Origin: Colwellia psychrerythraea 34H
GTDB lineage: Bacteria > Pseudomonadota > Gammaproteobacteria > Enterobacterales > Alteromonadaceae
Direction: 5' to 3'
Length of the DNA: 64,000 nt
Assembly (NCBI RefSeq): GCF_000012325.1
Contig: NC_003910.7
Coordinates: 2,728,001 to 2,792,000, forward strand
The position numbers were made by a program, and so were the translations under genes. The notes below the pieces were generated by a model. That model saw only the letters and a program-made list of their open reading frames with translations. It was not told the origin of the DNA and searched no databases. Shown piece after piece: positions 1-64,000 of the stretch. The first letter of the stretch is position 1, and each line of letters starts with the position of its first letter.

Positions 1-165
1 GAAGATATAACCCAGTGGTTACAGATTTCAAAATTACATCCTAAAACTAAAGTTCTATTAGTCCACGGTGAGCCCGAGGCTAGTGAGTCGATGCGTGATC
101 ATTTAATGCAACATACTCAGTTCGATGTTGATGTAGCCAAATATCATGAAATATTAAGGTTATAA
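1..165 (+). CDS. C-terminal fragment of MBL-fold/RMMBL RNA-processing metallohydrolase (partial)
   Basis: The window opens inside a reading frame that ends with TAA at 163-165, giving 54 residues. The visible part contains a V-H-G-E-P-E-A segment. That is the hallmark of the C-terminal RMMBL 'RNA specificity' motif of beta-CASP metallo-beta-lactamase-fold proteins, where the His is a zinc ligand. These proteins act as RNA or DNA nucleases in the cytoplasm. The N-terminal metallo-beta-lactamase and beta-CASP parts lie outside the window, so the exact subfamily cannot be told. The assignment rests on this single short motif and the Trp-Leu segment before it. Confidence 0.7.
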   Translation, partial: EDITQWLQISKLHPKTKVLLVHGEPEASESMRDHLMQHTQFDVDVAKYHEILRL

Positions 166-193
166 AATGGCATAGAAGCAGGGTGGCTAAGTA

Positions 194-364
194 TGAAGTT
201 TCACTTCGTTTTGTAGCAAAACACAATTTACCTGTGACTGCAGACAACATTGTAGCCAAATGACATCACGCGAAGAATCAGAGTACTTTATTAATTACTG
301 TCCGAACACAAAAATGGATGGTGATAGCGATGGTATTCCTTGTGAAAAATATTCAGGTATTTAG
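194..364 (+). CDS. Small excalibur calcium-binding domain protein, possibly a remnant
   Basis: An open frame of 56 residues starts at ATG 194 and ends with TAG at 362-364. It carries a cysteine-rich stretch (C-D-C-R-Q-H-C-S-Q-M) and then N-Y-C-P-N-T-K-M-D-G-D-S-D-G-I-P-C-E. The second part is the excalibur calcium-binding signature: a DxDxDG-type loop between two cysteines. In marine gammaproteobacteria this module usually sits at the C-terminus of a larger protein. Here an in-frame TAA at 188-190 blocks any N-terminal extension, and there is no signal peptide. It may therefore be a free-standing mini-protein or the remnant of a longer gene. The domain call is firm; whether it is expressed is not known. 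Confidence 0.55.
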
Positions 365-1095
365 TCTTTTCAATAAACTCAGTCCTAAACGTTACATCAA
401 AGTATTTCACTCCCTCTTTGTAAAAAAAATCAGGTTAAAGCACCATCAGCCAGATCACCGCTGTAACTAGCGCAATTCAATTTCGCTCAACTGAATTAAG
501 ACCAGTCTGAGCAATTTCTTATTGTTTTTAATTAAAAATAACGATAGCAGCTTACCCTATGGTCCCACCGTACAGGCATCAATTTAACAGGCGCTAAATT
601 AGTGCATCGGCTGGATATTACGCACTATATACTCCCAGTTTCATTATTAAATAATAACAAACAAAAAAATACTCATTATAAAACAGTAGGTTAAATTATG
701 GCGTGATAATTGTAATACTGTTAGTCGTGGGGTAGTGAGCGCGGTAAGAACATGCTGTTTAATGCGTTAATAAGACCACTTGAACTGATTAGCCTGACCT
801 TCTGGCACTGAAATTATCAAATAAAAATTAGTGTCATAATATCGTCACAGACCATTGTTAAGTTATACAAAGGTTGTAAGAAAGACGCACTGGAATTGTA
901 TTTAAAACACAGGAAACGTGCTTGGGTTTGGAGAAAAGTAGTAGCAAGCCTGGAAGAAAGTGATATTAGAAGTTGTCGGGTGTACTGTAAATTAACGTTT
1001 AGATAAACCATCGGGGCTAATTGCTATGTCGGCAATTAATTTAAGCGCTGATAATGAGAATAATATATTACTTTAAGAAGCTATGGAGGCTCGTT
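365..1095. other. Long non-coding stretch before phaB
   Basis: No convincing gene was found here. The only open frame of note is a 64-residue reverse frame at 817-1011 with no ribosome site, no recognisable motif and low-complexity composition; it was not accepted. The stretch is AT-rich and should hold the phaB promoter, but no clear -35/-10 pair can be fixed by eye. A good Shine-Dalgarno (TGGAGG, 1084-1089) lies at its right end. Confidence 0.5.
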
Positions 1096-1842
1096 ATGGA
1101 AAATATGAAGATTGCTTTAGTTACTGGTGCTATCGGTGGAATTGGCACGGAGATATGTCGTCAGTTGGTAAAAGATGGTTATAAAGTATTGGCTACTCAT
1201 CGGCCGGGCAAAGAAGACGTCGCAAAGCAATGGCTTGAAGATGAATCATTTGACTCAATTAAGCTAAATCTGTTGTCCCTAGATGTTACAGATTCAATAA
1301 GTTGCGGTGAGACATTAAAGCAAGTAATGCAGGACTATGGCACTATCGATGTCTTGGTTAACAATGCCGGCATTACTCGAGATTCTGCTTTTAAACGCAT
1401 GACTTTTGATAAATGGAACGATGTTATCAACACCAATCTTAACAGCCTGTTCAATGTTACCCAGCCTGTCTTTAACCCGATGTGTGAGAAAGGAAGCGGG
1501 CGCATTATCAATATCTCCTCTATCAATGGCCTGAAGGGCCAATTTGGCCAGGCAAACTATGCCGCAGCTAAAGCTGGAATGATCGGTTTTTCAAAATCAT
1601 TGGCGCTAGAGTCTGCCCGTAGTGGCGTGACAGTCAACGTGATTGCCCCAGGTTATACGGCCACGCCAATGGTTAATGTACTTAAAGATGAAATTCTCGA
1701 TTCTATTAAGGCGCAAATTCCACTGCGCCGTCTGGCTACGCCGCAAGAAATTGCCAAGGCAGTCAGCTACCTGGCCAGCGATGATGCGGCTTATATCACA
1801 GGCGAAACGCTTAATATTAATGGCGGCCAATACATGCACTAA
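1096..1842 (+). CDS. phaB: Acetoacetyl-CoA reductase (NADPH-type SDR)
   Basis: PhaB reduces acetoacetyl-CoA to (R)-3-hydroxybutyryl-CoA for polyhydroxybutyrate synthesis in the cytoplasm. The 248-residue product is a full-length classical short-chain dehydrogenase. It has the cofactor-binding TGAIGGIG at residues 10-17, NNAG at 89-92, catalytic Ser142, Tyr155 and Lys159, and the PhaB-typical N-G-L-K-G-Q-F-G-Q segment between Ser and Tyr. The ATG at 1096 was preferred over the upstream in-frame ATG at 1054 because TGGAGG sits 6 bases before it and the family starts here. It is followed 44 bp later by the thiolase gene, clearly as an operon. No PHA synthase (phaC) is visible in the window. Its GC content looks higher than most of the surrounding genes. 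Confidence 0.9.
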   Translation: MENMKIALVTGAIGGIGTEICRQLVKDGYKVLATHRPGKEDVAKQWLEDESFDSIKLNLLSLDVTDSISCGETLKQVMQDYGTIDVLVNNAGITRDSAFKRMTFDKWNDVINTNLNSLFNVTQPVFNPMCEKGSGRIINISSINGLKGQFGQANYAAAKAGMIGFSKSLALESARSGVTVNVIAPGYTATPMVNVLKDEILDSIKAQIPLRRLATPQEIAKAVSYLASDDAAYITGETLNINGGQYMH

Positions 1843-1886
1843 TCCCAGTGCACCACAAACTTACAGACTTAATAAAGGAATTATTG

Positions 1887-3095
1887 ATGAATAAAGTATA
1901 TTTAGTATCAGCAAAGCGTACAGCAATTGGAAGTTTTGGCGGGGCATTAAAATCGGTGCCTGCCGCTAATCTGGCCGCAGCGGCCGTTAAAGGCGCCTTG
2001 GCTGAGGCCAATGTCAATCCGGATCAATTAGATGAATTGATCATGGGTAACGTCATATCTGCCGGGCAGGGCATGGGGCCTGGACGTCAAGCCGCCATTG
2101 CTGCAGGTGCTCCCGAGACAATACCAGCTTATACAGTTAACATGATCTGTGGCAGTGGCATGAAAGTTGTCATGGATGCAGCGTCGCGCATCAAGGCTGG
2201 TGATGCCGACCTTGTGATGGCCTGTGGTGGTGAAAATATGTCACGGTTCCCTTATATCGTGACGTCAGATATTCGTTTTGGCAGCAAAATGGGCAATCTG
2301 GAGTTATCTGATTCGCTGATCACCGATGGCCTGACCGATGTCTTTAATAACTACCACATGGGCATTACCGCCGAAAATATTGCGGAACAAGTCGGTGTTA
2401 GTCGTGAAGAGCAAGATGCATTTGCCTTAGAAAGCCAGCGCCGTGCCGTTAGCGCCATAGAAGCCGGTAAGTTTAGCGATGAAATCGTACCAGTTGAAGT
2501 AATGGTGCGTCGTAAGACTGCTGTCGTGGATACCGATGAATATCCGCGCCAGGATGCCTCGCAGGAATCTTTAGCTAAGATGCGTGCCGCCTTTAAAAAA
2601 GATGGCACAGTGACCGCAGGAAATTCCTCAGGTGTTAATGATGGCGGGGCTGCAATTTTAGTTGCCTCGCAGGGCGCTGTTGATCAGCATCAGCTTAAGC
2701 CTGTCGCCGAGTTGGTGAGTTATGCTCAAGTGGGCGTCGATCCAACCGTGATGGGACTGGGTCCTGTGCCGGCAATTAAAGAGGCACTAGCTAAAGCCAA
2801 TCTTAAATTTTCTGATATCGAATTGCTGGAACTCAATGAAGCCTTTGCTGCTCAGGCATTAGGTGTGATGAAGCAGTTATGTGTTGAGCACGATGAAGAT
2901 TTGGATAACCTCAAACAACGCACTAATGTTAATGGTGGTGCTATTGCGTTAGGACATCCATTAGGTGCCTCTGGTAACCGGATCATAGTCACTTTGCTCC
3001 ATGAAATGAGAAAACGGGGTAACAAGTTAGGACTGGCATCACTTTGCATCGGCGGTGGTATGGGTACTGCTGTGATTGTAAGACTGCTTGACTAA
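1887..3095 (+). CDS. phaA: Acetyl-CoA C-acetyltransferase (thiolase)
   Basis: This thiolase condenses two acetyl-CoA into acetoacetyl-CoA, the step before PhaB. The 402-residue product has the acylated Cys88 (M-I-C-G-S-G-M-K), His357 in GHPLGASG and Cys387 in C-I-G-G-G-M-G, so the full catalytic set is present at normal family length. The start at 1887 was chosen for the AAAGGA ribosome site just upstream and because [12 protein letters not shown] is the usual thiolase N-terminus; an in-frame ATG at 1848 is unlikely. Pairing with phaB argues for a biosynthetic (PhaA) rather than degradative (AtoB) role, but the two cannot be told apart from sequence alone. Like phaB it is rich in GCC/GGC codons compared with the rest of the window. 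Confidence 0.88.
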
Positions 3096-3191
3096 TCACC
3101 CGATGCATCATCGAATTATTTTTTGATGGTGCATAATAAACTGAATATAATCAACGCTATGGTAAGAAAATTAACGAAAATGGAGGAACGA

Positions 3192-3362
3192 ATGGATAAG
3201 GGTCTATTGCTGCAGGAAATAGTGCAGACAACAACAAAGGATCAGCATAACGGACTAACAAATAATGAGAAGTTAAAGGTTGAGGCATTGCCATTTAAAG
3301 GCTCTTACGAGACACTTTTTAACGATTTTGTCACTTGTAATTATATCCGAGGTTATAACTAA
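3192..3362 (+). CDS. Hypothetical 56-residue protein downstream of phaBA
   Basis: I do not recognise this small protein. The start at ATG 3192 is supported by GGAGGAACGA immediately before it; the in-frame ATGs at 3123 and 3180 lack such a site. It has no signal peptide, membrane segment or cysteine motif; it is acidic to neutral and ends in an aromatic segment (N-Y-I-R-G-Y-N). It lies 96 bp after phaA and before a rho-independent terminator, so it could be the last gene of the pha operon. A phasin-like or regulatory role is only a guess from position. Confidence 0.45.
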   Translation: MDKGLLLQEIVQTTTKDQHNGLTNNEKLKVEALPFKGSYETLFNDFVTCNYIRGYN

Positions 3363-3504
3363 TCCTTGAGCCAACTTGATAAAAATTTGGCAAAACGAAG
3401 TACTAAAAAGTGATAAATATAATTCAGATACTAAAGCATGAGCAGATTCTGTATTAAGTCAGTCGGATAAATAAACCAGCTGAAAAATTATTATATTTTT
3501 ATCT

Positions 3505-3527
3505 AAGCCTCTTTATTGAGGCTTTTT
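3505..3527 (+). terminator. Rho-independent terminator after the phaBA region
   Basis: AAGCCTC and GAGGCTT form a perfect 7-bp stem around the loop TTTATT, followed by a run of T. It would end rightward transcription from phaB-phaA and the small gene at 3192. Confidence 0.75.
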
Positions 3528-3838
3528 AATACACGTAATAAAGGGAGTAGAGTTCATTTAGTGGTTAGAATTGTTGTTAAGCTTATTGTCCTAAGAGTTA
3601 ACATGTAAAAGACAAAGGTATACGCATAGGAAAAATATCCTAAATCAAACTAAACTTCTTTATGAAACACTATAAAATGAGGATAGTGATTTCAGTTAAT
3701 GGTTTACTTGTCTGAGGTGAATACATAAACGCTCAGACTATAGTAAATAGGTATTCATCTAGCCACAGATACAACCATTTGGCATATACTTTAATGGTAT
3801 TGAAAAGCTCGAAACATTTTGTTCTATAGGAGACTGGT
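3528..3838. other. Intergenic stretch with no gene
   Basis: AT-rich sequence with stops in all frames and no recognised motif. The ribosome site TAGGAGA (3827-3833) of the next gene lies at its right end. Confidence 0.5.
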
Positions 3839-4051
3839 ATGTTCTTAAAAAATAGAAATAACGGCGATATAGTAGATGTAGAAAACCTTTGTGATTTAAC
3901 TAATTTATTTCACGATAAAGTTTTAGGAACTTATCAAGTAGGTGAAGAATTACAAGATCCGCAAGAATTTAATAAAATGGATTTAATCTTTCTTTCAGGA
4001 GAAGAGCTACCAAAGTGTTGGACGGATCCAAAATATCGAAAGCATGAATAA
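3839..4051 (+). CDS. Small conserved-looking protein of unknown function
   Basis: A 70-residue frame starting at ATG 3839 with TAGGAGA six bases upstream. It contains G-E-E-L-Q-D-P-Q-E-F and F-L-S-G-E-E-L-P-K-C-W. From memory this pattern resembles a family of very small Vibrio/Shewanella/Alteromonadales proteins sometimes labelled 'acetyltransferase' without experimental support. There is no acetyl-CoA-binding motif here, so I do not assign that function. No membrane segment or signal peptide. It stands alone between two gene-poor stretches, close to the tyrosine recombinase, so it may be cargo of a mobile region. Confidence 0.6.
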   Translation: MFLKNRNNGDIVDVENLCDLTNLFHDKVLGTYQVGEELQDPQEFNKMDLIFLSGEELPKCWTDPKYRKHE

Positions 4052-4391
4052 TAAGTTTGTTTAGTTTTAAATGGCATTTTGAATAAAACACTTCCATACG
4101 GGCTGTTTTGTATCAATACAAAGCTAACTTATTGGTAATGCTGAAGCTGAGTAAAATGTTAAATGTTAAATGATTTCTAAAACATTTTGATTATACTCAA
4201 AGTAGTTATATAGGAAGTTCTAACCATAAGGATATAATTTTTTGAAATAGGGATTAAGAAAAAGTATTAGCTATAATATTTTAGCCATCGGTTAAAAGTA
4301 GTAAATTGATATCTCTAAATGAAGATCGGGTGCCATTATTAAACTTTTCTTAATCTGAATAATGACAGGGACAACCACTCTTTAATAAAAC

Positions 4392-4437
4392 ATACTCACT
4401 ATGTCCGATACTCTTCAGTATTGGACATAGTGAGTAT
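4392..4437. repeat. 21-bp inverted repeat (hairpin) upstream of the tyrosine recombinase
   Basis: The arms 4392-4412 and 4417-4437 are complementary at 20 of 21 positions (the exception is a G-T pair) around a CTTC loop. The repeat lies about 50 bp before the recombinase start, inside a gene-free stretch (4052-4486) where I see nothing else. It is too long and lacks the T-run for a standard terminator. A single-stranded recombination substrate, an attachment site, or a regulatory hairpin are possible; none is shown by the sequence. Confidence 0.75.
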
Positions 4438-4486
4438 AATGATTTAAACTAGCTTCAACTGCCTTATCTGCTTGGTTTTACAAATA

Positions 4487-5728
4487 ATGTTATTAACTAA
4501 ACCCGTTCCTTTATATCCACCATACATTGATTTGTGTGATTTCGACTTTGATGACTATCCTCAGTTAGATAAAATATTCTCATCTAATGAACCCTGGTGG
4601 CTTGAACAATTTAACTGGGGAAAGATTTTCCTTACCTACATTGGCAGAAATAAATCTGCACATACTTATGAGCGCTTTAGAAATGACGTTGAACGTTTTC
4701 TTTTATGGTCATTCATTGTAAAGAAAAAACCAATCGACCAATTACGTAAATCAGACTTATTAGAATATGCTGACTTTTGTTGGCAGCCACCAGTTGATTG
4801 GATTGGCACATCTAATCAAGAACGTTTTAAAATAACCAATGGATATTCAGCTGCTAATGAACTTTGGTTTCCATACAAGATTCAAGCACCTAAGAGCTTA
4901 AAGTCACAATTCGTCATTGATAAGAAAAAGTATCGTCCATCACAACAAACGCTTTCATCAATGTTTACCGCCATTATCGTTTTTTATAATTACCTGATGG
5001 CTGAAGATTTTTGTATTGGTAACCCTGCACAAATAGCTAAAAAAGATTGTCGCCACTTTATCATCGACTCTCAAGTTAAAGAAATCAAACGTTTAACCGG
5101 TAGCCAATGGCAATTCGTCTTAGATACTGCTGTTGAAATGGCTGATGAAAATGCAATGTTTGAACGAAACTTATTTGTAATAGCGTCCTTAAAAACCCTA
5201 TTCTTAAGGATTTCAGAGCTATCCGAGCGTCCTAACTGGTCACCAACTATGGGGCATTTTTGGCAAGATGACGATGAAAACTGGTGGCTTAAAATCTTTG
5301 GCAAAAGCCGAAAATTACGTGATATTACGGTTCCTATCGACTTTTTACCCTTTTTAGAACGTTATCGTGCTTCTCGTGGTTTATTAGGTTTACCCTCAAG
5401 CAATGAAAATTCTATTCTTGTTGAAAAAGTCCGTGGTCAAGGCGGCATGACATCTCGACATTTACGACGTTTAGTACAAAGTGTTTTCGACCAAGCACAC
5501 GAAAATATGCGCAGATCAGAAGGTGAAAACAAAGCACTAAAACTCAAAGAAGCTTCTGCCCATTGGTTAAGGCACACCGGAGCTAGTATGGAAATTGAAC
5601 GTGGGCGCCCTCTTAAAGATATTTCTGAAGATCTTGGTCATGCCAGTATGGCAACAACGGATACTGTTTATGTTCAGAGTGAAAACAAGAAACGTGCAGA
5701 AAGCGGTAAACGCAGAAAGGTAGACTAG
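4487..5728 (+). CDS. Tyrosine recombinase / phage-type integrase
   Basis: This is a site-specific recombinase of the tyrosine family, 413 residues from ATG 4487; a TTG at 4472 is an alternative start. An N-terminal SAM-like DNA-binding region (about 40-175) precedes the catalytic domain. Catalytic residues are visible: Arg241 (L-R-I-S-E-L), Lys273, the HxxR box His359/Arg362 (A-H-W-L-R-H-T-G), His385 (L-G-H-A-S) and nucleophile Tyr395 (D-T-V-Y). The C-terminus is strongly basic. It is neither XerC/XerD-like in length nor an integron IntI, since the IntI-specific insert is not apparent. No phage structural genes or partner recombinases lie nearby, so it is an orphan or the remaining gene of a small integrating element. 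No convincing ribosome site precedes the ATG. Confidence 0.85.
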   Translation: MLLTKPVPLYPPYIDLCDFDFDDYPQLDKIFSSNEPWWLEQFNWGKIFLTYIGRNKSAHTYERFRNDVERFLLWSFIVKKKPIDQLRKSDLLEYADFCWQPPVDWIGTSNQERFKITNGYSAANELWFPYKIQAPKSLKSQFVIDKKKYRPSQQTLSSMFTAIIVFYNYLMAEDFCIGNPAQIAKKDCRHFIIDSQVKEIKRLTGSQWQFVLDTAVEMADENAMFERNLFVIASLKTLFLRISELSERPNWSPTMGHFWQDDDENWWLKIFGKSRKLRDITVPIDFLPFLERYRASRGLLGLPSSNENSILVEKVRGQGGMTSRHLRRLVQSVFDQAHENMRRSEGENKALKLKEASAHWLRHTGASMEIERGRPLKDISEDLGHASMATTDTVYVQSENKKRAESGKRRKVD

Positions 5729-6111
5729 CTAAACACAATGTAGCTACTCAGAATTATACTTTAATTGTTTTGCTTTTTTATTACTGAGAGTGTTAAATAA
5801 AACAGCGTGCTACGTAATTAATCACCCGTAATGACAAGCAAACTTTAGTAGAATTCACGTAGAGACAGGTTGTATTTTAGGCTAAGTAGCCTAAAGGTAC
5901 CATTAATAAAGGCTTGTAGCGATAGTGCACTTGATTTGAACCCTTTGTCATTATCGTTAAATTTCATCATAATTGATTAGATAAGCAACAATAACAATAC
6001 TATTTAGCCCGGAAAATGGTGATAAGCGCCCTGCTGTTAAACTTTTTACTTGTGCACTATTAATGGTGTTCACTTAAATGTTTTGTCTGTTTTTTACTGT
6101 TGGCACGTAAT
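5729..6111. other. Intergenic stretch with no gene
   Basis: About 380 bp without a plausible gene on either strand. It separates the rightward recombinase from the leftward nuclease operon. No terminator for the recombinase is evident. Confidence 0.5.
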
Positions 6112-6140
6112 AAAAAAGCCCTAACAGTTATGTTAGGGCC
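6112..6140 (-). terminator. Rho-independent terminator of the nuclease/PEP-CTERM operon
   Basis: On the minus strand GCCCTAACA and TGTTAGGGC form a perfect 9-bp stem with a 4-base loop followed by T6. It lies 66 bp after the stop codon of the PEP-CTERM gene and would end its leftward transcript. Confidence 0.85.
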
Positions 6141-6157
6141 TGCATTAAGTAGATAAT

Positions 6158-6191
6158 TCAACACTAATTCAACCTTTCAAATTAGTGTTGA
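6158..6191. repeat. 12-bp perfect inverted repeat before the terminator
   Basis: TCAACACTAATT (6158-6169) and AATTAGTGTTGA (6180-6191) pair perfectly with a 10-base loop, between the PEP-CTERM stop codon and its terminator. Without a T-run it may stabilise the 3' end of the mRNA. Confidence 0.6.
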
Positions 6192-6205
6192 TTGTTAAAA
6201 ACTAA

Positions 6206-6805
6206 TTATTTTATTATTCTTTTTCGAGCTAACACCGTTAACGCAATTAACATTAAGACCACTGTCATTGGCTCAGGTACATCAACAGGACCTGCAGAGT
6301 TAACGGCAAAATAAGCATTATTGCTGCTAACTTCGGCGAAAGAGGCACCAAACTCATTACCAAAAATCACATTCGTTAAATTCAATGTATCCGTTCCAAT
6401 ACTGGTAACGTTAAAATTTACACTCGCTAACACAAATTGGCTCAATCCATCTTGCACTGGTAAAAGTTCATCCCACCAAGCATAACTAATTTCAGATAAA
6501 CTCATACTGTCAGTCATAATATCAAAAACACTTTGATCGCTACCAGCAACACCTACATTGAGTTTATTACCAAAACTGTTAGAGACATAATCTATTATTG
6601 AATTGTCCCACGACAGAGTAAAATCAAAACTCGCTAATAACTTTTGAAAACCCAAACCATCTTCTTCAATATCGCTAATGATAAAATCTGCTGTGAGCAC
6701 GTCACCAACTTGATAACTATCTTGGTTTAGTTCTACCGAAAGTAATGTTGCCTGACTATTGAATGATACTAAAAGCATTGTTAATAACATTATTATTTTT
6801 TTCAT
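6206..6805 (-). CDS. Cohesin-like PEP-CTERM surface protein
   Basis: A 199-residue exported protein. Residues 1-19 are a Sec signal peptide. The body (about 20-170) reads like a cohesin-type jelly-roll beta sandwich: an opening V-E-L-N-Q-D-S-Y-Q-V-G-D strand pair, then F-D-F-T-L-S-W-D-N-S-I-I-D-Y-V, which fits the 'YDPxxLxV' strand of cohesins. The C-terminus has VPEP, a hydrophobic segment and an A-R-K-R tail: a PEP-CTERM signal processed and anchored by an exosortase, which is not in this window. It starts 30 bp after the nuclease gene with its own AAAAGGAA site, so both share a transcript. The nuclease ends in a dockerin, so this protein is a plausible surface anchor for it. PEP-CTERM is certain; cohesin is a by-eye fold guess. 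Confidence 0.8.
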   Translation of the reverse strand: MKKIIMLLTMLLVSFNSQATLLSVELNQDSYQVGDVLTADFIISDIEEDGLGFQKLLASFDFTLSWDNSIIDYVSNSFGNKLNVGVAGSDQSVFDIMTDSMSLSEISYAWWDELLPVQDGLSQFVLASVNFNVTSIGTDTLNLTNVIFGNEFGASFAEVSSNNAYFAVNSAGPVDVPEPMTVVLMLIALTVLARKRIIK

Positions 6806-6835
6806 GATAATTTCCTTTTAAATTTATTGAATGAA

Positions 6836-9800
6836 TTATTCTGTCGCACAACGCGAACGAGTACATAAAGACATTAATGCTCTAACATCTAGACTGTTAA
6901 CGACACTATCGTTATTAAAGTCATGTTGAATATCACCTGTTTCACCACGGCGAACCATCATAGAAAATTGAGTCACATCATTGCGATCTATGTCTGCATC
7001 GCCATCAAAATCACCGATAAGTTCTGCTTCACTGAGTAGATTCAGCACAACAATGACAGGATCATGGTCTGATGCTCGATACGCATCTTCAGCAAAGTAA
7101 GTTGAAAGTTGTTCTGATGATTTATATTCGGTGTTGTAATCAAATATACGAGGCTCATCAGCATTGATATGCCATACGGTAGTATCTACTACTTGACTAG
7201 CTAACTTATCGCTTGCAAGGGCATGGTCTAAATAACCAATTTCACCACCAAAACTATACGAATAACCAGTACTTCCCATATAGTCAGCAACTAAATTATG
7301 ATAATTACTGTTGGTAATCGCATTAATTGGATCTTCTTTACCGTAAGCATTCAAATCACCAATAATTAAGAAATCATCATCGCTAGTGCCCGTAGGTTTT
7401 GTGTTTAACCAAGCCGTTAAGCCATTGGCTGCTTGTGTTCTCAACTCATTCCAACATCCTTGACCGTCTCCTTGATCAAGATTATTGCCAGAGGCACTGC
7501 CACAACTTCCTTTCGACTTAAAGTGATTAACCGCAATGGTTAGCTCTTCATTCGACGCTATTTCTTTGAAGGTTTGAACCAGCGGTTGACGGTTACCAAA
7601 ATCAAATGGGCTTTGATTAGTAGTAACAGCATTACCCACTATTCCGACAGTAGCGGGTTTATAAATAATTCCTACTGCAATGGCATCGCCACCAACACCT
7701 GTTTGGTCGAGACTAACGTAGTTATATGTCCCTTCTCCTACTTGACTATTTAGCTGTTTAACAAGATCTGCTATGGCAGAATTGCTGTCAAAACCATCGT
7801 TTTCTAACTCCATCAGTCCAACAATATCTGCATTAATTTCTTTTAGTGCAGACACAATTTTACTGCTTTGACGGGTAAATTCTTCAAGCGTATCTGCACC
7901 GCGCGCAGTAGGGAAACCTTGACCAGCACCGTCTCCATTGAAGTAATTTAAAACGTTAAAGCTTGCTACTTTTAAGGAGCCACTTTCATTGAGATCAGGT
8001 TGTGTTGTTCTCACATTTGTCGTACTAAATAGTGGTGTCGTTGTTGGCAACACACGATATTGATTGAAACTATAATCAATGACACCAGTTAAACCCGTAA
8101 CAGAATCGCCCAAACGTAAAGTATTTTCATGACTCAATCCAGGTGCTGGAAATGGTACATTGTCAGGGTTTTGCGCGTTGTTCATATCATCTAATGTGAT
8201 TCTATTTCGGCTGTTTTTATCCGCTAAATCAATAGCTTGCTCGCTACCTGCGTTATAAATATTGGTAGGCAATATCAAGCGTCCATTAGACAGCGTTAGC
8301 TGACCATAACGAGCCAGATTATAAGTATCACTAACTTTCAAAGTATCGTTAAAGCTCACTGACATGCCTTCGATAGTTTCCCAGTAATCGATACTTGAAA
8401 CCGGTAAAGACACCATTGTAGGCTCAATTGATTCACCAACACCACAATCAATAAAGTCTGTTGTCGCCGTCAATTGGGTACGGCCAAAACTCTCTTTGAT
8501 GGTACCAAGTATTCTTATTTTATTGCCCTCTGTGGGGAAGTTAGCAATGTTATTAAAGTAAACAAATATTGCTTCAGAGGTCATCAAATCAGCATCAGTA
8601 TCGTCTGCTTCTTCTTGTACAAAATACCCTTTTAAGCTTGGCACGGCTGACGTAACAGAGCCTTCAATAACTTTAACTTCACCAATAACGGTTGAGTCAT
8701 TGCTACTGCCTTGAATTACATTAATTTTGTCAGCTTCATCACCACACATTCCAATAACAGGATCTTCACCTGTACCAGGATCTGTCGGAGAAGTATCAGC
8801 GAGATGTGAGCCCAAATTTTCAAAAGTATCTTTAGGATTTGACTGCCACTGATCTGCTTTAATAAATTCATCCATTCGGTCGGTATCACCTGATGTTATT
8901 GAAGATAAACGTAGTAATGAAGTATCTTTACCCCAATTTTCTCTCACACCATAAGTACCAATATTATCGATAATCGTATCGCCATGTACGAGCTCTACAT
9001 AATCATCACCATTAAAATTAACAGCACTTACAAAATGGTCGATAAATGGTACTAATAAACTATCATCTGCAATTTGACTAGAGCCAAGTACCACCACATC
9101 ATTAGCAAGTATCTCACCCGTTAATGTATAGGTACCAGTAGCGGTAAGACTTCCATTTGAATAAAGCTTGAATTGATAATCCGCCAATGATATTGCACTG
9201 TTTGTTGGGTTATAAATCTCTATTGCTTTATTAAAGCTAGAACCTTCAACATATTCAGAGAAAAACAAATCAACTCCCGTTGCAGGAGGATCTACTGGAT
9301 CAACGGGGTCGACCGGATCAACCTCTGAACATGATGCGCTATATAGCGTTGAAATCCATTCTGGGTGATCAATAAATGGATTACGATTTCCTTGAAACTC
9401 ATAAATTTTATTATTTCGATTAATTTCAAACTCATCAACCGGATCTTCTTCACTCCACGCTAACAAAGTACATAACTTACCTAATTTGGCTTCACCACCA
9501 GAGGTTAAGGTATCGACAACTTGTAGGTCGGGTGTTACAGAATCTAATCCGGCATAACGAGTATCCATATATAAAACGATACGAGCAACATCGCCTTTTA
9601 CAGCATCTCTTGGTTCAAATGAATTTCCGTCTACGCGATTATCTGGAGCTTCTGGTAAAGGTGCATCACTATTATCAAAATCTAAGTTACCTCTTGAAGA
9701 GTTAACGGATATATCCGTCGGTCTTAAGTGGTGAATATCTGAATAAGCCATAGCACTTGAACTTGGGAAGCCGTGGCTTTTTGCCCAAACATGTTCACGG

Positions 9801-10768
9801 TTCCAGTTATCAGGGTTGGTCGATTGTGAACCACTACCATTGGAATTTTTTGCTTTAGAAATACCACGATAAAATAAGATAACATTATCAGGGTTCATCG
9901 GGTCTTCATCAGTAACAGTTAATGCTGTCCATGCTTCTGAATAGGTTAACTGCTTATGATTTGCTGAGATGACTTCATTGATGTTGGTTCGAATAACCTC
10001 GGTACTTTGTACAGAATCAATGGCGTTAAACACAGCGGCATAATAGGTAGCATCAACAAAGTCTTCTGCACTTTCTATCGTGCTTAAGTCTGGGCAATTA
10101 TAACAAGCATCTGTGACTGGACCTTGACTACTATCACCTCCTCCATCTTCAACACCAGAAGTAACGAGTACGTTATCCAAACGAATATATTCAGAGCCAG
10201 AGTTGTTTGCCATAGAAGCTTTAATTTGAAGCGTACTTCCTTCTGCAATGCTTTGTGTTATGGCTGCAGACGTAAAGTCATCAATCAATGTGTGACTACT
10301 GCTGCCTTTACCTTGCCAGTTTTCTACCTTAACAAAAGGCGCATCATCTATTGAATAGGAAAGATCAAAAAAATCAGCTGATTCAAGGGTGCCACTTTCT
10401 TCTGCTAACACAGAAATGTTAATATTCTGCTTGCCTTGAATATCAATTTTCTCCGATAGCCAATCTACACTGCCATCTACATCTCTTGCTTCGACTTTAT
10501 TATTCGTGACTTTAAACCAATCACTGTTTGCTGTTAATTGTGCATTAGTAACATCAATAGACCAGCGAGTAACACCGTCCATATCGATGGTTTCATAAAC
10601 TGCTCCTTTATTGGTTAATGCTGGGTCAGAAAAGTCTTCAGACCACAGTGTTTCAGCACTTAAAGCACTGTAGCTAACAAAGCTTGAAGCAACACAAAGT
10701 GCAATCGAGTTTAATTTTAATTTATTTTTGCCAAAAAATAGACTTGGCACTACCTTACGAGTCTTCAT
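6836..10768 (-). CDS. Large secreted double nuclease: endonuclease I + lamin-tail + ExeM-type EEP nuclease + C-terminal dockerin
   Basis: A 1310-residue secreted protein. Domains in order: N-terminal signal region (hydrophobic stretch near residues 20-38); a beta-sandwich segment (about 40-205); an EndA/NucM-type endonuclease I domain (about 225-465) with the His-Me-finger R-E-H-V-W-A-K-S at 324-331; a V-D-P repeat linker; a lamin-tail domain; an ExeM OB-like region; an endonuclease/exonuclease/phosphatase domain (A-S-F-N-V-L-N-Y, M-E-L-E-N-D, G-D-L-N-A-Y, A-S-D-H-D-P); and residues about 1250-1310, two EF-hand-like repeats (DFDGDADIDRND and DFNNDSVVNSLD) that form a type I dockerin. ExeM relatives degrade extracellular DNA for nutrition or biofilm release. 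The ATG at 10768 has GGAGA 6 bases upstream; a TTG at 10789 is less likely. Two nucleases in one chain and the dockerin are unusual for the family. Confidence 0.9.
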   Translation of the reverse strand: MKTRKVVPSLFFGKNKLKLNSIALCVASSFVSYSALSAETLWSEDFSDPALTNKGAVYETIDMDGVTRWSIDVTNAQLTANSDWFKVTNNKVEARDVDGSVDWLSEKIDIQGKQNINISVLAEESGTLESADFFDLSYSIDDAPFVKVENWQGKGSSSHTLIDDFTSAAITQSIAEGSTLQIKASMANNSGSEYIRLDNVLVTSGVEDGGGDSSQGPVTDACYNCPDLSTIESAEDFVDATYYAAVFNAIDSVQSTEVIRTNINEVISANHKQLTYSEAWTALTVTDEDPMNPDNVILFYRGISKAKNSNGSGSQSTNPDNWNREHVWAKSHGFPSSSAMAYSDIHHLRPTDISVNSSRGNLDFDNSDAPLPEAPDNRVDGNSFEPRDAVKGDVARIVLYMDTRYAGLDSVTPDLQVVDTLTSGGEAKLGKLCTLLAWSEEDPVDEFEINRNNKIYEFQGNRNPFIDHPEWISTLYSASCSEVDPVDPVDPVDPPATGVDLFFSEYVEGSSFNKAIEIYNPTNSAISLADYQFKLYSNGSLTATGTYTLTGEILANDVVVLGSSQIADDSLLVPFIDHFVSAVNFNGDDYVELVHGDTIIDNIGTYGVRENWGKDTSLLRLSSITSGDTDRMDEFIKADQWQSNPKDTFENLGSHLADTSPTDPGTGEDPVIGMCGDEADKINVIQGSSNDSTVIGEVKVIEGSVTSAVPSLKGYFVQEEADDTDADLMTSEAIFVYFNNIANFPTEGNKIRILGTIKESFGRTQLTATTDFIDCGVGESIEPTMVSLPVSSIDYWETIEGMSVSFNDTLKVSDTYNLARYGQLTLSNGRLILPTNIYNAGSEQAIDLADKNSRNRITLDDMNNAQNPDNVPFPAPGLSHENTLRLGDSVTGLTGVIDYSFNQYRVLPTTTPLFSTTNVRTTQPDLNESGSLKVASFNVLNYFNGDGAGQGFPTARGADTLEEFTRQSSKIVSALKEINADIVGLMELENDGFDSNSAIADLVKQLNSQVGEGTYNYVSLDQTGVGGDAIAVGIIYKPATVGIVGNAVTTNQSPFDFGNRQPLVQTFKEIASNEELTIAVNHFKSKGSCGSASGNNLDQGDGQGCWNELRTQAANGLTAWLNTKPTGTSDDDFLIIGDLNAYGKEDPINAITNSNYHNLVADYMGSTGYSYSFGGEIGYLDHALASDKLASQVVDTTVWHINADEPRIFDYNTEYKSSEQLSTYFAEDAYRASDHDPVIVVLNLLSEAELIGDFDGDADIDRNDVTQFSMMVRRGETGDIQHDFNNDSVVNSLDVRALMSLCTRSRCATE

Positions 10769-11166
10769 TTCATTTCTCCAAATTTTCAATGAATTTACGT
10801 TAAAAAAGTACTTCTATTGGTTAAAACTTCAACTTGATTCTGAACGATAAATGTTACAGTTTTGTTATTTAACGGTAAGATTGTTGTTATTATTGACCAA
10901 ATAGTCAACTACTAAGTGTATATAAAATAAACATATTTAATAAAACACTCTATCTGGTCAGTTAGAGTAAGGGTTTGAGGTTGATTTTATTTTGTACAGC
11001 CCGAATAAAAAAGACTAAAAATCGATGGCTCGATGGTATTAGATGAGAAAGGAACGATTGGTTAAGCCATACTGGAGCCAGTATGGCAATTTACTAGGAG
11101 TAATCTATTAAACTTTTAGTTGTGGGTGCGATACTACATGAATAACAATCAACGGAGACTAGCTCA
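10769..11166. other. Upstream region of the nuclease operon
   Basis: About 400 bp without a gene. It must carry the leftward promoter of the nuclease operon and the 3' end of the DMT transporter transcript. An imperfect TTGAC-n5-GGTCAA element lies near 10895-10910; its meaning is unknown. I saw no acceptable Pho box. Confidence 0.45.
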
Positions 11167-12027
11167 TTATTTTCGTTTTGCAATCAACAGCGCTGACACT
11201 ATCAACAGTGATCCAATGGTAAGTCTGACTAATTCTTCTGGTGTTCCCCCTTTAGCTTCACCAAAAATAAACAAGGAAGCAAACATAGCCAGTGGTACTA
11301 CCGCATTATTGAATGTTGCTAATACACCAACACTTGTTTGAGTTCCGCCTTTATTCCAAAGGAAGAAACAAAGCCCTGAGGCAATTATCCCCATATACAC
11401 TAAAACAAACCACTGTGTTGGTGTTGCGTTCAATGGAATAGGTGGTTGATGAGAAATTAATAGCGTAGCAATGGTAGTAAAAATGGCTGCACCTAGGTAT
11501 AAAAAACCAAAAATAGAGCTGTCAGTAATATGTGCTCTACTTCTTTTCCAATCGCGATAATAAACTTGCCCAAAAGCAAAGGCCAGATTAGCTACTTGCA
11601 TCAAACCAAATCCTAACCAAATTTCGTTTGAATCTATATTGCCCATTTTTATAATTGCGGCACCAAAAACAGACAGAACAGTGGCCACTAAATACCAAGG
11701 GGTAAAACTACGTTGTCTAAGATCGTTAATAATAACGATATAAAGTGGCGTAAGTACGCTAAATAGCGCGACAAGGTGTGATGGTAGATAGCGAAAAGCG
11801 GAAAGATAACAGGTATACATTACACCGTATTGAAGTGCGCCAAGCAATATCAACTGCCGTTTTTCCTTCCCGTTGGTATTACCGAATTTCATAAAGGGAA
11901 TAAAAGCAATTAGCGCAAGTAACAGGCGAGTATCTGCTATTTGAAGTGGGTCAAGACCTTTGAGTGCGTTACCAATTAGACCAAAGGAAAAAGCCCAAAT
12001 TAGCGTAGTGATCGCTAGATAAATCAT
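11167..12027 (-). CDS. DMT-superfamily (EamA) inner-membrane transporter
   Basis: A 286-residue, almost entirely hydrophobic protein with about ten membrane segments arranged as two EamA repeats (roughly 1-130 and 145-280). This is the drug/metabolite transporter layout, usually exporters of amino acids, metabolites or drugs. The first repeat opens with W-A-F-S-F-G-L-I-G and the second with G-F-L-Y-L-G-A. The C-terminus ends in basic A-K-R-K. Substrate cannot be told. It is a single gene, downstream of a MITE-like repeat that occupies its upstream region, and is oriented like its neighbours. Confidence 0.85.
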   Translation of the reverse strand: MIYLAITTLIWAFSFGLIGNALKGLDPLQIADTRLLLALIAFIPFMKFGNTNGKEKRQLILLGALQYGVMYTCYLSAFRYLPSHLVALFSVLTPLYIVIINDLRQRSFTPWYLVATVLSVFGAAIIKMGNIDSNEIWLGFGLMQVANLAFAFGQVYYRDWKRSRAHITDSSIFGFLYLGAAIFTTIATLLISHQPPIPLNATPTQWFVLVYMGIIASGLCFFLWNKGGTQTSVGVLATFNNAVVPLAMFASLFIFGEAKGGTPEELVRLTIGSLLIVSALLIAKRK

Positions 12028-12049
12028 TAAAAATCTCGAATAATTAGTG

Positions 12050-12216
12050 TTATACCAATCTGATCAAACAACTTCCCATTTTCGAGTGGTCTAAAAACCC
12101 AATAACTGCGTTGCTTTCAATCGCAATAGCCTGCTATTACTCAATCAAGCGCCTTGTTCTTGAATTTTTATCCTCACTGAACTTTGGGAACTAACTTAAT
12201 CAAATTAGTATTAAAA
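12050..12216. repeat. MITE-like palindromic repeat with imperfect terminal inverted repeats
   Basis: About 167 bp, starting TATACCAATCTGATCAAAC and ending AACTTAATCAAATTAGTATTA. The last ~29 bases are an imperfect reverse complement of the first ~28, including the TTCCCA/TGGGAA pair at the inner edge. The interior has GTTGCTTTCAATCGCAATAGC and holds no open frame. From memory, near-identical units are scattered in Colwellia and other Alteromonadales genomes. Its right end abuts the terminator of the TonB receptor gene. Confidence 0.6.
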
Positions 12217-12241
12217 TGACCCCAGCCAATAAGCTGGGGTC
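12213..12241 (-). terminator. Rho-independent terminator of the TonB receptor gene
   Basis: GACCCCAGC (12218-12226) and GCTGGGGTC (12233-12241) form a 9-bp GC-rich stem. On the minus strand it is followed by ATTTTAAT. It lies 14 bp after the receptor's stop codon. Confidence 0.8.
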
Positions 12242-12254
12242 TATGTTAAGTATT

Positions 12255-14150
12255 TTACCAGTTGTAAGTAGCACTGATGGTGTATTGTTCACCACGACCC
12301 GGTGTACCAGGTATCTCTTCAAAAGATTCATCCCAAAGATTGTCTGCTGCAAGCACAATATCTAAACCTTTAATCTGTGAAGGAGAAACCTTTAATGAAA
12401 GGTGTGTGAATAGAGCATCGTCGTCACCGTTGCGTAGAATGTTTTCTTCTTGTTTGCGCCACTCATTATCAACACGTACTTCTACGATGTCGCTAGGATG
12501 CCAAATAACACCTAATGTTACCCGATGATCTGGGAAGTTCAATGCATAAAAGCTAGCATCTATATCCGCAGCACCATAATCTTCTGATTTTTCAAGGAAG
12601 GTGTAACTAGTGATTATTTCTGCGTTTTCAAAACGCTTTACCGCAAGTAGTTCTAAACCTAAGGTATCAATATCAACCGGGTTTGCTGAACGAGCAGAAG
12701 TTGAACTCAAGCTATAGGTCCAATCGGTTAAATCATTGTCTTGTCGATAAAAAATAGCAGAATCAAGGCGCCAAGTTTCGCGATCTAATACCAAGCCTAA
12801 TTCTATGTTTTTAGTGGTTTCTCGCTCAAGATTATAATTACTTCTAAACAATCCACCACTATCACTACCACCGATAGCGGTATAACCAGCTACTTGACTG
12901 GCTTCTGCATAAGAGAGATAAATCGTTTGAGAAGTATCATCAGCATTAATTGTATCCCACGTTATATCACCAATCATTGATACTTGAGAATCGTCTCGAT
13001 TAGTATCATCAAAAGCCGCGCCGAGACGGACAGTTAATGCTTGGTCATTATGTAGATCCATTCGGTATTCAGGTAATACACTGAGCTTGTAATAATGACG
13101 AGAAGTAAAGTTATTTTCTAACGTGGTTGATTTAATACTGTCTGCTATAAACTGCGTTGAATAATTCAGTGCAAATGATGCTGTTTGGGCATGGCGACCG
13201 GATAACGCTATCGATTTAACATCAGTTTCGTGAAAAGCTTCAAAGATATCAGGGTTTTCACGGGAAAAAACATAATGGTCTTTGTTATTACGATAGTAAG
13301 TGGAAATTTCAAATGTGCTGTCTTGCGCATATTCCTGTTTATGATTAAGTATTAATAGTTGTGTTTCAAGATCTTCAGTTTCATTAACATTAAATGGCGT
13401 GTACATATTTGGCCAGCCAAAAAATTTGTCTTGAGAACCAAAAAACAGATCGGTCTGTGATGAAGGCCCAACTAACTGAATACGAGCAGAGGCACGTTGA
13501 AAATCATGATCGCCATTTTCTATCGTGCCATCACTTTCAGAGCGAGAGAATTCACCTTCTAAACCAAGAGTCCAATCAGTAGAATCACCCAGTGCCATAC
13601 TCACACCACTGTGTATTCGTTGTAAATTAAAGTTGTTATTACCTGCGCCAATTGAAGCACTGCCTGCCGTTTTTATTGGTGTCCAGTTGCGGGAAACGGT
13701 CCCTACCGAGCTATTAACACCGTGCAGCGCATTATCTGCACCAGTCAGTACATTAGCATTACTTAACATTTCCTGAGCAATAGGAATTTCTGCAAAGTAA
13801 TGTCCAGTTTGCGGATCAAGTAATGTCGCGCTGCCAACCCTAAAGCCAGTATTTTCGAAAATACCACCACGAATAGTTACATCAGCTTGAGCTTCTGCCA
13901 TATTGCGTGACTGTAGATCAACGCGTGGGTCATATTCTAAATTAGAAACTGGCGAACCAAAAGTTCCCACAGGCTTAGTATTAGCCGTGGTTGAGCTTTC
14001 AACCGTGATTTTCTCAATATCATTACTGACATCTTCATTTACTATAGTGCTTACTTCATCACTTACTGCATGAATTTCATCGGATGCCGATGAAACAGTC
14101 GATAGGCTAAATAACAAAGCGGGCAAAGCAACTTGTACAACTCGAATCAT
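12255..14150 (-). CDS. TonB-dependent outer-membrane receptor
   Basis: A 631-residue outer-membrane protein with an N-terminal signal peptide (1-22), a plug region (about 60-170, with a Q-A-D-V-T-I-R-G-G-I-F plug strand and R-N-W-T) and a beta barrel of alternating aromatic strands ending in aromatic Trp (A-T-Y-N-W), the outer-membrane sorting signal. The size is like BtuB/siderophore-type receptors rather than the 900-residue carbohydrate type. A short acidic region (23-60) may include the TonB box. Substrate is unknown: there is no adjacent ABC importer or periplasmic binding protein, and no cobalamin riboswitch is visible upstream. It is monocistronic, with its own terminator. Confidence 0.85.
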   Translation of the reverse strand: MIRVVQVALPALLFSLSTVSSASDEIHAVSDEVSTIVNEDVSNDIEKITVESSTTANTKPVGTFGSPVSNLEYDPRVDLQSRNMAEAQADVTIRGGIFENTGFRVGSATLLDPQTGHYFAEIPIAQEMLSNANVLTGADNALHGVNSSVGTVSRNWTPIKTAGSASIGAGNNNFNLQRIHSGVSMALGDSTDWTLGLEGEFSRSESDGTIENGDHDFQRASARIQLVGPSSQTDLFFGSQDKFFGWPNMYTPFNVNETEDLETQLLILNHKQEYAQDSTFEISTYYRNNKDHYVFSRENPDIFEAFHETDVKSIALSGRHAQTASFALNYSTQFIADSIKSTTLENNFTSRHYYKLSVLPEYRMDLHNDQALTVRLGAAFDDTNRDDSQVSMIGDITWDTINADDTSQTIYLSYAEASQVAGYTAIGGSDSGGLFRSNYNLERETTKNIELGLVLDRETWRLDSAIFYRQDNDLTDWTYSLSSTSARSANPVDIDTLGLELLAVKRFENAEIITSYTFLEKSEDYGAADIDASFYALNFPDHRVTLGVIWHPSDIVEVRVDNEWRKQEENILRNGDDDALFTHLSLKVSPSQIKGLDIVLAADNLWDESFEEIPGTPGRGEQYTISATYNW

Positions 14151-14507
14151 GTTAATGTTCTCTATTTACACTGTTTTATCTATCTTAAAAACGATTGTTT
14201 TTCACTCAATCACTCACTTGCTCAAGAAACCACATGACTAGCTTACAGAAAGAGTTATTACTAATCTTTGTGTTATACCGTCGGGTTTAAAATATTGGAA
14301 CAACTTCACGAAAATATCGTAATATGGGTAGGGTTCAGCTGAAAGGTAGTAATGGTATGTTAATTAAGATTATATCTTAGCGAAGTACAATTTTATACAT
14401 GATAGCCATTCTCACTTAATAATGATTTACAATTGAACACATAACAACCAGAGTGATGACGATTTATCCGCTATTACAATAATCAATAGGTTTTGTTAAG
14501 ACCAAAT
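14151..14507. other. Divergent intergenic region between TonB receptor and msrA
   Basis: About 360 bp with no gene. It should hold both promoters. No riboswitch, Fur box or other operator could be recognised with confidence. Confidence 0.45.
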
Positions 14508-15014
14508 ATGAAAACACAACAAACTAAGAATGATGTCCACGAACCAGAAACTATTTATTTTGCTGGGGGCTGCCTTTGGGGCGTACAGGAATTTATTAAG
14601 CACCTACCTGGCGTTATTGCAACAGCAGCAGGTCGAGCTAATGGCTTAACCAATACAACCAAGAGCAGTTATGATGGTTATGCTGAATGTGTAGAAGTAA
14701 TCTTCATCCCAAACACGGTCAATGTTATTGAACTTATAGGTTACTTTTTCGAAATAATTGACCCTTACAGCATCAATAAGCAAGGCGAGGATGTTGGAAA
14801 GAAATACCGAACTGGAATATACAGCAAACAAAGCAGCCACCTCAAAGTGGCTATTGGGTATATTACACGTCGCGATGATGCAGATAAGGTTGTAGTGGAA
14901 ATTTTACCATTGCTAAACTATGTGAAAAGCGATGAGGAACACCAAGAAAGATTAACTCGGTTCCCCAATGACTATTGTCATATTCCTAAGAAGATATTAC
15001 ATAAATACAAGTAA
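14508..15014 (+). CDS. msrA: Peptide-methionine (S)-S-oxide reductase
   Basis: MsrA repairs oxidised methionine (S-sulfoxide) in proteins in the cytoplasm. The 168-residue product has the catalytic Cys22 in G-G-C-L-W-G (normally GGCFWG), the Y-D-G-Y-A-E-C-V-E-V strand, and D-P-Y-S-I-N-K-Q-G-E-D-V-G-K-K-Y-R-T-G-I-Y, which matches the family's DPTxxNRQGxDxGxQYRS block with some changes. The ATG at 14508 is preferred over an upstream TTG at 14493. It is a divergent MsrA: the usual G-Y-x-G-G after the active site is G-R-A-N-G, so it may be a secondary paralog. No msrB is adjacent. Confidence 0.85.
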   Translation: MKTQQTKNDVHEPETIYFAGGCLWGVQEFIKHLPGVIATAAGRANGLTNTTKSSYDGYAECVEVIFIPNTVNVIELIGYFFEIIDPYSINKQGEDVGKKYRTGIYSKQSSHLKVAIGYITRRDDADKVVVEILPLLNYVKSDEEHQERLTRFPNDYCHIPKKILHKYK

Positions 15015-15199
15015 GTTAAAAGTGACTAATGCGCCCTGCTCCTTCTCCCTGTTCAGCCTGTTCCTCTTATAGCGACACTTTCACAGTATTGATCACAAGG
15101 TTGGCCAAAGGATTTAAATAAGCCGGTTATTATAACGTGTTCTTTATTTCCTTTGCCAATGAAAACCGCTAAAATGCCATAGGCTAACAAGGAGTTACC

Positions 15200-15853
15200 G
15201 TGATTGAAGTAAAAGATTTATGTTTCATTCGTAATGATGGCGATAACAAACAAAGTATTTTAAATAAGCTAGATTTGTCTATACCCGAAGCACAGCATCT
15301 TGCATTACTTGGTGATAGTGGCTCAGGTAAAACCACCTTTTTGCACATTTTGGCGGGCCTGCTGCAAGCAGATAGCGGCTCAGTCAGTGTTAACAACCAA
15401 GAGTTATCATTGCTTAATGAGCGAGAACTCGCGCTTTATCGCCGTAAAATTGGTCTTATATTTCAGCATTACCAATTGCTTGATTGCCTCACCGTAAAAC
15501 AAAATATTTTATTCCAGCACAAGCTAAACTTTCCAGGTGAAGCCGCGAGTGAGTTTGACCATCTCGTCAATGAGTTAGGGCTACAAAATAAGCTTAATGC
15601 CCTGCCTCATCAACTGTCAGGTGGTGAACAACAAAGAGTGGGTATCGCCAGAGCCTTACTTAACAAACCTCAAATTATTTTTGCCGATGAGCCTACTGGC
15701 AACTTAGATCAAAAGCGTTCGCACCAAGTGGTTAAACTACTTACCGAGTTATGCCATGCACGACAAATTAACCTAGTCATGGTGACTCATAGTCATCAAT
15801 TAACTGATTATTTTGATCAAGTTAAAGTGTTAAGAGATGGTCGTTTTGACTAG
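15200..15853 (+). CDS. ABC transporter ATP-binding protein (LolD/MacB type)
   Basis: A 217-residue ATPase of the LolD/FtsE/MacB class, powering the permease encoded next to it. Walker A GDSGSGKT is at 38-45, the Q-loop Q-H near 89-90, signature L-S-G-G-E-Q-Q at 139-145, and Walker B I-I-F-A-D-E-P-T at 159-166. It starts with GTG at 15200, with AAGGAG seven bases upstream. It overlaps the permease gene by 17 bp, showing translational coupling. This trio with a CrtC-like lipoprotein is found in other marine gammaproteobacteria; its substrate is not established. Confidence 0.92.
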   Translation: MIEVKDLCFIRNDGDNKQSILNKLDLSIPEAQHLALLGDSGSGKTTFLHILAGLLQADSGSVSVNNQELSLLNERELALYRRKIGLIFQHYQLLDCLTVKQNILFQHKLNFPGEAASEFDHLVNELGLQNKLNALPHQLSGGEQQRVGIARALLNKPQIIFADEPTGNLDQKRSHQVVKLLTELCHARQINLVMVTHSHQLTDYFDQVKVLRDGRFD

Positions 15854-18248
15854 TTTTACTAATGAAATCAAAATTATATTAACCACCCATATCGCGTTTT
15901 ATCGACGACATCCTTGGTTGATGGCCTTGTTTATTTTAGGATTTAGTTTAGGCAGCGCTCTATTAACCGCCATTTCGGGGCTTAATCAAGAAGCCAAAAC
16001 ACGTTATCAACATTCCTCTGCATTAATCAATAACCCCGTCACGCATTTAATTAAACCGCTCACGGGAAAACAGACTATTGATGGTAATCTTTGGATAAAC
16101 TTACGGCAACAGGGCTTTATTAATGCACAGCCTGTTTTACGCGGTAGATTAAAAACCAATGACGACAAAACGCTGGCAATTCAAGGTGTAGATACCTTGT
16201 TGTGGTTAAATAACCCGCAATACAAACAACCTAATGAAAACGACAATAAAACACCTTCGCACTTTTCCCTGTCTACCTTGTTAGTAGATTCACAATTTGC
16301 TGGTCGACTTCAAACTAAAACAGGTAGCCAAGCACAATTTGTCTTGAAAAATGGACAAGTTCAACCAGACATCCGTTTAATGGATAATGTAGGGCTTTGG
16401 GCCATTACTGATATTGCTCATGCAGATTATTTACTAGAAGCTAAAGGACAATTAAGCTTTATTGAGCTGTCGCATGTTACCGAGCTGCAAGTAGTTCAAA
16501 TAAAACAGTTGATTGCAGGGAAAGCACAGCTAATTGATGCCGAACAACAGTCCTTTGATGTACTGTCACAAGCGTTCTTTTTTAACCTTACCGCCCTTGC
16601 CATGCTTGGTTATATTGTTGCGGTCTTTTTGAGCTTTAACGCGATAAAACTCACACTAACGGCTCGACAAAAATTGATTAAGCAAATGCAGCTGTTAGGC
16701 TGCACCAAGCTAAGTATTCAACTTAGCCTTAGTATCGAACTTATTATTGTTAGTCTTTGTACCGCGCTTATAGGCACTTTAGGCGGCTACTTCATTGCTA
16801 ATGGATTAGTGCTTGATGTAAATCGTACTTTGGTGGGTTTGTATCAACTTGATAAAGCGCTTGTTATCCATTGGCAGTGGACTAATGTTTTATTGGGTTT
16901 TGCACTGAATATATCTGCCTTAGCGGTAATATTGTTAACACAAGCCAAACAAGTTGCCAGTAAAGTCCAATTGATATTTTACGCCTTATTGGCGAGTACA
17001 TCGGTAGGCTTAATTTGGCTACTTAATTACGCGACCAACGAATACCAAGCGTTATTGCTGTGTTTTACCCTATTGGTCTTGTTCATATTACTGGTGCCTA
17101 AAGCGCTATCGGGTTTGGTCGCATTACCTTTTACACTATCTAATCCGTTAGCCCAATGGCTACATGCCGATACGCGATTCCACATAAAAGATCTACATAT
17201 TGCCATTATTGCCATTTTAGTTGCCCTTGGTAGTGCCATAGGCATGCAAATTATGGTGAAAAGCTTTAGTACCACGTTAAATGCACACCTTGAAAAACAA
17301 CTAAGTGCTGATATTTATTTGCGTTCAGATAAAATCGACCACAACCTAAGACAAACACTCAGTCACTTGCCTGAAGTTGCACAGCTAAGCATATATATGA
17401 AAAGCGAAGGCAAGGTAAATAATGTACCTGCAAAGCTTTCAAGCTTTGGTGAAAACTTTGAACACTATCTGCAAATATCGCTAACATCTGGTTCACCCAT
17501 CAGCGATAAAAACTTCATGGATAAAGGCTGTTTGGCTAATGAGCAAAGTAAAATTAAATTTGGTTCATCTATAGGTGATGTGGCTGTTTTTGAACAAAAC
17601 TCAATGCACTTCAACTGCCGTATAACGGGCTTTTTTTATGATTATGGCAACCCAAGTATGTCGCTACTTACCTTGGAAAAACGACAAAGAGCTGCAGCAC
17701 TAAATACAGAATTTGTTGGTTATTCAATTCGCTTAAACAGTAGTTCCACCGTTGCTGCATTTAGCGAGCGTTTAGTGAACGAATTCAAACAAGACAGCAC
17801 GCTAATTTTACCCAACAAACGATTTAAACAAATAGCCAATGCTTTATTTGACGATACCTTCGTCGTTACCAAAGCGCTTAATGGTTTTATTCTCGCTATT
17901 GCCCTATTAAGTCTGTGTACCAGCCTATTAAGTTTAAGTGTTAATCAATTAAAGCAATTAACCATATTACGAAACTTAGGGGTAACACAGCAGCAATTAT
18001 TAACCATGAAGCTGCTACAAACCGGAGGCATAGTGTTATTTACCGCATTATTTGCTATTCCTCTGGGTTTTGCCCTTGGCTTTGCCTTATTAAAGTTTGT
18101 AATGCCTATAGCATTTGGCTGGACCATTCACTTTAGTTTAGATTTAACCAGTTTATTCATCATGTGTTTAACCCTGGTTGGTGTCTCTGTGTTATGTGCT
18201 TATTTACCGATACGCAAACTAACCAACTTAGAAGCGAAGGAGTCATAA
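15837..18248 (+). CDS. FtsX-family ABC transporter permease
   Basis: An 803-residue membrane protein with two FtsX-like modules: a first membrane segment at about 28-46, a periplasmic region (about 50-240), three to four segments (about 245-390), further helices near 400-480, a second periplasmic domain (about 490-670) and three final segments (about 680-800). Permeases of this type do not move solutes across the inner membrane but extract or rearrange envelope lipids or lipoproteins (LolCE, MacB) or regulate wall hydrolases. It overlaps the ATPase gene and is followed 4 bp later by a lipoprotein gene. The start at 15837 lies inside the ATPase frame; a TTG at 15846 is an alternative. Confidence 0.88.
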   Translation: MVVLTSFTNEIKIILTTHIAFYRRHPWLMALFILGFSLGSALLTAISGLNQEAKTRYQHSSALINNPVTHLIKPLTGKQTIDGNLWINLRQQGFINAQPVLRGRLKTNDDKTLAIQGVDTLLWLNNPQYKQPNENDNKTPSHFSLSTLLVDSQFAGRLQTKTGSQAQFVLKNGQVQPDIRLMDNVGLWAITDIAHADYLLEAKGQLSFIELSHVTELQVVQIKQLIAGKAQLIDAEQQSFDVLSQAFFFNLTALAMLGYIVAVFLSFNAIKLTLTARQKLIKQMQLLGCTKLSIQLSLSIELIIVSLCTALIGTLGGYFIANGLVLDVNRTLVGLYQLDKALVIHWQWTNVLLGFALNISALAVILLTQAKQVASKVQLIFYALLASTSVGLIWLLNYATNEYQALLLCFTLLVLFILLVPKALSGLVALPFTLSNPLAQWLHADTRFHIKDLHIAIIAILVALGSAIGMQIMVKSFSTTLNAHLEKQLSADIYLRSDKIDHNLRQTLSHLPEVAQLSIYMKSEGKVNNVPAKLSSFGENFEHYLQISLTSGSPISDKNFMDKGCLANEQSKIKFGSSIGDVAVFEQNSMHFNCRITGFFYDYGNPSMSLLTLEKRQRAAALNTEFVGYSIRLNSSSTVAAFSERLVNEFKQDSTLILPNKRFKQIANALFDDTFVVTKALNGFILAIALLSLCTSLLSLSVNQLKQLTILRNLGVTQQQLLTMKLLQTGGIVLFTALFAIPLGFALGFALLKFVMPIAFGWTIHFSLDLTSLFIMCLTLVGVSVLCAYLPIRKLTNLEAKES

Positions 18249-18252
18249 TCTC

Positions 18253-19410
18253 GTGATGATAAAGCAAATAGTGAACAAGTTATTACTCACCAGTTTTGTT
18301 TTTGTTTGCTTTGTTTTTTTACTGGCTGCTTGTCAGCCTGTGGAGCAAAAGTCGACCCCCTCTGCGTTACAAATGGCCAGTGGTAAGCCGGTAACAAGAG
18401 GAACTGAATTAGTTTTTCCAAAAGATCATGGTATTCATGCAGAACAAGGCATTGAATGGTGGTATTTAACGGCTAATTTGCAAAGTGACACAGGTGAAAC
18501 CTTTGGTGTTCAATGGACACTATTTCGTACCTTAATGCCGAGTAACATTGAATCGAAATGGTGGGATAACAACCTATACTTCGCCCACTTTGCAATGCAG
18601 CATAAACAACAGCATGTTGCGTTCGAACGTTTTTCACGATCGGGTCAAGCCATGGTAACTAGCTCTCCGTTTAAGGCCACCATTGATAATTGGCAATTGA
18701 GCAGTATAAATGAAGATTTTTTACCACTGAAGCTAGCTGCAGTACATGAAAATTATGAAATAGCGTTAACACTAAGTGACAGTCCAATGACATTACATGG
18801 CGACAACGGTTACAGCCAAAAAACTCAAAGTGGTCATGCGTCTTATTATTTTAGTTATCCATTTTTAAAGGTAAAAGGCAGTCTAACGTTTGCCGGAAAA
18901 ACCTATAAAGTAACTGGTAATGCCTGGTATGACAGAGAATGGTCCGCCAGTTTGCTTGACAAGAGTCAACTTGGTTGGGACTGGTTCAGTCTTGTCGACT
19001 CTCAATCAGAAGAGTCAGATCAAAAAGGGCTAATGCTTTTTTGCATACGTGGGCGCGAACTAAAAGTCGAGAAAAGAGCCGAACAAGAAGAACAAAGTAA
19101 CAGAGACAATAATGGGCTCAGTAACGGAAACAGTTATGATTATTGCCGCGGTACGCGCATAGCGCCCGACGGTGAAGCAACGGATATTTCAAAAGAAGGT
19201 ATTAAGCTGTCAGTCGTTGAAACCGTGACGATAGATAACCACGACTATCCAAGCAAGTGGCAAGTTGAATTACCTAATACCCCTGACATTATTATTGAAA
19301 GTATCACCAAAGATTCGCGCAATAAATTAACTATTCCCTATTGGGAAGGCCGAGTTAAAGCAACAGGAGGCTTTAATGGTAATGGTTATGCCGAGATAAC
19401 GGGGTACTAA
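18253..19410 (+). CDS. CrtC/AttH-like (lipocalin-like) lipoprotein
   Basis: A 385-residue lipoprotein: N-terminal hydrophobic segment ending in the lipobox L-A-A-C, then a domain of the hydroxyneurosporene-synthase (CrtC)/AttH type, marked by G-I-E-W-W-Y-L-T-A-N-L, G-V-Q-W-T-L-F-R and A-W-Y-D-R-E-W-S. Despite the family name, members outside carotenoid clusters are probably lipid- or hydrophobe-binding envelope proteins, and no carotenoid genes are present here. It lies 4 bp after the FtsX-type permease, with AAGGAG inside the permease's 3' end. Start is GTG 18253 or ATG 18256. The three genes likely form one envelope export or lipid-handling system. Confidence 0.85.
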   Translation: MMIKQIVNKLLLTSFVFVCFVFLLAACQPVEQKSTPSALQMASGKPVTRGTELVFPKDHGIHAEQGIEWWYLTANLQSDTGETFGVQWTLFRTLMPSNIESKWWDNNLYFAHFAMQHKQQHVAFERFSRSGQAMVTSSPFKATIDNWQLSSINEDFLPLKLAAVHENYEIALTLSDSPMTLHGDNGYSQKTQSGHASYYFSYPFLKVKGSLTFAGKTYKVTGNAWYDREWSASLLDKSQLGWDWFSLVDSQSEESDQKGLMLFCIRGRELKVEKRAEQEEQSNRDNNGLSNGNSYDYCRGTRIAPDGEATDISKEGIKLSVVETVTIDNHDYPSKWQVELPNTPDIIIESITKDSRNKLTIPYWEGRVKATGGFNGNGYAEITGY

Positions 19411-19447
19411 ACCCCAGACATTACAACTGCTCTTTCGGGGTTTCTTA
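19409..19447 (+). terminator. Probable terminator of the ABC operon
   Basis: AAACCCC (19409-19415) pairs with GGGGTTT (19437-19443) across a 21-base loop, followed by TTCTTATT-type sequence. A shorter competing hairpin (GGGGT/ACCCC) overlaps the stop codon. Confidence 0.5.
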
Positions 19448-19546
19448 TTGTTGCTCAATGCTACACTGAAGACATTAGGCAACTAGCGCGAATAGTACTT
19501 AGGATTTTGTTTTGTATCGTAAAATCTCATCGCCACTATCATCAAG

Positions 19547-19954
19547 TTATCCTGTTGGTAACCAGCCAACATGCCTATAAAAACCGTAAGCCCTAATATT
19601 TGAATTTACACCCGCTGCTAGCCAAAGCTCAGCTAAGCCTTGAGAGAAAAGGCAATCAACAACCAGAAATAGTAATTTTTTTCCAACACCGTGCCCCTCA
19701 TATTCGGGTAATACTGCTAATACGAGTACTTCGCCAGTTTGAGTATTTCCATAACAATAAGCAATGACTTCACCTTTATCTAATGCCACCATCCCAATAT
19801 AAGTATCATTTTCCAATTTGGGTGACCAGATTTCAGTAGTTACACCGATTGCGATTAATGTATCCTTATCGATTGAGTTGTCTCGTGTAGCACCTCGAAT
19901 TTCTGCGCATATATCTAAATCAGAATCCAATGCTCTTCGATATACTAATGTCAT
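19547..19954 (-). CDS. GNAT-family N-acetyltransferase, C-terminally truncated by an in-frame stop
   Basis: A 135-residue Gcn5-type acetyltransferase. Residues about 75-105 form the acetyl-CoA site: V-L-A-V-L-P-E-Y-E-G-H-G-V-G-K-K-L-L (motif A, R/Q-x-x-G-x-G/A variant H-G-V-G-K). Near the C-terminus N-S-N-I-R-A-Y-G-F-Y-R-H-V-G-W fits motif B. The frame stops at TAA 19547-19549 right after G-W-L-P-T-G. Reading on in the same frame gives L-D-D-S-G-D-E-I-L-R-Y up to a TAA at 19499-19501, which is just how this family usually ends. A nonsense mutation has therefore probably removed the last 15-16 residues. Substrate unknown; it may be non-functional. Confidence 0.75.
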   Translation of the reverse strand: MTLVYRRALDSDLDICAEIRGATRDNSIDKDTLIAIGVTTEIWSPKLENDTYIGMVALDKGEVIAYCYGNTQTGEVLVLAVLPEYEGHGVGKKLLFLVVDCLFSQGLAELWLAAGVNSNIRAYGFYRHVGWLPTG

Positions 19955-20029
19955 TTTTCGCTTCCCAATTTACTAAGTACAAAAATATAACATCCTAACA
20001 CTGACTTATCAATTATGCATTTATCTTAT

Positions 20030-20140
20030 TAAAATCAATAACTTAATTAAATACAGCCTGAGATTTTTATTTAATTTGTAGCACATGTGTAGCAATATGG
20101 TTTGGACTTCTATTACATAAACAATATCGCTAATGCCACA
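20030..20140. repeat. Dispersed repeat, copy 1 (second copy at 41663-41784)
   Basis: A core of about 60 bp containing TTGTAGCACATGTGTAGCAA and ACTTCTATT-n-CATAAACAATATC is shared with 41706-41765 at roughly 93% identity. Similarity reaches left to AAAATCAATAA and right to TGCCACA. Each copy lies 120-160 bp upstream of a leftward, damaged accessory gene. No open frame lies inside. Nature unknown. Confidence 0.6.
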
Positions 20141-20299
20141 AAACGGTCCTAATTTTCATGTCAATTATCACCAATATTATGTCCACTTTCTTCAAGGATA
20201 GCTGACATTAGCAGTATTTTTCTATCTCGCTTTCGCCACCGAAGCGCCATAGAGTTACAACTACTTTTATCGCACTTCAAACTTGATACTAGGGTTGTT

Positions 20300-20459
20300 T
20301 ACACGTGCTGATCAATTAGAATCGAATTACCATCTGGGTCTTGAATAGAAACACTAGAAGGACCACTTGCACCAGTAATAGATTTTGTATTATGTTAACA
20401 CCTTGAGCTTCAAATTCTTTTAAAAGCTCTCTAACATCGGCATACGACTCTAGAGTTAG
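20300..20459 (-). pseudogene. Remnant of a VOC-family (glyoxalase-fold) gene
   Basis: About 160 bp closely match the 3' part of the intact VOC gene at 61288-61659, including the stop codon, the D-P-D-G-N-x-I-L-I-D-Q end and the E-F-x-x-L-L-K-E-F-E segment. The frame is broken near 20385-20395 (bases missing and TTAACA in place of TTCAAC), and the whole 5' half is absent: after about 20459 the similarity ends abruptly. It is a decayed paralog, adjacent to the dispersed repeat and the truncated GNAT gene. Confidence 0.75.
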
Positions 20460-20481
20460 GCTCATATGTGTTATAAATACA

Positions 20482-20955
20482 TTACCCACTTACCTTTATA
20501 CGCATACCAGTGGAATAGATGATATCTTCGCTTGGACATGAATATTTTGGTGTGATAGATGAGCAAGACTGATTTGGCTTGTCAAAACAGAAATCAAATC
20601 GAGTTTGCGTTTTTACTGGCTGAGTGAGAATGCTTTTAGGTAATTCTGACCATTTCCAGTTTTGAATTACATTTTCAGCTGCTTTAGCAAAGTACTTGCT
20701 TGTTGAAGCTACTACATTTATGTCTTTAACTTCATTTTGTGGTGTTATTACATATTCAATAGTTGCGCAGCCCTCAATAGACTTCATCACCGCTTTTTTT
20801 GGATATCTAGCAGGAAATCGATCTAGTTGACTCCATTTCGAAGATTGAATTTCGTTATGAGTGATTGATAAATCCGAATACTCATTCTCCACTTTTGTTG
20901 ATGAACACCCACTCATAATAAGAATAGTGATTAGAATACTAATATTACTTTTCAT
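20482..20955 (-). CDS. TonB C-terminal-domain lipoprotein
   Basis: A 157-residue lipoprotein with lipobox I-M-S-G-C-S-S at residues 14-20. Residues about 45-125 form a TonB C-terminal-like domain: F-P-A-R-Y-P-K-K-A-V, G-C-A-T-I-E-Y-V-I-T-P, then A-A-E-N-V-I-Q-N-W-K-W, matching the 'YPxxA...G.v.v.f.v...G.v.....A...l..w.f' TonB pattern. The N-terminal energy-coupling helix of true TonB is replaced by a lipid anchor, so it probably is a periplasmic adaptor rather than an energy transducer. C-terminal cysteines (C-F-D, S-C-S-S, Y-S-C) may form disulfides. AAGGAAG precedes the start. It is a single gene between the VOC remnant and the glycan locus. Confidence 0.75.
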   Translation of the reverse strand: MKSNISILITILIMSGCSSTKVENEYSDLSITHNEIQSSKWSQLDRFPARYPKKAVMKSIEGCATIEYVITPQNEVKDINVVASTSKYFAKAAENVIQNWKWSELPKSILTQPVKTQTRFDFCFDKPNQSCSSITPKYSCPSEDIIYSTGMRIKVSG

Positions 20956-21180
20956 AGCTGAAACTTCCTTGCATTTATAACGCCAGAATAACAGGCTAAA
21001 AATTGTTAGCTAAAATCAGCGAGGCACGATCAGTGGCCAACTATTTATAGTCCTAGTTCATTTGCTTGTTAGTAGCACTGTTTAATAAGATTAAAATAAA
21101 ATCTCATCGTCGCTTATTTTTTCAGATGCTAAATGTTTATCTAGCTCAGATCGCGTAAAGAACATTTTTTAATTTTTATT

Positions 21181-22803
21181 TTAACGAGCCCTGTTTTCAT
21201 CCTTCATATTTCTATGGTTAGTTAACACCTTTGACTTCCCTTTCCATTCAGGTAATTTTAACCTTTTGTTCGGATGTTTTTTATTATATTGCTCCACATA
21301 AACCGTGTATTTACTCCATAAGTCATCAACATCTTCATTAAGAATATCTTTAATTGCTACTTTAAAACTCCAAGGTTTAATTTTTAGTGGTGACTGATTA
21401 AATTTGTAAGTAAACTCTGAATCATAATTATCAGCAATCCAATTTAAGAAAAATCCCGTTGTTGTATAACCCGAAAGATAACGATCATTGACTTGAGTTT
21501 GTCGATTAATGCTTCCTGTATCCGGTGAACGAGTTAGATGATGCCTGCCTCTGATACGCACCAGATCAGCAACCCCTTCAAGAAACGCATAATAATCATG
21601 ACCAGACGCATATAGATCTTTAATAGTTTCTGGCTGTGATTGATAACCATGTACAAGTTCATGCCAGAATACACCGTAAATCTCATATTTTACAGCATCG
21701 TCAGGCTGATCAGCTAGGGCATATTGCAGATATCGAGTACTAAAATAAAGCTGCATATTTTTACCTGAGCCACCACGTGCAGCTAACACGTCACTCCAGT
21801 TATACTGAAAAGTCACGGTATCAAATTCAGGCACTTCAGTAATATTGCGGTAAAGATTTTTACACACCTCCAGAGAGACCTCATTAATTGCTCCAATTAA
21901 GTCAGGAACAATTCGATTGACTCGCTTAAAACCTTCCGAATTAGTATCTTGATGTGCCAGTATTACTTTTGGATAGTGAAAACCTTGCCAAGGGTTAGCT
22001 GGATCGTAAGAAACAACAAAACGCTTATTAAGCTTGGTGTGTGCACCAAATTTATTTTTAACAGTTAAGCTAACATCATGGCCACCTGGTTTGTTAAAGA
22101 CCACCTTAGGGTTTCTTTCATTACTGGTGGCAGGCGTAGCATTTTCAAAAGTCCAATGCCATTCTGTTGGTGAGTTAGGTGACTCATCCTTAAAAGAAAT
22201 TTCTTGATCAAACTTAACTTTGGTTGCCGATGCCGAGAACTGCGCAACTGGCTCTTTAGTAATACCTCGTAGCTCCAGCTCTGCAATTTGTAAGTAGGTA
22301 TCACCCCAGGTCGTCGGTTTTGTCTGAGTAAAGTGATATCGGTACTGAGAATACTTTGTTGTGTTACCCGCAATCTGGTATTCGTTCGTGACTCCTCGAC
22401 CATTAAATTTCTGCTCGCCTCGAGTATCAATGGTTGTCCAATGTGTATCATCATTAGAAGCTTCAAGTATCCATTCTTTAGGATCTCTACCTGGCGCGTC
22501 ACCAGCAGAGGTAACCTGATAACTGGAAAGAACTTTAGGTTTTTGAGTATTAAAAATAACCCAGGCCGATTTATGCATTGCTAAAAATTTAGAGCCTTTG
22601 TCTCCATCGAACAGATTATTAACGCCTTCTGTCGTAGGTGAATCTTTATGCTCTGTTGTCGTTGAAAAAGGTAAATCAAGAAAGTTAACCGACGCAGCAG
22701 ATACCGCCTCCTGCGTTGCTTCTCTTTCTAGTTTATCTGCTGTAACACAAGCAACTAGCCCCCCGGACATAACAGCCATGGTAAGCATTTTTATCAGTTT
22801 CAT
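21181..22803 (-). CDS. Lipoprotein metallopeptidase: F5/8 type C + PKD + BSP (basic secretory protein) domain
   Basis: A 540-residue lipoprotein (lipobox G-L-V-A-C at about 15-19). Residues about 35-180 are a discoidin (F5/8 type C) carbohydrate-binding domain, about 190-270 a PKD domain (W-H-W-T-F-E-N-A, N-P-K-V-V-F), and about 275-520 a BSP-type metallopeptidase with zinc motif H-E-L-V-H and the conserved F-L-E-G-V-A-D-L-V-R-I segment. BSP enzymes of glycan loci are thought to cut glycoproteins; here the likely target is a mannosylated protein. It is encoded leftward, 198 bp after the mannose isomerase gene, so it could belong to the same operon or have its own promoter. A longer paralog lies at 35898-37970. 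Confidence 0.82.
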   Translation of the reverse strand: MKLIKMLTMAVMSGGLVACVTADKLEREATQEAVSAASVNFLDLPFSTTTEHKDSPTTEGVNNLFDGDKGSKFLAMHKSAWVIFNTQKPKVLSSYQVTSAGDAPGRDPKEWILEASNDDTHWTTIDTRGEQKFNGRGVTNEYQIAGNTTKYSQYRYHFTQTKPTTWGDTYLQIAELELRGITKEPVAQFSASATKVKFDQEISFKDESPNSPTEWHWTFENATPATSNERNPKVVFNKPGGHDVSLTVKNKFGAHTKLNKRFVVSYDPANPWQGFHYPKVILAHQDTNSEGFKRVNRIVPDLIGAINEVSLEVCKNLYRNITEVPEFDTVTFQYNWSDVLAARGGSGKNMQLYFSTRYLQYALADQPDDAVKYEIYGVFWHELVHGYQSQPETIKDLYASGHDYYAFLEGVADLVRIRGRHHLTRSPDTGSINRQTQVNDRYLSGYTTTGFFLNWIADNYDSEFTYKFNQSPLKIKPWSFKVAIKDILNEDVDDLWSKYTVYVEQYNKKHPNKRLKLPEWKGKSKVLTNHRNMKDENRAR

Positions 22804-23001
22804 CTTATTTCTCTTGTCTCTGGTTAAGTTGTTTTAAGGTTTATTGCGATTCACTTTAACTATAAGAATAAATAACGCTCCATAAATACCTACAACCAAA
22901 TCAAGCATCACAACATAAAATACTGATAATACTGACGGTATTCATTTGGCCTCCCCTTATTAATGGGTTTATATTATTTTGAGTAAATGGAAGTTAAACC
23001 A

Positions 23002-24177
23002 TTACTGCTGTAATGATTTAATAACCTCAAAACAAGATCCCAATGTGTGATAATCACATTTAGCCCCAGCTGCACTTTTTTCGTTAGAGTATTTCGAATT
23101 ATCACGATGCAAAACCCTAAACCATGCTCCATGCTGATGATCAACAAAGTGTTGCCAACTATATTTCCACAGTGATTGATAATGTTTTAAATATTTTGAG
23201 TTGTCTGTTGCCTTATATAATAAAGCCGCGGCAGCAAAGCTTTCAGCTTGCACCCAAAAGTATTTATCATCGTCACACCAGTTGCCTTCAGGATCAAAAC
23301 CGTAGATTAGGCCTCCATGACTATCATCCCAAGACTTATCAAAACTGCCATCAAATAGCTGCTGAGCCTTTACTACTAACCAGTCTTGCGGCGCATGACT
23401 GTTTAATTGTAATAATAGTTTTGTCCACTCGGTTTGGTGTCCTGGTTGAAACCCCCAAGGACGATAAAGGTTTTTAGGGTCGTCTTTGTTATATAACCAA
23501 TCAGGTTGGAAATCTTTAGTGTAGTGCTCCCAAATTAAATTATTGGTAAGCGCAGCTTGTTTACAACTAATATTTTCTGCAATAACTTCTGCTCGCTTTA
23601 AAAATACTGAGTTATTCGTTGCTTCATAGGCCGAAATCATCGCTTCACAAATATGCATATTCGCATTTTGGCCACGGTAGTCAGATAAGACTCCATCAAT
23701 ACTAAGAGTATCTGCATATAAACCATATTCAGCCTGCCAAAAACGCTCTTCAAGCAATTGATAGACATCATTTAACTTGTCATCTTTTTTTATCATGCCC
23801 GCTTTACGCGCTGCCGCATAGGCCAGTAATACAAAGGCATAACCATAGGCTTGTTGTGTCATATCTAGTGGCTTATTATCTTGTAAAGTCCAAGCATAAT
23901 TTTGACTATCACTTTGCCAATGTACTTGTTCTAAATAATCTAAACCATGCTGTGCGGTTTCTAAATATTTCGGCTTATTGAGTATGCTGGCAGCCGTAGC
24001 GTAATTCACTATAATCCGGGTGCTACTGACTAATTGTTTAAAACCTTTATTAAAGGTTGTGCCATCATCATAAAAATTTTGAAAATAGCCTCCATGTTCA
24101 TCTAATACACCATGGTCATAAAAATCGAGAATACTCTTGCAGTGCTCGACTAAAAAAGAATGATCATAAAAATTCAT
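23002..24177 (-). CDS. AGE-family sugar isomerase, probably D-mannose isomerase
   Basis: A 391-residue member of the N-acylglucosamine 2-epimerase superfamily with an (alpha/alpha)6 barrel; visible pieces include the N-terminal D-F-Y-D-H-G-V-L-D-E-H-G-G-Y-F, R-I-I-V-N-Y, Q-N-A-N-M-H-I-C-E-A, R-P-W-G-F-Q-P-G-H-Q-T-E-W-T-K and W-V-Q-A-E-S. The R-P-W-G-F-Q-P-G-H-Q-x-E-W block and catalytic His pair are typical of mannose isomerase/YihS/AGE enzymes. Context decides: the upstream genes encode two alpha-mannosidases, a sugar porter and a fructokinase, so mannose-to-fructose isomerisation in the cytoplasm is most likely. The ATG at 24177 overlaps the kinase stop (TGATG). Confidence 0.82.
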   Translation of the reverse strand: MNFYDHSFLVEHCKSILDFYDHGVLDEHGGYFQNFYDDGTTFNKGFKQLVSSTRIIVNYATAASILNKPKYLETAQHGLDYLEQVHWQSDSQNYAWTLQDNKPLDMTQQAYGYAFVLLAYAAARKAGMIKKDDKLNDVYQLLEERFWQAEYGLYADTLSIDGVLSDYRGQNANMHICEAMISAYEATNNSVFLKRAEVIAENISCKQAALTNNLIWEHYTKDFQPDWLYNKDDPKNLYRPWGFQPGHQTEWTKLLLQLNSHAPQDWLVVKAQQLFDGSFDKSWDDSHGGLIYGFDPEGNWCDDDKYFWVQAESFAAAALLYKATDNSKYLKHYQSLWKYSWQHFVDHQHGAWFRVLHRDNSKYSNEKSAAGAKCDYHTLGSCFEVIKSLQQ

Positions 24178-25187
24178 CAACGGCTCCGGGAAAAAATATC
24201 TAATAATTGCGTTTGTTTCAAGCCTAGCTCTTTAACAAAAGCAACTGCTTGCTCAAAATTAGGCAACGCTGGAAATGCCCCAGCTTTGGTAACGGTAAGT
24301 GCACCACAACTCGCAGAAAAGTTTATGATTTGCTTCAACAATTCATTGTCATCAAGTAATTCAGTCAGTTGTTCAAAATGACTCAAAGCAAATAACAAAG
24401 CGCCAATAAAAGCATCGCCACCCGCTGTTGTATCTACGGTTATAACTTTAGGAGGGGAAATAGCATCTAAAATGGCTGCAGTATAGTAAGTGAGAACATT
24501 TTCGCCATCAGTTATTATCAATAATTGACAATTTGCATCGAAACAACTTTGTATATAACTCTCAATATTTCCTTGTGCCAAGTAGGTTAGTTCTTCTGAA
24601 GAGAATTTTAAAACATGTGCTTGCTTAACCAGTTTATTAACGACACTTATAGACACTTTTCCGGTTGCCCATAAATTGTGACGAAGATTAACATCAAAAC
24701 TAATAATTGCTCCATGCACTAACGCTCGCTCTACCGCATACTCTGTACAATCAGCGATATCCTTCTCCGTTAAGGTATTACTGCAAAAATGAAAAATAGG
24801 TGATTCACAAAACCAAATTTCATCTACTTGTGACTTTTCAAATAATAGATCCGCAGTTTGGTGACGGTGAAACGAAAAGCTTCTCTCCCCCATTTCATCC
24901 AATAAAACAAAAGCTAAAGCTGTTTTTGCATGTGGATGCTTACTGACAAATTGAGTATCCACTTGATACGTGTGCAGTGCATTAATTAAAAAATCACCAA
25001 ATGCATCGTCACCAACTTGACCGGCAAAAAACGCTTTCCCGCCTAACCTTGAAACAGCAACAGCAGCATTTGCAGGTGCTCCGCCTGGATATTGGCGGTA
25101 ATTATTTAAGGTTAAACATCCATCTTCTTGAGAGCCAGTATTAAGAAAATCTATTAAGGCTTCACCAAAACAAATAACGGGTTTCAT
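24177..25187 (-). CDS. PfkB-family fructokinase
   Basis: A 336-residue carbohydrate kinase of the ribokinase/PfkB family. It has the N-terminal E-A-L-I-D-F, the sugar-binding G-G-A-P-A-N-A-A-V-A-V-S-R-L-G-G at about 34-49, and the C-terminal D-T-T-A-G-G-D-A-F-I-G-A anion hole with the catalytic Asp (family form DTxGAGD; here the motif reads DTTAGGD). This composition is typical of bacterial fructokinases that phosphorylate fructose to fructose-6-phosphate. In context it takes fructose from the neighbouring mannose isomerase. The start ATG overlaps the MFS stop by 4 bp (ATGA), and the stop overlaps the next start. Confidence 0.87.
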   Translation of the reverse strand: MKPVICFGEALIDFLNTGSQEDGCLTLNNYRQYPGGAPANAAVAVSRLGGKAFFAGQVGDDAFGDFLINALHTYQVDTQFVSKHPHAKTALAFVLLDEMGERSFSFHRHQTADLLFEKSQVDEIWFCESPIFHFCSNTLTEKDIADCTEYAVERALVHGAIISFDVNLRHNLWATGKVSISVVNKLVKQAHVLKFSSEELTYLAQGNIESYIQSCFDANCQLLIITDGENVLTYYTAAILDAISPPKVITVDTTAGGDAFIGALLFALSHFEQLTELLDDNELLKQIINFSASCGALTVTKAGAFPALPNFEQAVAFVKELGLKQTQLLDIFSRSR

Positions 25188-26470
25188 AGATTAGCCTCTA
25201 CTGGAGTGGTGATTTCATTTTTTTGATTTGCACGATACTTTGCCGTGTAAAGTGCATAGCCAAAGATATAGATATAAGCGCATGCAGGCACAATAAAACT
25301 TGCTTGAACTGAGCTAATGTCTGCAACATATCCTTGAATTAACGGTAGAATAGCTCCACCAACAATGGCTTGGCATAACAAACCTGAACCTTTAGACGTT
25401 AACGGTCCTAAGCCACGAATGGCTAAGGTAAAAATAGTTGGGAACATAATAGAATTGAAGAAACCAACCGAAATCACGGCCCACATGGCGAAGTGACCAC
25501 TACTCGACATAGTGACAATAAGCAATGTCATAGAAAGAATGGAGTTACAGGCAAGTACATAACTTGGCTTGATAATACGCGTTAAGTAAGCACCAACAAA
25601 ACGGCCAATCATTGCAGCGCCCCAATAATATGAAACCATATCACCGGCTTGTTTTTCTGTGAGACCAGCAATATCTTTTTGGGTAAAATAATTGACTAAA
25701 AAACTGCCAATAGATACTTCAGCGCCAACATATACAAAGATACCAAGCGCACCTAAAAGCAGTGGTTTTTGTTGCCAAATTGATTTACCGTCACTCGCGT
25801 TATCGTCAGGCGTTTCGGCAATAGACTGTATCACGGGTAAATGTAAAAACTTAAAACCTATCGCAACTAATATTGTTGCTCCAGCCAGTAATAAATAAGG
25901 TAATTGTACGCTTTTTGCATCAATCACCTCTGTATGGGCTACCGCACCAAAAATTAACGCACTACCAAATATTGGCCCAAGGGTATGACCTAATGAATTA
26001 ATCGCTTGTGCTAAGTTAAGACGACTGGCCGCCGTTTTTTCTTTACCTAGTGATGCCACATAAGGGTTAGCAGAAACTTGTAAAATAGTAATGCCTGAAG
26101 CAAGTACAAATAGTCCCGCTAAAAACACCCAATACACACCAATTTCTGCGGCAGGATAAAACAAACTACAACCTGCGGCGATAGTTAACAGTCCCGTAAT
26201 AATGCCTTTTAAGTAACCAATTTTACTGATTATTTTTCCCGCAATCGGCGACATAATAAAATAGGCGCCAAAAAAGCAAAACTGTACTAACATTGCTTGC
26301 ACGTAATTAAGGTCAAATGCTGCCTTAAGGTGTGGTATTAAAATATCATTTAAGGCGGTAATAAAACCCCAAATGAAAAAGAGTGTTGTCATCGAAGCAA
26401 AAGCAAAATGATAACTTTCATCGGCTCCTGTTTGATGACTTACTGATGCTGTTGGAATATTGCCCGCCAT
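25184..26470 (-). CDS. FucP/GluP-type MFS sugar:proton symporter
   Basis: A 428-residue inner-membrane transporter with twelve predicted membrane segments. The first segment F-F-I-W-G-F-I-T-A-L-N-D-I-L-I-P-H-L-K is the N-terminal signature of the fucose permease (FucP) and glucose/galactose porter family. Further family marks are Q-F-C-F-F-G-A-Y-F and V-S-A-N-P-Y-V-A-S-L-G. In this operon it should import mannose released by the GH92 enzymes. Its ATG overlaps the GH92 stop (TAATG) and its stop overlaps the kinase start, so translation is coupled through the whole block. Confidence 0.88.
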   Translation of the reverse strand: MAGNIPTASVSHQTGADESYHFAFASMTTLFFIWGFITALNDILIPHLKAAFDLNYVQAMLVQFCFFGAYFIMSPIAGKIISKIGYLKGIITGLLTIAAGCSLFYPAAEIGVYWVFLAGLFVLASGITILQVSANPYVASLGKEKTAASRLNLAQAINSLGHTLGPIFGSALIFGAVAHTEVIDAKSVQLPYLLLAGATILVAIGFKFLHLPVIQSIAETPDDNASDGKSIWQQKPLLLGALGIFVYVGAEVSIGSFLVNYFTQKDIAGLTEKQAGDMVSYYWGAAMIGRFVGAYLTRIIKPSYVLACNSILSMTLLIVTMSSSGHFAMWAVISVGFFNSIMFPTIFTLAIRGLGPLTSKGSGLLCQAIVGGAILPLIQGYVADISSVQASFIVPACAYIYIFGYALYTAKYRANQKNEITTPVEANL

Positions 26471-29010
26471 TATTTATCTCCTACTGCCGAATTATCCGTT
26501 GAAAATGATAGAGGTCTATCAGCAGTCTTAGCCCCCCATTGGGTGTTTGGCACAGATGAAAGCTCAAAGTCTAGTTTAACGGGAGCTGAAATATAGCTAT
26601 CGTCAATCCAGCTCTTGCTGCTATCAATATTATTTACTTTTAAACTTGTAATATAACGGTTTTCACTTGACGTATTTGGCGCATTAATTGTTAAATTTCC
26701 TATTTTTGTTTTTGAGAAAATAGGACTTGCTAGCACCATGTCAGCACGACCTGGTAATAATGGGTATATGCCTAACGCTGAAAAAACATACCAAGAAGAC
26801 ATTTGACCTAAATCATCTTGGCCAGGGATGCCTTTAGTGGTGTTATTCCATAATAAGTCAATGGTTGCCCGCACAGTGTCTTGAGTTTTATATGCTTGTC
26901 CGGTGAATAAGTACATCCAAGGTGATGCAATTGATGGCTGGTTAGACACGTCAGAATAGGTGGCGCTATCTCTAAATAAAACCCAGCTACCATCAGGTTT
27001 ATGAAAATGGTTATCAAGGCGGTTTGCCATCACTTTATCACCGCCGACCATCTCTTTCAGGCCATTACCATCAAAAGGTATCATCCATAAATACTGTGCA
27101 GGGCTACCTTCAACAAATAGATGTTCACTGTTTGCATCAAAATCAGCTTTCCAAGTACCGTCTTTATTACGTCCTTGAATATAACCTGCTTCTTTAGTTG
27201 CCTGTGGGTTGAACAGGTTTTTCCAGTAGCCTGAGCGTGTTAATAGTGCTTGTGATGATGCGTTATCGCCTAGCTTGCTGGCTAATTGCGATAAGGCAAA
27301 GTCAGCAGACGCTTGTTCAAGTGTTTCTGATGCACCTTCCCAGCTATTTGATTGATCCGAAATATAATTAATGGATTGCCATTGATCGAGTGATGGATGT
27401 TGTCCTCGACAAAATACAGGACAACCTTCATCACTTAAATCAAATGATGTTGGTTCATTAGCCGCTTTGAGTAAAGACTGGTATGCGCCTTTGATATCAA
27501 AACCGGTTGCACCAAAGGCAGCAAAGTTAGCGATAGCAATGGTAGATGGATCACCACTCATTACACCTGTAGCACCAGAGTTATGGGTCCAACGGTCCCA
27601 AACACCATTATATTGTTGAGCTTGGTTATATAACGATTGAGCAATATCACTACCACGGGTAGCATCAAGCAACGTTACCAGTTGCAATTGCGATCGATAA
27701 ACATCCCAACCAGAAAAATTTGCGTATTGCGCCTTTTGTTTATTATTAATTTTATGAACTTTTTGATCAAAACCTAAATATTCGCCGTTAACATCACTAA
27801 ATACATTAGGGTGGAATTGTGAATGAAATAGCGCGGTATAAAACGTGGTTAACTTATCTTTATTAGTAGAAACAACTTTAACTTTCTCCAAAGTTTTATT
27901 CCACGTTTGGTAAGCTTCTTTTCTTACTTCTTCAAAATATTTTTCTTTAGTTTGTGAGCTGTTAACTAAGGTTTCTGTTTGCTCTTTAGCTAAATTTTCA
28001 CGTGCGTTGGCTAAGCTGACATAAGAAATACCGACTGTCATGGTTACTGTTTTTTGCTGTGAGAGATCTAAATCAACCCAAGCACCAGAGCCTTTACCTA
28101 ATTTAGGAATACCTTTTTCACCATATCCCATGCCACCTTTAGCACTGTCACTATTTTTAGTAACTGTGTCGTCTTGCCAACCACCGGTGCCTGAAATTGG
28201 CACGTCTAATTTGGCGACAAAATGTAAAGTGTAATAATCGCGACGGTTGAATTCGCCTAAATAACCACAAAAATTACCGCTAGTAACGTGACCTGTTATT
28301 TCGCCTTTTTCTTGATCAATTTTGGTATAGGCATCACCGCTGCCTAATTGAGAATATGAGCTTCTAAACAGTAATTTTGCCTGTTCTGGATTATCAAAGG
28401 TAAAACGTGCAATGCCCGTTCGGGTTGTTGCGCTTAATTCAACATCAACGCCATTATCCATTTTTACCTGATAATAACCTGGTGTTGCTGTTTCGTTTTG
28501 GTGAGTAAAGCCTGCACTGTAATAAGCATCTAGCATATCGGTATCTGGCGAATGTTTGATAGCAGAAGTAAAAGGTAATACAGGAATATCACCCGAGGCA
28601 CCTAAACAGCCGGTACCCGATAAGCGCGTAAATGAGAATCCTTTAATTCGACTTGCGCCATAATTGTAACCTCCTGGCCCCACAGGAATTCGACCTTTTT
28701 CGCCGAGCACTTGCTTGGTCATGCGCTCGCTTTCTTTGAGTAAATCTTTGGTATAAGCATGCTCAGGGCCAAAGTTAAACATACCATGAGGCACCACAGC
28801 GCCAGGCACAACATTAGCGGCTTGACGGTGGTTATATACCCCTTCAGTGCCAATAAAAGGATTAACGTAATCAACAGGGTTACTAACCCACTCTTCTGGC
28901 GCTGAGCTGGTTTTATTTTCATTGTCAGCATTGTTGTTTTGGCTATTACAGCCTGAGATTGATAAGCCAAGTGTTAGTAAACACGTCGCTGTAACTTTAA
29001 AAGTGTGCAT
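26470..29010 (-). CDS. GH92 alpha-mannosidase (lipoprotein)
   Basis: An 846-residue GH92 exo-alpha-mannosidase, a calcium-dependent inverting enzyme releasing mannose from high-mannose glycans. A lipobox (S-I-S-G-C) at 17-21 anchors it to a membrane. Family blocks are visible: V-N-P-F-I-G-T, P-G-A-V-V-P-H-G-M, F-T-R-L-S-G-T-G, and near the C-terminus G-Q-D-D-L-G-Q-M-S-S-W-Y-V-F-S-A-L-G-I-Y-P. Compared with its neighbour it is divergent: the N-E-P-S-H-H segment of many GH92 proteins reads N-Q-P-S-I-A, and the T-L-E-Y-A-Y-x-D segment reads T-L-E-Q-A-S-A-D. This suggests a different linkage preference. It follows the other GH92 gene after a 63-bp spacer with a hairpin. Confidence 0.9.
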   Translation of the reverse strand: MHTFKVTATCLLTLGLSISGCNSQNNNADNENKTSSAPEEWVSNPVDYVNPFIGTEGVYNHRQAANVVPGAVVPHGMFNFGPEHAYTKDLLKESERMTKQVLGEKGRIPVGPGGYNYGASRIKGFSFTRLSGTGCLGASGDIPVLPFTSAIKHSPDTDMLDAYYSAGFTHQNETATPGYYQVKMDNGVDVELSATTRTGIARFTFDNPEQAKLLFRSSYSQLGSGDAYTKIDQEKGEITGHVTSGNFCGYLGEFNRRDYYTLHFVAKLDVPISGTGGWQDDTVTKNSDSAKGGMGYGEKGIPKLGKGSGAWVDLDLSQQKTVTMTVGISYVSLANARENLAKEQTETLVNSSQTKEKYFEEVRKEAYQTWNKTLEKVKVVSTNKDKLTTFYTALFHSQFHPNVFSDVNGEYLGFDQKVHKINNKQKAQYANFSGWDVYRSQLQLVTLLDATRGSDIAQSLYNQAQQYNGVWDRWTHNSGATGVMSGDPSTIAIANFAAFGATGFDIKGAYQSLLKAANEPTSFDLSDEGCPVFCRGQHPSLDQWQSINYISDQSNSWEGASETLEQASADFALSQLASKLGDNASSQALLTRSGYWKNLFNPQATKEAGYIQGRNKDGTWKADFDANSEHLFVEGSPAQYLWMIPFDGNGLKEMVGGDKVMANRLDNHFHKPDGSWVLFRDSATYSDVSNQPSIASPWMYLFTGQAYKTQDTVRATIDLLWNNTTKGIPGQDDLGQMSSWYVFSALGIYPLLPGRADMVLASPIFSKTKIGNLTINAPNTSSENRYITSLKVNNIDSSKSWIDDSYISAPVKLDFELSSVPNTQWGAKTADRPLSFSTDNSAVGDK

Positions 29011-29021
29011 ATTTTATCCTT

Positions 29022-29042
29022 AACCCAGCTAAAAGCTGGGTT
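29022..29042 (-). promoter_or_regulatory. Intercistronic hairpin between the two GH92 genes
   Basis: AACCCAGCT and AGCTGGGTT form a perfect 9-bp stem with a 3-base loop, ending just before the AAGGAT ribosome site of the downstream GH92 gene. On the minus strand no T-run follows, so it is probably an mRNA processing or stabilising element, or an attenuator, rather than a terminator. Confidence 0.6.
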
Positions 29043-29073
29043 ATTTATTCAATAGGTTCAAGCAAAGTGTTTT

Positions 29074-31497
29074 TTAATGAGTGCTCATTGAGGTTGGGCG
29101 ATTTTTAGTCTCAATTCCCCAATGTTTATTTGGTATGTTTGACATTACAAATGTTAAGGTGCCGCCGTTAATGATGTCATCATGAGTAATAAAACTACGG
29201 TTTAACGGTTTTCCATTTAATCGTGCGCTTTTAATAAACTTATTTTTCTTTGAAAGCTTATTGGCTTTTACGGTGAACGTTTTACCATTAGCAAGATTCA
29301 ACGATATTTCGGGTAATTGCGGCGCGCCTATGGCGTAACTTAAATCACCTGGGGCTACTGGGTAGAAACCCATGGCTGAAAACACATACCATGCTGACAT
29401 TTGTCCAACATCATCATTACCCGCAAGACCATCGGGCTGATCAGATGATAAGGTATCCATTATTTGACGAATACGTTCTTGTGTACGCCAAGGTTTACCT
29501 GCGTAATTATAAAGGTAAGCAATATGATGGCTTGGCTCATTACCGTGTGCGTATTGTCCAATTAAGCCCGCAATATCTTCATGCTCTTTAATTTTTTCAT
29601 GACTTAATTCTTTATTAAATAATAAATCCAAACGCTCTTCAAAGGCTTTGTCTCCACCAATCAAATCGATTAACGTGTTTACGTCATGAGGTACGTAAAA
29701 AGTATATTGGAAGCTATTACCTTCGGTAAAGGGCCCCATTAACTTAGCGTCTTCTGCATCAAAATCAGGGTTCCATACGCCTTCACTGTTCTTTCCTCGC
29801 ATAAAGCCAACACTAGGATCGAATAGGTTTTTATAAGATTGTGCGCGTTGGTAAAAGGTTTTTGCAATATATTTTTTGCCCATTGCTTCTGCCATACGTG
29901 CGATCGTGTAGTCGTTGTAAGCGTATTCTAAGGTAATAGATACTGATTCGCTAAGCTTGTCCATAGGAACATAGCCACGTTTAATGTATTCTGGAATAGC
30001 ATCATATTTAGGATTATTAGCGGTATCTGTCATTGCTTTTAAGGCAAGTTCACTATCAAAGTCTCGAATGCCTTTTAAGTAGGCATCAGCGATTACTGAT
30101 ACAGCGTGATAACCAATCATAGTCCAGGTTTCGTGAGCCTGAAAAGACCAAATAGGTAACATATTGTCATAGCTCTGTTGATAATGCGCCAACATTGAGT
30201 TAATCATGTTAGGGACTTTATCAGGTGCAATGTAAGTTAGTAGTGGGTGTAGTGCGCGATAGGTATCCCATAAAGAAAACAAGGTGTAATTTTCAAAACC
30301 GTCTGCTTGATGGATTTCACCATCAACACCGCGATATTGACCATTAACATCTTGATAAATAGAAGGTGCCTGTAAAGCATGATAAAGCGCGGTATATAAC
30401 TGGCGTTTTTCAGATTTTTTACCTTTTGCTTGCACAACAGATAATTGTTCTTGCCACTGCTTTTTCGCTTGAAGTTTAACGTCATCAAAATCCCAGCCAG
30501 GGTTTTCAGTGATTAAATTTTCCAGTGCATTTTTACGGCTAACGGCTGACAAACCGACTTTAACCATTAATGGCTCTGTATTAGCATCTTTAAAATGTGT
30601 TAGCACTTTAATTGCTTTACCAGCAGTATATTGAATAGCAGAGTTAACAATAGTCGAAGGTTTACTGCCTTTTTTTGTCAGGCAGCCATTACAGCGATAA
30701 CGTGAATTGTCTTGGTTAATTAATTCAATACTGTCAAATGGGCGAGAGAACTTGATCGCAAAATACATATCTCTTTGTTTTGCCCAGCCATTGGTAGAAC
30801 GGTATGCCAATAGGGTTTGATTATCAATAACTCGCACATCACTCCAGATAACCTTATTTTTAAAGTTATAGATAGAAGCCGTTAAATCAAGTAGGACATG
30901 TGCTTGCTCATTTTCTTTAAAGGTATAGCGGTGCATGCCCGTTCGAGCTGTCGTGGTTAATTCAGCTTTAATTTTATAATCACTTAATTCAACGGAGTAG
31001 TAACCTGGCGAAGCCTTTTCTGCATTATGATTAAAGCGAGAGCGGTAACCTGAATCTGGGTCAGTCTCACTACCCGCCTCCACATGAGCTTTTCCTGTCA
31101 TTGGCATAATAAGTAAATCACCCAAATCAGAATGACCGGTGCCACTAAAATGAGTATGAGAAAAGCCCGTGATAGTTTTATCATCATAATGATAACCTGC
31201 ACTGTGCTTGTATATTTCACTTTGTGGGTCACTACCTCGACTTACTGCGGCAGTATCAGGGCTTAATTGCACCATGCCAAAAGGAACAACAGCGCCGGGA
31301 AATGTGTGTCCATCTCCTCCAGTACCAATAAAAGGGTCTACCCATTGGGTTACATCGTTAACTTGAATGGCTGAACTTTCTTCTGCATGGGTTAACATTG
31401 GCATTGCCGTCAATAGGCTAATAACAGCAACTGTATTTAATGCCCAATCACGAGAAGTTTTTTTTAATGTACTCATGTCGTTGGATAAGTATTTCAT
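29074..31497 (-). CDS. GH92 alpha-mannosidase (periplasmic, Sec signal)
   Basis: An 807-residue GH92 exo-alpha-mannosidase. The N-terminus is a signal peptide ending T-H-A-E near residue 39. The family blocks are canonical: V-D-P-F-I-G-T-G-G-D-G-H-T-F-P-G-A, F-S-H-T-H-F-S-G-T-G-H, T-L-E-Y-A-Y-N-D-Y, H-G-N-E-P-S-H-H-I-A-Y-L-Y-N and G-N-D-D-V-G-Q-M-S-A-W-Y-V-F-S-A-M-G-F-Y-P. It is the first gene of the leftward mannose operon, facing the LacI regulator gene. An operator palindrome lies 24 bp upstream of its start. GAGGA precedes the ATG at 31497; the in-frame ATG at 31476 has no ribosome site. Confidence 0.92.
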   Translation of the reverse strand: MKYLSNDMSTLKKTSRDWALNTVAVISLLTAMPMLTHAEESSAIQVNDVTQWVDPFIGTGGDGHTFPGAVVPFGMVQLSPDTAAVSRGSDPQSEIYKHSAGYHYDDKTITGFSHTHFSGTGHSDLGDLLIMPMTGKAHVEAGSETDPDSGYRSRFNHNAEKASPGYYSVELSDYKIKAELTTTARTGMHRYTFKENEQAHVLLDLTASIYNFKNKVIWSDVRVIDNQTLLAYRSTNGWAKQRDMYFAIKFSRPFDSIELINQDNSRYRCNGCLTKKGSKPSTIVNSAIQYTAGKAIKVLTHFKDANTEPLMVKVGLSAVSRKNALENLITENPGWDFDDVKLQAKKQWQEQLSVVQAKGKKSEKRQLYTALYHALQAPSIYQDVNGQYRGVDGEIHQADGFENYTLFSLWDTYRALHPLLTYIAPDKVPNMINSMLAHYQQSYDNMLPIWSFQAHETWTMIGYHAVSVIADAYLKGIRDFDSELALKAMTDTANNPKYDAIPEYIKRGYVPMDKLSESVSITLEYAYNDYTIARMAEAMGKKYIAKTFYQRAQSYKNLFDPSVGFMRGKNSEGVWNPDFDAEDAKLMGPFTEGNSFQYTFYVPHDVNTLIDLIGGDKAFEERLDLLFNKELSHEKIKEHEDIAGLIGQYAHGNEPSHHIAYLYNYAGKPWRTQERIRQIMDTLSSDQPDGLAGNDDVGQMSAWYVFSAMGFYPVAPGDLSYAIGAPQLPEISLNLANGKTFTVKANKLSKKNKFIKSARLNGKPLNRSFITHDDIINGGTLTFVMSNIPNKHWGIETKNRPTSMSTH

Positions 31498-31520
31498 GTT
31501 ACGACTGTCCTCTTATATTT

Positions 31521-31534
31521 TTGGAACGTTCCAA
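31521..31534. promoter_or_regulatory. LacI-family operator TTGGAACGTTCCAA (shared divergent site)
   Basis: A perfect 14-bp palindrome with central CG, the usual form of a LacI-family operator. It lies between the divergently oriented GH92 gene (start 31497) and the lacI-type gene (start 31620), so it can control both. The same GGAACGTTCC core occurs twice before the TonB receptor gene. Confidence 0.8.
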
Positions 31535-31619
31535 TTACGTATCAATATAACGTTAGATTAGCTACAATTCAATAACTTTAAAGTTATAATAGAAAATTAT
31601 TCAACAGGGAATAGGTATA

Positions 31620-32627
31620 ATGAGTCGTAGCGAAAAGCCAAAAAGTGTCACTGTTATTGATGTAGCTGAAAAAGCAGGGGTATCAAAGTCCACCGTTTCA
31701 TTAGTATTAACCGGGAGTAGCAAGGTAAGTAGTAAAGCTAAACAAAAGGTAGAAAAAGCGATAGATGAATTAGGTTACGTTTATAATAGGGATGCGGCTT
31801 CACTACGGAGTAGAAAGTCTAATCTTATTGCTATTGTAATTAACGACTTAAAGAACCCATACTCTGCTCAACTGGCCGTTGGATTAGAGCAACAAATTCG
31901 TCAGATGGGCTTATTTTCCATGTTAGTAAACAGTGCTGAAAATGTAGATACCCAAACATCTTTAGTACGTAATCTAAAAGAATATAATGTGGCTGCTTTT
32001 ATTATTTGTCCAGCACCTAATACCTCTGCTGATTGGGTTAACTCTCTTGTTGAACAAGGCTTTCCTGTTGTACATATAATGCGAGAAATTGCAGGTGCAA
32101 AAGTAGCAACTGTACTTCCTGATAATTTCACTGGTACAAAGTTGGCAACCCAGCACTTGATAATGAAGGGGTATAAAAAGATTGCTTTTATTGGTGGAAA
32201 CGAAAGTATTTCAGATTACCATCAACGTTTATCGGGTTATATCGAGGCTATGACTCTGGCTAAAGTACCTTTTTCTAAGAAGCTTTGCGTTCAATCTAAT
32301 ACGACTCGTAATGGTGGTCGTAGTGCTATGAAAGAAGTATTGACTCTTACCTCAGATATTGAAGCGGTTGTTTGCTTTAGTGATGTCATTGCTTATGGCG
32401 CAATAGAACAAATTCGAGCATCAGGAAGACAGCCAGGAAAAGACATCGCGATTGTTGGTTTCGATGATTTAGAAGACTCTCGCTTAATGTCACCTGCATT
32501 AACCACTATCCATGTTGATGCCAATCAAATTGCAATTGCTGTTTGCCAAATACTAACGAATATTAATAATGGTAATCGAAACAAAATATTGGTTGGCGTT
32601 GACTTAATCGAACGAGATTCAAGTTAA
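31620..32627 (+). CDS. LacI-family transcriptional regulator of the mannose-glycan locus
   Basis: A 335-residue regulator. Residues about 8-30 are the LacI helix-turn-helix (V-T-V-I-D-V-A-E-K-A-G-V-S-K-S-T-V-S-L-V-L), with the hinge helix near 50-60 (R-D-A-A-S-L-R-S-R-K-S). The periplasmic-binding-protein-like effector domain follows (65-335), with I-A-I-V-G-F-D-D-L-E near the end. The hinge S-L-R differs from the common L-A, but the central CpG of the proposed operator agrees with minor-groove insertion by a hinge Leu. It likely represses its own gene, the GH92 operon and the TonB receptor, released by mannose or a phosphorylated product. Effector identity is an inference. Confidence 0.9.
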   Translation: MSRSEKPKSVTVIDVAEKAGVSKSTVSLVLTGSSKVSSKAKQKVEKAIDELGYVYNRDAASLRSRKSNLIAIVINDLKNPYSAQLAVGLEQQIRQMGLFSMLVNSAENVDTQTSLVRNLKEYNVAAFIICPAPNTSADWVNSLVEQGFPVVHIMREIAGAKVATVLPDNFTGTKLATQHLIMKGYKKIAFIGGNESISDYHQRLSGYIEAMTLAKVPFSKKLCVQSNTTRNGGRSAMKEVLTLTSDIEAVVCFSDVIAYGAIEQIRASGRQPGKDIAIVGFDDLEDSRLMSPALTTIHVDANQIAIAVCQILTNINNGNRNKILVGVDLIERDSS

Positions 32628-32841
32628 CAAGTTCATTTTTATATTTGCCATATTGAAGCTAATCCCAAATTTATCCTGTGTCTCGCTATCAAAAGTATAG
32701 CGTCATACTAAAGCCTATTTTTTATTCTTACTGACTGTAAATACTACAAATAAGTGTTTTCCTCTCACTTTTTTGAGTGAAATTCACACAAAAAATCACA
32801 AATAATCTTTGACTATTTACAAAATAAGGGTACCTTACGCA

Positions 32842-32855
32842 TTGGAACGTTCCAA
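32842..32855. promoter_or_regulatory. LacI-family operator TTGGAACGTTCCAA upstream of the TonB receptor
   Basis: Identical 14-bp palindrome to the one at 31521. It lies 136 bp upstream of the TonB receptor start, within the 363-bp gene-free stretch 32628-32990. Confidence 0.8.
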
Positions 32856-32931
32856 TTATCCTTTGTTTATTTTAGCTGGTTTACTCCCTTTTACCTGAAA
32901 TAACGAGGATTAATAGTTAACCTGTCATAAC

Positions 32932-32941
32932 GGAACGTTCC
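32932..32941. promoter_or_regulatory. Second receptor-proximal operator GGAACGTTCC
   Basis: The same 10-bp core in the context CGGAACGTTCCAC, 50 bp upstream of the TonB receptor start and 90 bp centre-to-centre from the upstream site. That spacing would permit cooperative or looped binding. Confidence 0.75.
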
Positions 32942-32990
32942 ACTTAATATAATAAAAAATTTAATACGATATAATCGTCAGGGGAAATAC

Positions 32991-35813
32991 ATGAACAAAA
33001 ATTTCAAAGAAAAGCAGAAACCTTCTTTATCAAGATTAGCGATATTGATTGGTGCTGCATTGTCACTACCAACATTTACAGTGTCTGCATTAGAAGAAGT
33101 TGAGCAGCTTGATAGCGAAGAAACTATTGAACGAATCGCGATAACTGGTTCGCGTATCCGTTCAGTTAATGCACTTGCTCCAAGCCAAATTACTTCAATT
33201 AGTGCGGAAGACCTTGCTTTAACGGGTCACATCAATGTTATGGATGCATTGCTTGACTTACCTAGTGTTGCTGGCGGTTTAACCAATGAATCTGCTGGAT
33301 TTAATTATGCCAATACCGGCATGAATACCGTTGATTTACGTAACCTAGGACATGAAAGAACGCTTGTTTTAGTTAATGGTCGCCGGTATGTATCAAGTGA
33401 TGTTGGTGAAATATTGGCTGATATAAACTCTATTCCAACGTCTTTAGTAGAACGTATTGATATTACCACGGGCGGTGGCTCTGCTAGTTATGGCTCTGGC
33501 GCTATTGCTGGAGTGGTTAACTTTATTTTAAAAGATAATTTTGAGGGGGTTGAAGTTGAAGCCCGCCTTAGTCAATCTGGAGAAAGCGATAATAAAAGTG
33601 ACATGATTCGTGCCACTATTGGGGGTAACTTCGCCGAAGATAAAGGTAATGTTGTTGTCAATTTTGAACGTTCAACGGCTGAAGGCTTAGCATCTCGTGA
33701 TCGTGGTGTTACAGGTGTTAGATTAAGAACTGTTGACGGGGAAAAAGTATTAAATCCCGCGGACTTAAGTACTTATGCACCAAAGTGGCGCTATGATATT
33801 GGCAATGAAGAAGTCTCTTGGCAAAATGGTGCTGTTGGTGATTGGAATGTAGAAGATGATGGATATCGACATGCAGATAGCCGAACCATCTCAACGCCTA
33901 TTGACCGTACAATTTTCAATGCACTAGCGAACTATTACTTGAACGATGACCTACGTGCTTTCGCTGAATTTACTTACGCCAAAACAGAAACTTCTAACCC
34001 TTCAGATTTATATGCTATTGGCTCCGCCTATCGTGGCGCTGAAATTAGCATTGATAACCCTTTTGTACCTGATGAATTGCGAAACATAGCTCTCGCAGAA
34101 AATGATAGTCAGTTTATTCAATACCGTGGACGCCTTAACGAATTTGGACAAGGAGGTTTTGACGCAGAGCGTGTTGTCACACGTTTTGTGCTAGGCCTTG
34201 ATGGTACATTTGCAGAAGATTGGGATTGGGAATTAAGTTATAACTATGGGCATGTTAGCAATGACCAGGAAGGTAATGACGTTAACGAAGTTGCCTATAA
34301 AAAAGCGACTGATGTCATTGTTGACCCTGATACCGGTGAAAACGTTTGTCGTGATGAAGCTTATGCTGCTATAGGCTGTGTGCCAACCAATGTGTTTGAA
34401 CCTTTTACTCAAGAGATGCAAAATTTTTGGACTAACTTAACTACGCTTGATGGCACATTAAAACAAGAAACATTCGTAGCATCCATTTCTAATAGCAGTC
34501 TATTTAGTTTACCTGCTGGTGATGTTGGTTTTGCTGCTGGTTATGAAAGACGCAGTGAGTATGCTGAAGAACATCCTGATTCAGCGACAAAATCGGGCTT
34601 AACAGGCGGTGTTCAAATTGACAGTTTAGAAGGTTCATACGATGTTGATGAATTCTTCATGGAAGTTAACATTCCCATTTTAGCTGATATTGCCTTTGTT
34701 AAGTCACTTGGCGTCAATATAGCGGGAAGAACATCAGACTATAGCCACGTTGGCCGCAATGAAAGTTGGCAGGTTGCTTCACGTTGGGAAGTTAATGATG
34801 ATATTACTTTTAGAGCACAATATTCAGAAGCGTTTAGAGCACCTACCATTGCAGATATGTTTAATGGTGGCACTCGTCAAGGTCTCAGTCTTGCCGGCAT
34901 TGATCCATGTGATGGTGTTTCGCTCAGCTCAGCAGATGATGGTGTTAGTGCAGAGCATGCTGCAGCTTGTCGAGCTATTCCGGCAATTGCTAATGCGATT
35001 CAAGATGGTGGTACTTTTAATGGTGCTCCTGATGATGAAAAAGAACGTTATTCATTTTTTGGACCGTCACCGGATTTAGAAGTTGAAACTGCAGAAACAA
35101 CGACTATCGGTTTTATTTATACACCGTCTTATCTTGAGGATTTAACGGTGTCTTTAGATTATTACAGTATCTCTATCGACAATATCATTACTGGTGTAAG
35201 CGATGACTACAAAGCTGAGCGTTGTTTAGAAGGTTTACCTGAATTTTGTCGTGCTATTGAGAGAGATAGTTCTACAGGTGTAATTCAAACGACTTATAAC
35301 TATGTTTTTAACTTAGCGGGCCGTGAAGTAGAAGGTTACGATTTAGAAGCAAACTATATGTATTCTTTAGGTGAATATGGTGATTTAAATTTTAATCTGC
35401 TTTATAACTACGTTACTAAACATCAAACGAAAGCGTTGCCTGACTCGGACTGGGAAGATAATTTAAATGAATTACCTTACTTCGAACAACGAGCAAACTT
35501 TAGTACCACCTACAGTTATGAAAACCTGACTGTTAATTGGACCACGGTATTCCAAGGCAGCATTTTTGACGATAAAGATGCTAGCTACTTTAACAATGAT
35601 ATAGATGCCGTTGTTATCCACAATGCACAAGCTCGTTATACCTTTGGCAATGAAACACCAATAGAAGTTTATGCTGGTATTGATAATGTTTTTGATCAAG
35701 ATCCACCGTTCTTACCTGAAGGGTATAAAAATGGTCAAGCACAAACAGCTACCGCTAGTCCTTATAGTCGTATTGGTCGCATGTTTTATGTAGGTACGGT
35801 CGTAAAATTTTAA
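32991..35813 (+). CDS. Large TonB-dependent receptor for mannose glycans
   Basis: A 940-residue outer-membrane receptor of the carbohydrate type common in Alteromonadales and Xanthomonadales. Signal peptide 1-34; I-T-G-S-R-I-R-S marks the start of the plug (about 50-175), with V-D-L-R-N-L-G-H-E-R-T-L-V-L-V-N-G-R-R and S-G-A-I-A-G-V-V-N-F as plug signatures; the rest is a 22-strand barrel ending in Phe (V-V-K-F). Cysteine pairs in extracellular loops (e.g. D-P-C-D, A-A-C-R) suggest disulfides. It is preceded by two operators and by AGGGG seven bases before the ATG. Ligand is inferred from context: oligosaccharides or glycopeptides with alpha-mannose. No SusD partner exists, as expected outside Bacteroidota. 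Confidence 0.9.
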   Translation: MNKNFKEKQKPSLSRLAILIGAALSLPTFTVSALEEVEQLDSEETIERIAITGSRIRSVNALAPSQITSISAEDLALTGHINVMDALLDLPSVAGGLTNESAGFNYANTGMNTVDLRNLGHERTLVLVNGRRYVSSDVGEILADINSIPTSLVERIDITTGGGSASYGSGAIAGVVNFILKDNFEGVEVEARLSQSGESDNKSDMIRATIGGNFAEDKGNVVVNFERSTAEGLASRDRGVTGVRLRTVDGEKVLNPADLSTYAPKWRYDIGNEEVSWQNGAVGDWNVEDDGYRHADSRTISTPIDRTIFNALANYYLNDDLRAFAEFTYAKTETSNPSDLYAIGSAYRGAEISIDNPFVPDELRNIALAENDSQFIQYRGRLNEFGQGGFDAERVVTRFVLGLDGTFAEDWDWELSYNYGHVSNDQEGNDVNEVAYKKATDVIVDPDTGENVCRDEAYAAIGCVPTNVFEPFTQEMQNFWTNLTTLDGTLKQETFVASISNSSLFSLPAGDVGFAAGYERRSEYAEEHPDSATKSGLTGGVQIDSLEGSYDVDEFFMEVNIPILADIAFVKSLGVNIAGRTSDYSHVGRNESWQVASRWEVNDDITFRAQYSEAFRAPTIADMFNGGTRQGLSLAGIDPCDGVSLSSADDGVSAEHAAACRAIPAIANAIQDGGTFNGAPDDEKERYSFFGPSPDLEVETAETTTIGFIYTPSYLEDLTVSLDYYSISIDNIITGVSDDYKAERCLEGLPEFCRAIERDSSTGVIQTTYNYVFNLAGREVEGYDLEANYMYSLGEYGDLNFNLLYNYVTKHQTKALPDSDWEDNLNELPYFEQRANFSTTYSYENLTVNWTTVFQGSIFDDKDASYFNNDIDAVVIHNAQARYTFGNETPIEVYAGIDNVFDQDPPFLPEGYKNGQAQTATASPYSRIGRMFYVGTVVKF

Positions 35814-35897
35814 GATGATCGAATGAGTTACTCATGAGTAATAAGTAAAGAGTAACTCCCATACATACTTCGTTTCAAAAATAAAGATGAGAAAATT

Positions 35898-37970
35898 ATG
35901 AAAAACTTTAAATTATCGCTAATCGCTATAGTTGTATTGTCAACTACTTTAGCAGGATGTAATGGTTCAGATAAATCACTAGAGATTACCCCAAAAAAAG
36001 CAGAAAGTGTAACGGCTAGTTCTGCACTACGTAATATGGCTATAGATTCAGGCAACACTATCTCCTCACCAGACGGTGTCAATGTACCCGGAGGAGAAGG
36101 CATAAATAACTTAATTGACGGCAACGATGGCTCTAAGTTTTTATCATTTAGTGACAGTGTATCTGTTGAATTTAGTGCAGCAAAACCTTATGCCTTAAAA
36201 GGATATGCTTTGATATCAGGTAATGATGCCCCCGAACGAGATCCGGCCGAGTGGACAGTAGAAGGTTCAGGCGATGGCACAATATGGGTTGAGATTGATA
36301 GCCGTTCTGGCCAGACTTTTGGTAGTCGTGGTGAAAAGCGTACCTTTGAAATGCTGACTAATGAAGTTGAATATCAACATTATCGTTTTAGTTTTGCAAA
36401 CAACCCAGCGACCGCTGCAGGCATATTCCAATTAGCTGAAATAGAATTGACTGTTGTGGCAGATGCGCCTTTGGTTGATTTTGCAAGTAATATCTCGCGT
36501 GCTGAAATAGGTGAAAACGTACAGTTTTGGGATAGATCTTTAGCTAACCCAACGGGTTGGCAGTGGACATTTGAAGATGGAGAACCGGCAACGAGCACGA
36601 ACAGAAATCCTGCGGTTACTTTCACTTCACTTGGTGCTAAATCAGTAACACTGGTTGCGTCTAACGATAAAGGTTCTAATGAAAAGGTACAAGAGCAAGT
36701 TGTACATATTTGGGATTCTCAAAACCCATGGGCAGGTTATGTAAAACCTACCGTTACGCTTGTTGCTCATAAACCAGAGCATGAAGGGCAAATAGCATTT
36801 AGTCGAGTTATGCCTGATATCGAGGCCGTCATTCATGACATCTCATTACAGATAGTTAAAGTACTGTATAAAGATGTTGCTGAAGCACCATTATTTAAAA
36901 CGGTAACCTTTGAAACTGATGAATATGACTTCCCTGCTGCTAAGAGTGGTACAGATGAAGACATGATCTTAATGATGGATGTTGCTCATCTTGCTAATAA
37001 AGCAGCTGAAGGTGATGATGCCTTGCGCGATGAAGTGATAGGTATGTTATGGCATGAATTAACCCATGGTTATAATAATTCGCCAAACTCAGGTGAATAC
37101 GCAACGGGTGATGAATACCATTCATATTTAGAGAGTTTAGCTAACTACATGCGTATTAAAGCCGGCTTTCATGAAAGTAGACGTGTTGGTATTAAATGGG
37201 TTGATAACTGGAATGTTGATGCCTATGAGCAAACATCATTTTTCTTAGAGTGGGTAGCAAATAGCCATCGTAGCGTTGACTTTATCTATTTATTTAATAA
37301 AGCCGCAGGTGACCTAAAAGAATGGAGTTTTGAGGCCGCCTTTAAATCTATTTTTGGTGAAGACAAGGGCGTATCAATATTTTGGCAAGAGTATCATGAT
37401 GCACAGGGTATTGAACCTCCTTATCCAACACCAGTAGATGGCTATAGAAACTTTGCGGTTGATGAAGGTGTGAGCATTTCAACTAATGCTACTACCGTTA
37501 TTATTCCTGATTGGGATGCATATGAAGGGGAAGATAAATTAATTGATAATAACGTTACCAAAAAATTTAACGCGTTTATTGAAGGTACATGGTGGCTAGA
37601 GGAACATGCATCTCACTTATTTCCTATCAATGATATTACCAATGTGGAAGTTACTTTTGAATTACCCGATGCCATTGTTTTACATAAATACAGTGTAACA
37701 ACAGGTAATGATAACCCACAGCGTGATCCAACGTTATGGACTATATCAGGCTCTGTGGATGGTGAAGTTTGGACTCAATTAGATAGCGATAATTATCCTT
37801 CTGATCCAGAACGATTAATCACTTTCCATTATGACATTGATGATGCAGTGACGGCTTATAAGTATTATCAGTTTGTTTTTGAAAATACTCAACCAGCGGG
37901 TGATAGTATTGGTGGTGATAATGGTCGCTTGGTTCAAATTGGCGAAATTGCACTACTAACAGAAGAGTAA
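35898..37970 (+). CDS. Lipoprotein metallopeptidase: F5/8C + PKD + BSP + second F5/8C domain
   Basis: A 690-residue lipoprotein (lipobox T-L-A-G-C at about 17-21) paralogous to the protein at 21181-22803. Domains: discoidin (about 40-190), PKD (about 195-275), BSP peptidase (about 280-515; W-H-E-L-T-H-G-Y-N holds the zinc HExxH) and an additional C-terminal discoidin (about 525-690). In the segment that reads E-G-V-A-D in its paralog, this one has E-S-L-A-N, so a conserved Asp is Asn; activity or metal binding may differ. It lies 84 bp after the TonB receptor and is followed by a strong terminator, so the two form a transcript. Likely role: binding and cutting glycoproteins at the surface. 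Confidence 0.82.
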   Translation: MKNFKLSLIAIVVLSTTLAGCNGSDKSLEITPKKAESVTASSALRNMAIDSGNTISSPDGVNVPGGEGINNLIDGNDGSKFLSFSDSVSVEFSAAKPYALKGYALISGNDAPERDPAEWTVEGSGDGTIWVEIDSRSGQTFGSRGEKRTFEMLTNEVEYQHYRFSFANNPATAAGIFQLAEIELTVVADAPLVDFASNISRAEIGENVQFWDRSLANPTGWQWTFEDGEPATSTNRNPAVTFTSLGAKSVTLVASNDKGSNEKVQEQVVHIWDSQNPWAGYVKPTVTLVAHKPEHEGQIAFSRVMPDIEAVIHDISLQIVKVLYKDVAEAPLFKTVTFETDEYDFPAAKSGTDEDMILMMDVAHLANKAAEGDDALRDEVIGMLWHELTHGYNNSPNSGEYATGDEYHSYLESLANYMRIKAGFHESRRVGIKWVDNWNVDAYEQTSFFLEWVANSHRSVDFIYLFNKAAGDLKEWSFEAAFKSIFGEDKGVSIFWQEYHDAQGIEPPYPTPVDGYRNFAVDEGVSISTNATTVIIPDWDAYEGEDKLIDNNVTKKFNAFIEGTWWLEEHASHLFPINDITNVEVTFELPDAIVLHKYSVTTGNDNPQRDPTLWTISGSVDGEVWTQLDSDNYPSDPERLITFHYDIDDAVTAYKYYQFVFENTQPAGDSIGGDNGRLVQIGEIALLTEE

Positions 37971-37992
37971 AATTAGTCCTATATATTTATAT

Positions 37993-38030
37993 GAGACCCC
38001 TTTCTCTTGAAAGGGGTCTCTATTTTTTCT
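37993..38030 (+). terminator. Strong rho-independent terminator after the glycan locus
   Basis: GAGACCCCTTTC and GAAAGGGGTCTC form a perfect 12-bp stem with a TCTT loop, followed by TATTTTTT. It ends the receptor-peptidase transcript. Confidence 0.92.
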
Positions 38031-38393
38031 GTATTTATACCTTAATGAGTTCCTGATAAATTTACATCGCTTTAGAGCTTCCCTGCTGGTATCACGTTGT
38101 AAAATAAAAGCATAATAATTAGTCTCGTGCTCAAAGCGACCTTAATAAATTTACAGTTTAATGGTGGTGCGATGAACATTTTAGAGTTTATATTAATCCT
38201 ATCCTGTCAGGCTTTATTAATCCGAGACCTAAATAGATTCGGGAACTATTACCTTCTATGACACAAGATATATACATTAAAGCAAAAGATTAAAGGGATT
38301 TTGATCAAAGAAGTAAACATCTAAAATATAAGGTAAAGTAACACGCACTTTACCTAAGTTCAGAAATTAATTTTATAAAATCAAGGGATAAAT
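38031..38393. other. Intergenic stretch with no gene
   Basis: About 360 bp with stops in all frames and no recognised motif, apart from AAGGGAT, the ribosome site of the next gene. Confidence 0.5.
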
Positions 38394-39296
38394 ATGGTTA
38401 AGATGTTGGGTTTATGGTTGCTTTTGATATGTTTACCAATTTTTACTAATGCCAGTCAAGATGTTATTTTTAACAAGCCTCTTTCATCTTTTGACCCTCG
38501 ATATACATATACGTACGAGCTAATGGAATTAATTTTTAAAGCGACGCCTGAATATACTAATGCTCAAGTTAAAACAACAGAAATGAATATGACTAGAAGC
38601 CGAATATTTCATGAGTTGAAGAAAGGTAAATTACTTAATGTTGTCGCGGAAGCTCCTCAAAAGGAATGGGATAGTAATTTAATTGTTGTACCTATTCCAA
38701 TTAGAAAAGGTCTTCAAGGTTTTAGGATATTTATCGTTAAAGATAAAAACCGTAAAAAGCTTGTCCAAGTCGGTCGTTTAAAGTCTCTAAAAGCTTTACA
38801 TACAGGTTCTGGAAATGAATGGTCAATAAGACTTGCGATGGAACAGGCTGGTTTTGCTGTCGTGACGGCAAATGGTTATGAGTCGTTATTCGCTATGTTG
38901 TCAAAGCAGCGTTTTACTACTTTTGGCCGAGGCATTAACGAAGCCTACAGAGAGGTAGAAAGCCATTTAGCTTTATATCCTGACTTTGTAGTTGATAACC
39001 ATATTTTATTGGAAATTCCGTTAGCTACTTATTTTTATGTTTCACCATCATTCCCCGAGATAGCAGACCGTATAAGGCTTGGGTTACTTCGATTGATAGA
39101 AAATGGTGAGTTTGATCGATTTTTCTTTCAAAAGTATTGTTCAGATATTTTAAAGGCTAATATGTCTGAAAGACTGCGGTTTAAAATCGATAACCCCCAA
39201 GTATCACAAAAAAGAATGATTTCTTTAGTGGGAGATGGCTTTCTTCTTGATTCTAATAAGTCTTATAAAAAAGTTTGTCTGTCAATGACACAATAA
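38394..39296 (+). CDS. Periplasmic substrate-binding-protein-like protein (SBP_bac_3 type)
   Basis: A 300-residue secreted protein with a signal peptide (1-20, ending T-N-A-S). The body resembles a family-3 solute-binding fold: P-L-S-S-F-D-P-R-Y-T-Y-T-Y-E-L-M-E-L-I near the start, then V-G-R-L-K-S-L-K-A-L-H-T-G-S-G-N-E-W, and a C-terminal L-R-L-I-E-N-G-E-F-D-R-F-F. Many Shewanella/Colwellia genomes encode such orphan proteins without an ABC importer. They are annotated as transporter substrate-binding proteins, but the ligand is unknown. No ABC genes lie nearby, so a signalling or sensing role is as likely as transport. Start supported by AAGGGAT. Confidence 0.7.
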   Translation: MVKMLGLWLLLICLPIFTNASQDVIFNKPLSSFDPRYTYTYELMELIFKATPEYTNAQVKTTEMNMTRSRIFHELKKGKLLNVVAEAPQKEWDSNLIVVPIPIRKGLQGFRIFIVKDKNRKKLVQVGRLKSLKALHTGSGNEWSIRLAMEQAGFAVVTANGYESLFAMLSKQRFTTFGRGINEAYREVESHLALYPDFVVDNHILLEIPLATYFYVSPSFPEIADRIRLGLLRLIENGEFDRFFFQKYCSDILKANMSERLRFKIDNPQVSQKRMISLVGDGFLLDSNKSYKKVCLSMTQ

Positions 39297-39813
39297 AAAC
39301 CGATTATTTTTATAGTCGCTTACGCAAGTGAAAAAGCCAAATTTTCCTGTTACCAATTAAACGATAAAAATAATGTATTAGAAAATATAGGTCAAATAAG
39401 TTGAGTCTAAAAGGACTATAAAGCCCACAAAGTGATCATAAATTCTATCGCGAAATGTGCCCCTGAGAGAGATATAAAGCTAGTTTTCAAGCTTTCCATA
39501 GTAATTGTAAGCCCATAGACTTATGGCCAATATGACTCAACCACTACTGTTAGCTATAAGCCAGAGCGATAATTAATTTGGGAATTAACTAAAAGCAGAA
39601 GCTAGCTTGGATAACCATAGAATAATAGTTATCGGTTTAGATGCTCATAATAAATTGACTCAAGCGACTGTTTTAAAATAAGAAAATTACAACACCCCTG
39701 AACCATTAAATCGCATACTGACCAATAAATATTCGTTCTAGCTTGATGAATTCAAATATAGGATCTACGCTTTGTTTGGCTTGCCCATGACATGACACCG
39801 CAAGGAGTAATTC
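39297..39813. other. Gene-free stretch, possible gene debris
   Basis: About 500 bp without an acceptable gene. A short frame at about 39605-39680 reads V-I-G-L-D-A-H-N, faintly like the start of an IS110-type transposase, but it stops at once and cannot be supported. The AAGGAG site of the next gene lies at its end. Confidence 0.4.
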
Positions 39814-40611
39814 ATGCCAAACACTCTTAAACGACTTATTCCTGATCCTGAGGTCATTAAGCTTCAACAATTGCTGAGCTCAAACGGCTATTTCGAAGAG
39901 ATTAAACCTTCTCATGGTCTATTTGATGGTATTACGTTTGATAATGCCGTTCTATTCCAGCTTCAACACATCTATAAAGATGGTGATCCATTAAAACCAG
40001 ACGGAGTTATTGGTGCGAAAACTTGGTGGGCTTTAAAAAACCCTTCAGGCGAAAAACAGCGTAATCACTTATCAGCTAGCATCCCTGCAGGGTTAACCAC
40101 AAAACGCCACCAGCTCATAGAATTAATTATTGAAGAGCACAGTAAGCCCGTATTTGAAGTGCCTGACGGCTCTAACCGCAGCCCAGATATAGACGGTTAT
40201 TGGGGCAATACTGGTGTTATCGGATTAGCCTGGTGTTGTGCCTTTGTCTCATGGGTTTTAAAAGAGGTCACTGACTCCTATCCAATAGCAAGCACACACC
40301 ATTTAGGTGTTCAGAGGATGTGGCGAACTGCTAAACGACTAAACATGACAACAGAAATCCCTAAACCTGGAGACATATTTGTCCAGCTATTTGCAGGGGG
40401 TAAAGGTCACACGGGATTTGTTGTAGCGGTCACCGAAGATGGGGAAACAATATACACATGCGAAGGGAATTGTGGTAATAGATTAAAAATAGGTAAGCGT
40501 TCCAATAATTCTGAATTACATTTCATTGACTGCCTACAAGATAATCAAACTCTCGACTTTGAGCGTATGGCCTTTGATGTAAACAGTACTATTGACAATA
40601 CAACGAGATAA
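39814..40611 (+). CDS. Peptidoglycan-binding + CHAP/NlpC-P60-like cysteine amidase-fold protein
   Basis: A 265-residue protein without a signal peptide. The N-terminal ~70 residues (I-K-L-Q-Q-L-L-S-S-N-G-Y-F, F-D-G-I-T-F-D-N-A-V, P-D-G-V-I-G-A-K-T-W-W-A-L) are a PG_binding_1 domain. Residues about 95-250 form a CHAP-like papain-fold domain with the likely nucleophile in A-W-C-C-A-F-V-S-W-V and the His in G-K-G-H-T-G-F-V-V. Such proteins cleave peptide bonds of cell-wall peptidoglycan. The lack of a signal sequence and the neighbouring DUF2235 debris suggest a type VI secretion effector or phage-like lysin rather than a housekeeping hydrolase. AAGGAG precedes the ATG. Confidence 0.78.
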   Translation: MPNTLKRLIPDPEVIKLQQLLSSNGYFEEIKPSHGLFDGITFDNAVLFQLQHIYKDGDPLKPDGVIGAKTWWALKNPSGEKQRNHLSASIPAGLTTKRHQLIELIIEEHSKPVFEVPDGSNRSPDIDGYWGNTGVIGLAWCCAFVSWVLKEVTDSYPIASTHHLGVQRMWRTAKRLNMTTEIPKPGDIFVQLFAGGKGHTGFVVAVTEDGETIYTCEGNCGNRLKIGKRSNNSELHFIDCLQDNQTLDFERMAFDVNSTIDNTTR

Positions 40612-40656
40612 CTTGAATTAGCAAATAACATAAGCACCAATTGTGAAGGGTTTAAG

Positions 40657-40818
40657 ATGGCAACAAAAAATATTATGGTTTGCTTTGATGGTACTTGTAA
40701 TCACCCTAAAGACGCTAAGCAATAACGAAAATGGTTTGGGCATAGGGAAATCGAAGATAACGGCATTACTAAAGTTCTAAAACTACATGTATTCTTCGGT
40801 GGTAACCTAGAAAAATGA
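40657..40818 (+). pseudogene. Decayed DUF2235 (Tle1-like phospholipase/hydrolase) gene, N-terminal remnant
   Basis: In one reading frame the start ATG 40657 gives K-N-I-M-V-C-F-D-G-T-C-N, the conserved N-terminus of DUF2235 alpha/beta hydrolases (usual form N-I-V-V-F-x-D-G-T-x-N). A TAA at 40723-40725 interrupts it. The same frame then continues with D-N-G-I-T-K-V-L-K-L-H-V-F-F-G-G-N-L, the next conserved stretch of the family, until TGA at 40816-40818. Beyond about 40960 nothing recognisable remains. Several DUF2235 proteins are type VI secretion lipase effectors. The remnant lies 45 bp after the PG-binding/CHAP gene. Confidence 0.7.
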
Positions 40819-41007
40819 GTTTTTACACAGGCTGGCCACATTCAAGACATTAGCACTCACTTGTTAGCATTGGGTTCGGATTAAGTTTTTGTATCGGTAA
40901 TTCTTGCCATAATCAGAATTTTAAAGTGTGCTGTAAGAAGCGGAAATGCACCTTAAAGGTTCCCTGTTTATGGCTTTATTATGTGTCTTCATTTAACTCA
41001 ATCCTAG

Positions 41008-41548
41008 TTAATTTCCACTACTTTCCGAGTATCCCATCATTATTTTTACGTCGGTAACGCTTTTAGAATGAGAACCTTCGCAATGGGCAATAAATTCATC
41101 TGCTAGTGCGTCGAAGGAGCTACGTGGCTTATAATAGTAAAAGATCCGTGCGACATTGCCACACCACAGGTTATCTAGCGTCGTTTTTTCTTCGTCCGAA
41201 AGATACGGTTGGTTCTGGCTAATTACGTATTTATAGTAGCGGCCTAGCTGACGGACCAGCTGCTCCAGTTCTGGACAGCTATTTTCTGGCGGACATTGTT
41301 GCCGATTAGCCATGACTGCATCATAACGATCGAACAGCGTCATTGTATGCAGCGACAGTGACGTCTTTGCTGTCAATAGTGGTTTGGGCTGCTTGATAAG
41401 ATGAGAGCATGGCGCCGAGCAGCGCGACCACCACTCCAATCAACGTGCTGACCGACGCAATCAGCCCCATTGCCCCTTGGCGTCGACCGCATTCGCTGCA
41501 GACTCTCGCCCCATCCTCGATAGGTTTCTTACACCAATTACATGACAT
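41008..41548 (-). pseudogene. Frameshifted zinc-ribbon membrane protein gene, GC-rich
   Basis: Two overlapping reverse frames join into one protein of about 180 residues. The 5' frame (41548 to about 41325) encodes a zinc ribbon (C-N-W-C-K-K, C-S-E-C-G-R-R) and one membrane segment. The 3' frame (to 41008) continues with L-F-D-R-Y-D-A-V-M and a helical region ending M-G-Y-S-E-S-S-G-N. The switch falls near 41325-41335, where a one-base change would restore a single frame. Base composition is clearly GC-richer than its neighbours, pointing to recent transfer. Function unknown. A sequencing error could also explain the break. Confidence 0.65.
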
Positions 41549-41662
41549 GGCTGGCTCTCCTTCTAATTGCTAAATACCAATTTGCATATAACGAACTTAT
41601 AGAATAGTTCATTTATTATAAATTACTCCATAAAACAGGGGTACTAAATGTATTCAACACAG

Positions 41663-41784
41663 TAAAATCAATAAGTTAGATAAATAGCAACTAAAGTATA
41701 GTTTCATTTGTAGCACATGTGTAGCAATTTGGTTGGGACTTCTATTGCATAAACAATATCTCTAAAACGTAGCTAATTGCCACA
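41663..41784. repeat. Dispersed repeat, copy 2 (first copy at 20030-20140)
   Basis: Contains the shared ATTTGTAGCACATGTGTAGC core (41706 on) and CATAAACAATATC; compared with copy 1 it carries an extra 11-12 bases before TTGCCACA. It lies 115 bp upstream of the GC-rich frameshifted gene. Confidence 0.6.
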
Positions 41785-42109
41785 TCGAAGACCTAGTACT
41801 CACTGATTTGAATTAATTAGGATTAGTTTTTCTATAAATAAGGTGCCTGAAAAGCAAATTAGAACAGGCTGTAACGATAGGCTTCGTCAGTCTGGGCTGA
41901 CCTAAGGCCGAAAGTAAATGAAATCTACATGCTTTGCTCTATAAGGCTTGCTGTCAATACATCCAATTTTTAATTATCTAATCCCTTACAAAACACCTGT
42001 AAAAAAATCAAGGCGACAATCAAGGGGTCAGAACACTTGAATACGTCTTAAATATATTAAAGCATTCTGTTAGAATACTAAGCTATTGATTAATGAGCAC
42101 CGAGACAAC
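41785..42109. other. Upstream region of the DEAD-box helicase gene
   Basis: About 325 bp without a gene. It should contain the helicase promoter and possibly a long 5' leader, as is common for cold-regulated DEAD-box genes, but no cold-shock box can be identified by eye. A GGGGTCAGA stretch near 42025 recalls motifs seen beside REP-type transposase genes; no transposase is present. Confidence 0.4.
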
Positions 42110-43309
42110 ATGTCAGAATTTAAAGCATTTTCACTTTTAGAGTCAATTATTGACCGCGTTAATCTTAAAGGCTACAAACAGCCAACACCGATCCAAAAAG
42201 AATGTATCCCAGCGCTTATAAATGGCAATGATCTTCTTGGTATAGCGCAAACGGGAACAGGAAAAACTGCGGCCTTTTCATTGCCTATTATCAATAAATT
42301 TGGGCGAAATAAAATTGATATTAAAGCTAAGAGCACGCGCTCGCTCATACTAACGCCCACAAGAGAGCTTGCCTCGCAAATAATGCAAAACATTGATGAC
42401 TACTCTGATGGCTTGGGGCTTAAAACTAAGGTTGTTTATGGTGGTGTAGGAAGACAAGCTCAAGTTGACTCTATCGAACTTGGACTTGATATTTTAGTGG
42501 CCACCCCTGGAAGGTTATTGGATTTAATTGAAACGGGCGATATAAATTTCAAGGCGTTAGAAGTATTTGTGTTAGATGAAGCAGATACAATGCTTGATAT
42601 GGGATTCTTTAAGGATGTTCAAAGTATCATATCGAAACTGCCAAAGAGCCGACAAACACTATTATTTTCAGCTACTATGCCTGCGGAAATAGAGATACTT
42701 GCAGAAGCCATATTAACGGACCCAACAAAAATTCAAATTACTGCTGAAACGGTTACTATCGACTTGGTTAATCAAAGTGTGTACCACCTTGATAAATCGA
42801 ATAAAGTACCCTTGCTATTTAATATCCTGACAAAAGCTGACTATGAAAAAGTGCTCATCTTTTGTAAAACAAAGTATGGCGCTGACATCATTGTTAAAGC
42901 ACTAGAAAAGGCATCAATAACTGCCGCTAGCCTGCACAGTGGTAAAACACAAGCAGTTAGGGAGGAAGCGTTACAAAACTTTAAAGACTCTACTTTAAGA
43001 GTATTAGTTGCAACTGATGTTGCTGCTCGTGGAATTGATGTTGATAATATTACGTTAGTCATTAACTATAACCTTCCTGAAGATCCAAGAAACTACATAC
43101 ACCGTATAGGACGAACTGCTCGTGCCGGGAAAAGTGGTATGGCTATTTCATTTGCTGTAGAAAATGATATAAGGCAATTAACTAATATTGAAAATAGCAT
43201 AGGGCAAGTCATTCCTGTTGTTACAGAACAGCCTTTCCATAAAGAGTTTTCAAAAGCGCCTATACAAGACAAGAAAAAGAAACAGGTTAAAAAAACAAAG
43301 AGAAAATAA
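42110..43309 (+). CDS. DEAD-box ATP-dependent RNA helicase (RhlE-like)
   Basis: A 399-residue RNA helicase. Motifs: Q-motif F-K-A-F near the start with P-T-P-I-Q, Walker A A-Q-T-G-T-G-K-T at 46-53, P-T-R-E-L-A at 83-88, D-E-A-D at 156-159, S-A-T at about 185, and motif VI H-R-I-G-R-T-A-R near 338. The basic C-terminal tail (K-D-K-K-K-K-Q-V-K-K) is short, like RhlE types and unlike DeaD. Such helicases remodel structured RNA in ribosome assembly or mRNA decay and are important in the cold. The ATG at 42110 was chosen rather than the TTG at 42086 because the family begins here. Monocistronic. Confidence 0.92.
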   Translation: MSEFKAFSLLESIIDRVNLKGYKQPTPIQKECIPALINGNDLLGIAQTGTGKTAAFSLPIINKFGRNKIDIKAKSTRSLILTPTRELASQIMQNIDDYSDGLGLKTKVVYGGVGRQAQVDSIELGLDILVATPGRLLDLIETGDINFKALEVFVLDEADTMLDMGFFKDVQSIISKLPKSRQTLLFSATMPAEIEILAEAILTDPTKIQITAETVTIDLVNQSVYHLDKSNKVPLLFNILTKADYEKVLIFCKTKYGADIIVKALEKASITAASLHSGKTQAVREEALQNFKDSTLRVLVATDVAARGIDVDNITLVINYNLPEDPRNYIHRIGRTARAGKSGMAISFAVENDIRQLTNIENSIGQVIPVVTEQPFHKEFSKAPIQDKKKKQVKKTKRK

Positions 43310-43956
43310 GGACAGACATGAATTGTCCTTTGAAACGAGCAATATAGTGGAAAATATCTACCATCAGTGCCACTCGATAGCATTTACCTTGTGCACTTAA
43401 TTGCATTTAACACTGCCACATCTAGTTTATATTAAATTTAGAGCTTATTCGAACGGTCAGGCTTAGGTATATTGCGCACTTTTTCCACAAAGCCGACCTA
43501 ATTCATAGGTTAAAATCATCTAATGTAATAACCACTTTGATACGAGAGCGTACGTTTCACTAACTACTTACTATAACTTGTCTGTTCGCATTGAAACCAT
43601 AAATCACTCTCGTATGAGAAGTTAAGCTTTAGGATCATAGAACTGACATTATTTTTATGGCGCTCTAGGCACGAAGCTCAATAGAACCTTTAAGCCTATT
43701 TTGTATCGCATCGTGAAGGTTTTTTGATATTAACGGATTATTCTACTAATGGCAGCAGCTCAACTTCACCGTTGACATAAGCTGTACAATTCAATTTTGA
43801 CCCACTTTATTTTAGTGCAATTGCACCATTTAATTTACCATAAACTGTCCCAATACACATGAGTTCATCAATTAACCTTTAAAATCAATGATTTGTTTTT
43901 TGGTATGTATCTTGCTTTGGTGGTAGTTCAATTAAATTGAGTTTATAGGACTCATT
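43310..43956. other. Long gene-free stretch before the chemoreceptor gene
   Basis: About 650 bp without an acceptable gene on either strand. A short inverted repeat (AAGGACA 43308-43314 / TGTCCTT 43324-43330) follows the helicase stop codon, and TACGAGAG (43541) pairs with CTCTCGTA (43607) across 58 bp. Neither can be given a function. Confidence 0.4.
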
Positions 43957-45087
43957 ATGGTTATTTTTCTACCCGTAGAATATTCAATAAAATTATTTGG
44001 CCTTAAGCTTACTTTAATCTGTTTAATTACATTAATGCTGACCTTAATTAATTTTGTTCCTTTGGATGGCACTACAAGTTCGGTCCTATTTTCAGCTGTT
44101 ATTATTTATTTTTTTGTTGGACTAACATTAACCGTTTCACACCAAGAACATCAGTTCAATTCTATAATAAATAGTCTTGACCCCATAAGTTTTGACTACC
44201 GAAGCTTGAAGTTCGATACGTTATTATCCAAAAACACGACGATTTCATTATTAAACTCTTTTCGAGAGTTATCGCGTATTAATCAACAGCAAAAAAATAA
44301 ATTAAAGGAAGTAAATCACTCTGCAAGCCAAGTAATAGCATCAACGACGTGTTTATCGAACAATGTGGAAAAGCAATTTAATGCAACATCGTCGACCGCG
44401 GCTGCAATTACAGAGATGAGCCAATCAATCAGTGAAGTTAGCAGTAAAATTTCCGCAGTACACAACTCCGCTATGCATGCTGATGAAATAGTACAAAGCG
44501 GGCAAATCCATATCATCTCCTTAACGGGTGCAATATTAGAGGTAAGCAAGGAAGTATCCCAAACACAACAAGGTATGCAAGAGTTAGACGAGTTGGCACA
44601 GGAAGTCACGTTGATCACTGAATCTATCCGAAAAATATCATCACAAATCAATTTATTAGGATTGAATGCATCTATTGAAGCTGCTCGCGCAGGTAGTGTT
44701 GGTCGAGGATTTGCCGTTGTGGCAGAAGAAGTTAGAAATCTAGCCATAAGCACCCATAGTTCTAGCGAGCATATAGCCAATAAAATCAATCAGGTATTAA
44801 GCCAGAGCAGTGATACTGTTGAAAGTATGAAACTTGTCGTTGAAAAAACAAATGCTTGTGGTGAAAAAGCAAAAAGTGTTAATAAAATGCTGAAAGATAT
44901 TGCTTTAGCAACAAACTCTGTACAGCAGGAAACAGAAGTCGTTTCAGTTAATGCTGAGCAACAAGTCTTGGCTACTGAGGAAATATCACGGCATGTTGAG
45001 CAAATTGTTCAAAGCTCTGAAGCCAATGCTGACATTGCGAAACAAACTGAACTTGTGGCTGAACACTTGAGAAAACTTACCTCTTAG
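43957..45087 (+). CDS. Methyl-accepting chemotaxis-type signalling protein without a periplasmic sensor domain
   Basis: A 376-residue membrane protein. Two hydrophobic segments (about 12-32 and 42-60) are joined by a very short loop, so there is no extracytoplasmic sensor. The rest is cytoplasmic: a linker and the MCP signalling hairpin, whose tip reads [34 protein letters not shown], the CheW/CheA contact region. No clear HAMP domain is seen. The next gene encodes a free NIT-like sensor protein and then an EAL protein, all rightward with short spacers; the sensor may therefore act in trans. TATAGGA precedes the ATG. Confidence 0.88.
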
Positions 45088-45128
45088 CTGTTCCGGTAAT
45101 TGACTTATAAAAAGAGGGTTACTAACAA

Positions 45129-45977
45129 ATGAATCATTATCAAATAATTGTACTGTTACTATTTATCCTAGTTAGCTTTTATTTAAAATTAAATAACTCT
45201 AAAAAAGATCGCATTAAAACTCAGCGTCAAGGCTTGCTTAATATAAAAGGTTTGAAGCAGCTTATTTATTTAATTCAACAACACAGAGGAATGACGGCGG
45301 CTTATTTAAATGGTAAAAAAGAAATATTACCTAAAATAACTATCATCAGACAATGCATTCAAGAAAACATTAATAAAAATAAGCTAACTTTTTCTAATGA
45401 TAATGAACGTTGGCAAAGTTTTCTGGATCATTGGCAAAGACTTGGCACAGCTAGTGTGGGAGCAAGTGCGGATAATAGTTTTGATCAACATACTCAATTG
45501 ATTAGAAATCTCTTATATCTACTTGAGGACGAAGCCGAAAAAGGCTTGTTGTTTTCTCAATTTTTACCTCAGTTTCCTCAAGCGGGCTATGTATGGCGTG
45601 AAGTGATCGGTGTAACAGAAGTTGTTGGTCAGGCAAGAGCCATTGGCGTGGGCGTTGCAACACAAAAAACTTGCTCTAGTACCGACAGTATTCGACTAAG
45701 TTACTTACAACAACAAATTAGTGAAGTGATCAAAACTGTATTACATCAACTTTATTGCTTACCACAATATTTAGATGAACATAATAGGTTAATTAAAATC
45801 ACACAAGAGCAAACCGAAATGTTCTTATCCACCGTTGACCAAGCTTTTCTTAGTGCCGACAAAATCACGTTAGATCAACAAGTATATTTTGAACAAGCCA
45901 GTTTGCTTATTCAGTCTATCGATGATGTATTTAAACATCAGTTAATGCAAATCAGTAACTCTTTGGATGTAAATTGA
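45129..45977 (+). CDS. Membrane-anchored NIT-like (nitrate/nitrite-sensing) domain protein
   Basis: A 282-residue protein: one membrane segment (about 5-19) followed by basic residues (K-K-D-R-I-K-T-Q-R), which by the positive-inside rule puts the rest in the cytoplasm. The helical body has features of the NIT fold: L-I-Y-L-I-Q-Q-H-R-G-M-T-A-A-Y near the start and V-V-G-Q-A-R-A-I-G-V-G-V-A in the middle, matching the 'xxERGxxxxY' and 'xxxRGxxG' helices of NIT sensors. NIT domains bind nitrate or nitrite. It is 41 bp downstream of a chemoreceptor that lacks a sensor, so the pair looks like a split receptor. The domain call is by pattern only. Confidence 0.65.
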   Translation: MNHYQIIVLLLFILVSFYLKLNNSKKDRIKTQRQGLLNIKGLKQLIYLIQQHRGMTAAYLNGKKEILPKITIIRQCIQENINKNKLTFSNDNERWQSFLDHWQRLGTASVGASADNSFDQHTQLIRNLLYLLEDEAEKGLLFSQFLPQFPQAGYVWREVIGVTEVVGQARAIGVGVATQKTCSSTDSIRLSYLQQQISEVIKTVLHQLYCLPQYLDEHNRLIKITQEQTEMFLSTVDQAFLSADKITLDQQVYFEQASLLIQSIDDVFKHQLMQISNSLDVN

Positions 45978-46063
45978 AGGGTCCATGCTAGCTATCAATA
46001 TCGTCTTATTTAAAAAAACTCATCAATACCTTATCTAGCTATTTTAATTACTGGAAATAATCA

Positions 46064-47350
46064 ATGACAATAACATCAGTAGCTTCTGTAGCTAAAACTG
46101 CATTATCTCTACTCACATTGGAAGAAATCAAAGGCTCGACTCATCAAGTGGAAAAAGGTGTTCTAAGTACCTTTGAAAATATAACACTAACGAGTCACTT
46201 TCAGCCTATATACAGTATTGATCATCAGAAAATAATTGGTTATGAGGCACTCATTAGGGGGAAAGATAATGATGGAAATAACATCACCCCAGACGTAATA
46301 TTCGACACACCGTGTGATGAAAGGAGTAGTGTTTATCTTGACCGTTTATGTCGTTATACCCACGTTGCCAATTCTCAAAAATTAGAGGATCAAGATAAAT
46401 GGTTGTTTATCAATGTTTCCAGTCTAGCCTGTGAAAAAGGTCGAAATTATGGAACTTTTTTTTCCGATTTATTAAGTTATTTCAATATTCCCGCTGAAAG
46501 GGTCGTGGTTGAAATCATAGAGGATCACTGTAACAACAATGCTCAATTATTGGAAACATGTAATTATTATAAATCTATGGGCTGCCTCATTGCTATCGAT
46601 GATTTCGGTGCCGGGCACTCAAATTTTGAGCGTATCTGGAACCTTCGACCCGATATAGTTAAGTTAGACCGCTCAATACTTTTAAGAGCAATAAAGTCGA
46701 ATCATACCCAAAAGATGTTAACCAGTATTGTCCAAATTTTACACCAATCTGGTTGTTTAGTTGTAATAGAAGGGATAGAAACTGAGGAGCAGGCATTAAT
46801 TGCCATCGACAGTAATGCTGATTTTGTTCAAGGATTTTATTTTTCTCGCCCCCAAGCTGCTAGCTACATCCAAACTGAAACAAAACCATTGTTTGCTCAC
46901 TTAGTGAAACAAAATATCGCTATAGAACAATATCAATTACATCAAGATTTACATTGGTCATCCACTTACCGTAAGACATTTTTACAGGCTGTAATGACAA
47001 TAAAAACAGGTGAAATCATAAATAGTGTTATAAAGCCGCTGATGAATTTGAAAAAAGTAATTCGTTGCTTTCTGGTAGATAATCAAGGACAACAACTGGG
47101 TGAGTCTTATATAGTCGACCAAGGAAAACTAAACCCTGCAGGGCAATTTTATCAATTACAACTGGGTAAAGACGCTAATTGGTATCGCAAACATTATATA
47201 CGTAATGCCCTTAGACAGCCTAATCAAATGCATATTTCACCACCTTACCAATCTATTACAGGAGATGGGCTCTGTATTACCACCTCAATGTGCTTTGATA
47301 CTGATGAAGGACAAAAAATATTATGCATGGATATTTTAGCTGGACACTAA
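46064..47350 (+). CDS. EAL-domain c-di-GMP phosphodiesterase with C-terminal sensor-like region
   Basis: A 428-residue cytoplasmic protein. The EAL domain (about 30-280) retains the residues needed for c-di-GMP hydrolysis: E61-A-L, Asn117 (F-I-N-V-S), Glu150, the D-D-F-G pair 179-180, Lys200 (V-K-L-D-R) and Glu236 (I-E-G-I-E-T). It is therefore predicted active. The C-terminal third (about 290-428) resembles a Cache/PDC-type sensory fold but has no membrane anchor; the ligand is unknown. It is the third gene after the chemoreceptor and the NIT-like protein (86-bp spacer) and may be the output linking the same signal to c-di-GMP. No GGDEF domain. Confidence 0.88.
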   Translation: MTITSVASVAKTALSLLTLEEIKGSTHQVEKGVLSTFENITLTSHFQPIYSIDHQKIIGYEALIRGKDNDGNNITPDVIFDTPCDERSSVYLDRLCRYTHVANSQKLEDQDKWLFINVSSLACEKGRNYGTFFSDLLSYFNIPAERVVVEIIEDHCNNNAQLLETCNYYKSMGCLIAIDDFGAGHSNFERIWNLRPDIVKLDRSILLRAIKSNHTQKMLTSIVQILHQSGCLVVIEGIETEEQALIAIDSNADFVQGFYFSRPQAASYIQTETKPLFAHLVKQNIAIEQYQLHQDLHWSSTYRKTFLQAVMTIKTGEIINSVIKPLMNLKKVIRCFLVDNQGQQLGESYIVDQGKLNPAGQFYQLQLGKDANWYRKHYIRNALRQPNQMHISPPYQSITGDGLCITTSMCFDTDEGQKILCMDILAGH

Positions 47351-47761
47351 TCTTGATTTTCTAGTTTCTATAAACTAGGCCATTGGCAGTAGTTAGTCTT
47401 TTCAGCCATAAATGGCTGCTATTGGTGACAAACGGAATAATATAAATATTATGGTTAACTTCCGCTTTGCGCCTTTGTTGACTTTATAATATTAAATACA
47501 GTTACTTACAGAATCCCAAGTAAAATCATCGTTGCCATTCTAATACTCGACTAACTAAAATAGAAATTCGATATGGTGTTATTTTACTTTGATCTAAAGC
47601 CTATTTTGATGTGTTTTTGAGTTGTTTATGAGGTACGGAAAGACAGGTAAAGGTAATAATTAACCTATATTTATTGCAAGGAAGCACAATTAATATTGTA
47701 AGTATTTTACGGATGATGAATAGAAGTAGCTAATAAGATACGACCCTATGAGGTATTCATT
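47351..47761. other. Intergenic stretch with no gene
   Basis: About 410 bp. A 6-bp hairpin (CAGCCA/TGGCTG, about 47402-47417) follows the EAL gene; without a T-run it is a weak terminator candidate. No gene seen. Confidence 0.45.
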
Positions 47762-48094
47762 ATGAATAATAATCTCCTCCCCGACCATAAAACGCTAAGG
47801 GAATTAGCTGAAAACTCACCCGACAAACTTGAACTCATTCTTAGGGAAAATATTGCCGCAATCATCGATAAAACATCAGGAATCCACCGACGACGTTTAC
47901 AAGGATTGCAATTTCAGATAGATGTACAAAGGAAGCTGGCAAAAAATCCTGTCGATTCCTGTATACGAATATCGCGAATGATGCAGGATTCTTTTATTGA
48001 ATTGAATAGAGCATTAAATAATTTAACTAAAAACCAGCCAATTTTGGACAAAAAAAAGGATTTTGATATCATCTACTTAACAGATATAGGATGA
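47762..48094 (+). CDS. DUF3135-family protein
   Basis: A 110-residue cytoplasmic protein with the pattern L-R-E-L-A-E-N-S-P-D-K-L-E at the start, R-R-R-L-Q-G-L-Q-F-Q-I-D in the middle and N-P-V-D-S-C-I-R-I-S-R-M-M-Q-D-S-F near the end. This is the DUF3135 family of gammaproteobacteria, whose function is unknown. It is all helical and has no membrane segment. It stands alone between the EAL gene and the leftward hipBA operon. Confidence 0.75.
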   Translation: MNNNLLPDHKTLRELAENSPDKLELILRENIAAIIDKTSGIHRRRLQGLQFQIDVQRKLAKNPVDSCIRISRMMQDSFIELNRALNNLTKNQPILDKKKDFDIIYLTDIG

Positions 48095-48194
48095 CATAAC
48101 CACCACTTTGACGAAAAATGAGTGCATCACGTAGTAATGCTGAAGAAATAATGATGCCCTATTTTTTATGCTAACTAAACTAAACTAAAAACAA

Positions 48195-49508
48195 CTACAA
48201 AAAAAGCCTTAGATTTTGGCTTATTTCTTTTATTAGTGAGTTCGGCACGGCGTGCTCTGCAGCGTACTTATCCCATTGAGATACCGCTTCGATTGTTTGA
48301 TTTAACACATCATCTATTTTTCGTTTGCTAAAGATTGGGCTCAACTTTTCAAAGCTGTAGAAATCATCTCTGGTGAAATTATCTTGTTTCCCGTTAAGTG
48401 TCATCCAATGTTTACTTACCCAATGACTATCGGGTTTGTAGCTATAGGCTAAATCGTAAGCTGGAGCTAGTTGCCATTTATGGTCTTTATCTAACATAAA
48501 TCCAAAGTTTTTGGCGTGATCATCATGATTTCGAGATATTACGTTAAATACCATGCGTTTAAATAGCTGCATTGCATCGTCTGGACTCAGTTTTAATTTT
48601 CTTGCTGTGTTAAATAGTTCAGCATAAGAGTATGAGCCTATTTGTTTGTAGCTTACATGCTCAAGTCCATTGAGTGTTTGTACGTGTATTTTGTCATTAC
48701 CGTTTCGATCAAATCTTTCGGTGATAAAATGTCTGCGTTTACCTTCATTAAGTAAATGGCATGGCATCATATCGATACCACATTCTTTCGCTAATATGTG
48801 GTAGGTATATTCCATCGCGCCATAACCCATAGGATCGCCAAAGGTCTCTTGATTTTTATTATGTTCACTGACGCCGTCAAATTTCATCAAGTAGTGGGTA
48901 AAACCTTCAGGCGCATCAGTTTGGCCTGAGCGAACTTGGGTTAAGTCGTTATTGAAAGCAAGCACAGCTTTTGGCCTTGCACCACCAGCGCTCATACCAA
49001 CGGACATAAGAGACATCATTGCTTCTTTGTCTTCTTGGCCATTATTTTCAAGGTCAACGCTAAATTGTTGTCGTTTATCTAATACGTCTTGTGCGATAGA
49101 AACGAGCGATTCAATGTGTATTGGCTGTGAAGCATTAAGGTTTTTTCTTTTTGTGGCAGGTGAGTAAGTTAAAGCCCCCATGCCGCGCATACCTGTGTAT
49201 TGTAGTCGTTGTAAAGGCGTGATATCACTGGTTGATTTACCTTGGCTGGCTATCCAAGCATTCATAACAGCATTACCAAAATCATCCGGTAGTGAGTCGG
49301 CGATAAGTCCTGGTAGTCCTTTAAAAGTATTCTGGTCTAGCTGGGGAAATGAATAAATATTTTTAGCCAGCGGCATTTTGATTGGCGATAACTCAATGCC
49401 TGTTTTGATAAAACTGGGGAAGTATTCAAACGATCCCATTTGGGTATCGGTGTTGTAGCTAACTGCGCCTACGTCAAACGCTTTGTACTTAACCTTTATG
49501 ACTTCCAT
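48195..49508 (-). CDS. hipA: HipA-type serine/threonine kinase toxin
   Basis: A HipA-family kinase of 437 residues. In the E. coli system HipA phosphorylates glutamyl-tRNA synthetase and causes growth arrest and persistence. Family marks: an N-terminal couple_hipA domain (F-P-S-F-I-K-T-G-I-E-L-S-P-I), the G-G-A-R-P-K-A segment, the catalytic S-R-N-H-D-D-H-A-K-N block and the metal-binding A-P-A-Y-D-L-A. Its ATG at 49508 overlaps the hipB stop (TAATG); a second in-frame ATG at 49514 is possible. The 3' end of the gene encodes part of its own terminator. Neutralised by the HipB-like protein encoded immediately upstream. Confidence 0.88.
   Translation of the reverse strand: MEVIKVKYKAFDVGAVSYNTDTQMGSFEYFPSFIKTGIELSPIKMPLAKNIYSFPQLDQNTFKGLPGLIADSLPDDFGNAVMNAWIASQGKSTSDITPLQRLQYTGMRGMGALTYSPATKRKNLNASQPIHIESLVSIAQDVLDKRQQFSVDLENNGQEDKEAMMSLMSVGMSAGGARPKAVLAFNNDLTQVRSGQTDAPEGFTHYLMKFDGVSEHNKNQETFGDPMGYGAMEYTYHILAKECGIDMMPCHLLNEGKRRHFITERFDRNGNDKIHVQTLNGLEHVSYKQIGSYSYAELFNTARKLKLSPDDAMQLFKRMVFNVISRNHDDHAKNFGFMLDKDHKWQLAPAYDLAYSYKPDSHWVSKHWMTLNGKQDNFTRDDFYSFEKLSPIFSKRKIDDVLNQTIEAVSQWDKYAAEHAVPNSLIKEISQNLRLFL
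48199..48222 (-). terminator. Terminator overlapping the hipA 3' end
   Basis: On the minus strand AAGCC and GGCTT form a 5-bp stem with a 9-base loop followed by TTTTT. The last codons of hipA lie within it. The stem is short. Confidence 0.5.
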
Positions 49509-49870
49509 TACCATGTGGGAGTATCCTTACTTTGGCTGCTATTTTTGCTATTTATTATTTTACTGGTACTTTTACGTGCGCTAGTTGCTCTTTTACGTTC
49601 TTTACCCTGAAGTTCAATTAATTGAACCGGAGATATCTCTTGTTTTGGGATAAACGAATTAAGTTGCTCTGTTAGATCAAGTGCGATAAGAATAGCTATC
49701 ATGGATTCAAGCGTTGATTTACCTTTTTCACCATTAGTCACCGCTTTGAGGGATAATCCTGCTTTGTTAGCTAAAGCTTTCTGGGTGAGGTTCGCATTGA
49801 GTCGGGCGGTTTTAATTCTATCGCCCAGTTCACCCGCAATAGCATGCGCTGTTAATTGATCAATATTCAT
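49508..49870 (-). CDS. hipB: HipB-like antitoxin and autorepressor
   Basis: A 120-residue DNA-binding protein with a Xre/Cro-type helix-turn-helix at about 16-70 (L-G-D-R-I-K-T-A-R, T-Q-K-A-L-A-N-K-A-G-L-S-L-K-A-V) and a long basic Lys/Ser-rich tail (about 92-120). The gene order hipB-hipA with a TAATG overlap is the standard toxin-antitoxin layout. The flexible tail is longer than in E. coli HipB and may be the proteolysis-sensitive part. Several palindromes just upstream (49901-50022) are candidate operators. Confidence 0.85.
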   Translation of the reverse strand: MNIDQLTAHAIAGELGDRIKTARLNANLTQKALANKAGLSLKAVTNGEKGKSTLESMIAILIALDLTEQLNSFIPKQEISPVQLIELQGKERKRATSARKSTSKIINSKNSSQSKDTPTW

Positions 49871-49900
49871 AATATGCCCTAAAAGATGTTTTATATGGGA

Positions 49901-49926
49901 TATACTCGAGTATAACCCTTAAAGGG
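49901..49926. promoter_or_regulatory. hipBA promoter/operator palindromes
   Basis: TATACTCGAGTATA (49901-49914) is a perfect 14-bp palindrome, followed at 49916-49926 by CCCTTAAAGGG. Both lie 30-56 bp upstream of the hipB start, inside a 342-bp gene-free stretch (49871-50212), where HipB autoregulation is expected. Confidence 0.6.
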
Positions 49927-50012
49927 AGTATTACACGACAAGCATAAATATTCAACAATAATGAAAACTACCCTTTATAGGATGATTAACTGCTAAAAAT
50001 AGCAACAAACCT

Positions 50013-50022
50013 CCCTAAAGGG
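50013..50022. promoter_or_regulatory. Further CCCTAAAGGG element upstream of hipBA
   Basis: The palindromic CCCT-AA-AGGG pattern recurs here, and imperfectly at 49971-49981 (CCCTTTATAGG). Together with 49916-49926 this makes an array at about 40-55-bp steps, as seen for multi-operator HipB binding. Confidence 0.45.
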
Positions 50023-50212
50023 ATTGTTAGGTAACCTAGATAAATACAGTGAAAGAGTCTAATGTGCCCTACTCGTTTTCACTGTTGAGGCTGAAATTCA
50101 AGGAAAAATACAATGGGTCTTCAATATAAAACGTCGAAGATGACGTCAGATTTTTACAAGGTATTAATGCACGCTTGAGTAAAGTACAGAGGTAAGAGCA
50201 TAGGTAAGTAAA

Positions 50213-51376
50213 TTATTGAATTACAACTTTATCGCCATCGGCTAGTCTTTCTGCACCTCTTATCGCAACATTATCACCATGTTTTAGTGAACCGGTTATC
50301 GCAACGCGTTCTTTATTTCCTTTACCCACAACAACGGCTAAACGAGATACGGTATTGTCTGCATTCACTTTAATTACGTAACTGCCACTTTTGCGCAAAA
50401 TAAGTGCATCGCGCGGCACAGTTAAGCTTGCTGTTGCTTTTTGAGTCGGCACGCTAACACTAACAAGTTGGCCTGCAGCCCAGTGTTTATTAAATGCTTT
50501 GGGTATATTAAGTCTAACTTCAAAGGTTTGCGATCTTGGATCAGCTCTTGGGATTTTAGCCGTAACAGCAGCCAAGGTTTTTTGATCGCTTGCTGACATA
50601 CTCAATTTGTCACCTTTATTGATGAAAGCTAGGTATTTAATCGGGATGTATAATCGCGCTTCTAAATGCTCGGTATCAAGTAATCTAAGTAAAATATCAC
50701 CACGATTTACTTCACTACCCACTCTTATCAAGCGCTCGGTGATGATTCCGGCAAATGGTGCGGTAATGATGGCACGTGATAATTGTTCATTAATTTGTGC
50801 CAATTTTAATTGGGCAATTTCTAAATCAGCCGCTGCTAAATCATGCTCAGAACGCATTTGATCTAACTTAAATTGCGAGACAGCTTGAGTTTTACTCAGT
50901 GCTTGTAAACGTGACAATTCATTTTTTATATAAGCGACATTGATTCTTGCTCGACTTATCTGCGCCTTTTGTTCTGCTTGTCGTAGTTGAATAGGTAATA
51001 AATCCATTCCCGCAAGTTTATCTCCTTGTGCGACAAAGTCCCCGGGTTCAACTAAGTAATCTACTCTCGCGTTTAGTGAAGCCGTTATTGGGATGTGTGA
51101 TCTACTATATAAGGTCGCGTTGAGTTCAGTTTTTGCTGCCATGGGCATATTGAGCACAGGTGCTACTTTTACTGGTTTTGCGACGACTTTTGTTTCGTTT
51201 TTTTCAACAACATCTGCAGCAAAGCTTACTTGCATTAAGTTCATTGCAATTAGGGTAGTTATTACTACTTTTTTCATCATTTTATGTACTACTTTTGCTG
51301 GTATCGTATTTACTTTTGCAGTATTTATTTGAGCTAAGTTTACTTGTGTTAGCTTTACTTGATTTATTTTTAGCAT
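50213..51376 (-). CDS. RND efflux periplasmic adaptor (membrane fusion protein)
   Basis: A 387-residue HlyD/MFP-type adaptor that links the inner-membrane RND pump encoded just upstream to an outer-membrane channel. It has a lipoyl-like half motif (V-D-Y-L-V-E-P-G-D-F-V-A-Q-G-D-K-L), a coiled-coil hairpin (about 135-200), a second lipoyl half (I-I-T-A-P-F-A-G-I-I) and beta-barrel and membrane-proximal domains. The signal peptide (M-M-K-K-V-V-I-T-T-L to S-F-A-A) only begins at residue 33. The 32-residue extension before it contains four 5-residue repeats. Start could be ATG 51376 or one of the ATGs at residues 33-34. No tolC-like gene is nearby. Confidence 0.86.
   Translation of the reverse strand: MLKINQVKLTQVNLAQINTAKVNTIPAKVVHKMMKKVVITTLIAMNLMQVSFAADVVEKNETKVVAKPVKVAPVLNMPMAAKTELNATLYSRSHIPITASLNARVDYLVEPGDFVAQGDKLAGMDLLPIQLRQAEQKAQISRARINVAYIKNELSRLQALSKTQAVSQFKLDQMRSEHDLAAADLEIAQLKLAQINEQLSRAIITAPFAGIITERLIRVGSEVNRGDILLRLLDTEHLEARLYIPIKYLAFINKGDKLSMSASDQKTLAAVTAKIPRADPRSQTFEVRLNIPKAFNKHWAAGQLVSVSVPTQKATASLTVPRDALILRKSGSYVIKVNADNTVSRLAVVVGKGNKERVAITGSLKHGDNVAIRGAERLADGDKVVIQ
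51302..51361 (-). repeat. Four 15-bp tandem repeats inside the adaptor's 5' end
   Basis: The minus strand carries four degenerate 15-base units that encode Q-V-K-L-T, Q-V-N-L-A, Q-I-N-T-A and K-V-N-T-I. They lie between the first ATG and the signal peptide. Confidence 0.65.
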
Positions 51377-51385
51377 AAATTTCTC

Positions 51386-54300
51386 TTAACGATTACTAAT
51401 ACGTAATTCTTGTTCTGTTGCTGAGATGGACACGATATTGGTTGTAGGTGAAGCATGTTTACCTTGTGTCATTCTCAGTAAACTTGGGAACAATACTAAG
51501 GTGAAAATAGCACTGACCGTCATACCGCCTACGATTACAGCGGCTAGTCCGCGGTATATTTCGCTGCCAACACCTGGCATCAACATTAAAGGCAACATGC
51601 CGAATAAACTGGTTAATGTACTCATGTAGACAGGTCGAGCACGAATACGAATAGCTTGAGCAACTGCATCACAACGAGACAAGCCCTCTAAGCCACCTTG
51701 GTTGGTTTGATCTACCAGTAAAATGGCATTATTAACAACCAAGCCAAGTAAAATAATAAAGCCGATCATCGTTAATAAATCTAATGATTGATAAGTGAAA
51801 ATATTTAAGATACTTAGTCCGATAACACCACCCGCAGTCGCTAATGGCATCACTAATAATACCATTAGACTATCTTTGGCTGACTTGAAAAGTGCTGTCA
51901 TCAGTAAAAATAATATAAGTAACGCTAAGATAAAGTTGCTGATCATATCGCTTATAGCAGAAGCCATCTGATTAGCATTACCACTAAGAGAAATAGCCGA
52001 GTTCTCGGGCAGATCTAACTGCATTTTTGGAATGACTTTTTCATTAATAAGCGCTGTTGCTTCTTCAAGTGACATCGTCGCTGGTGGTGATACTTGAATG
52101 CTGACGGTGCGCTTACCATTGATTCTTTTTAACTCAGTAGGACCTGCTGATCTGGTAATATGAGTTAACTCTCCTAAGGTCTGGATGCCAGCTAACGGAG
52201 TATGCATGGGCATCATGGCGAGTTCGTCAGGGGTTTCCCACTGCTCGCCACGCAATATGATATTAGATCTATGGTTACCATCAAAATACTCGCCAATGAA
52301 TAAACCACTGGTGTAAGCACTAATAGCTCTAGCGACGTCACTACGATTCAATCCAGCTTGAGTAATACGTTGATCATTGGGTAGTAAATTTAGTTCTGGC
52401 TCAGCTAAGTTAAGGCTTGGAATAGGAAATGCGGTGGTGTCTGGCATATTTTCGTTAATCGCTGCAATGCCTGTTTTCGCTACCTCCATTAACCCTTCGA
52501 TATCGGTACCATGAATATCTATATCAATGGTACGGCCATTACCATTGCCAGAGATATTAATCATAGAGCCACGAAACATGAATACTTCGGTATCTGGCAA
52601 ACCTGAAAATACATCCGCTTTAACCACTTTCATTAGCTCTTCAACCCGGCTCGGATCATCAGAATAGATAAAACCTCCCGTTGCATTAGAGCCAAACGAG
52701 TAAAAATTATAACTTTTTATTTTTGGTGATTTCTCTCCCGTTAAGTACGGTGCTAATCGTTTTTTAACCAGACTCGCCATTTCATGTTCAATAAAGTCAA
52801 CATTGCCTCCTGGCGGCATATCTAGGCTGAAAAAGAAACCATCGGTTGGTGCTCTAGGCATGAAATCTGTTTTTGGTAATAAGGTAAAACTAATGATTAA
52901 TGAGCCAGCAAGTAAAAGGCTGATCCAAGTTACTCGTTTGAACTTACTGTTAGTTAACTTCATTACAAGTACAGTGAGGCGTTCCCAATAATGCGCGAAT
53001 GGGTCAATATCACTGACGTCTTTTAACAAGTATTTGCTGGCAATAGGCAATACGGTAATCGCAGAAAGTAGTGAAGCAATAACAGCAATAGAGAGTGTTA
53101 GCGCTAAATCTGAAAAAAGCTGCCCTTCAATACCCTTCATAAATAATATCGGCAGAAATATCGCAACACTGGTCGCGGTTGAGGCAAATAAAGCGCCGGT
53201 GACTTCGGTAGTCCCCTTGAGCACCGCTTTATGATTATCCATGCCTTTACTTTTGAGTCGGACAATATTTTCTTGCACTATGATGGCGGCATCAAGCACT
53301 AAACCAACAGAAAAAGCTAAACCTGCAAGGGAAATAACATTCAGTGTTCGGTCAAAAAGACTTAAGGCAACAAAAGCGACTAATAAAGACACGGGAATGG
53401 TGATCGCGATAATCAAAATATTCCGCATACCTCTCAGAAATAACCATAAGATCACTAACGAAAGTAATACGCCTAGACCTAGGTTATTTTGCACCAGAGA
53501 TAACGCATTTCGAATATGTACGGAAGAGTCAAAACTTAAGTCTACTGTTAATCCTTCTGCTTTTAATGGACCCTCGTTCAGCTCTTTAATCGCGATGTTA
53601 ATTTTATCAAGTAACGCGACTATGTTTTCACCATTTTGACGCCTCAAGGTGAGGTAATATGACGGTTGTCCGTTTCGTAAGTTGAAACCTTGTCGATCGG
53701 CTAACGTGTTATCTACTGTTGCTATATCTTGCAAATAAATTGGTCTTTCATCACTATAACCAATAATCATTTGTGTGAGGTTATCTAGGCTATACTGACC
53801 AGAAAAACGTACCACATATTGGCGACGGCCAACATTAACGGTACCTGCCGAGGTATCATTTGAATTGGTAATGACTGAGCTTATTTCAGCAATAGATAAA
53901 CCTAAAGAGGCGGTTTTAACTGGGTCAAAGGTGACTCTAATTTCTCTTTGCCTATGGCTAGCAAGGTTTACTTCTCCTATACCTGGAATTCGTGCGAATC
54001 TTGGCTCAACTACATCTTCAATGAGTTTTTGATATTGACCAAAATCTTCAACCGGATTATCCGGCAAGGTTTTAATCATCATGGTTGCGGTATTACCACC
54101 ACCATTAGCTGAAACTATTGGCTCAATAGCGTCAATGGGTAAAGGCGGAACTTGGTTCAAGTTATTAATGACATCGAGCATGGCTTTTTGCATATCAGCG
54201 CCGACATCAAAGGTGAGGTTAATTCGCCCAAACCCTTGGTTTATCGAGGTATCAACACGAATAACACCTTGCGTATTTTTTACTACATTTTCGATGGGTT

Positions 54301-54493
54301 CAATGATCACCGACTCTAACTCAGACGGTGCTGCACTTCGCCAACCGGTAAAGATAGTTATTTGAGGCTGTTCTATATCAGGGGTTAATTGAATAGGTAA
54401 TTTAGCGACACTTAACAGGCCAAAAACCATAACTAAAACGACAATAACAATAATTGCTGCAGGGTTTTTCAGTGCAGCTCGTGTGTAGTTCAT
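51386..54493 (-). CDS. RND-family efflux pump permease
   Basis: A 1035-residue inner-membrane RND pump (HAE1/AcrB type) with the usual twelve membrane segments and two large periplasmic loops; S-V-A-K-L-P-I-Q-L-T-P-D-I near the start is typical. The proton-relay residues are unusual: where AcrB has Asp407-Asp408 in segment 4, this protein has L-D401-A402, and the segment-10 Lys of AcrB reads Asn (V-V-N-N-A-I-L-L-V-D). A single Asp may therefore carry proton coupling, as in some marine RND subfamilies. It precedes the adaptor gene by 9 bp and both are cotranscribed leftward. Substrate unknown; drugs, bile-like compounds or fatty acids are possible. Confidence 0.9.
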   Translation of the reverse strand: MNYTRAALKNPAAIIVIVVLVMVFGLLSVAKLPIQLTPDIEQPQITIFTGWRSAAPSELESVIIEPIENVVKNTQGVIRVDTSINQGFGRINLTFDVGADMQKAMLDVINNLNQVPPLPIDAIEPIVSANGGGNTATMMIKTLPDNPVEDFGQYQKLIEDVVEPRFARIPGIGEVNLASHRQREIRVTFDPVKTASLGLSIAEISSVITNSNDTSAGTVNVGRRQYVVRFSGQYSLDNLTQMIIGYSDERPIYLQDIATVDNTLADRQGFNLRNGQPSYYLTLRRQNGENIVALLDKINIAIKELNEGPLKAEGLTVDLSFDSSVHIRNALSLVQNNLGLGVLLSLVILWLFLRGMRNILIIAITIPVSLLVAFVALSLFDRTLNVISLAGLAFSVGLVLDAAIIVQENIVRLKSKGMDNHKAVLKGTTEVTGALFASTATSVAIFLPILFMKGIEGQLFSDLALTLSIAVIASLLSAITVLPIASKYLLKDVSDIDPFAHYWERLTVLVMKLTNSKFKRVTWISLLLAGSLIISFTLLPKTDFMPRAPTDGFFFSLDMPPGGNVDFIEHEMASLVKKRLAPYLTGEKSPKIKSYNFYSFGSNATGGFIYSDDPSRVEELMKVVKADVFSGLPDTEVFMFRGSMINISGNGNGRTIDIDIHGTDIEGLMEVAKTGIAAINENMPDTTAFPIPSLNLAEPELNLLPNDQRITQAGLNRSDVARAISAYTSGLFIGEYFDGNHRSNIILRGEQWETPDELAMMPMHTPLAGIQTLGELTHITRSAGPTELKRINGKRTVSIQVSPPATMSLEEATALINEKVIPKMQLDLPENSAISLSGNANQMASAISDMISNFILALLILFLLMTALFKSAKDSLMVLLVMPLATAGGVIGLSILNIFTYQSLDLLTMIGFIILLGLVVNNAILLVDQTNQGGLEGLSRCDAVAQAIRIRARPVYMSTLTSLFGMLPLMLMPGVGSEIYRGLAAVIVGGMTVSAIFTLVLFPSLLRMTQGKHASPTTNIVSISATEQELRISNR

Positions 54494-54742
54494 TTAACCA
54501 ATCCATAATAAAAGCAGCAAACATTGTATTATAGTGTTTGTTAAAAATATCCGTATTTAAGTAAATTGATGTAAATAAATGTGTCTATAAGTAATTCATT
54601 AAGTGTTTATTAATCAATAAGAACCTCCCTACTCTTCATCACCTTAATTACGCTCTGCTTTAGTATCGCTTGAACTGCTTGTATGGTTAAGTTACTTCGC
54701 TATACAATACCGAGGTTTTTAATCGTCTATTAAGTATATTTC

Positions 54743-55471
54743 TTGAAGCCTAACTGTAATGCCAGCGTGAAACCCAACTTAAAAATCAACGTTAAAATAA
54801 GTAAACGATTGCAGAATATTCAACAAATGGTGACATCACAATATGATCATATTTGGGATTGCTGTTGTGATCATGGCTTGCTTGGTTGCGCTTTATTATC
54901 GCGTCCAGAAGCTACCACGGTTCATTTTGTTGATATTGTTCCCCAGCTAATGGCTGAACTGGAAAGCAAGCTCCACCGCTTTTATCCAAGTTCAACTTGG
55001 AAAACTCACTGTCTTGATGTCGAACAATTGCCTTTAGCGCAATATGAGGGCAAACACCTCATTATTATTGCCGGTATTGGCGGTGATTTGATGATTGAGT
55101 TTATCGAAGCAATATATAAGCAACACAAAGAGTTGAATATTGATTTTCTACTGTGTCCAGTTCATCATCAATTTCCACTGCGACAGACATTAATTGCGCT
55201 AGATTTTAGTTTGAAACACGAGGTGCTGATTGAAGAGAACCGACGTTTCTATGAGATAATATTAGTTTCAACGACAAGTGACGAAAATAACAAAATCCAT
55301 CCGGTTGGCGATAATATTTGGCAATCACAATCAAGTCAACAATCTGAAATTACTAGTAAATACTTGAATAAAACCCTTAATCATTACCAACGTATTCAAC
55401 AAGGTTTTCATCAAGGTAAGACAAACGACGTTCAATACATCATTGATGCTTATCATGCTGTGGCACGGTAA
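54743..55471 (+). CDS. trmK: tRNA (adenine(22)-N1)-methyltransferase (TrmK family)
   Basis: A class I SAM-dependent methyltransferase that makes m1A22 in tRNA. Key features: S-K-R-L-Q-N-I at the start, W-D-C-C-C-D-H-G-L-L-G (motif I), the A-G-I-G-G-D-L-M-I-E-F loop (motif IV region) and C-P-V-H-H-Q-F-P-L-R. The common family start is a few residues before S-K-R-L; no ATG lies there. The reading frame can begin at TTG 54743 or GTG 54767, while the first ATG (54827) would cut the conserved N-terminus. It is monocistronic and divergent from the RND operon. Confidence 0.8.
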   Translation: MKPNCNASVKPNLKINVKISKRLQNIQQMVTSQYDHIWDCCCDHGLLGCALLSRPEATTVHFVDIVPQLMAELESKLHRFYPSSTWKTHCLDVEQLPLAQYEGKHLIIIAGIGGDLMIEFIEAIYKQHKELNIDFLLCPVHHQFPLRQTLIALDFSLKHEVLIEENRRFYEIILVSTTSDENNKIHPVGDNIWQSQSSQQSEITSKYLNKTLNHYQRIQQGFHQGKTNDVQYIIDAYHAVAR

Positions 55472-55516
55472 AGGCTTTTCTCAGGTCATAGGCCTGTTAG
55501 CTGTTAAAACTGTGAC

Positions 55517-56023
55517 CTAATACTCTTTGTCATCTGAATAGCTAACCACTTTATTAGCGATTGAATAGGAAAATCCTTTTGATATTAAATGCCGTAAGGC
55601 TTTTTGCTTTAATTTAATATCTTCAATGGGATCTTCACCAAACTTTCTGATTTTTAGCGTCAGTGCTTTATCAAAGTAATCTTCGTCGGAGGTTTCTATC
55701 GCACTAACGCACTCATTGATAACTTGGGATGAAAAACCTTTGGCATAGAGCTTCTCTTTTATTTTGTTAGGACCTATGTTTTTCTCTGAAAAACTCATCG
55801 TTAAGCGTTCAGCATAACGACGATCATCAACAATTCCTCGCTCTATTAGATAATCGAGCGCCGGTTCATTGAATTGTTTATCGTCTTTAAAGAGTAAGTT
55901 TGCTTTTTGTAGCAAGGTTTTAGCTGAGTAATCACCATATCTTTCGATCATCCACTGCATATATGATTTTACGCGGTCATAAGAAATAACTTGTGGCTTG
56001 GCATCTTGCTTTCTTTTATACAT
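55517..56023 (-). CDS. recX: Regulatory protein RecX
   Basis: RecX binds RecA filaments and modulates recombinase activity. The 168-residue product has the three-helix tandem repeats of the family, visible as A-L-D-Y-L-I-E-R-G-I-V-D-D-R-R-Y-A-E-R-L and I-K-E-K-L-Y-A-K-G-F-S. Its length is normal. Unlike in many gammaproteobacteria it is not next to recA here; it lies convergent to trmK and downstream of a DUF3817 membrane gene. No ribosome site better than TTACC is visible upstream of the ATG. Confidence 0.85.
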   Translation of the reverse strand: MYKRKQDAKPQVISYDRVKSYMQWMIERYGDYSAKTLLQKANLLFKDDKQFNEPALDYLIERGIVDDRRYAERLTMSFSEKNIGPNKIKEKLYAKGFSSQVINECVSAIETSDEDYFDKALTLKIRKFGEDPIEDIKLKQKALRHLISKGFSYSIANKVVSYSDDKEY

Positions 56024-56065
56024 GGTAATGTGAAATCCTATCGCTCAGTATCCATTAATTCGCCG

Positions 56066-56356
56066 CTATGCTTCAGCTGTTTTTTGATAATTTGAAGTTC
56101 GACTCAGAAATATTTCTACGCCAATAAAAGCAAAAGGAACAACTGAGGCAATAAATAAAGACAACCAAATGAGTAATGACCATTGCTGCTTATTAGAAAC
56201 TATTAGCGATAGAAATAAGTAAAGCATGAATAATACACCATGAGTCATACCCAGTTGAAAAACAAAATCTCGACTGACCAAACCAAACGAAATGCTTAAA
56301 ATTGCTAAGAAAGATAAGCCTTCTAAAATGCTGATGGCACGAAAATACTTGAGCAT
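56066..56356 (-). CDS. DUF3817 small membrane protein
   Basis: A 96-residue inner-membrane protein with three hydrophobic segments. The N-terminal F-R-A-I-S-I-L-E-G-L-S-F and the G-M-T-H-G-V-L-F segment are the hallmarks of the DUF3817 family, whose function is unknown. The ATG at 56356 was selected because the family begins here; a longer in-frame start at 56413 adds an implausible N-terminus. Between this gene and the tautomerase lies a 306-bp stretch (56357-56662) with no gene. Confidence 0.8.
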   Translation of the reverse strand: MLKYFRAISILEGLSFLAILSISFGLVSRDFVFQLGMTHGVLFMLYLFLSLIVSNKQQWSLLIWLSLFIASVVPFAFIGVEIFLSRTSNYQKTAEA

Positions 56357-56662
56357 TAATATTACCTGTAAAACGAAAAACGGTATTATCCTGTGGTAGG
56401 CGCACGGGGTCAAATTTATAATGATAGTTAAGCTCTAGATAAACTGTTTTTATTAAAATCTTGCCGTGCGATAAGGATGAGATCAAGGATACTTACTTTG
56501 ATTTCATCCTTATTCTTAGGTGTTTTGGAGGAATGCGATAATATTCACTAGATATCGCCTAATACATGTAATCAACTGATTTACATAACATAGCCAGGTA
56601 ACACGTTACCTTCTAATGGTGTCGACAAGTCAACATACTGAGACTAAAGGTTCATCGCGTTA

Positions 56663-56869
56663 TTATCTTTTTTGTTGTTTACGCAACTCAGTTACTTGCT
56701 CAAAACCAATACCCCAGTTATCAGTGCTTACTTCATCTATTACAACAAAAGTAGTTGAAGGGTCTTTATTTAATACCTCAACCATTAACTGCGTACAGCC
56801 TTTGATAATGGTTTGCTTTTGTTCGTTTGTTACACCTTCTTCAGTAATTTTTACATTGATATATGGCAT
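56663..56869 (-). CDS. 4-oxalocrotonate tautomerase-family enzyme
   Basis: A 68-residue tautomerase with the catalytic N-terminal Pro (M-P-Y-I-N-V-K-I) freed after Met removal, and T-F-V-V-I-D-E-V near residues 40-47. Members tautomerise enol/keto compounds; paralogs also act as dehalogenases. It is of the short, oligomerising type. AAAGGAAAA precedes the ATG. Together with the NTF2-like and GST genes next to it, all leftward, it may belong to a small detoxification group, though the spacers are large enough for separate promoters. Confidence 0.85.
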   Translation of the reverse strand: MPYINVKITEEGVTNEQKQTIIKGCTQLMVEVLNKDPSTTFVVIDEVSTDNWGIGFEQVTELRKQQKR

Positions 56870-56919
56870 GTTTTTTCCTTTTTGCTGGGCTACATTGGTG
56901 AGTTAATCCTTGGTTGTGA

Positions 56920-57309
56920 CTATTTAACTCTTATATCGCTATACATTTTGTTAACGATTTGCCACTTTCCTTCTTCTTTGAGTAACCCAAGAAAATCGAT
57001 ATAGTTAAAGTCAAACAACGGGCAATGAATTTTCGCCATAGCTTGGTCTTGCACTACATCGATGGCTAATATTTTAAAAGCAATTGGCTCATTAAGTTCA
57101 GCTGGTGTTGTTCGCTCTGCCACATCTTTCAGCCACTGGATTAATGAACGCCGAGTTCCTGGCGCTTTTAACCAAGCATCTGTGTGGAATATTGAATCTA
57201 GCTTCGCGACATCGCCATGATAAAGGCCATCAAAATAACTATATAAAATGTCCTCAATTGCATTAAAATCACTTTTTGCCTCTCCCGGTGCTGTTTGAAT
57301 ATGTTTCAT
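56920..57309 (-). CDS. NTF2-like / lumazine-binding-type protein
   Basis: A 129-residue protein of the NTF2-like superfamily (SnoaL or 'putative lumazine-binding' type). The pattern is I-L-Y-S-Y-F-D-G-L-Y-H-G-D-V-A-K-L-D-S-I-F-H-T-D-A near the start and K-W-Q-I-V-N-K-M-Y-S at the C-terminus. Members are small ligand-binding or isomerase-like proteins of mostly unknown function. GGAG lies before the ATG. Confidence 0.75.
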   Translation of the reverse strand: MKHIQTAPGEAKSDFNAIEDILYSYFDGLYHGDVAKLDSIFHTDAWLKAPGTRRSLIQWLKDVAERTTPAELNEPIAFKILAIDVVQDQAMAKIHCPLFDFNYIDFLGLLKEEGKWQIVNKMYSDIRVK

Positions 57310-57387
57310 GTTTACTCCAAAATTTATAAGGGAAAAGTGACGCCCTTACAGCGCCAAACGTTAATTTCGTTAACTTTTATTTTTAGA

Positions 57388-57999
57388 CTACTCTGTGGAT
57401 GACATCGCCTGTTCGGCTTGATCTGTTTTAATGAAGCTTGGCATGGCTTGTACCGCATTTAACATCATTATTGTTTTTTCACCTATGATAATATCTACTG
57501 GGAAGTAAGCCCCCCAACGAGAATATACCGTCAACATAATATCTGCCGCTGAAGGTGCACTCCCACCTAAAAACTTATTGTTGGATAGCTGGTTTTCAAC
57601 AATTTGCCACAACTGATTGATAGTTTTGGCCGCTGAGTTGAGTGTCTCTTGTTTTACTTTTTCATCGTTAATATGCTCTGCTAGAAAGAATAACTTACTG
57701 TAGGCAGGATGCATGCTGGCATTAGCAAACATAATGTCTTGAATTGCCTGTTGACGATCATTTTCAGTATCGGGGAAAAGTGCGCTGTTATGTTTGTTAA
57801 GAATATGAAGCATAATGGCAGCACCTTCAGTTAGTGTCTTGTCACCATCAACCAATACTGGCACAGCACCAACTGGGTTGATGGTTTTAAAATTACTCAG
57901 CTGTTGCACATCAATAATCGTAACCTCTTGACCCAATTCGCGTAAGACAACTTGAGTGGCTACTGAGCAAGCGCCTTTTGAGTAATAAAGTGTATACAT
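57388..57999 (-). CDS. Glutathione S-transferase family protein
   Basis: A 203-residue GST. The N-terminal thioredoxin-fold half (Y-T-L-Y-Y-S-K-G-A-C-S-V-A) resembles beta-class enzymes, whose GSH is bound at a Cys/Ser in this position; V-G-A-V-P-V-L-V is the cis-Pro segment and L-T-E-G-A-A-I the GSH-gamma-glutamyl site. The helical C-terminal half follows. The ATG at 57999 has TTTGGAGAAA upstream; the longer in-frame start is ruled out. It is divergent from a LysR gene 222 bp away, which probably regulates it. Confidence 0.87.
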   Translation of the reverse strand: MYTLYYSKGACSVATQVVLRELGQEVTIIDVQQLSNFKTINPVGAVPVLVDGDKTLTEGAAIMLHILNKHNSALFPDTENDRQQAIQDIMFANASMHPAYSKLFFLAEHINDEKVKQETLNSAAKTINQLWQIVENQLSNNKFLGGSAPSAADIMLTVYSRWGAYFPVDIIIGEKTIMMLNAVQAMPSFIKTDQAEQAMSSTE

Positions 58000-58221
58000 G
58001 GTATTTTCTCCAAAAGTTAAATTAGTTAGTTCATATCTTCGTTGGCACATTAGTTGGCTAATGGTTACCTCGCGGTGATGAATTAATAATACAGAGACAA
58101 GTTGTTTCCATATACACCAACAATGGATATATACTGTTCTCATATTGAGAACAACTGCTTATCTGTTAACGTATGGAGCAGAGAAAGTTAAATGTAATAT
58201 TGAAATTTAAAGGACGAGTTA

Positions 58222-59106
58222 ATGGATAAATTACGTGCAATTCAGCTATTTGTACGCTTAGCAGATTTAGGTAGCTTTACTCGGGTAGCTGAACAAGTTA
58301 ACTCATCCAAATCAATGATTAGTAAAGAAATAAGTCGACTTGAAGCCGATTTAGGCACCCGTTTGTTGCACCGTTCAACCCGTAGCGTCCAGCTAACCCA
58401 TGTTGGTGAAGGTTATTTACAGCGAGCAAGAGAGATACTGTCAAAATTGGATGATGCCGATAATTTTGTGCAAGATTTACAACAGAACCTTCGTGGTAAA
58501 CTGAAAATAAATGCCCCTATGGCTCTCGGTATTACCGATTTGTCACATTTGTTTGCTGACTTTATGAAGGCTAACCCTGAAATTGAGCTTGATATTCATT
58601 TAGGCGATGAAAGCGTTGATTTGGTAGAACAAGGTTTTGATTTAGGCTTTAGAGCATCAAGTCAGCCGATAGATTCAAATTACGTTGGTAGGCCACTGAC
58701 TCGTTTTACTTATAAGGTTTGCGTGTCACCAGACTATCTTAAAATGCACTCTACCATTACTCACCCTAGAGACCTTAAAGAACATAATTGTTTTATTTAC
58801 AGCTACTTTCAGGGAAAAAATGTATGGCCAATTGAAGGTGGTATAGAGGTAAAGGGTAGCTTACGTGTTAATAATACAATGTTTATGATGGAGTCGATTA
58901 AACAAGGATTAGGTATTGGTTTTATTCCCGACTTTGTTTGTCAGCAGGCAATAAACAGTGGTCAAGTTGTTGAAGTATTGGCGGATTCTAAAAAGTCTAT
59001 GTTAACCTTATATGCTTTATATCCGGTGCGGAATTTTGTCCCGCCAAAACTAGTGCAATGTATTGAATATTTAGAGCAATGGTTCGCTGATAAAGATAAA
59101 CCTTGA
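58222..59106 (+). CDS. LysR-family transcriptional regulator
   Basis: A 294-residue LysR regulator. The N-terminal winged helix (about 1-60) has L-G-S-F-T-R-V-A-E-Q-V-N-S-S-K-S-M-I-S-K-E-I-S-R-L-E-A-D-L-G-T-R-L-L-H-R-S-T-R. The C-terminal domain (about 90-290) is the periplasmic-binding-like effector domain. It faces the GST gene, a layout typical of a regulator and its target. AAAGGACGAG precedes the ATG. Its effector is unknown. Confidence 0.9.
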   Translation: MDKLRAIQLFVRLADLGSFTRVAEQVNSSKSMISKEISRLEADLGTRLLHRSTRSVQLTHVGEGYLQRAREILSKLDDADNFVQDLQQNLRGKLKINAPMALGITDLSHLFADFMKANPEIELDIHLGDESVDLVEQGFDLGFRASSQPIDSNYVGRPLTRFTYKVCVSPDYLKMHSTITHPRDLKEHNCFIYSYFQGKNVWPIEGGIEVKGSLRVNNTMFMMESIKQGLGIGFIPDFVCQQAINSGQVVEVLADSKKSMLTLYALYPVRNFVPPKLVQCIEYLEQWFADKDKP

Positions 59107-59159
59107 CGCTAAATGCCGTGAAATACTCAACTTTTGTACGAGATCTCGTTTAGCGTCAA
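59103..59159. terminator. 11-bp inverted repeat between convergent lysR and folK
   Basis: TTGACGCTAAA (59103-59113) and TTTAGCGTCAA (59149-59159) pair perfectly across 35 bases. The left arm includes the lysR stop. It may be a bidirectional terminator or an mRNA-stabilising element; no strong T-run follows. Confidence 0.5.
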
Positions 59160-59191
59160 TATTGCTTAGTGTAACCTCTCCATCGCAGATG

Positions 59192-59584
59192 TTACTTATT
59201 TTTCATAGCACGTTTAGAAACCAGTTCATCGACTGATTTTTTAACAAAATCGTATTGATGGTAATCGTCATCAACAATGTCGTTGTCTATTTTAACAATA
59301 TCTAAATCAATAGGTCGCGGACCATTTTTATTGCTAGTGCGTACTCGCCCCAATTGATTTTCTATAATCTTTAAGTGAGCTTTTAAGTCAGTTGCATTAA
59401 GCACACAATCAAATGAAAAGGCGGTATTAGTAAAATCTGCCTGCTCGGTAAATCCCACAGGCTCAGTACTTAGCAATGTTGCCATACTTGCCTGGGAATC
59501 GATTTTTTCAATCAGCTCAAACGCTTGGTGTATATTTACTTGTGCATTAATGTTTGAGCCGACAGCGACAATGTAAAATGGCAT
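59192..59584 (-). CDS. folK: HPPK: 6-hydroxymethyl-7,8-dihydropterin pyrophosphokinase, short form
   Basis: FolK transfers pyrophosphate from ATP to 6-hydroxymethyl-7,8-dihydropterin. The 130-residue protein has V-A-V-G-S-N-I, E-P-V-G-F-T-E-Q-A-D-F-T-N-T-A, E-N-Q-L-G-R-V-R and the metal-binding R-P-I-D-L-D-I-V. It is about 30 residues shorter than E. coli FolK, lacking the usual C-terminal 'LPHPR...R.F.L.PL' part; D-Y-H-Q-Y-D-F-V-K-K stands in its place. It may thus be a specialised paralog rather than the folate enzyme. It is the last gene of the fol operon, overlapping folX (TAATG). Confidence 0.78.
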   Translation of the reverse strand: MPFYIVAVGSNINAQVNIHQAFELIEKIDSQASMATLLSTEPVGFTEQADFTNTAFSFDCVLNATDLKAHLKIIENQLGRVRTSNKNGPRPIDLDIVKIDNDIVDDDYHQYDFVKKSVDELVSKRAMKNK

Positions 59585-59934
59585 TAAGCTGAACGTTCCG
59601 CAGTAATAGAAACATTTTTTGCGTAGCGTAAAGCGCCAGGTTTAGCCACTTGCAATTTAGCGTGGAGTACACCATCAAACGAGATAATTAAGTCTAATAG
59701 CACGCCCAATAACCGTTCAATAGTTTTGTAACTGGAATTGAGCACAACCTCTAAAATTTCTTTATTGATGGTGCGGTAATTAACGCAATCTTCGATGTCA
59801 TCAGATAACATCGCTTTAGATATGTCTGCTTCAATCCAATAATCAATAATGAGTTTTTGCTTGTTCTTACGTTCTTCTTCGGTAATACCGAGAATGGCGT
59901 AAATCTCTAATTTTTCAACATATATGCTGGACAT
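59584..59934 (-). CDS. folX: Dihydroneopterin triphosphate 2'-epimerase / dihydroneopterin aldolase family
   Basis: A 116-residue member of the FolB/FolX family. Motifs: A-I-L-G-I-T-E-E-E-R-K-N-K-Q-K (substrate Glu), V-N-Y-R-T-I-N-K-E-I and A-K-P-G-A-L-R-Y-A-K-N-V-S-I. The 'NYRTxxKxI' and 'ALRYAxxVS' forms are like E. coli FolX (epimerase to dihydromonapterin triphosphate) more than FolB, although K-P-G is also FolB-like. The cluster with folM and folE supports FolX. It overlaps folM by 28 bp and folK by 1. Confidence 0.75.
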   Translation of the reverse strand: MSSIYVEKLEIYAILGITEEERKNKQKLIIDYWIEADISKAMLSDDIEDCVNYRTINKEILEVVLNSSYKTIERLLGVLLDLIISFDGVLHAKLQVAKPGALRYAKNVSITAERSA

Positions 59935-60683
59935 TGTAAGTGACTCCCTCCGTCTATCTGTAATGTTTGTCCCGTGATGGAATTGTTTTTTGCTAAAAAT
60001 TCAATCGCTGAATATAAATCAGATAACGGTACTTTACGCTGTAAAAGGTTCATATCTTTGCTATCTATCTGAGTAGCTACTTGGCTAGAATTCTGTTTAC
60101 TTTCCATGGTACTCGTTGGATCCATCGCATCTAAAACAAAGCCCGGCGCTATCGCATTAACTCGTACATTGGGTGCACATTCTATTGCTGCCAATTCAGT
60201 TAATGTTTCCTGCGCTTTTTTTGAGATGAAATACGCCGACTTATTGGTATATAGGTGCGATAAATTGGCATCTGAAATATTTATAATTTGGCACGGCTTG
60301 TTTTGTTTTACTAGTGCCTGAATTAACAGCCAAGGACTCGTAAGATGAATATTTAGATTGCTTTGTATTTGCGCTAAAGACGATTCAAGTAATGAGCCTT
60401 GACCAAAGACGGAAGCACTGTTTATCAGTAATTCAATATGAGGTACTTGCGCCAGCAATATTTCAAATCGTTGCTCAATTGTCGCTGGATCATCTAAATT
60501 TGCCTGCCATAAGACCACTTTGATATTAAGTGCTTCTAATTGCGCTTTTAATGCAATGGCAGCCGTTTCAGAATGATTGTAATGCAGCACAATATTCTTA
60601 CCACTTTTGGCAAACTCTTGATTGAGGAACGCGCCGATGCGCTTTGCTCCTCCAGTGACTAACACCCAAGCAGCGCTATTCAT
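59907..60683 (-). CDS. folM: Dihydromonapterin reductase (FolM, SDR)
   Basis: A short-chain dehydrogenase/reductase of 258 residues that reduces dihydromonapterin to tetrahydromonapterin with NADPH (and weakly dihydrofolate). Visible features: V-T-G-G-A-K-R-I-G near the start, which is the pteridine-reductase-type T-G-x-x-x-R-I-G, N-S-A-S-V-F-G where other SDRs have NNAG, and catalytic Y-F-I-S-K-K. The I-D-G-G end is normal. Its ATG at 60683 overlaps the folE stop (TGATG). Confidence 0.85.
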   Translation of the reverse strand: MNSAAWVLVTGGAKRIGAFLNQEFAKSGKNIVLHYNHSETAAIALKAQLEALNIKVVLWQANLDDPATIEQRFEILLAQVPHIELLINSASVFGQGSLLESSLAQIQSNLNIHLTSPWLLIQALVKQNKPCQIINISDANLSHLYTNKSAYFISKKAQETLTELAAIECAPNVRVNAIAPGFVLDAMDPTSTMESKQNSSQVATQIDSKDMNLLQRKVPLSDLYSAIEFLAKNNSITGQTLQIDGGSHLQCPAYMLKN

Positions 60684-61225
60684 CAATCTCTAATCAACTG
60701 CAAAAATTCAGCACGGGTATCTTTACATTTCATGAACGAACCGAGCATACATGAGGTTTTCATTTCAGAGTTTTGTTTTTCAACACCACGCATACGCATA
60801 CATAAATGCGATGCAGACATAACCACACCAACCCCTTTTGCACCGGTAACATCCATAATGGCATTGGCAATTTCTTGCGTTAAATTCTCTTGAATTTGCA
60901 AACGACGTGCGAACATATCAACGATACGAGCGAGTTTAGATAAACCTAATACTTTGCCGTTTGGGATATAACCAATGTGGCAACGACCAGTAAAAGGTAA
61001 CATGTGGTGTTCGCACAATGAATAGAGTTCAATGTTGTTTACCACTACCATTGAATTACAATCTGAGCTGAATAAAGCTCCGTTAATAACAGTGTCTAAA
61101 TCTTGCTCATAACCCTGAGTGAGAAATTTCATTGCTTTAGCTGCTCGTTTTGGCGTATCTACCAAACCTTCACGGCTCGAATCTTCCCCTATTTGTTCAA
61201 TAATCGATTTAAAATTTTGTTCCAC
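60683..61225 (-). CDS. folE: GTP cyclohydrolase I
   Basis: FolE makes 7,8-dihydroneopterin triphosphate from GTP, the first step of folate and pterin synthesis. The 180-residue protein has zinc ligands Cys71 and His74 ([10 protein letters not shown]) and Cys142 (H-L-C-M-R-M-R-G-V), with the same spacing as in E. coli, and the G-L-S-K-L-A-R-I-V segment. It starts with GTG 61225. First gene of the overlapping folE-folM-folX-folK operon. Confidence 0.92.
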
Positions 61226-61287
61226 TTGGTTACCTGCTTATTTATGTTAATTCTTTATATTAATGCATTATGGTTTGTGATGGTTGC

Positions 61288-61659
61288 TTACACATGCTGA
61301 TCTATTAGGATTGCATTACCATCAGGGTCTTTAATAGAAAAACTTGAAGGACCGCTTTCACCACTAATAGATTGTTGTATTATTTCAACATCTTGAGCCT
61401 CAAATTCTTTTAAGAGTTCTCTAATGTCAGTAAAGGATTCTAGCGTTTTGCCGTCTTTATCCCAACCAGGATTGAAAGTCATTATATTACCTTCAAACAT
61501 GCCCTGAAATAAACCTATAGTATGCTCACCGTTTTTAAGTATTAACCAGTGTTGAGTTTGATCACCACCAATGACTTCGAAGCCGACCTTTTGATAAAAC
61601 ACTTTTGATGCTTCAATGTTACTTACCGCCAAACTTACCGAAAATGCACCTAATTTCAT
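61288..61659 (-). CDS. VOC-family (glyoxalase/bleomycin-resistance fold) protein
   Basis: A 123-residue protein of the vicinal oxygen chelate superfamily: F-S-V-S-L-A-V-S-N-I-E-A-S-K-V-F-Y-Q-K-V-G-F at the start and I-K-D-P-D-G-N-A-I-L-I-D-Q-H at the end. A typical metal Glu/His set is not fully clear, so the function is open (metabolite binding, glyoxalase-like or resistance). GAGGAG precedes the ATG. A decayed copy of its 3' half lies at 20300-20459. Confidence 0.82.
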   Translation of the reverse strand: MKLGAFSVSLAVSNIEASKVFYQKVGFEVIGGDQTQHWLILKNGEHTIGLFQGMFEGNIMTFNPGWDKDGKTLESFTDIRELLKEFEAQDVEIIQQSISGESGPSSFSIKDPDGNAILIDQHV

Positions 61660-61716
61660 CTTATACTCCTCAGTTTTATGACTAAAGCTTGGTTACAAGG
61701 TTAATCGTAGTGACGC

Positions 61717-61923
61717 TTAGACTTTAATAAAATAAGGTATCGCCACTAAAATAACACCTACAATAAGCAACATAGTTACACTAGACATAAAATATGGGAA
61801 GACAAAAAGTGATAAACCGATACAGAAAGGAACAATAGCTCTTTGCTTCCTACCATACATGAAATAGCCAATACCTATACCACCAAACAAAACACTCCAA
61901 AGCATTATTGATGCACTATCCAT
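61717..61923 (-). CDS. Small conserved inner-membrane protein
   Basis: A 68-residue protein with two to three membrane segments. The pattern S-V-L-F-G-G-I-G-I-G-Y-F-M-Y-G-R-K-Q-R-A followed by F-P-Y-F is shared with a widespread gammaproteobacterial family of unknown function, sometimes called 'amino acid transport protein' without evidence. AAGAGGATT precedes the ATG. Confidence 0.72.
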   Translation of the reverse strand: MDSASIMLWSVLFGGIGIGYFMYGRKQRAIVPFCIGLSLFVFPYFMSSVTMLLIVGVILVAIPYFIKV

Positions 61924-62000
61924 TTAGAATCCTCTTATTGATACTAGTCGACTAAATGATGAAATGAAGTAGACCATAGCCAAGGGTTGCGTGTCCAAGC

Positions 62001-62372
62001 TTATGTTCTTGTTCTATTTTTGTGCCACATTATACAGAGTAATAAGGCAAGTAGTCCACTAAGATAGGTTGCGAGTAAAGGAATTATCGTAAGCTGATAT
62101 GCGTGTTCATAATCTTCTGGGTAATATGAATCACCCGCTAAAAACCACGCTGAAATAGCGCCTACAATTAACCAAATAGCTGATGCCAGTCGCTTATGGC
62201 TAGGTGCTGTAGCATAACCAACAATAACCACACAAAAAGCAGCAACCGCCCCTATAATCGGTTTTTTCCAAACACCAGCTAAATCAGCAAGTAGTCCCGC
62301 AGAAAACGCGGAAATGACAAATGAAATAATGACTATCACAATTGATAAAGTAAAACCCTTAACTTGATTCAT
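62001..62372 (-). CDS. Hypothetical membrane protein with four membrane segments
   Basis: A 123-residue hydrophobic protein with four membrane segments (about 8-32, 38-55, 62-80, 95-118). I do not recognise the family. The ATG at 62372 with AAGGCT upstream is preferred over a start at 62396. A short polar loop (D-S-Y-Y-P-E-D-Y-E-H-A-Y) joins segments three and four. Confidence 0.65.
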   Translation of the reverse strand: MNQVKGFTLSIVIVIISFVISAFSAGLLADLAGVWKKPIIGAVAAFCVVIVGYATAPSHKRLASAIWLIVGAISAWFLAGDSYYPEDYEHAYQLTIIPLLATYLSGLLALLLCIMWHKNRTRT

Positions 62373-62566
62373 ATTCAGCCTTATTAAAAAACACAATCGC
62401 TTATTATGTTGATGTATCAGAAACCTTATTTCCTAGAATATTAAATAACTTACACTAAATCATAGGTTATACCAATCGTATTAAATGGTGTGTTTTAATT
62501 AAATTGAGAAAAATATTAAGCAATAGATATTTATCTAAACGCTATAAAATGCTCTGGTCATAACGA

Positions 62567-63823
62567 CTAGCACTGTATTTTAGGAATGTCTCGCCACTGA
62601 CTGGTGTATTGAGGGCTTAAAAACGCTCGTCGCATTTGCCATTTTTCATGATGCCCTTCAGCGGCCAGCTTTAAGGTGCTATCTCCGTATCTGTGGTTCA
62701 CATTATCTAAGCATTTCATTACGTTACTATTAGTGTGATCGGGCATAAATAAGTCTGGTTGTATAAACGTTTTACTATTTAATTCGATTGCACCTACACC
62801 ACAACGGTAAAATTTTATTCCTGCTTTGTATATAGAATCAATAACTTGGTTTACCGCGCGCGCCATTTCACAGGTATTTTCAGTCGCTATGATAAATGGA
62901 AAAACCATGGATTGCTTGTAATACAAGTCATCATGCGGCGAGTTAGAGGCAAATATCATTAACTTTTTAATGAGTGAATTTTGTCTTCTCACTTTCCTTC
63001 CTACAATGGCTGCATGTGTTACCAACGCAGAGCGTAATTCATTTTTTGTGGTAATGCGCTGTCCAAAACTTCGTGTTGAGAAAATCTCTTTTTTGGGTGA
63101 TTTCACCTCATCCCAAGACAAACAACTGATGCCGTTTAATTCATTCACGGTTCTTTCAGTTACTACGCTAAATTGTTTTCGTATATGTTTAGGATCTTGC
63201 TCTGCTAACTGCGCGGCGTTGTTAATACCCTCAAGCCCTAATCGTTTCGATATTTTTCGCCCGATGCCCCATACCTCATCTACCGCCATGCGCTTGAGTA
63301 TTTTGTCTCTGCTTACTGCGCTATTAATAACGGCTACACCATTAAAACCAGAGAGTTTTTTGGCTGCATGGTTTGCCGCTTTTGACAGTGTTGCTGTTTC
63401 ACCAAAACCAACACCGACGGGAAGTCTCGTTTCTTTCCAAATGGCTTTTCTTATTTTATGTCCATATTCGTGCCAATCATTTATGCAGCTTTCATAATGA
63501 TCAAAATATAAAAATGACTCATCAATGCTGTATATATACTGGTTATCACAAAAGCGGCCGATGACATTCATCATTCGTTCGCTCAAATCCGCATACAACT
63601 CATAATTTGAAGAACGAACAACCACGCCATGCTTTTCAAGCAATGATTTAACTTGAAAGTACGGTATAAATTTTGGAATACCAAGGCGTCTTGCAATCGG
63701 ACAGACAGCGCAGATACAACCATCATTATTAGTTAAAACAACAACGGGTTTATTACGTATGCTGGGGTCAAAAACTTTTTCAGCACTTGCGTAGAATGAT
63801 ACTGCATCAACTAAAGCATACAT
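62567..63823 (-). CDS. umuC: DNA polymerase V catalytic subunit UmuC
   Basis: A Y-family translesion DNA polymerase of 418 residues, normal length. Catalytic acidic residues sit in L-V-D-A-V-S-F-Y-A-S at the start and Y-S-I-D-E-S-F-L near residue 100; the V-W-G-I-G-R-K-I-S segment and the UmuC-type C-terminus (D-L-F, R-R-A-F-L-S-P-Q-Y-T-S-Q-W-R-D-I) are present. Its ATG overlaps the umuD 3' end by 13 bp. SOS-induced; the LexA box should lie upstream of umuD, outside the window. Confidence 0.92.
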   Translation of the reverse strand: MYALVDAVSFYASAEKVFDPSIRNKPVVVLTNNDGCICAVCPIARRLGIPKFIPYFQVKSLLEKHGVVVRSSNYELYADLSERMMNVIGRFCDNQYIYSIDESFLYFDHYESCINDWHEYGHKIRKAIWKETRLPVGVGFGETATLSKAANHAAKKLSGFNGVAVINSAVSRDKILKRMAVDEVWGIGRKISKRLGLEGINNAAQLAEQDPKHIRKQFSVVTERTVNELNGISCLSWDEVKSPKKEIFSTRSFGQRITTKNELRSALVTHAAIVGRKVRRQNSLIKKLMIFASNSPHDDLYYKQSMVFPFIIATENTCEMARAVNQVIDSIYKAGIKFYRCGVGAIELNSKTFIQPDLFMPDHTNSNVMKCLDNVNHRYGDSTLKLAAEGHHEKWQMRRAFLSPQYTSQWRDIPKIQC

Positions 63824-64000
63824 GCCGCTAACTCTGGAGATTTATGATGTAGACGAATAGAGCGAGTAACAACGCCCTCTAGTGAAAATTCATCTTCAGG
63901 GGTAATTGAGACAGGCGCAAAATCAGCAGAGGCTGATAATAGCCTAGCTTGCACCTTGTCGATCAATTTACAGACGAAACAACCGTTGTAATTAGCCACA
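63811..64000 (-). CDS. umuD: UmuD (partial; continues beyond the window)
   Basis: The C-terminal 62 residues of a LexA/UmuD-type S24 peptidase protein: N-Y-N-G-C-F-V-C-K-L followed by S-I-T-P-E-D-E-F-S-L-E-G-V-V-T-R-S-I-R, the usual UmuD end. The catalytic Lys region lies just at or before the edge. The apparent GTG start at the window edge is an artefact; the gene begins beyond position 64000. Confidence 0.85.
   Translation of the reverse strand, partial: VANYNGCFVCKLIDKVQARLLSASADFAPVSITPEDEFSLEGVVTRSIRLHHKSPELAACML

Follow-up and report, generated by a model that had tools for sequence, protein, structure and literature searches.

How might a secreted nuclease without a recognisable anchor be kept at the cell that exports it? 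The question is raised by two adjacent genes in a 64,000-nucleotide stretch of the Colwellia psychrerythraea 34H genome (the window; positions 2,728,001–2,792,000 of NC_003910.7), a genome that consists of a single contig of 5,373,180 bases. The preliminary description of this locus had read one gene as a dockerin-tailed nuclease and the other as a cohesin-like protein with a C-terminal sorting signal, and had proposed that the two proteins touch. That inference is strengthened and supported by the domain profiles and the gene linkage described below, and we consider it very probable that the two genes make up a display module in which one enzyme is plugged into one exosortase-sorted cohesin.

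Layout of the gene pair

Both genes, and all features below, lie on the minus strand. The nuclease open reading frame (6836–10771) encodes 1311 amino acids when read from its ATG; started from TTG, it extends to 10789. The product is a secreted member of the ExeM/NucH family (NF033681, 663.5 bits against a cut-off of 300), in which Pfam profiles recognised an Endonuclease_1 domain (residues 260–471, positions 9359–9994; PF04231, E = 1.8e-40), a Lamin tail (LTD) domain (residues 497–605, positions 8957–9283; PF00932, E = 7.5e-10) and, within the ExeM/NucH region (residues 702–1245, positions 7037–8668), the EEP catalytic domain (PF03372, E = 6.3e-8). A dockerin type I domain follows (residues 1253–1299, positions 6875–7015), weak when taken alone and assigned with the help of a profile of such tails. 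It contains the two 12-residue EF-hand-like repeats already picked out in the preliminary description, here aligned with those of relatives: a first calcium loop, DFDGDADIDRND (6977–7012), and a second, DFNNDSVVNSLD (6887–6922). The protein then ends in CTRSRCATE, of which CTRSRC (6848–6865) is a CxxxxC motif common to the tails of this dockerin subtype. We found no GlyGly-CTERM anchor on the nuclease: the ExeM-GG profile NF033680 gave 449 of the 1300 bits of its cut-off, and the C-terminus is taken up by the dockerin and CTRSRCATE.

The next gene lies 30 bp downstream and encodes a secreted protein of 199 amino acids (6206–6805), as had also been described. The gap (6806–6835) carries a Shine-Dalgarno-like AAGGAA, and no terminator-like site was called within it. 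Downstream of the pair is a terminator-like hairpin (6116–6141) of 11 pairs, the longest stem of three such sites in the region, a number that is no excess over the 3.3 expected in shuffles. The 199-aa protein starts with a signal peptide (residues 1–19, positions 6749–6805), judged by eye and with A19 invariant in the alignment, continues with a cohesin-like domain (residues ~20–172, positions 6290–6748), and closes with a PEP-CTERM sorting signal (residues 176–196, positions 6218–6280). The terminal sequence, VPEPMTVVLMLIALTVLARKRIIK, comprises a PEP motif, a hydrophobic stretch and a basic end, and scored 18.0 bits with TIGR02595 (cut-off 16), which bears out the VPEP signal originally noted; PF07589 gave 14.7 bits, below its cut-off of 20.7. 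Several anchors depart from VPEP (VPAPA, VSAPA, VSEPA).

An exosortase in the same genome had been suggested as a check, and there is one, the only one (TIGR02602, 282.9 bits over a cut-off of 105.55; PF09721, 133.4 bits), together with 19 PEP-CTERM matches over cut-off. Among the 20 loci from a PEP-CTERM scan of this genome, a cohesin-core model found a single one, the 199-aa protein itself; the other 19 yielded no cohesin core and no dockerin.

Profile evidence for the two domains

As single sequences, both domains scored below their Pfam cut-offs, and single-sequence evidence is therefore weak. Dockerin_1 (PF00404, cut-off 22.9 bits) gave 11.5 bits for the whole nuclease and 16.6 bits for its tail, and Cohesin (PF00963, cut-off 24.1 bits) gave 13.4 bits (E = 0.093) for the 199-aa protein alone. 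The preliminary description had also called for a genome search for further dockerin and cohesin genes. In our Pfam scan of the whole genome, each family was matched only once at E ≤ 1, Dockerin_1 by the nuclease (E = 0.74) and Cohesin by the 199-aa protein (E = 0.48), that is, by adjacent genes; in another dockerin scan of the genome, the next matches were at E = 1.1 and 1.9. Stray sub-cut-off matches to Dockerin_1 are common in control genomes (9 of 14), and those to Cohesin are rarer (2 of 14), so the weight of this result rests on the adjacency of the two matches and not on the matches alone.

For the dockerin, the loop pattern of the family (D at position 1, D or N at 3, D at 5, D or N at 9, and D at 12) is present in both nuclease loops, and the D at positions 1 and 12 is invariant in both loops across 44 tails. 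Dockerin_1 was matched at E ≤ 0.1 by 39 of these tails, that of the nuclease included (best E = 4.7e-10). A profile of the nuclease tail (A1, 5 rows) found four solved chains at E ≤ 0.01, all of which we take to be dockerin chains of complexes. The profile of all 44 tails (A4) found dockerin chains from 2.2e-9, with a serine-protease entry that has two such repeats ranking above them (3.5e-10) and calmodulin-like EF-hands among the lower-ranking solved structures. These matches agree with the type I layout first assigned to the tail. In 40 of the 44 tails, CxxxxC falls within the final 14 residues; it may form a small disulphide clasp. In clostridial dockerins, loop positions 10–11 make contact with the cohesin; the two nuclease loops differ there (RN versus SL), hence one binding mode may be likelier than two.

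For the cohesin-like domain, we used two profiles. The first (A5, 76 rows) represents the family of the 199-aa protein, mostly close homologues plus a few distant ones, and matched seven solved chains at E ≤ 1. Six of these are scaffoldin cohesins, five of them ScaB constructs, and the seventh is surface protein R28 (0.55); the best match was to scaffoldin 3l8q, with a whole-chain E of 3.9e-5 and a best single-domain value of 0.05. The wider cohesin profile (A3, 34 rows) gave 27 solved-chain matches at E ≤ 0.02 (best 1.1e-18), comprising 22 scaffoldin or cellulosome chains, four chains of NagJ, which presumably contains a cohesin-like module, and 7urp_A, an entry with an odd name. Unrelated proteins start only from 0.09. 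Taken individually, 22 of the 34 A3 members matched PF00963 at E ≤ 1, the best at 3.2e-6. Moreover, both chains of the same solved complexes were matched from the two sides: 5lxv_A by A5 and 5lxv_B by A1, and, for 2y3n and 2vn5, chain A by A3 and chain B by A1 and A4. The cohesin-like nature first ascribed to the 199-aa protein is supported by its family profiles; its jelly-roll fold is putative. The genome's other weak A3 match (383132, 1.9e-6) was not picked up by the cohesin-core model.

Linkage across genomes and the range of clients

In Colwellia, the pair was intact at all five loci found through the 199-aa protein, with gaps of 26–89 bp, and at two of them (L004 and L005) it is kept although the flanking genes differ. 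A scan of 394 genomes of the order with the nuclease tail recovered 43 tails in 27 genomes, and the 42 dockerin loci other than the window's (26 genomes) were examined with a neighbour-finding cohesin model trained only on homologues of the 199-aa protein. A cohesin-like gene lay within 150 bp at 27 of the 42 loci, downstream at 22 and upstream at 5; L095 had been left out of an initial 28 because its neighbour has no cohesin-core match. At the other 15 loci no cohesin was recognised within 150 bp. One of these, L092, has a cohesin gene at 528 bp, and at L089, L094, L095 and L096 the adjoining PEP-CTERM-like gene is not recognisably a cohesin and was counted as a miss. The genomes G082, G152 and G292 have three pairs each.

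The search with A3 listed 72 matches, of which 29 are members of its alignment; from the other 43, we examined 12 in the order, selected because their matches spanned most of the profile. All 12 lie outside the training set; five of them (L101, L103, L104, L106 and L108) adjoin a dockerin-bearing gene as judged by the tail model, and seven had no dockerin found nearby. Four of the five dockerins belong to another subtype that lacks the Cys motif. Of the four loci checked with Pfam, the dockerin was supported at L103, and none was listed at E ≤ 1e-4 at L104, L106 and L108 (where the best dockerin match is internal). Across the class, a cohesin-profile search matched in 34 of 369 genomes, with 39 matches, 30 of which were taken as loci, and dropping three loci of the own family left 27 from other orders. 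A dockerin is encoded by a separate gene within ~1.5 kb at 11 of the 27, with another gene standing in between at L128, and none was found at 14; at L134 and L138, which are not among the 11, cohesin and dockerin share one open reading frame. Unlinked genes in homologous pairs had been named beforehand as a finding that would count against the proposed contact; the linkage held in Colwellia, in the order and in other orders, in the proportions just given.

The linkage goes with the dockerin within a single nuclease family. An ExeM/NucH search of 39 own-family genomes was positive in 29, with 34 matches, 30 of which were taken as loci. A cohesin neighbour was found at 13 of 17 loci with a dockerin versus 0 of 13 without (Fisher p = 2.2e-5, phylogenetic dependence uncorrected), and the remaining 4 of the 17 had no recognised cohesin neighbour. 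Nine of the 17 are the same genes as alignment members; with training members removed, the contrast is 5 of 8 versus 0 of 13 (p = 0.003).

Exosortase genes were found in 83 of the 394 genomes of the order, namely in 26 of 27 with a dockerin tail versus 57 of 367 others (p = 2e-18, relatedness ignored). The own family by itself shows little contrast, 21 of 22 with the tail versus 9 of 13 without (p = 0.05), and two of these nine genomes, G183 and G263, have a cohesin gene paired with the other dockerin subtype. G244, which has a dockerin and no exosortase, lacks the cohesin neighbour as well. In other orders, 20 of 31 genomes with a cohesin match have an exosortase (17 of 23 among good assemblies), as do 8 of the 11 in which a dockerin lies close by. 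Of the three that do not, G677 is 85% complete, and G589 and G445, at 99–100% completeness, are real exceptions.

Across 33 pairs, the more alike the cohesins, the more alike the dockerins also were (rho = 0.41, 0 of 2000 permutations), an overall correlation that neighbouring genes inherited together would show too. For non-homologous cargo in different genomes, rho was 0.32 (393 comparisons, 0 of 2000 permutations), and within genomes it was 0.56 (15 comparisons, 36 of 2000 permutations). Co-variation was weak when tested by nearest neighbours: the partner's dockerin fell in the top tenth for 8 of 33 loci.

The plug-and-socket pair is broader than had been thought, because it is not specific to nucleases. 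Besides the window's nuclease, we collected 47 dockerin proteins, of which 19 are ExeM-like and 28 fall into 16 groups unlinked by BLAST. Clients with a cohesin neighbour include BNR_4, CBM6, M43 protease, porphyranase, M9 collagenase, glucuronyl esterase and LamG-domain proteins; a GH42-like client (L060) has no cohesin neighbour, and the client at L092 is a VWA protein. In other orders, the clients include GSDH, subtilase, PASTA and IgGFc-binding proteins.

Possible function and comparison with known systems

What is observed here ends with the two domain families, the PEP-CTERM signal, the gene for an exosortase and the dockerin-associated linkage; we infer the binding of the two proteins, its calcium dependence, the processing by exosortase and the final location of the pair. 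Both the nuclease and the 199-aa protein would be exported via their signal peptides. The 199-aa protein would serve as a single cohesin; the genome's exosortase would recognise and process its PEP-CTERM tail, leaving the cohesin in the fraction of the outer surface or of the matrix. Having no anchor of its own, the nuclease would plug its calcium-loaded C-terminal dockerin into this cohesin, and the DNase would thereby stay with the cell or with the matrix. In relatives, the same plug and socket would be used for other exoproteins, usually with one client gene per cohesin gene. Points that speak against this reading are the dockerin and cohesin loci at which no partner was recognised nearby, the dockerin genomes in which no exosortase was found, the slight exosortase contrast in the own family, the weak nearest-neighbour result and the anchors that depart from VPEP.

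Two alternatives retain the binding. In one, the PEP-CTERM step sends the complex to an exopolysaccharide matrix or vesicle fraction, so that the module organises the matrix instead of anchoring an enzyme to the cell. PEP-CTERM proteins occur in EPS-producing bacteria, the processed cohesin may go to either place, and no point speaks directly against this outcome, which we regard as possible but rather unlikely. It overlaps with the display module and differs from it in final location. In the other, the cohesin acts in trans on dockerins of further proteins, or is shared by several dockerins as a small scaffold, and the neighbour is just one client. Such sharing is suggested by G272, where four dockerin genes have no neighbouring cohesin and, of two cohesin-like genes, L106 is paired and L102 is not, and by L121, where one cohesin gene stands between two dockerin genes. 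The genome of the window has only the one dockerin, and here we find sharing improbable.

It is very improbable, in our judgement, that the genes are co-transcribed for related roles without contact between their products, the EF-hand tail being a calcium-binding stabiliser or a secretion signal. The sub-cut-off Pfam scores of both domains as single sequences would be compatible with this, but the cohesin neighbour tracks the dockerin within one nuclease family, the pair is common to unrelated clients, and the neighbour belongs, by profile, to a dockerin-binding family. Two numbers, a single-sequence Cohesin E of 0.093 and a best single-domain E of 0.05 for the family profile, could be taken to mean that the 199-aa protein is just another PEP-CTERM protein, built on a generic beta-sandwich, and that its cohesin label arose by chance of composition. 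We give this hardly any credence, as the A3 matches at E ≤ 0.02 are nearly all scaffoldin, cellulosome or NagJ chains, unrelated proteins appear only beyond them, and most of the A3 members match PF00963 at E ≤ 1 by themselves.

The display module, if confirmed, suggests how anchorless ExeM nucleases could remain at the cell. We lean, with some reserve, towards a Gram-negative display system across the class, in which many Gammaproteobacteria hold individual exoenzymes and adhesin-like proteins at the surface. Each would have its own single cohesin, sorted by exosortase and encoded next to the dockerin client it serves; specificities would be private, with a cohesin now and then shared in trans. 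Such a system, if real, would match the cellulosome in a distributed form, one plug to one socket, and would give a defined job to a set of PEP-CTERM proteins; for most PEP-CTERM proteins, we know of no function. With a short secreted socket and a short plug, one of each in this genome, the pair makes the roles of PEP-CTERM proteins and of non-cellulosomal cohesins and dockerins directly testable, and its small plug and socket could serve as parts for surface display in Gram-negative bacteria. What cohesins and dockerins do outside cellulosomes is called unknown in the available part of a review of methanotrophic archaea (PMC5244752), the one paper found to mention exosortase along with dockerin or cohesin, which it treats as separate topics. 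Our literature search, which covered few subscription papers, found no paper that treats PEP-CTERM together with dockerin or cohesin, and the surface display of a dockerin enzyme by an exosortase-sorted cohesin would be, within the literature searched, a new form of cohesin-dockerin pairing.

The locus resembles known exosortase/PEP-CTERM sorting (TIGR02602, TIGR02595) in that a genome with one exosortase holds a set of PEP-CTERM proteins, and differs from it in the proposed cohesin role of one such protein, which was not found in print in the literature searched. With Shewanella oneidensis ExeM it shares the nuclease family (NF033681) and, according to the accessible portion of PMC6085458, membrane association of the enzyme; there the anchor, a GlyGly-CTERM/rhombosortase signal, is part of the nuclease, and its deletion altered the location of the enzyme little, whereas here a separate second protein would be the anchor. 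The preliminary description had remarked that ExeM relatives carry anchors of their own, which fits both this enzyme, as far as the same portion of PMC6085458 goes, and an ExeM locus without a dockerin in our set (L156), whose product has a GG-transmembrane end.

Cohesins and dockerins are not confined to cellulosomes; Peer et al. reportedly described non-cellulosomal modules of both kinds in 2009. ANME archaea with such modules also have archaeosortase or exosortase genes in their genomes; the available parts of two sources count the domains and put forward hypotheses, and describe no pairing of an exosortase-tailed cohesin with a dockerin enzyme (PMC5244752, PMC9012536).

A further comparison is with cellulosomes, for instance with scaffoldin ScaB: by profile, the same two domain families are present, with the dockerin as a tail on the enzyme and the cohesin in the anchor protein. 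We found neither a scaffoldin with several cohesins, the whole genome holding one Cohesin match at E ≤ 1, nor several dockerin-bearing cellulases, its one dockerin being on the nuclease. The pair would work like the anchoring cohesin of a cellulosome but is not one, these multi-cohesin and multi-enzyme features having been looked for and found to be missing. Each anchor has one cohesin, the genome of the window has one in all, and the dockerin ends in a CxxxxC tail that, to our knowledge, is absent from clostridial dockerins. Finally, the hosts are Gram-negative, the clients are non-cellulolytic and the pairing is gene by gene, and the cohesin carries a PEP-CTERM signal in place of the SLH domains or sortase on which, according to the available part of PMC9012536, clostridial anchors rely.

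Genes flanking the nuclease-cohesin pair

Convergent with the pair encoding the dockerin-tailed nuclease and its cohesin-like PEP-CTERM neighbour lies a tyrosine-recombinase-like gene with a Phage_integrase match (4472-5728, + strand). Comparison of Colwellia loci with an intact pair showed that this gene also adjoins the pair in L001 and L003, and that it is not beside the pair in L004 or L005. Upstream of the nuclease are a DMT-type transporter gene, judged by eye (11167-12027, - strand), and a TonB-dependent-receptor-like barrel gene (12255-14150, - strand); both neighbours are kept in L001 and L002.

Variation in dockerin, anchor and gene order

Among loci fetched from other genomes, a second dockerin-like subtype, lacking the C-terminal CxxxxC motif and terminating in LWYQ-like helices, likewise adjoins a cohesin-like gene (L101, L103, L104, L106, L152, and L164). 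The cohesin-like protein of L108 (6052-6756, - strand) departs from the VPEP type at its C-terminus, which consists of a PTPEP repeat together with a transmembrane end of another kind. At L089, L094, L095, and L096, the dockerin gene is followed by a gene for a PEP-CTERM-like protein of ~240-280 aa in which a cohesin is not recognisable; these neighbours are perhaps another partner type.

We noted that two dockerin genes flank one cohesin-like PEP-CTERM gene in L121 (1-3623), the dockerin being C-terminal in one and N-proximal in the other. In L116 and L117, the dockerin of the downstream neighbour directly follows the signal peptide; the dockerin can therefore occupy either end of the protein that bears it.

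Cohesins unlinked from, or joined to, dockerins

Genome G272 is a candidate for cohesin sharing in trans, because its four dockerin genes (L060, L064, L065, and L079) each lack an adjoining cohesin, and of its cohesin-like PEP-CTERM genes L102 is unpaired and L106 is paired. In L134, consecutive ORFs, and also one and the same ORF, carry cohesin-like and dockerin stretches. An exosortase search of the corresponding genome (G469) gave no match, and the L134 arrangement is more like a small scaffold.
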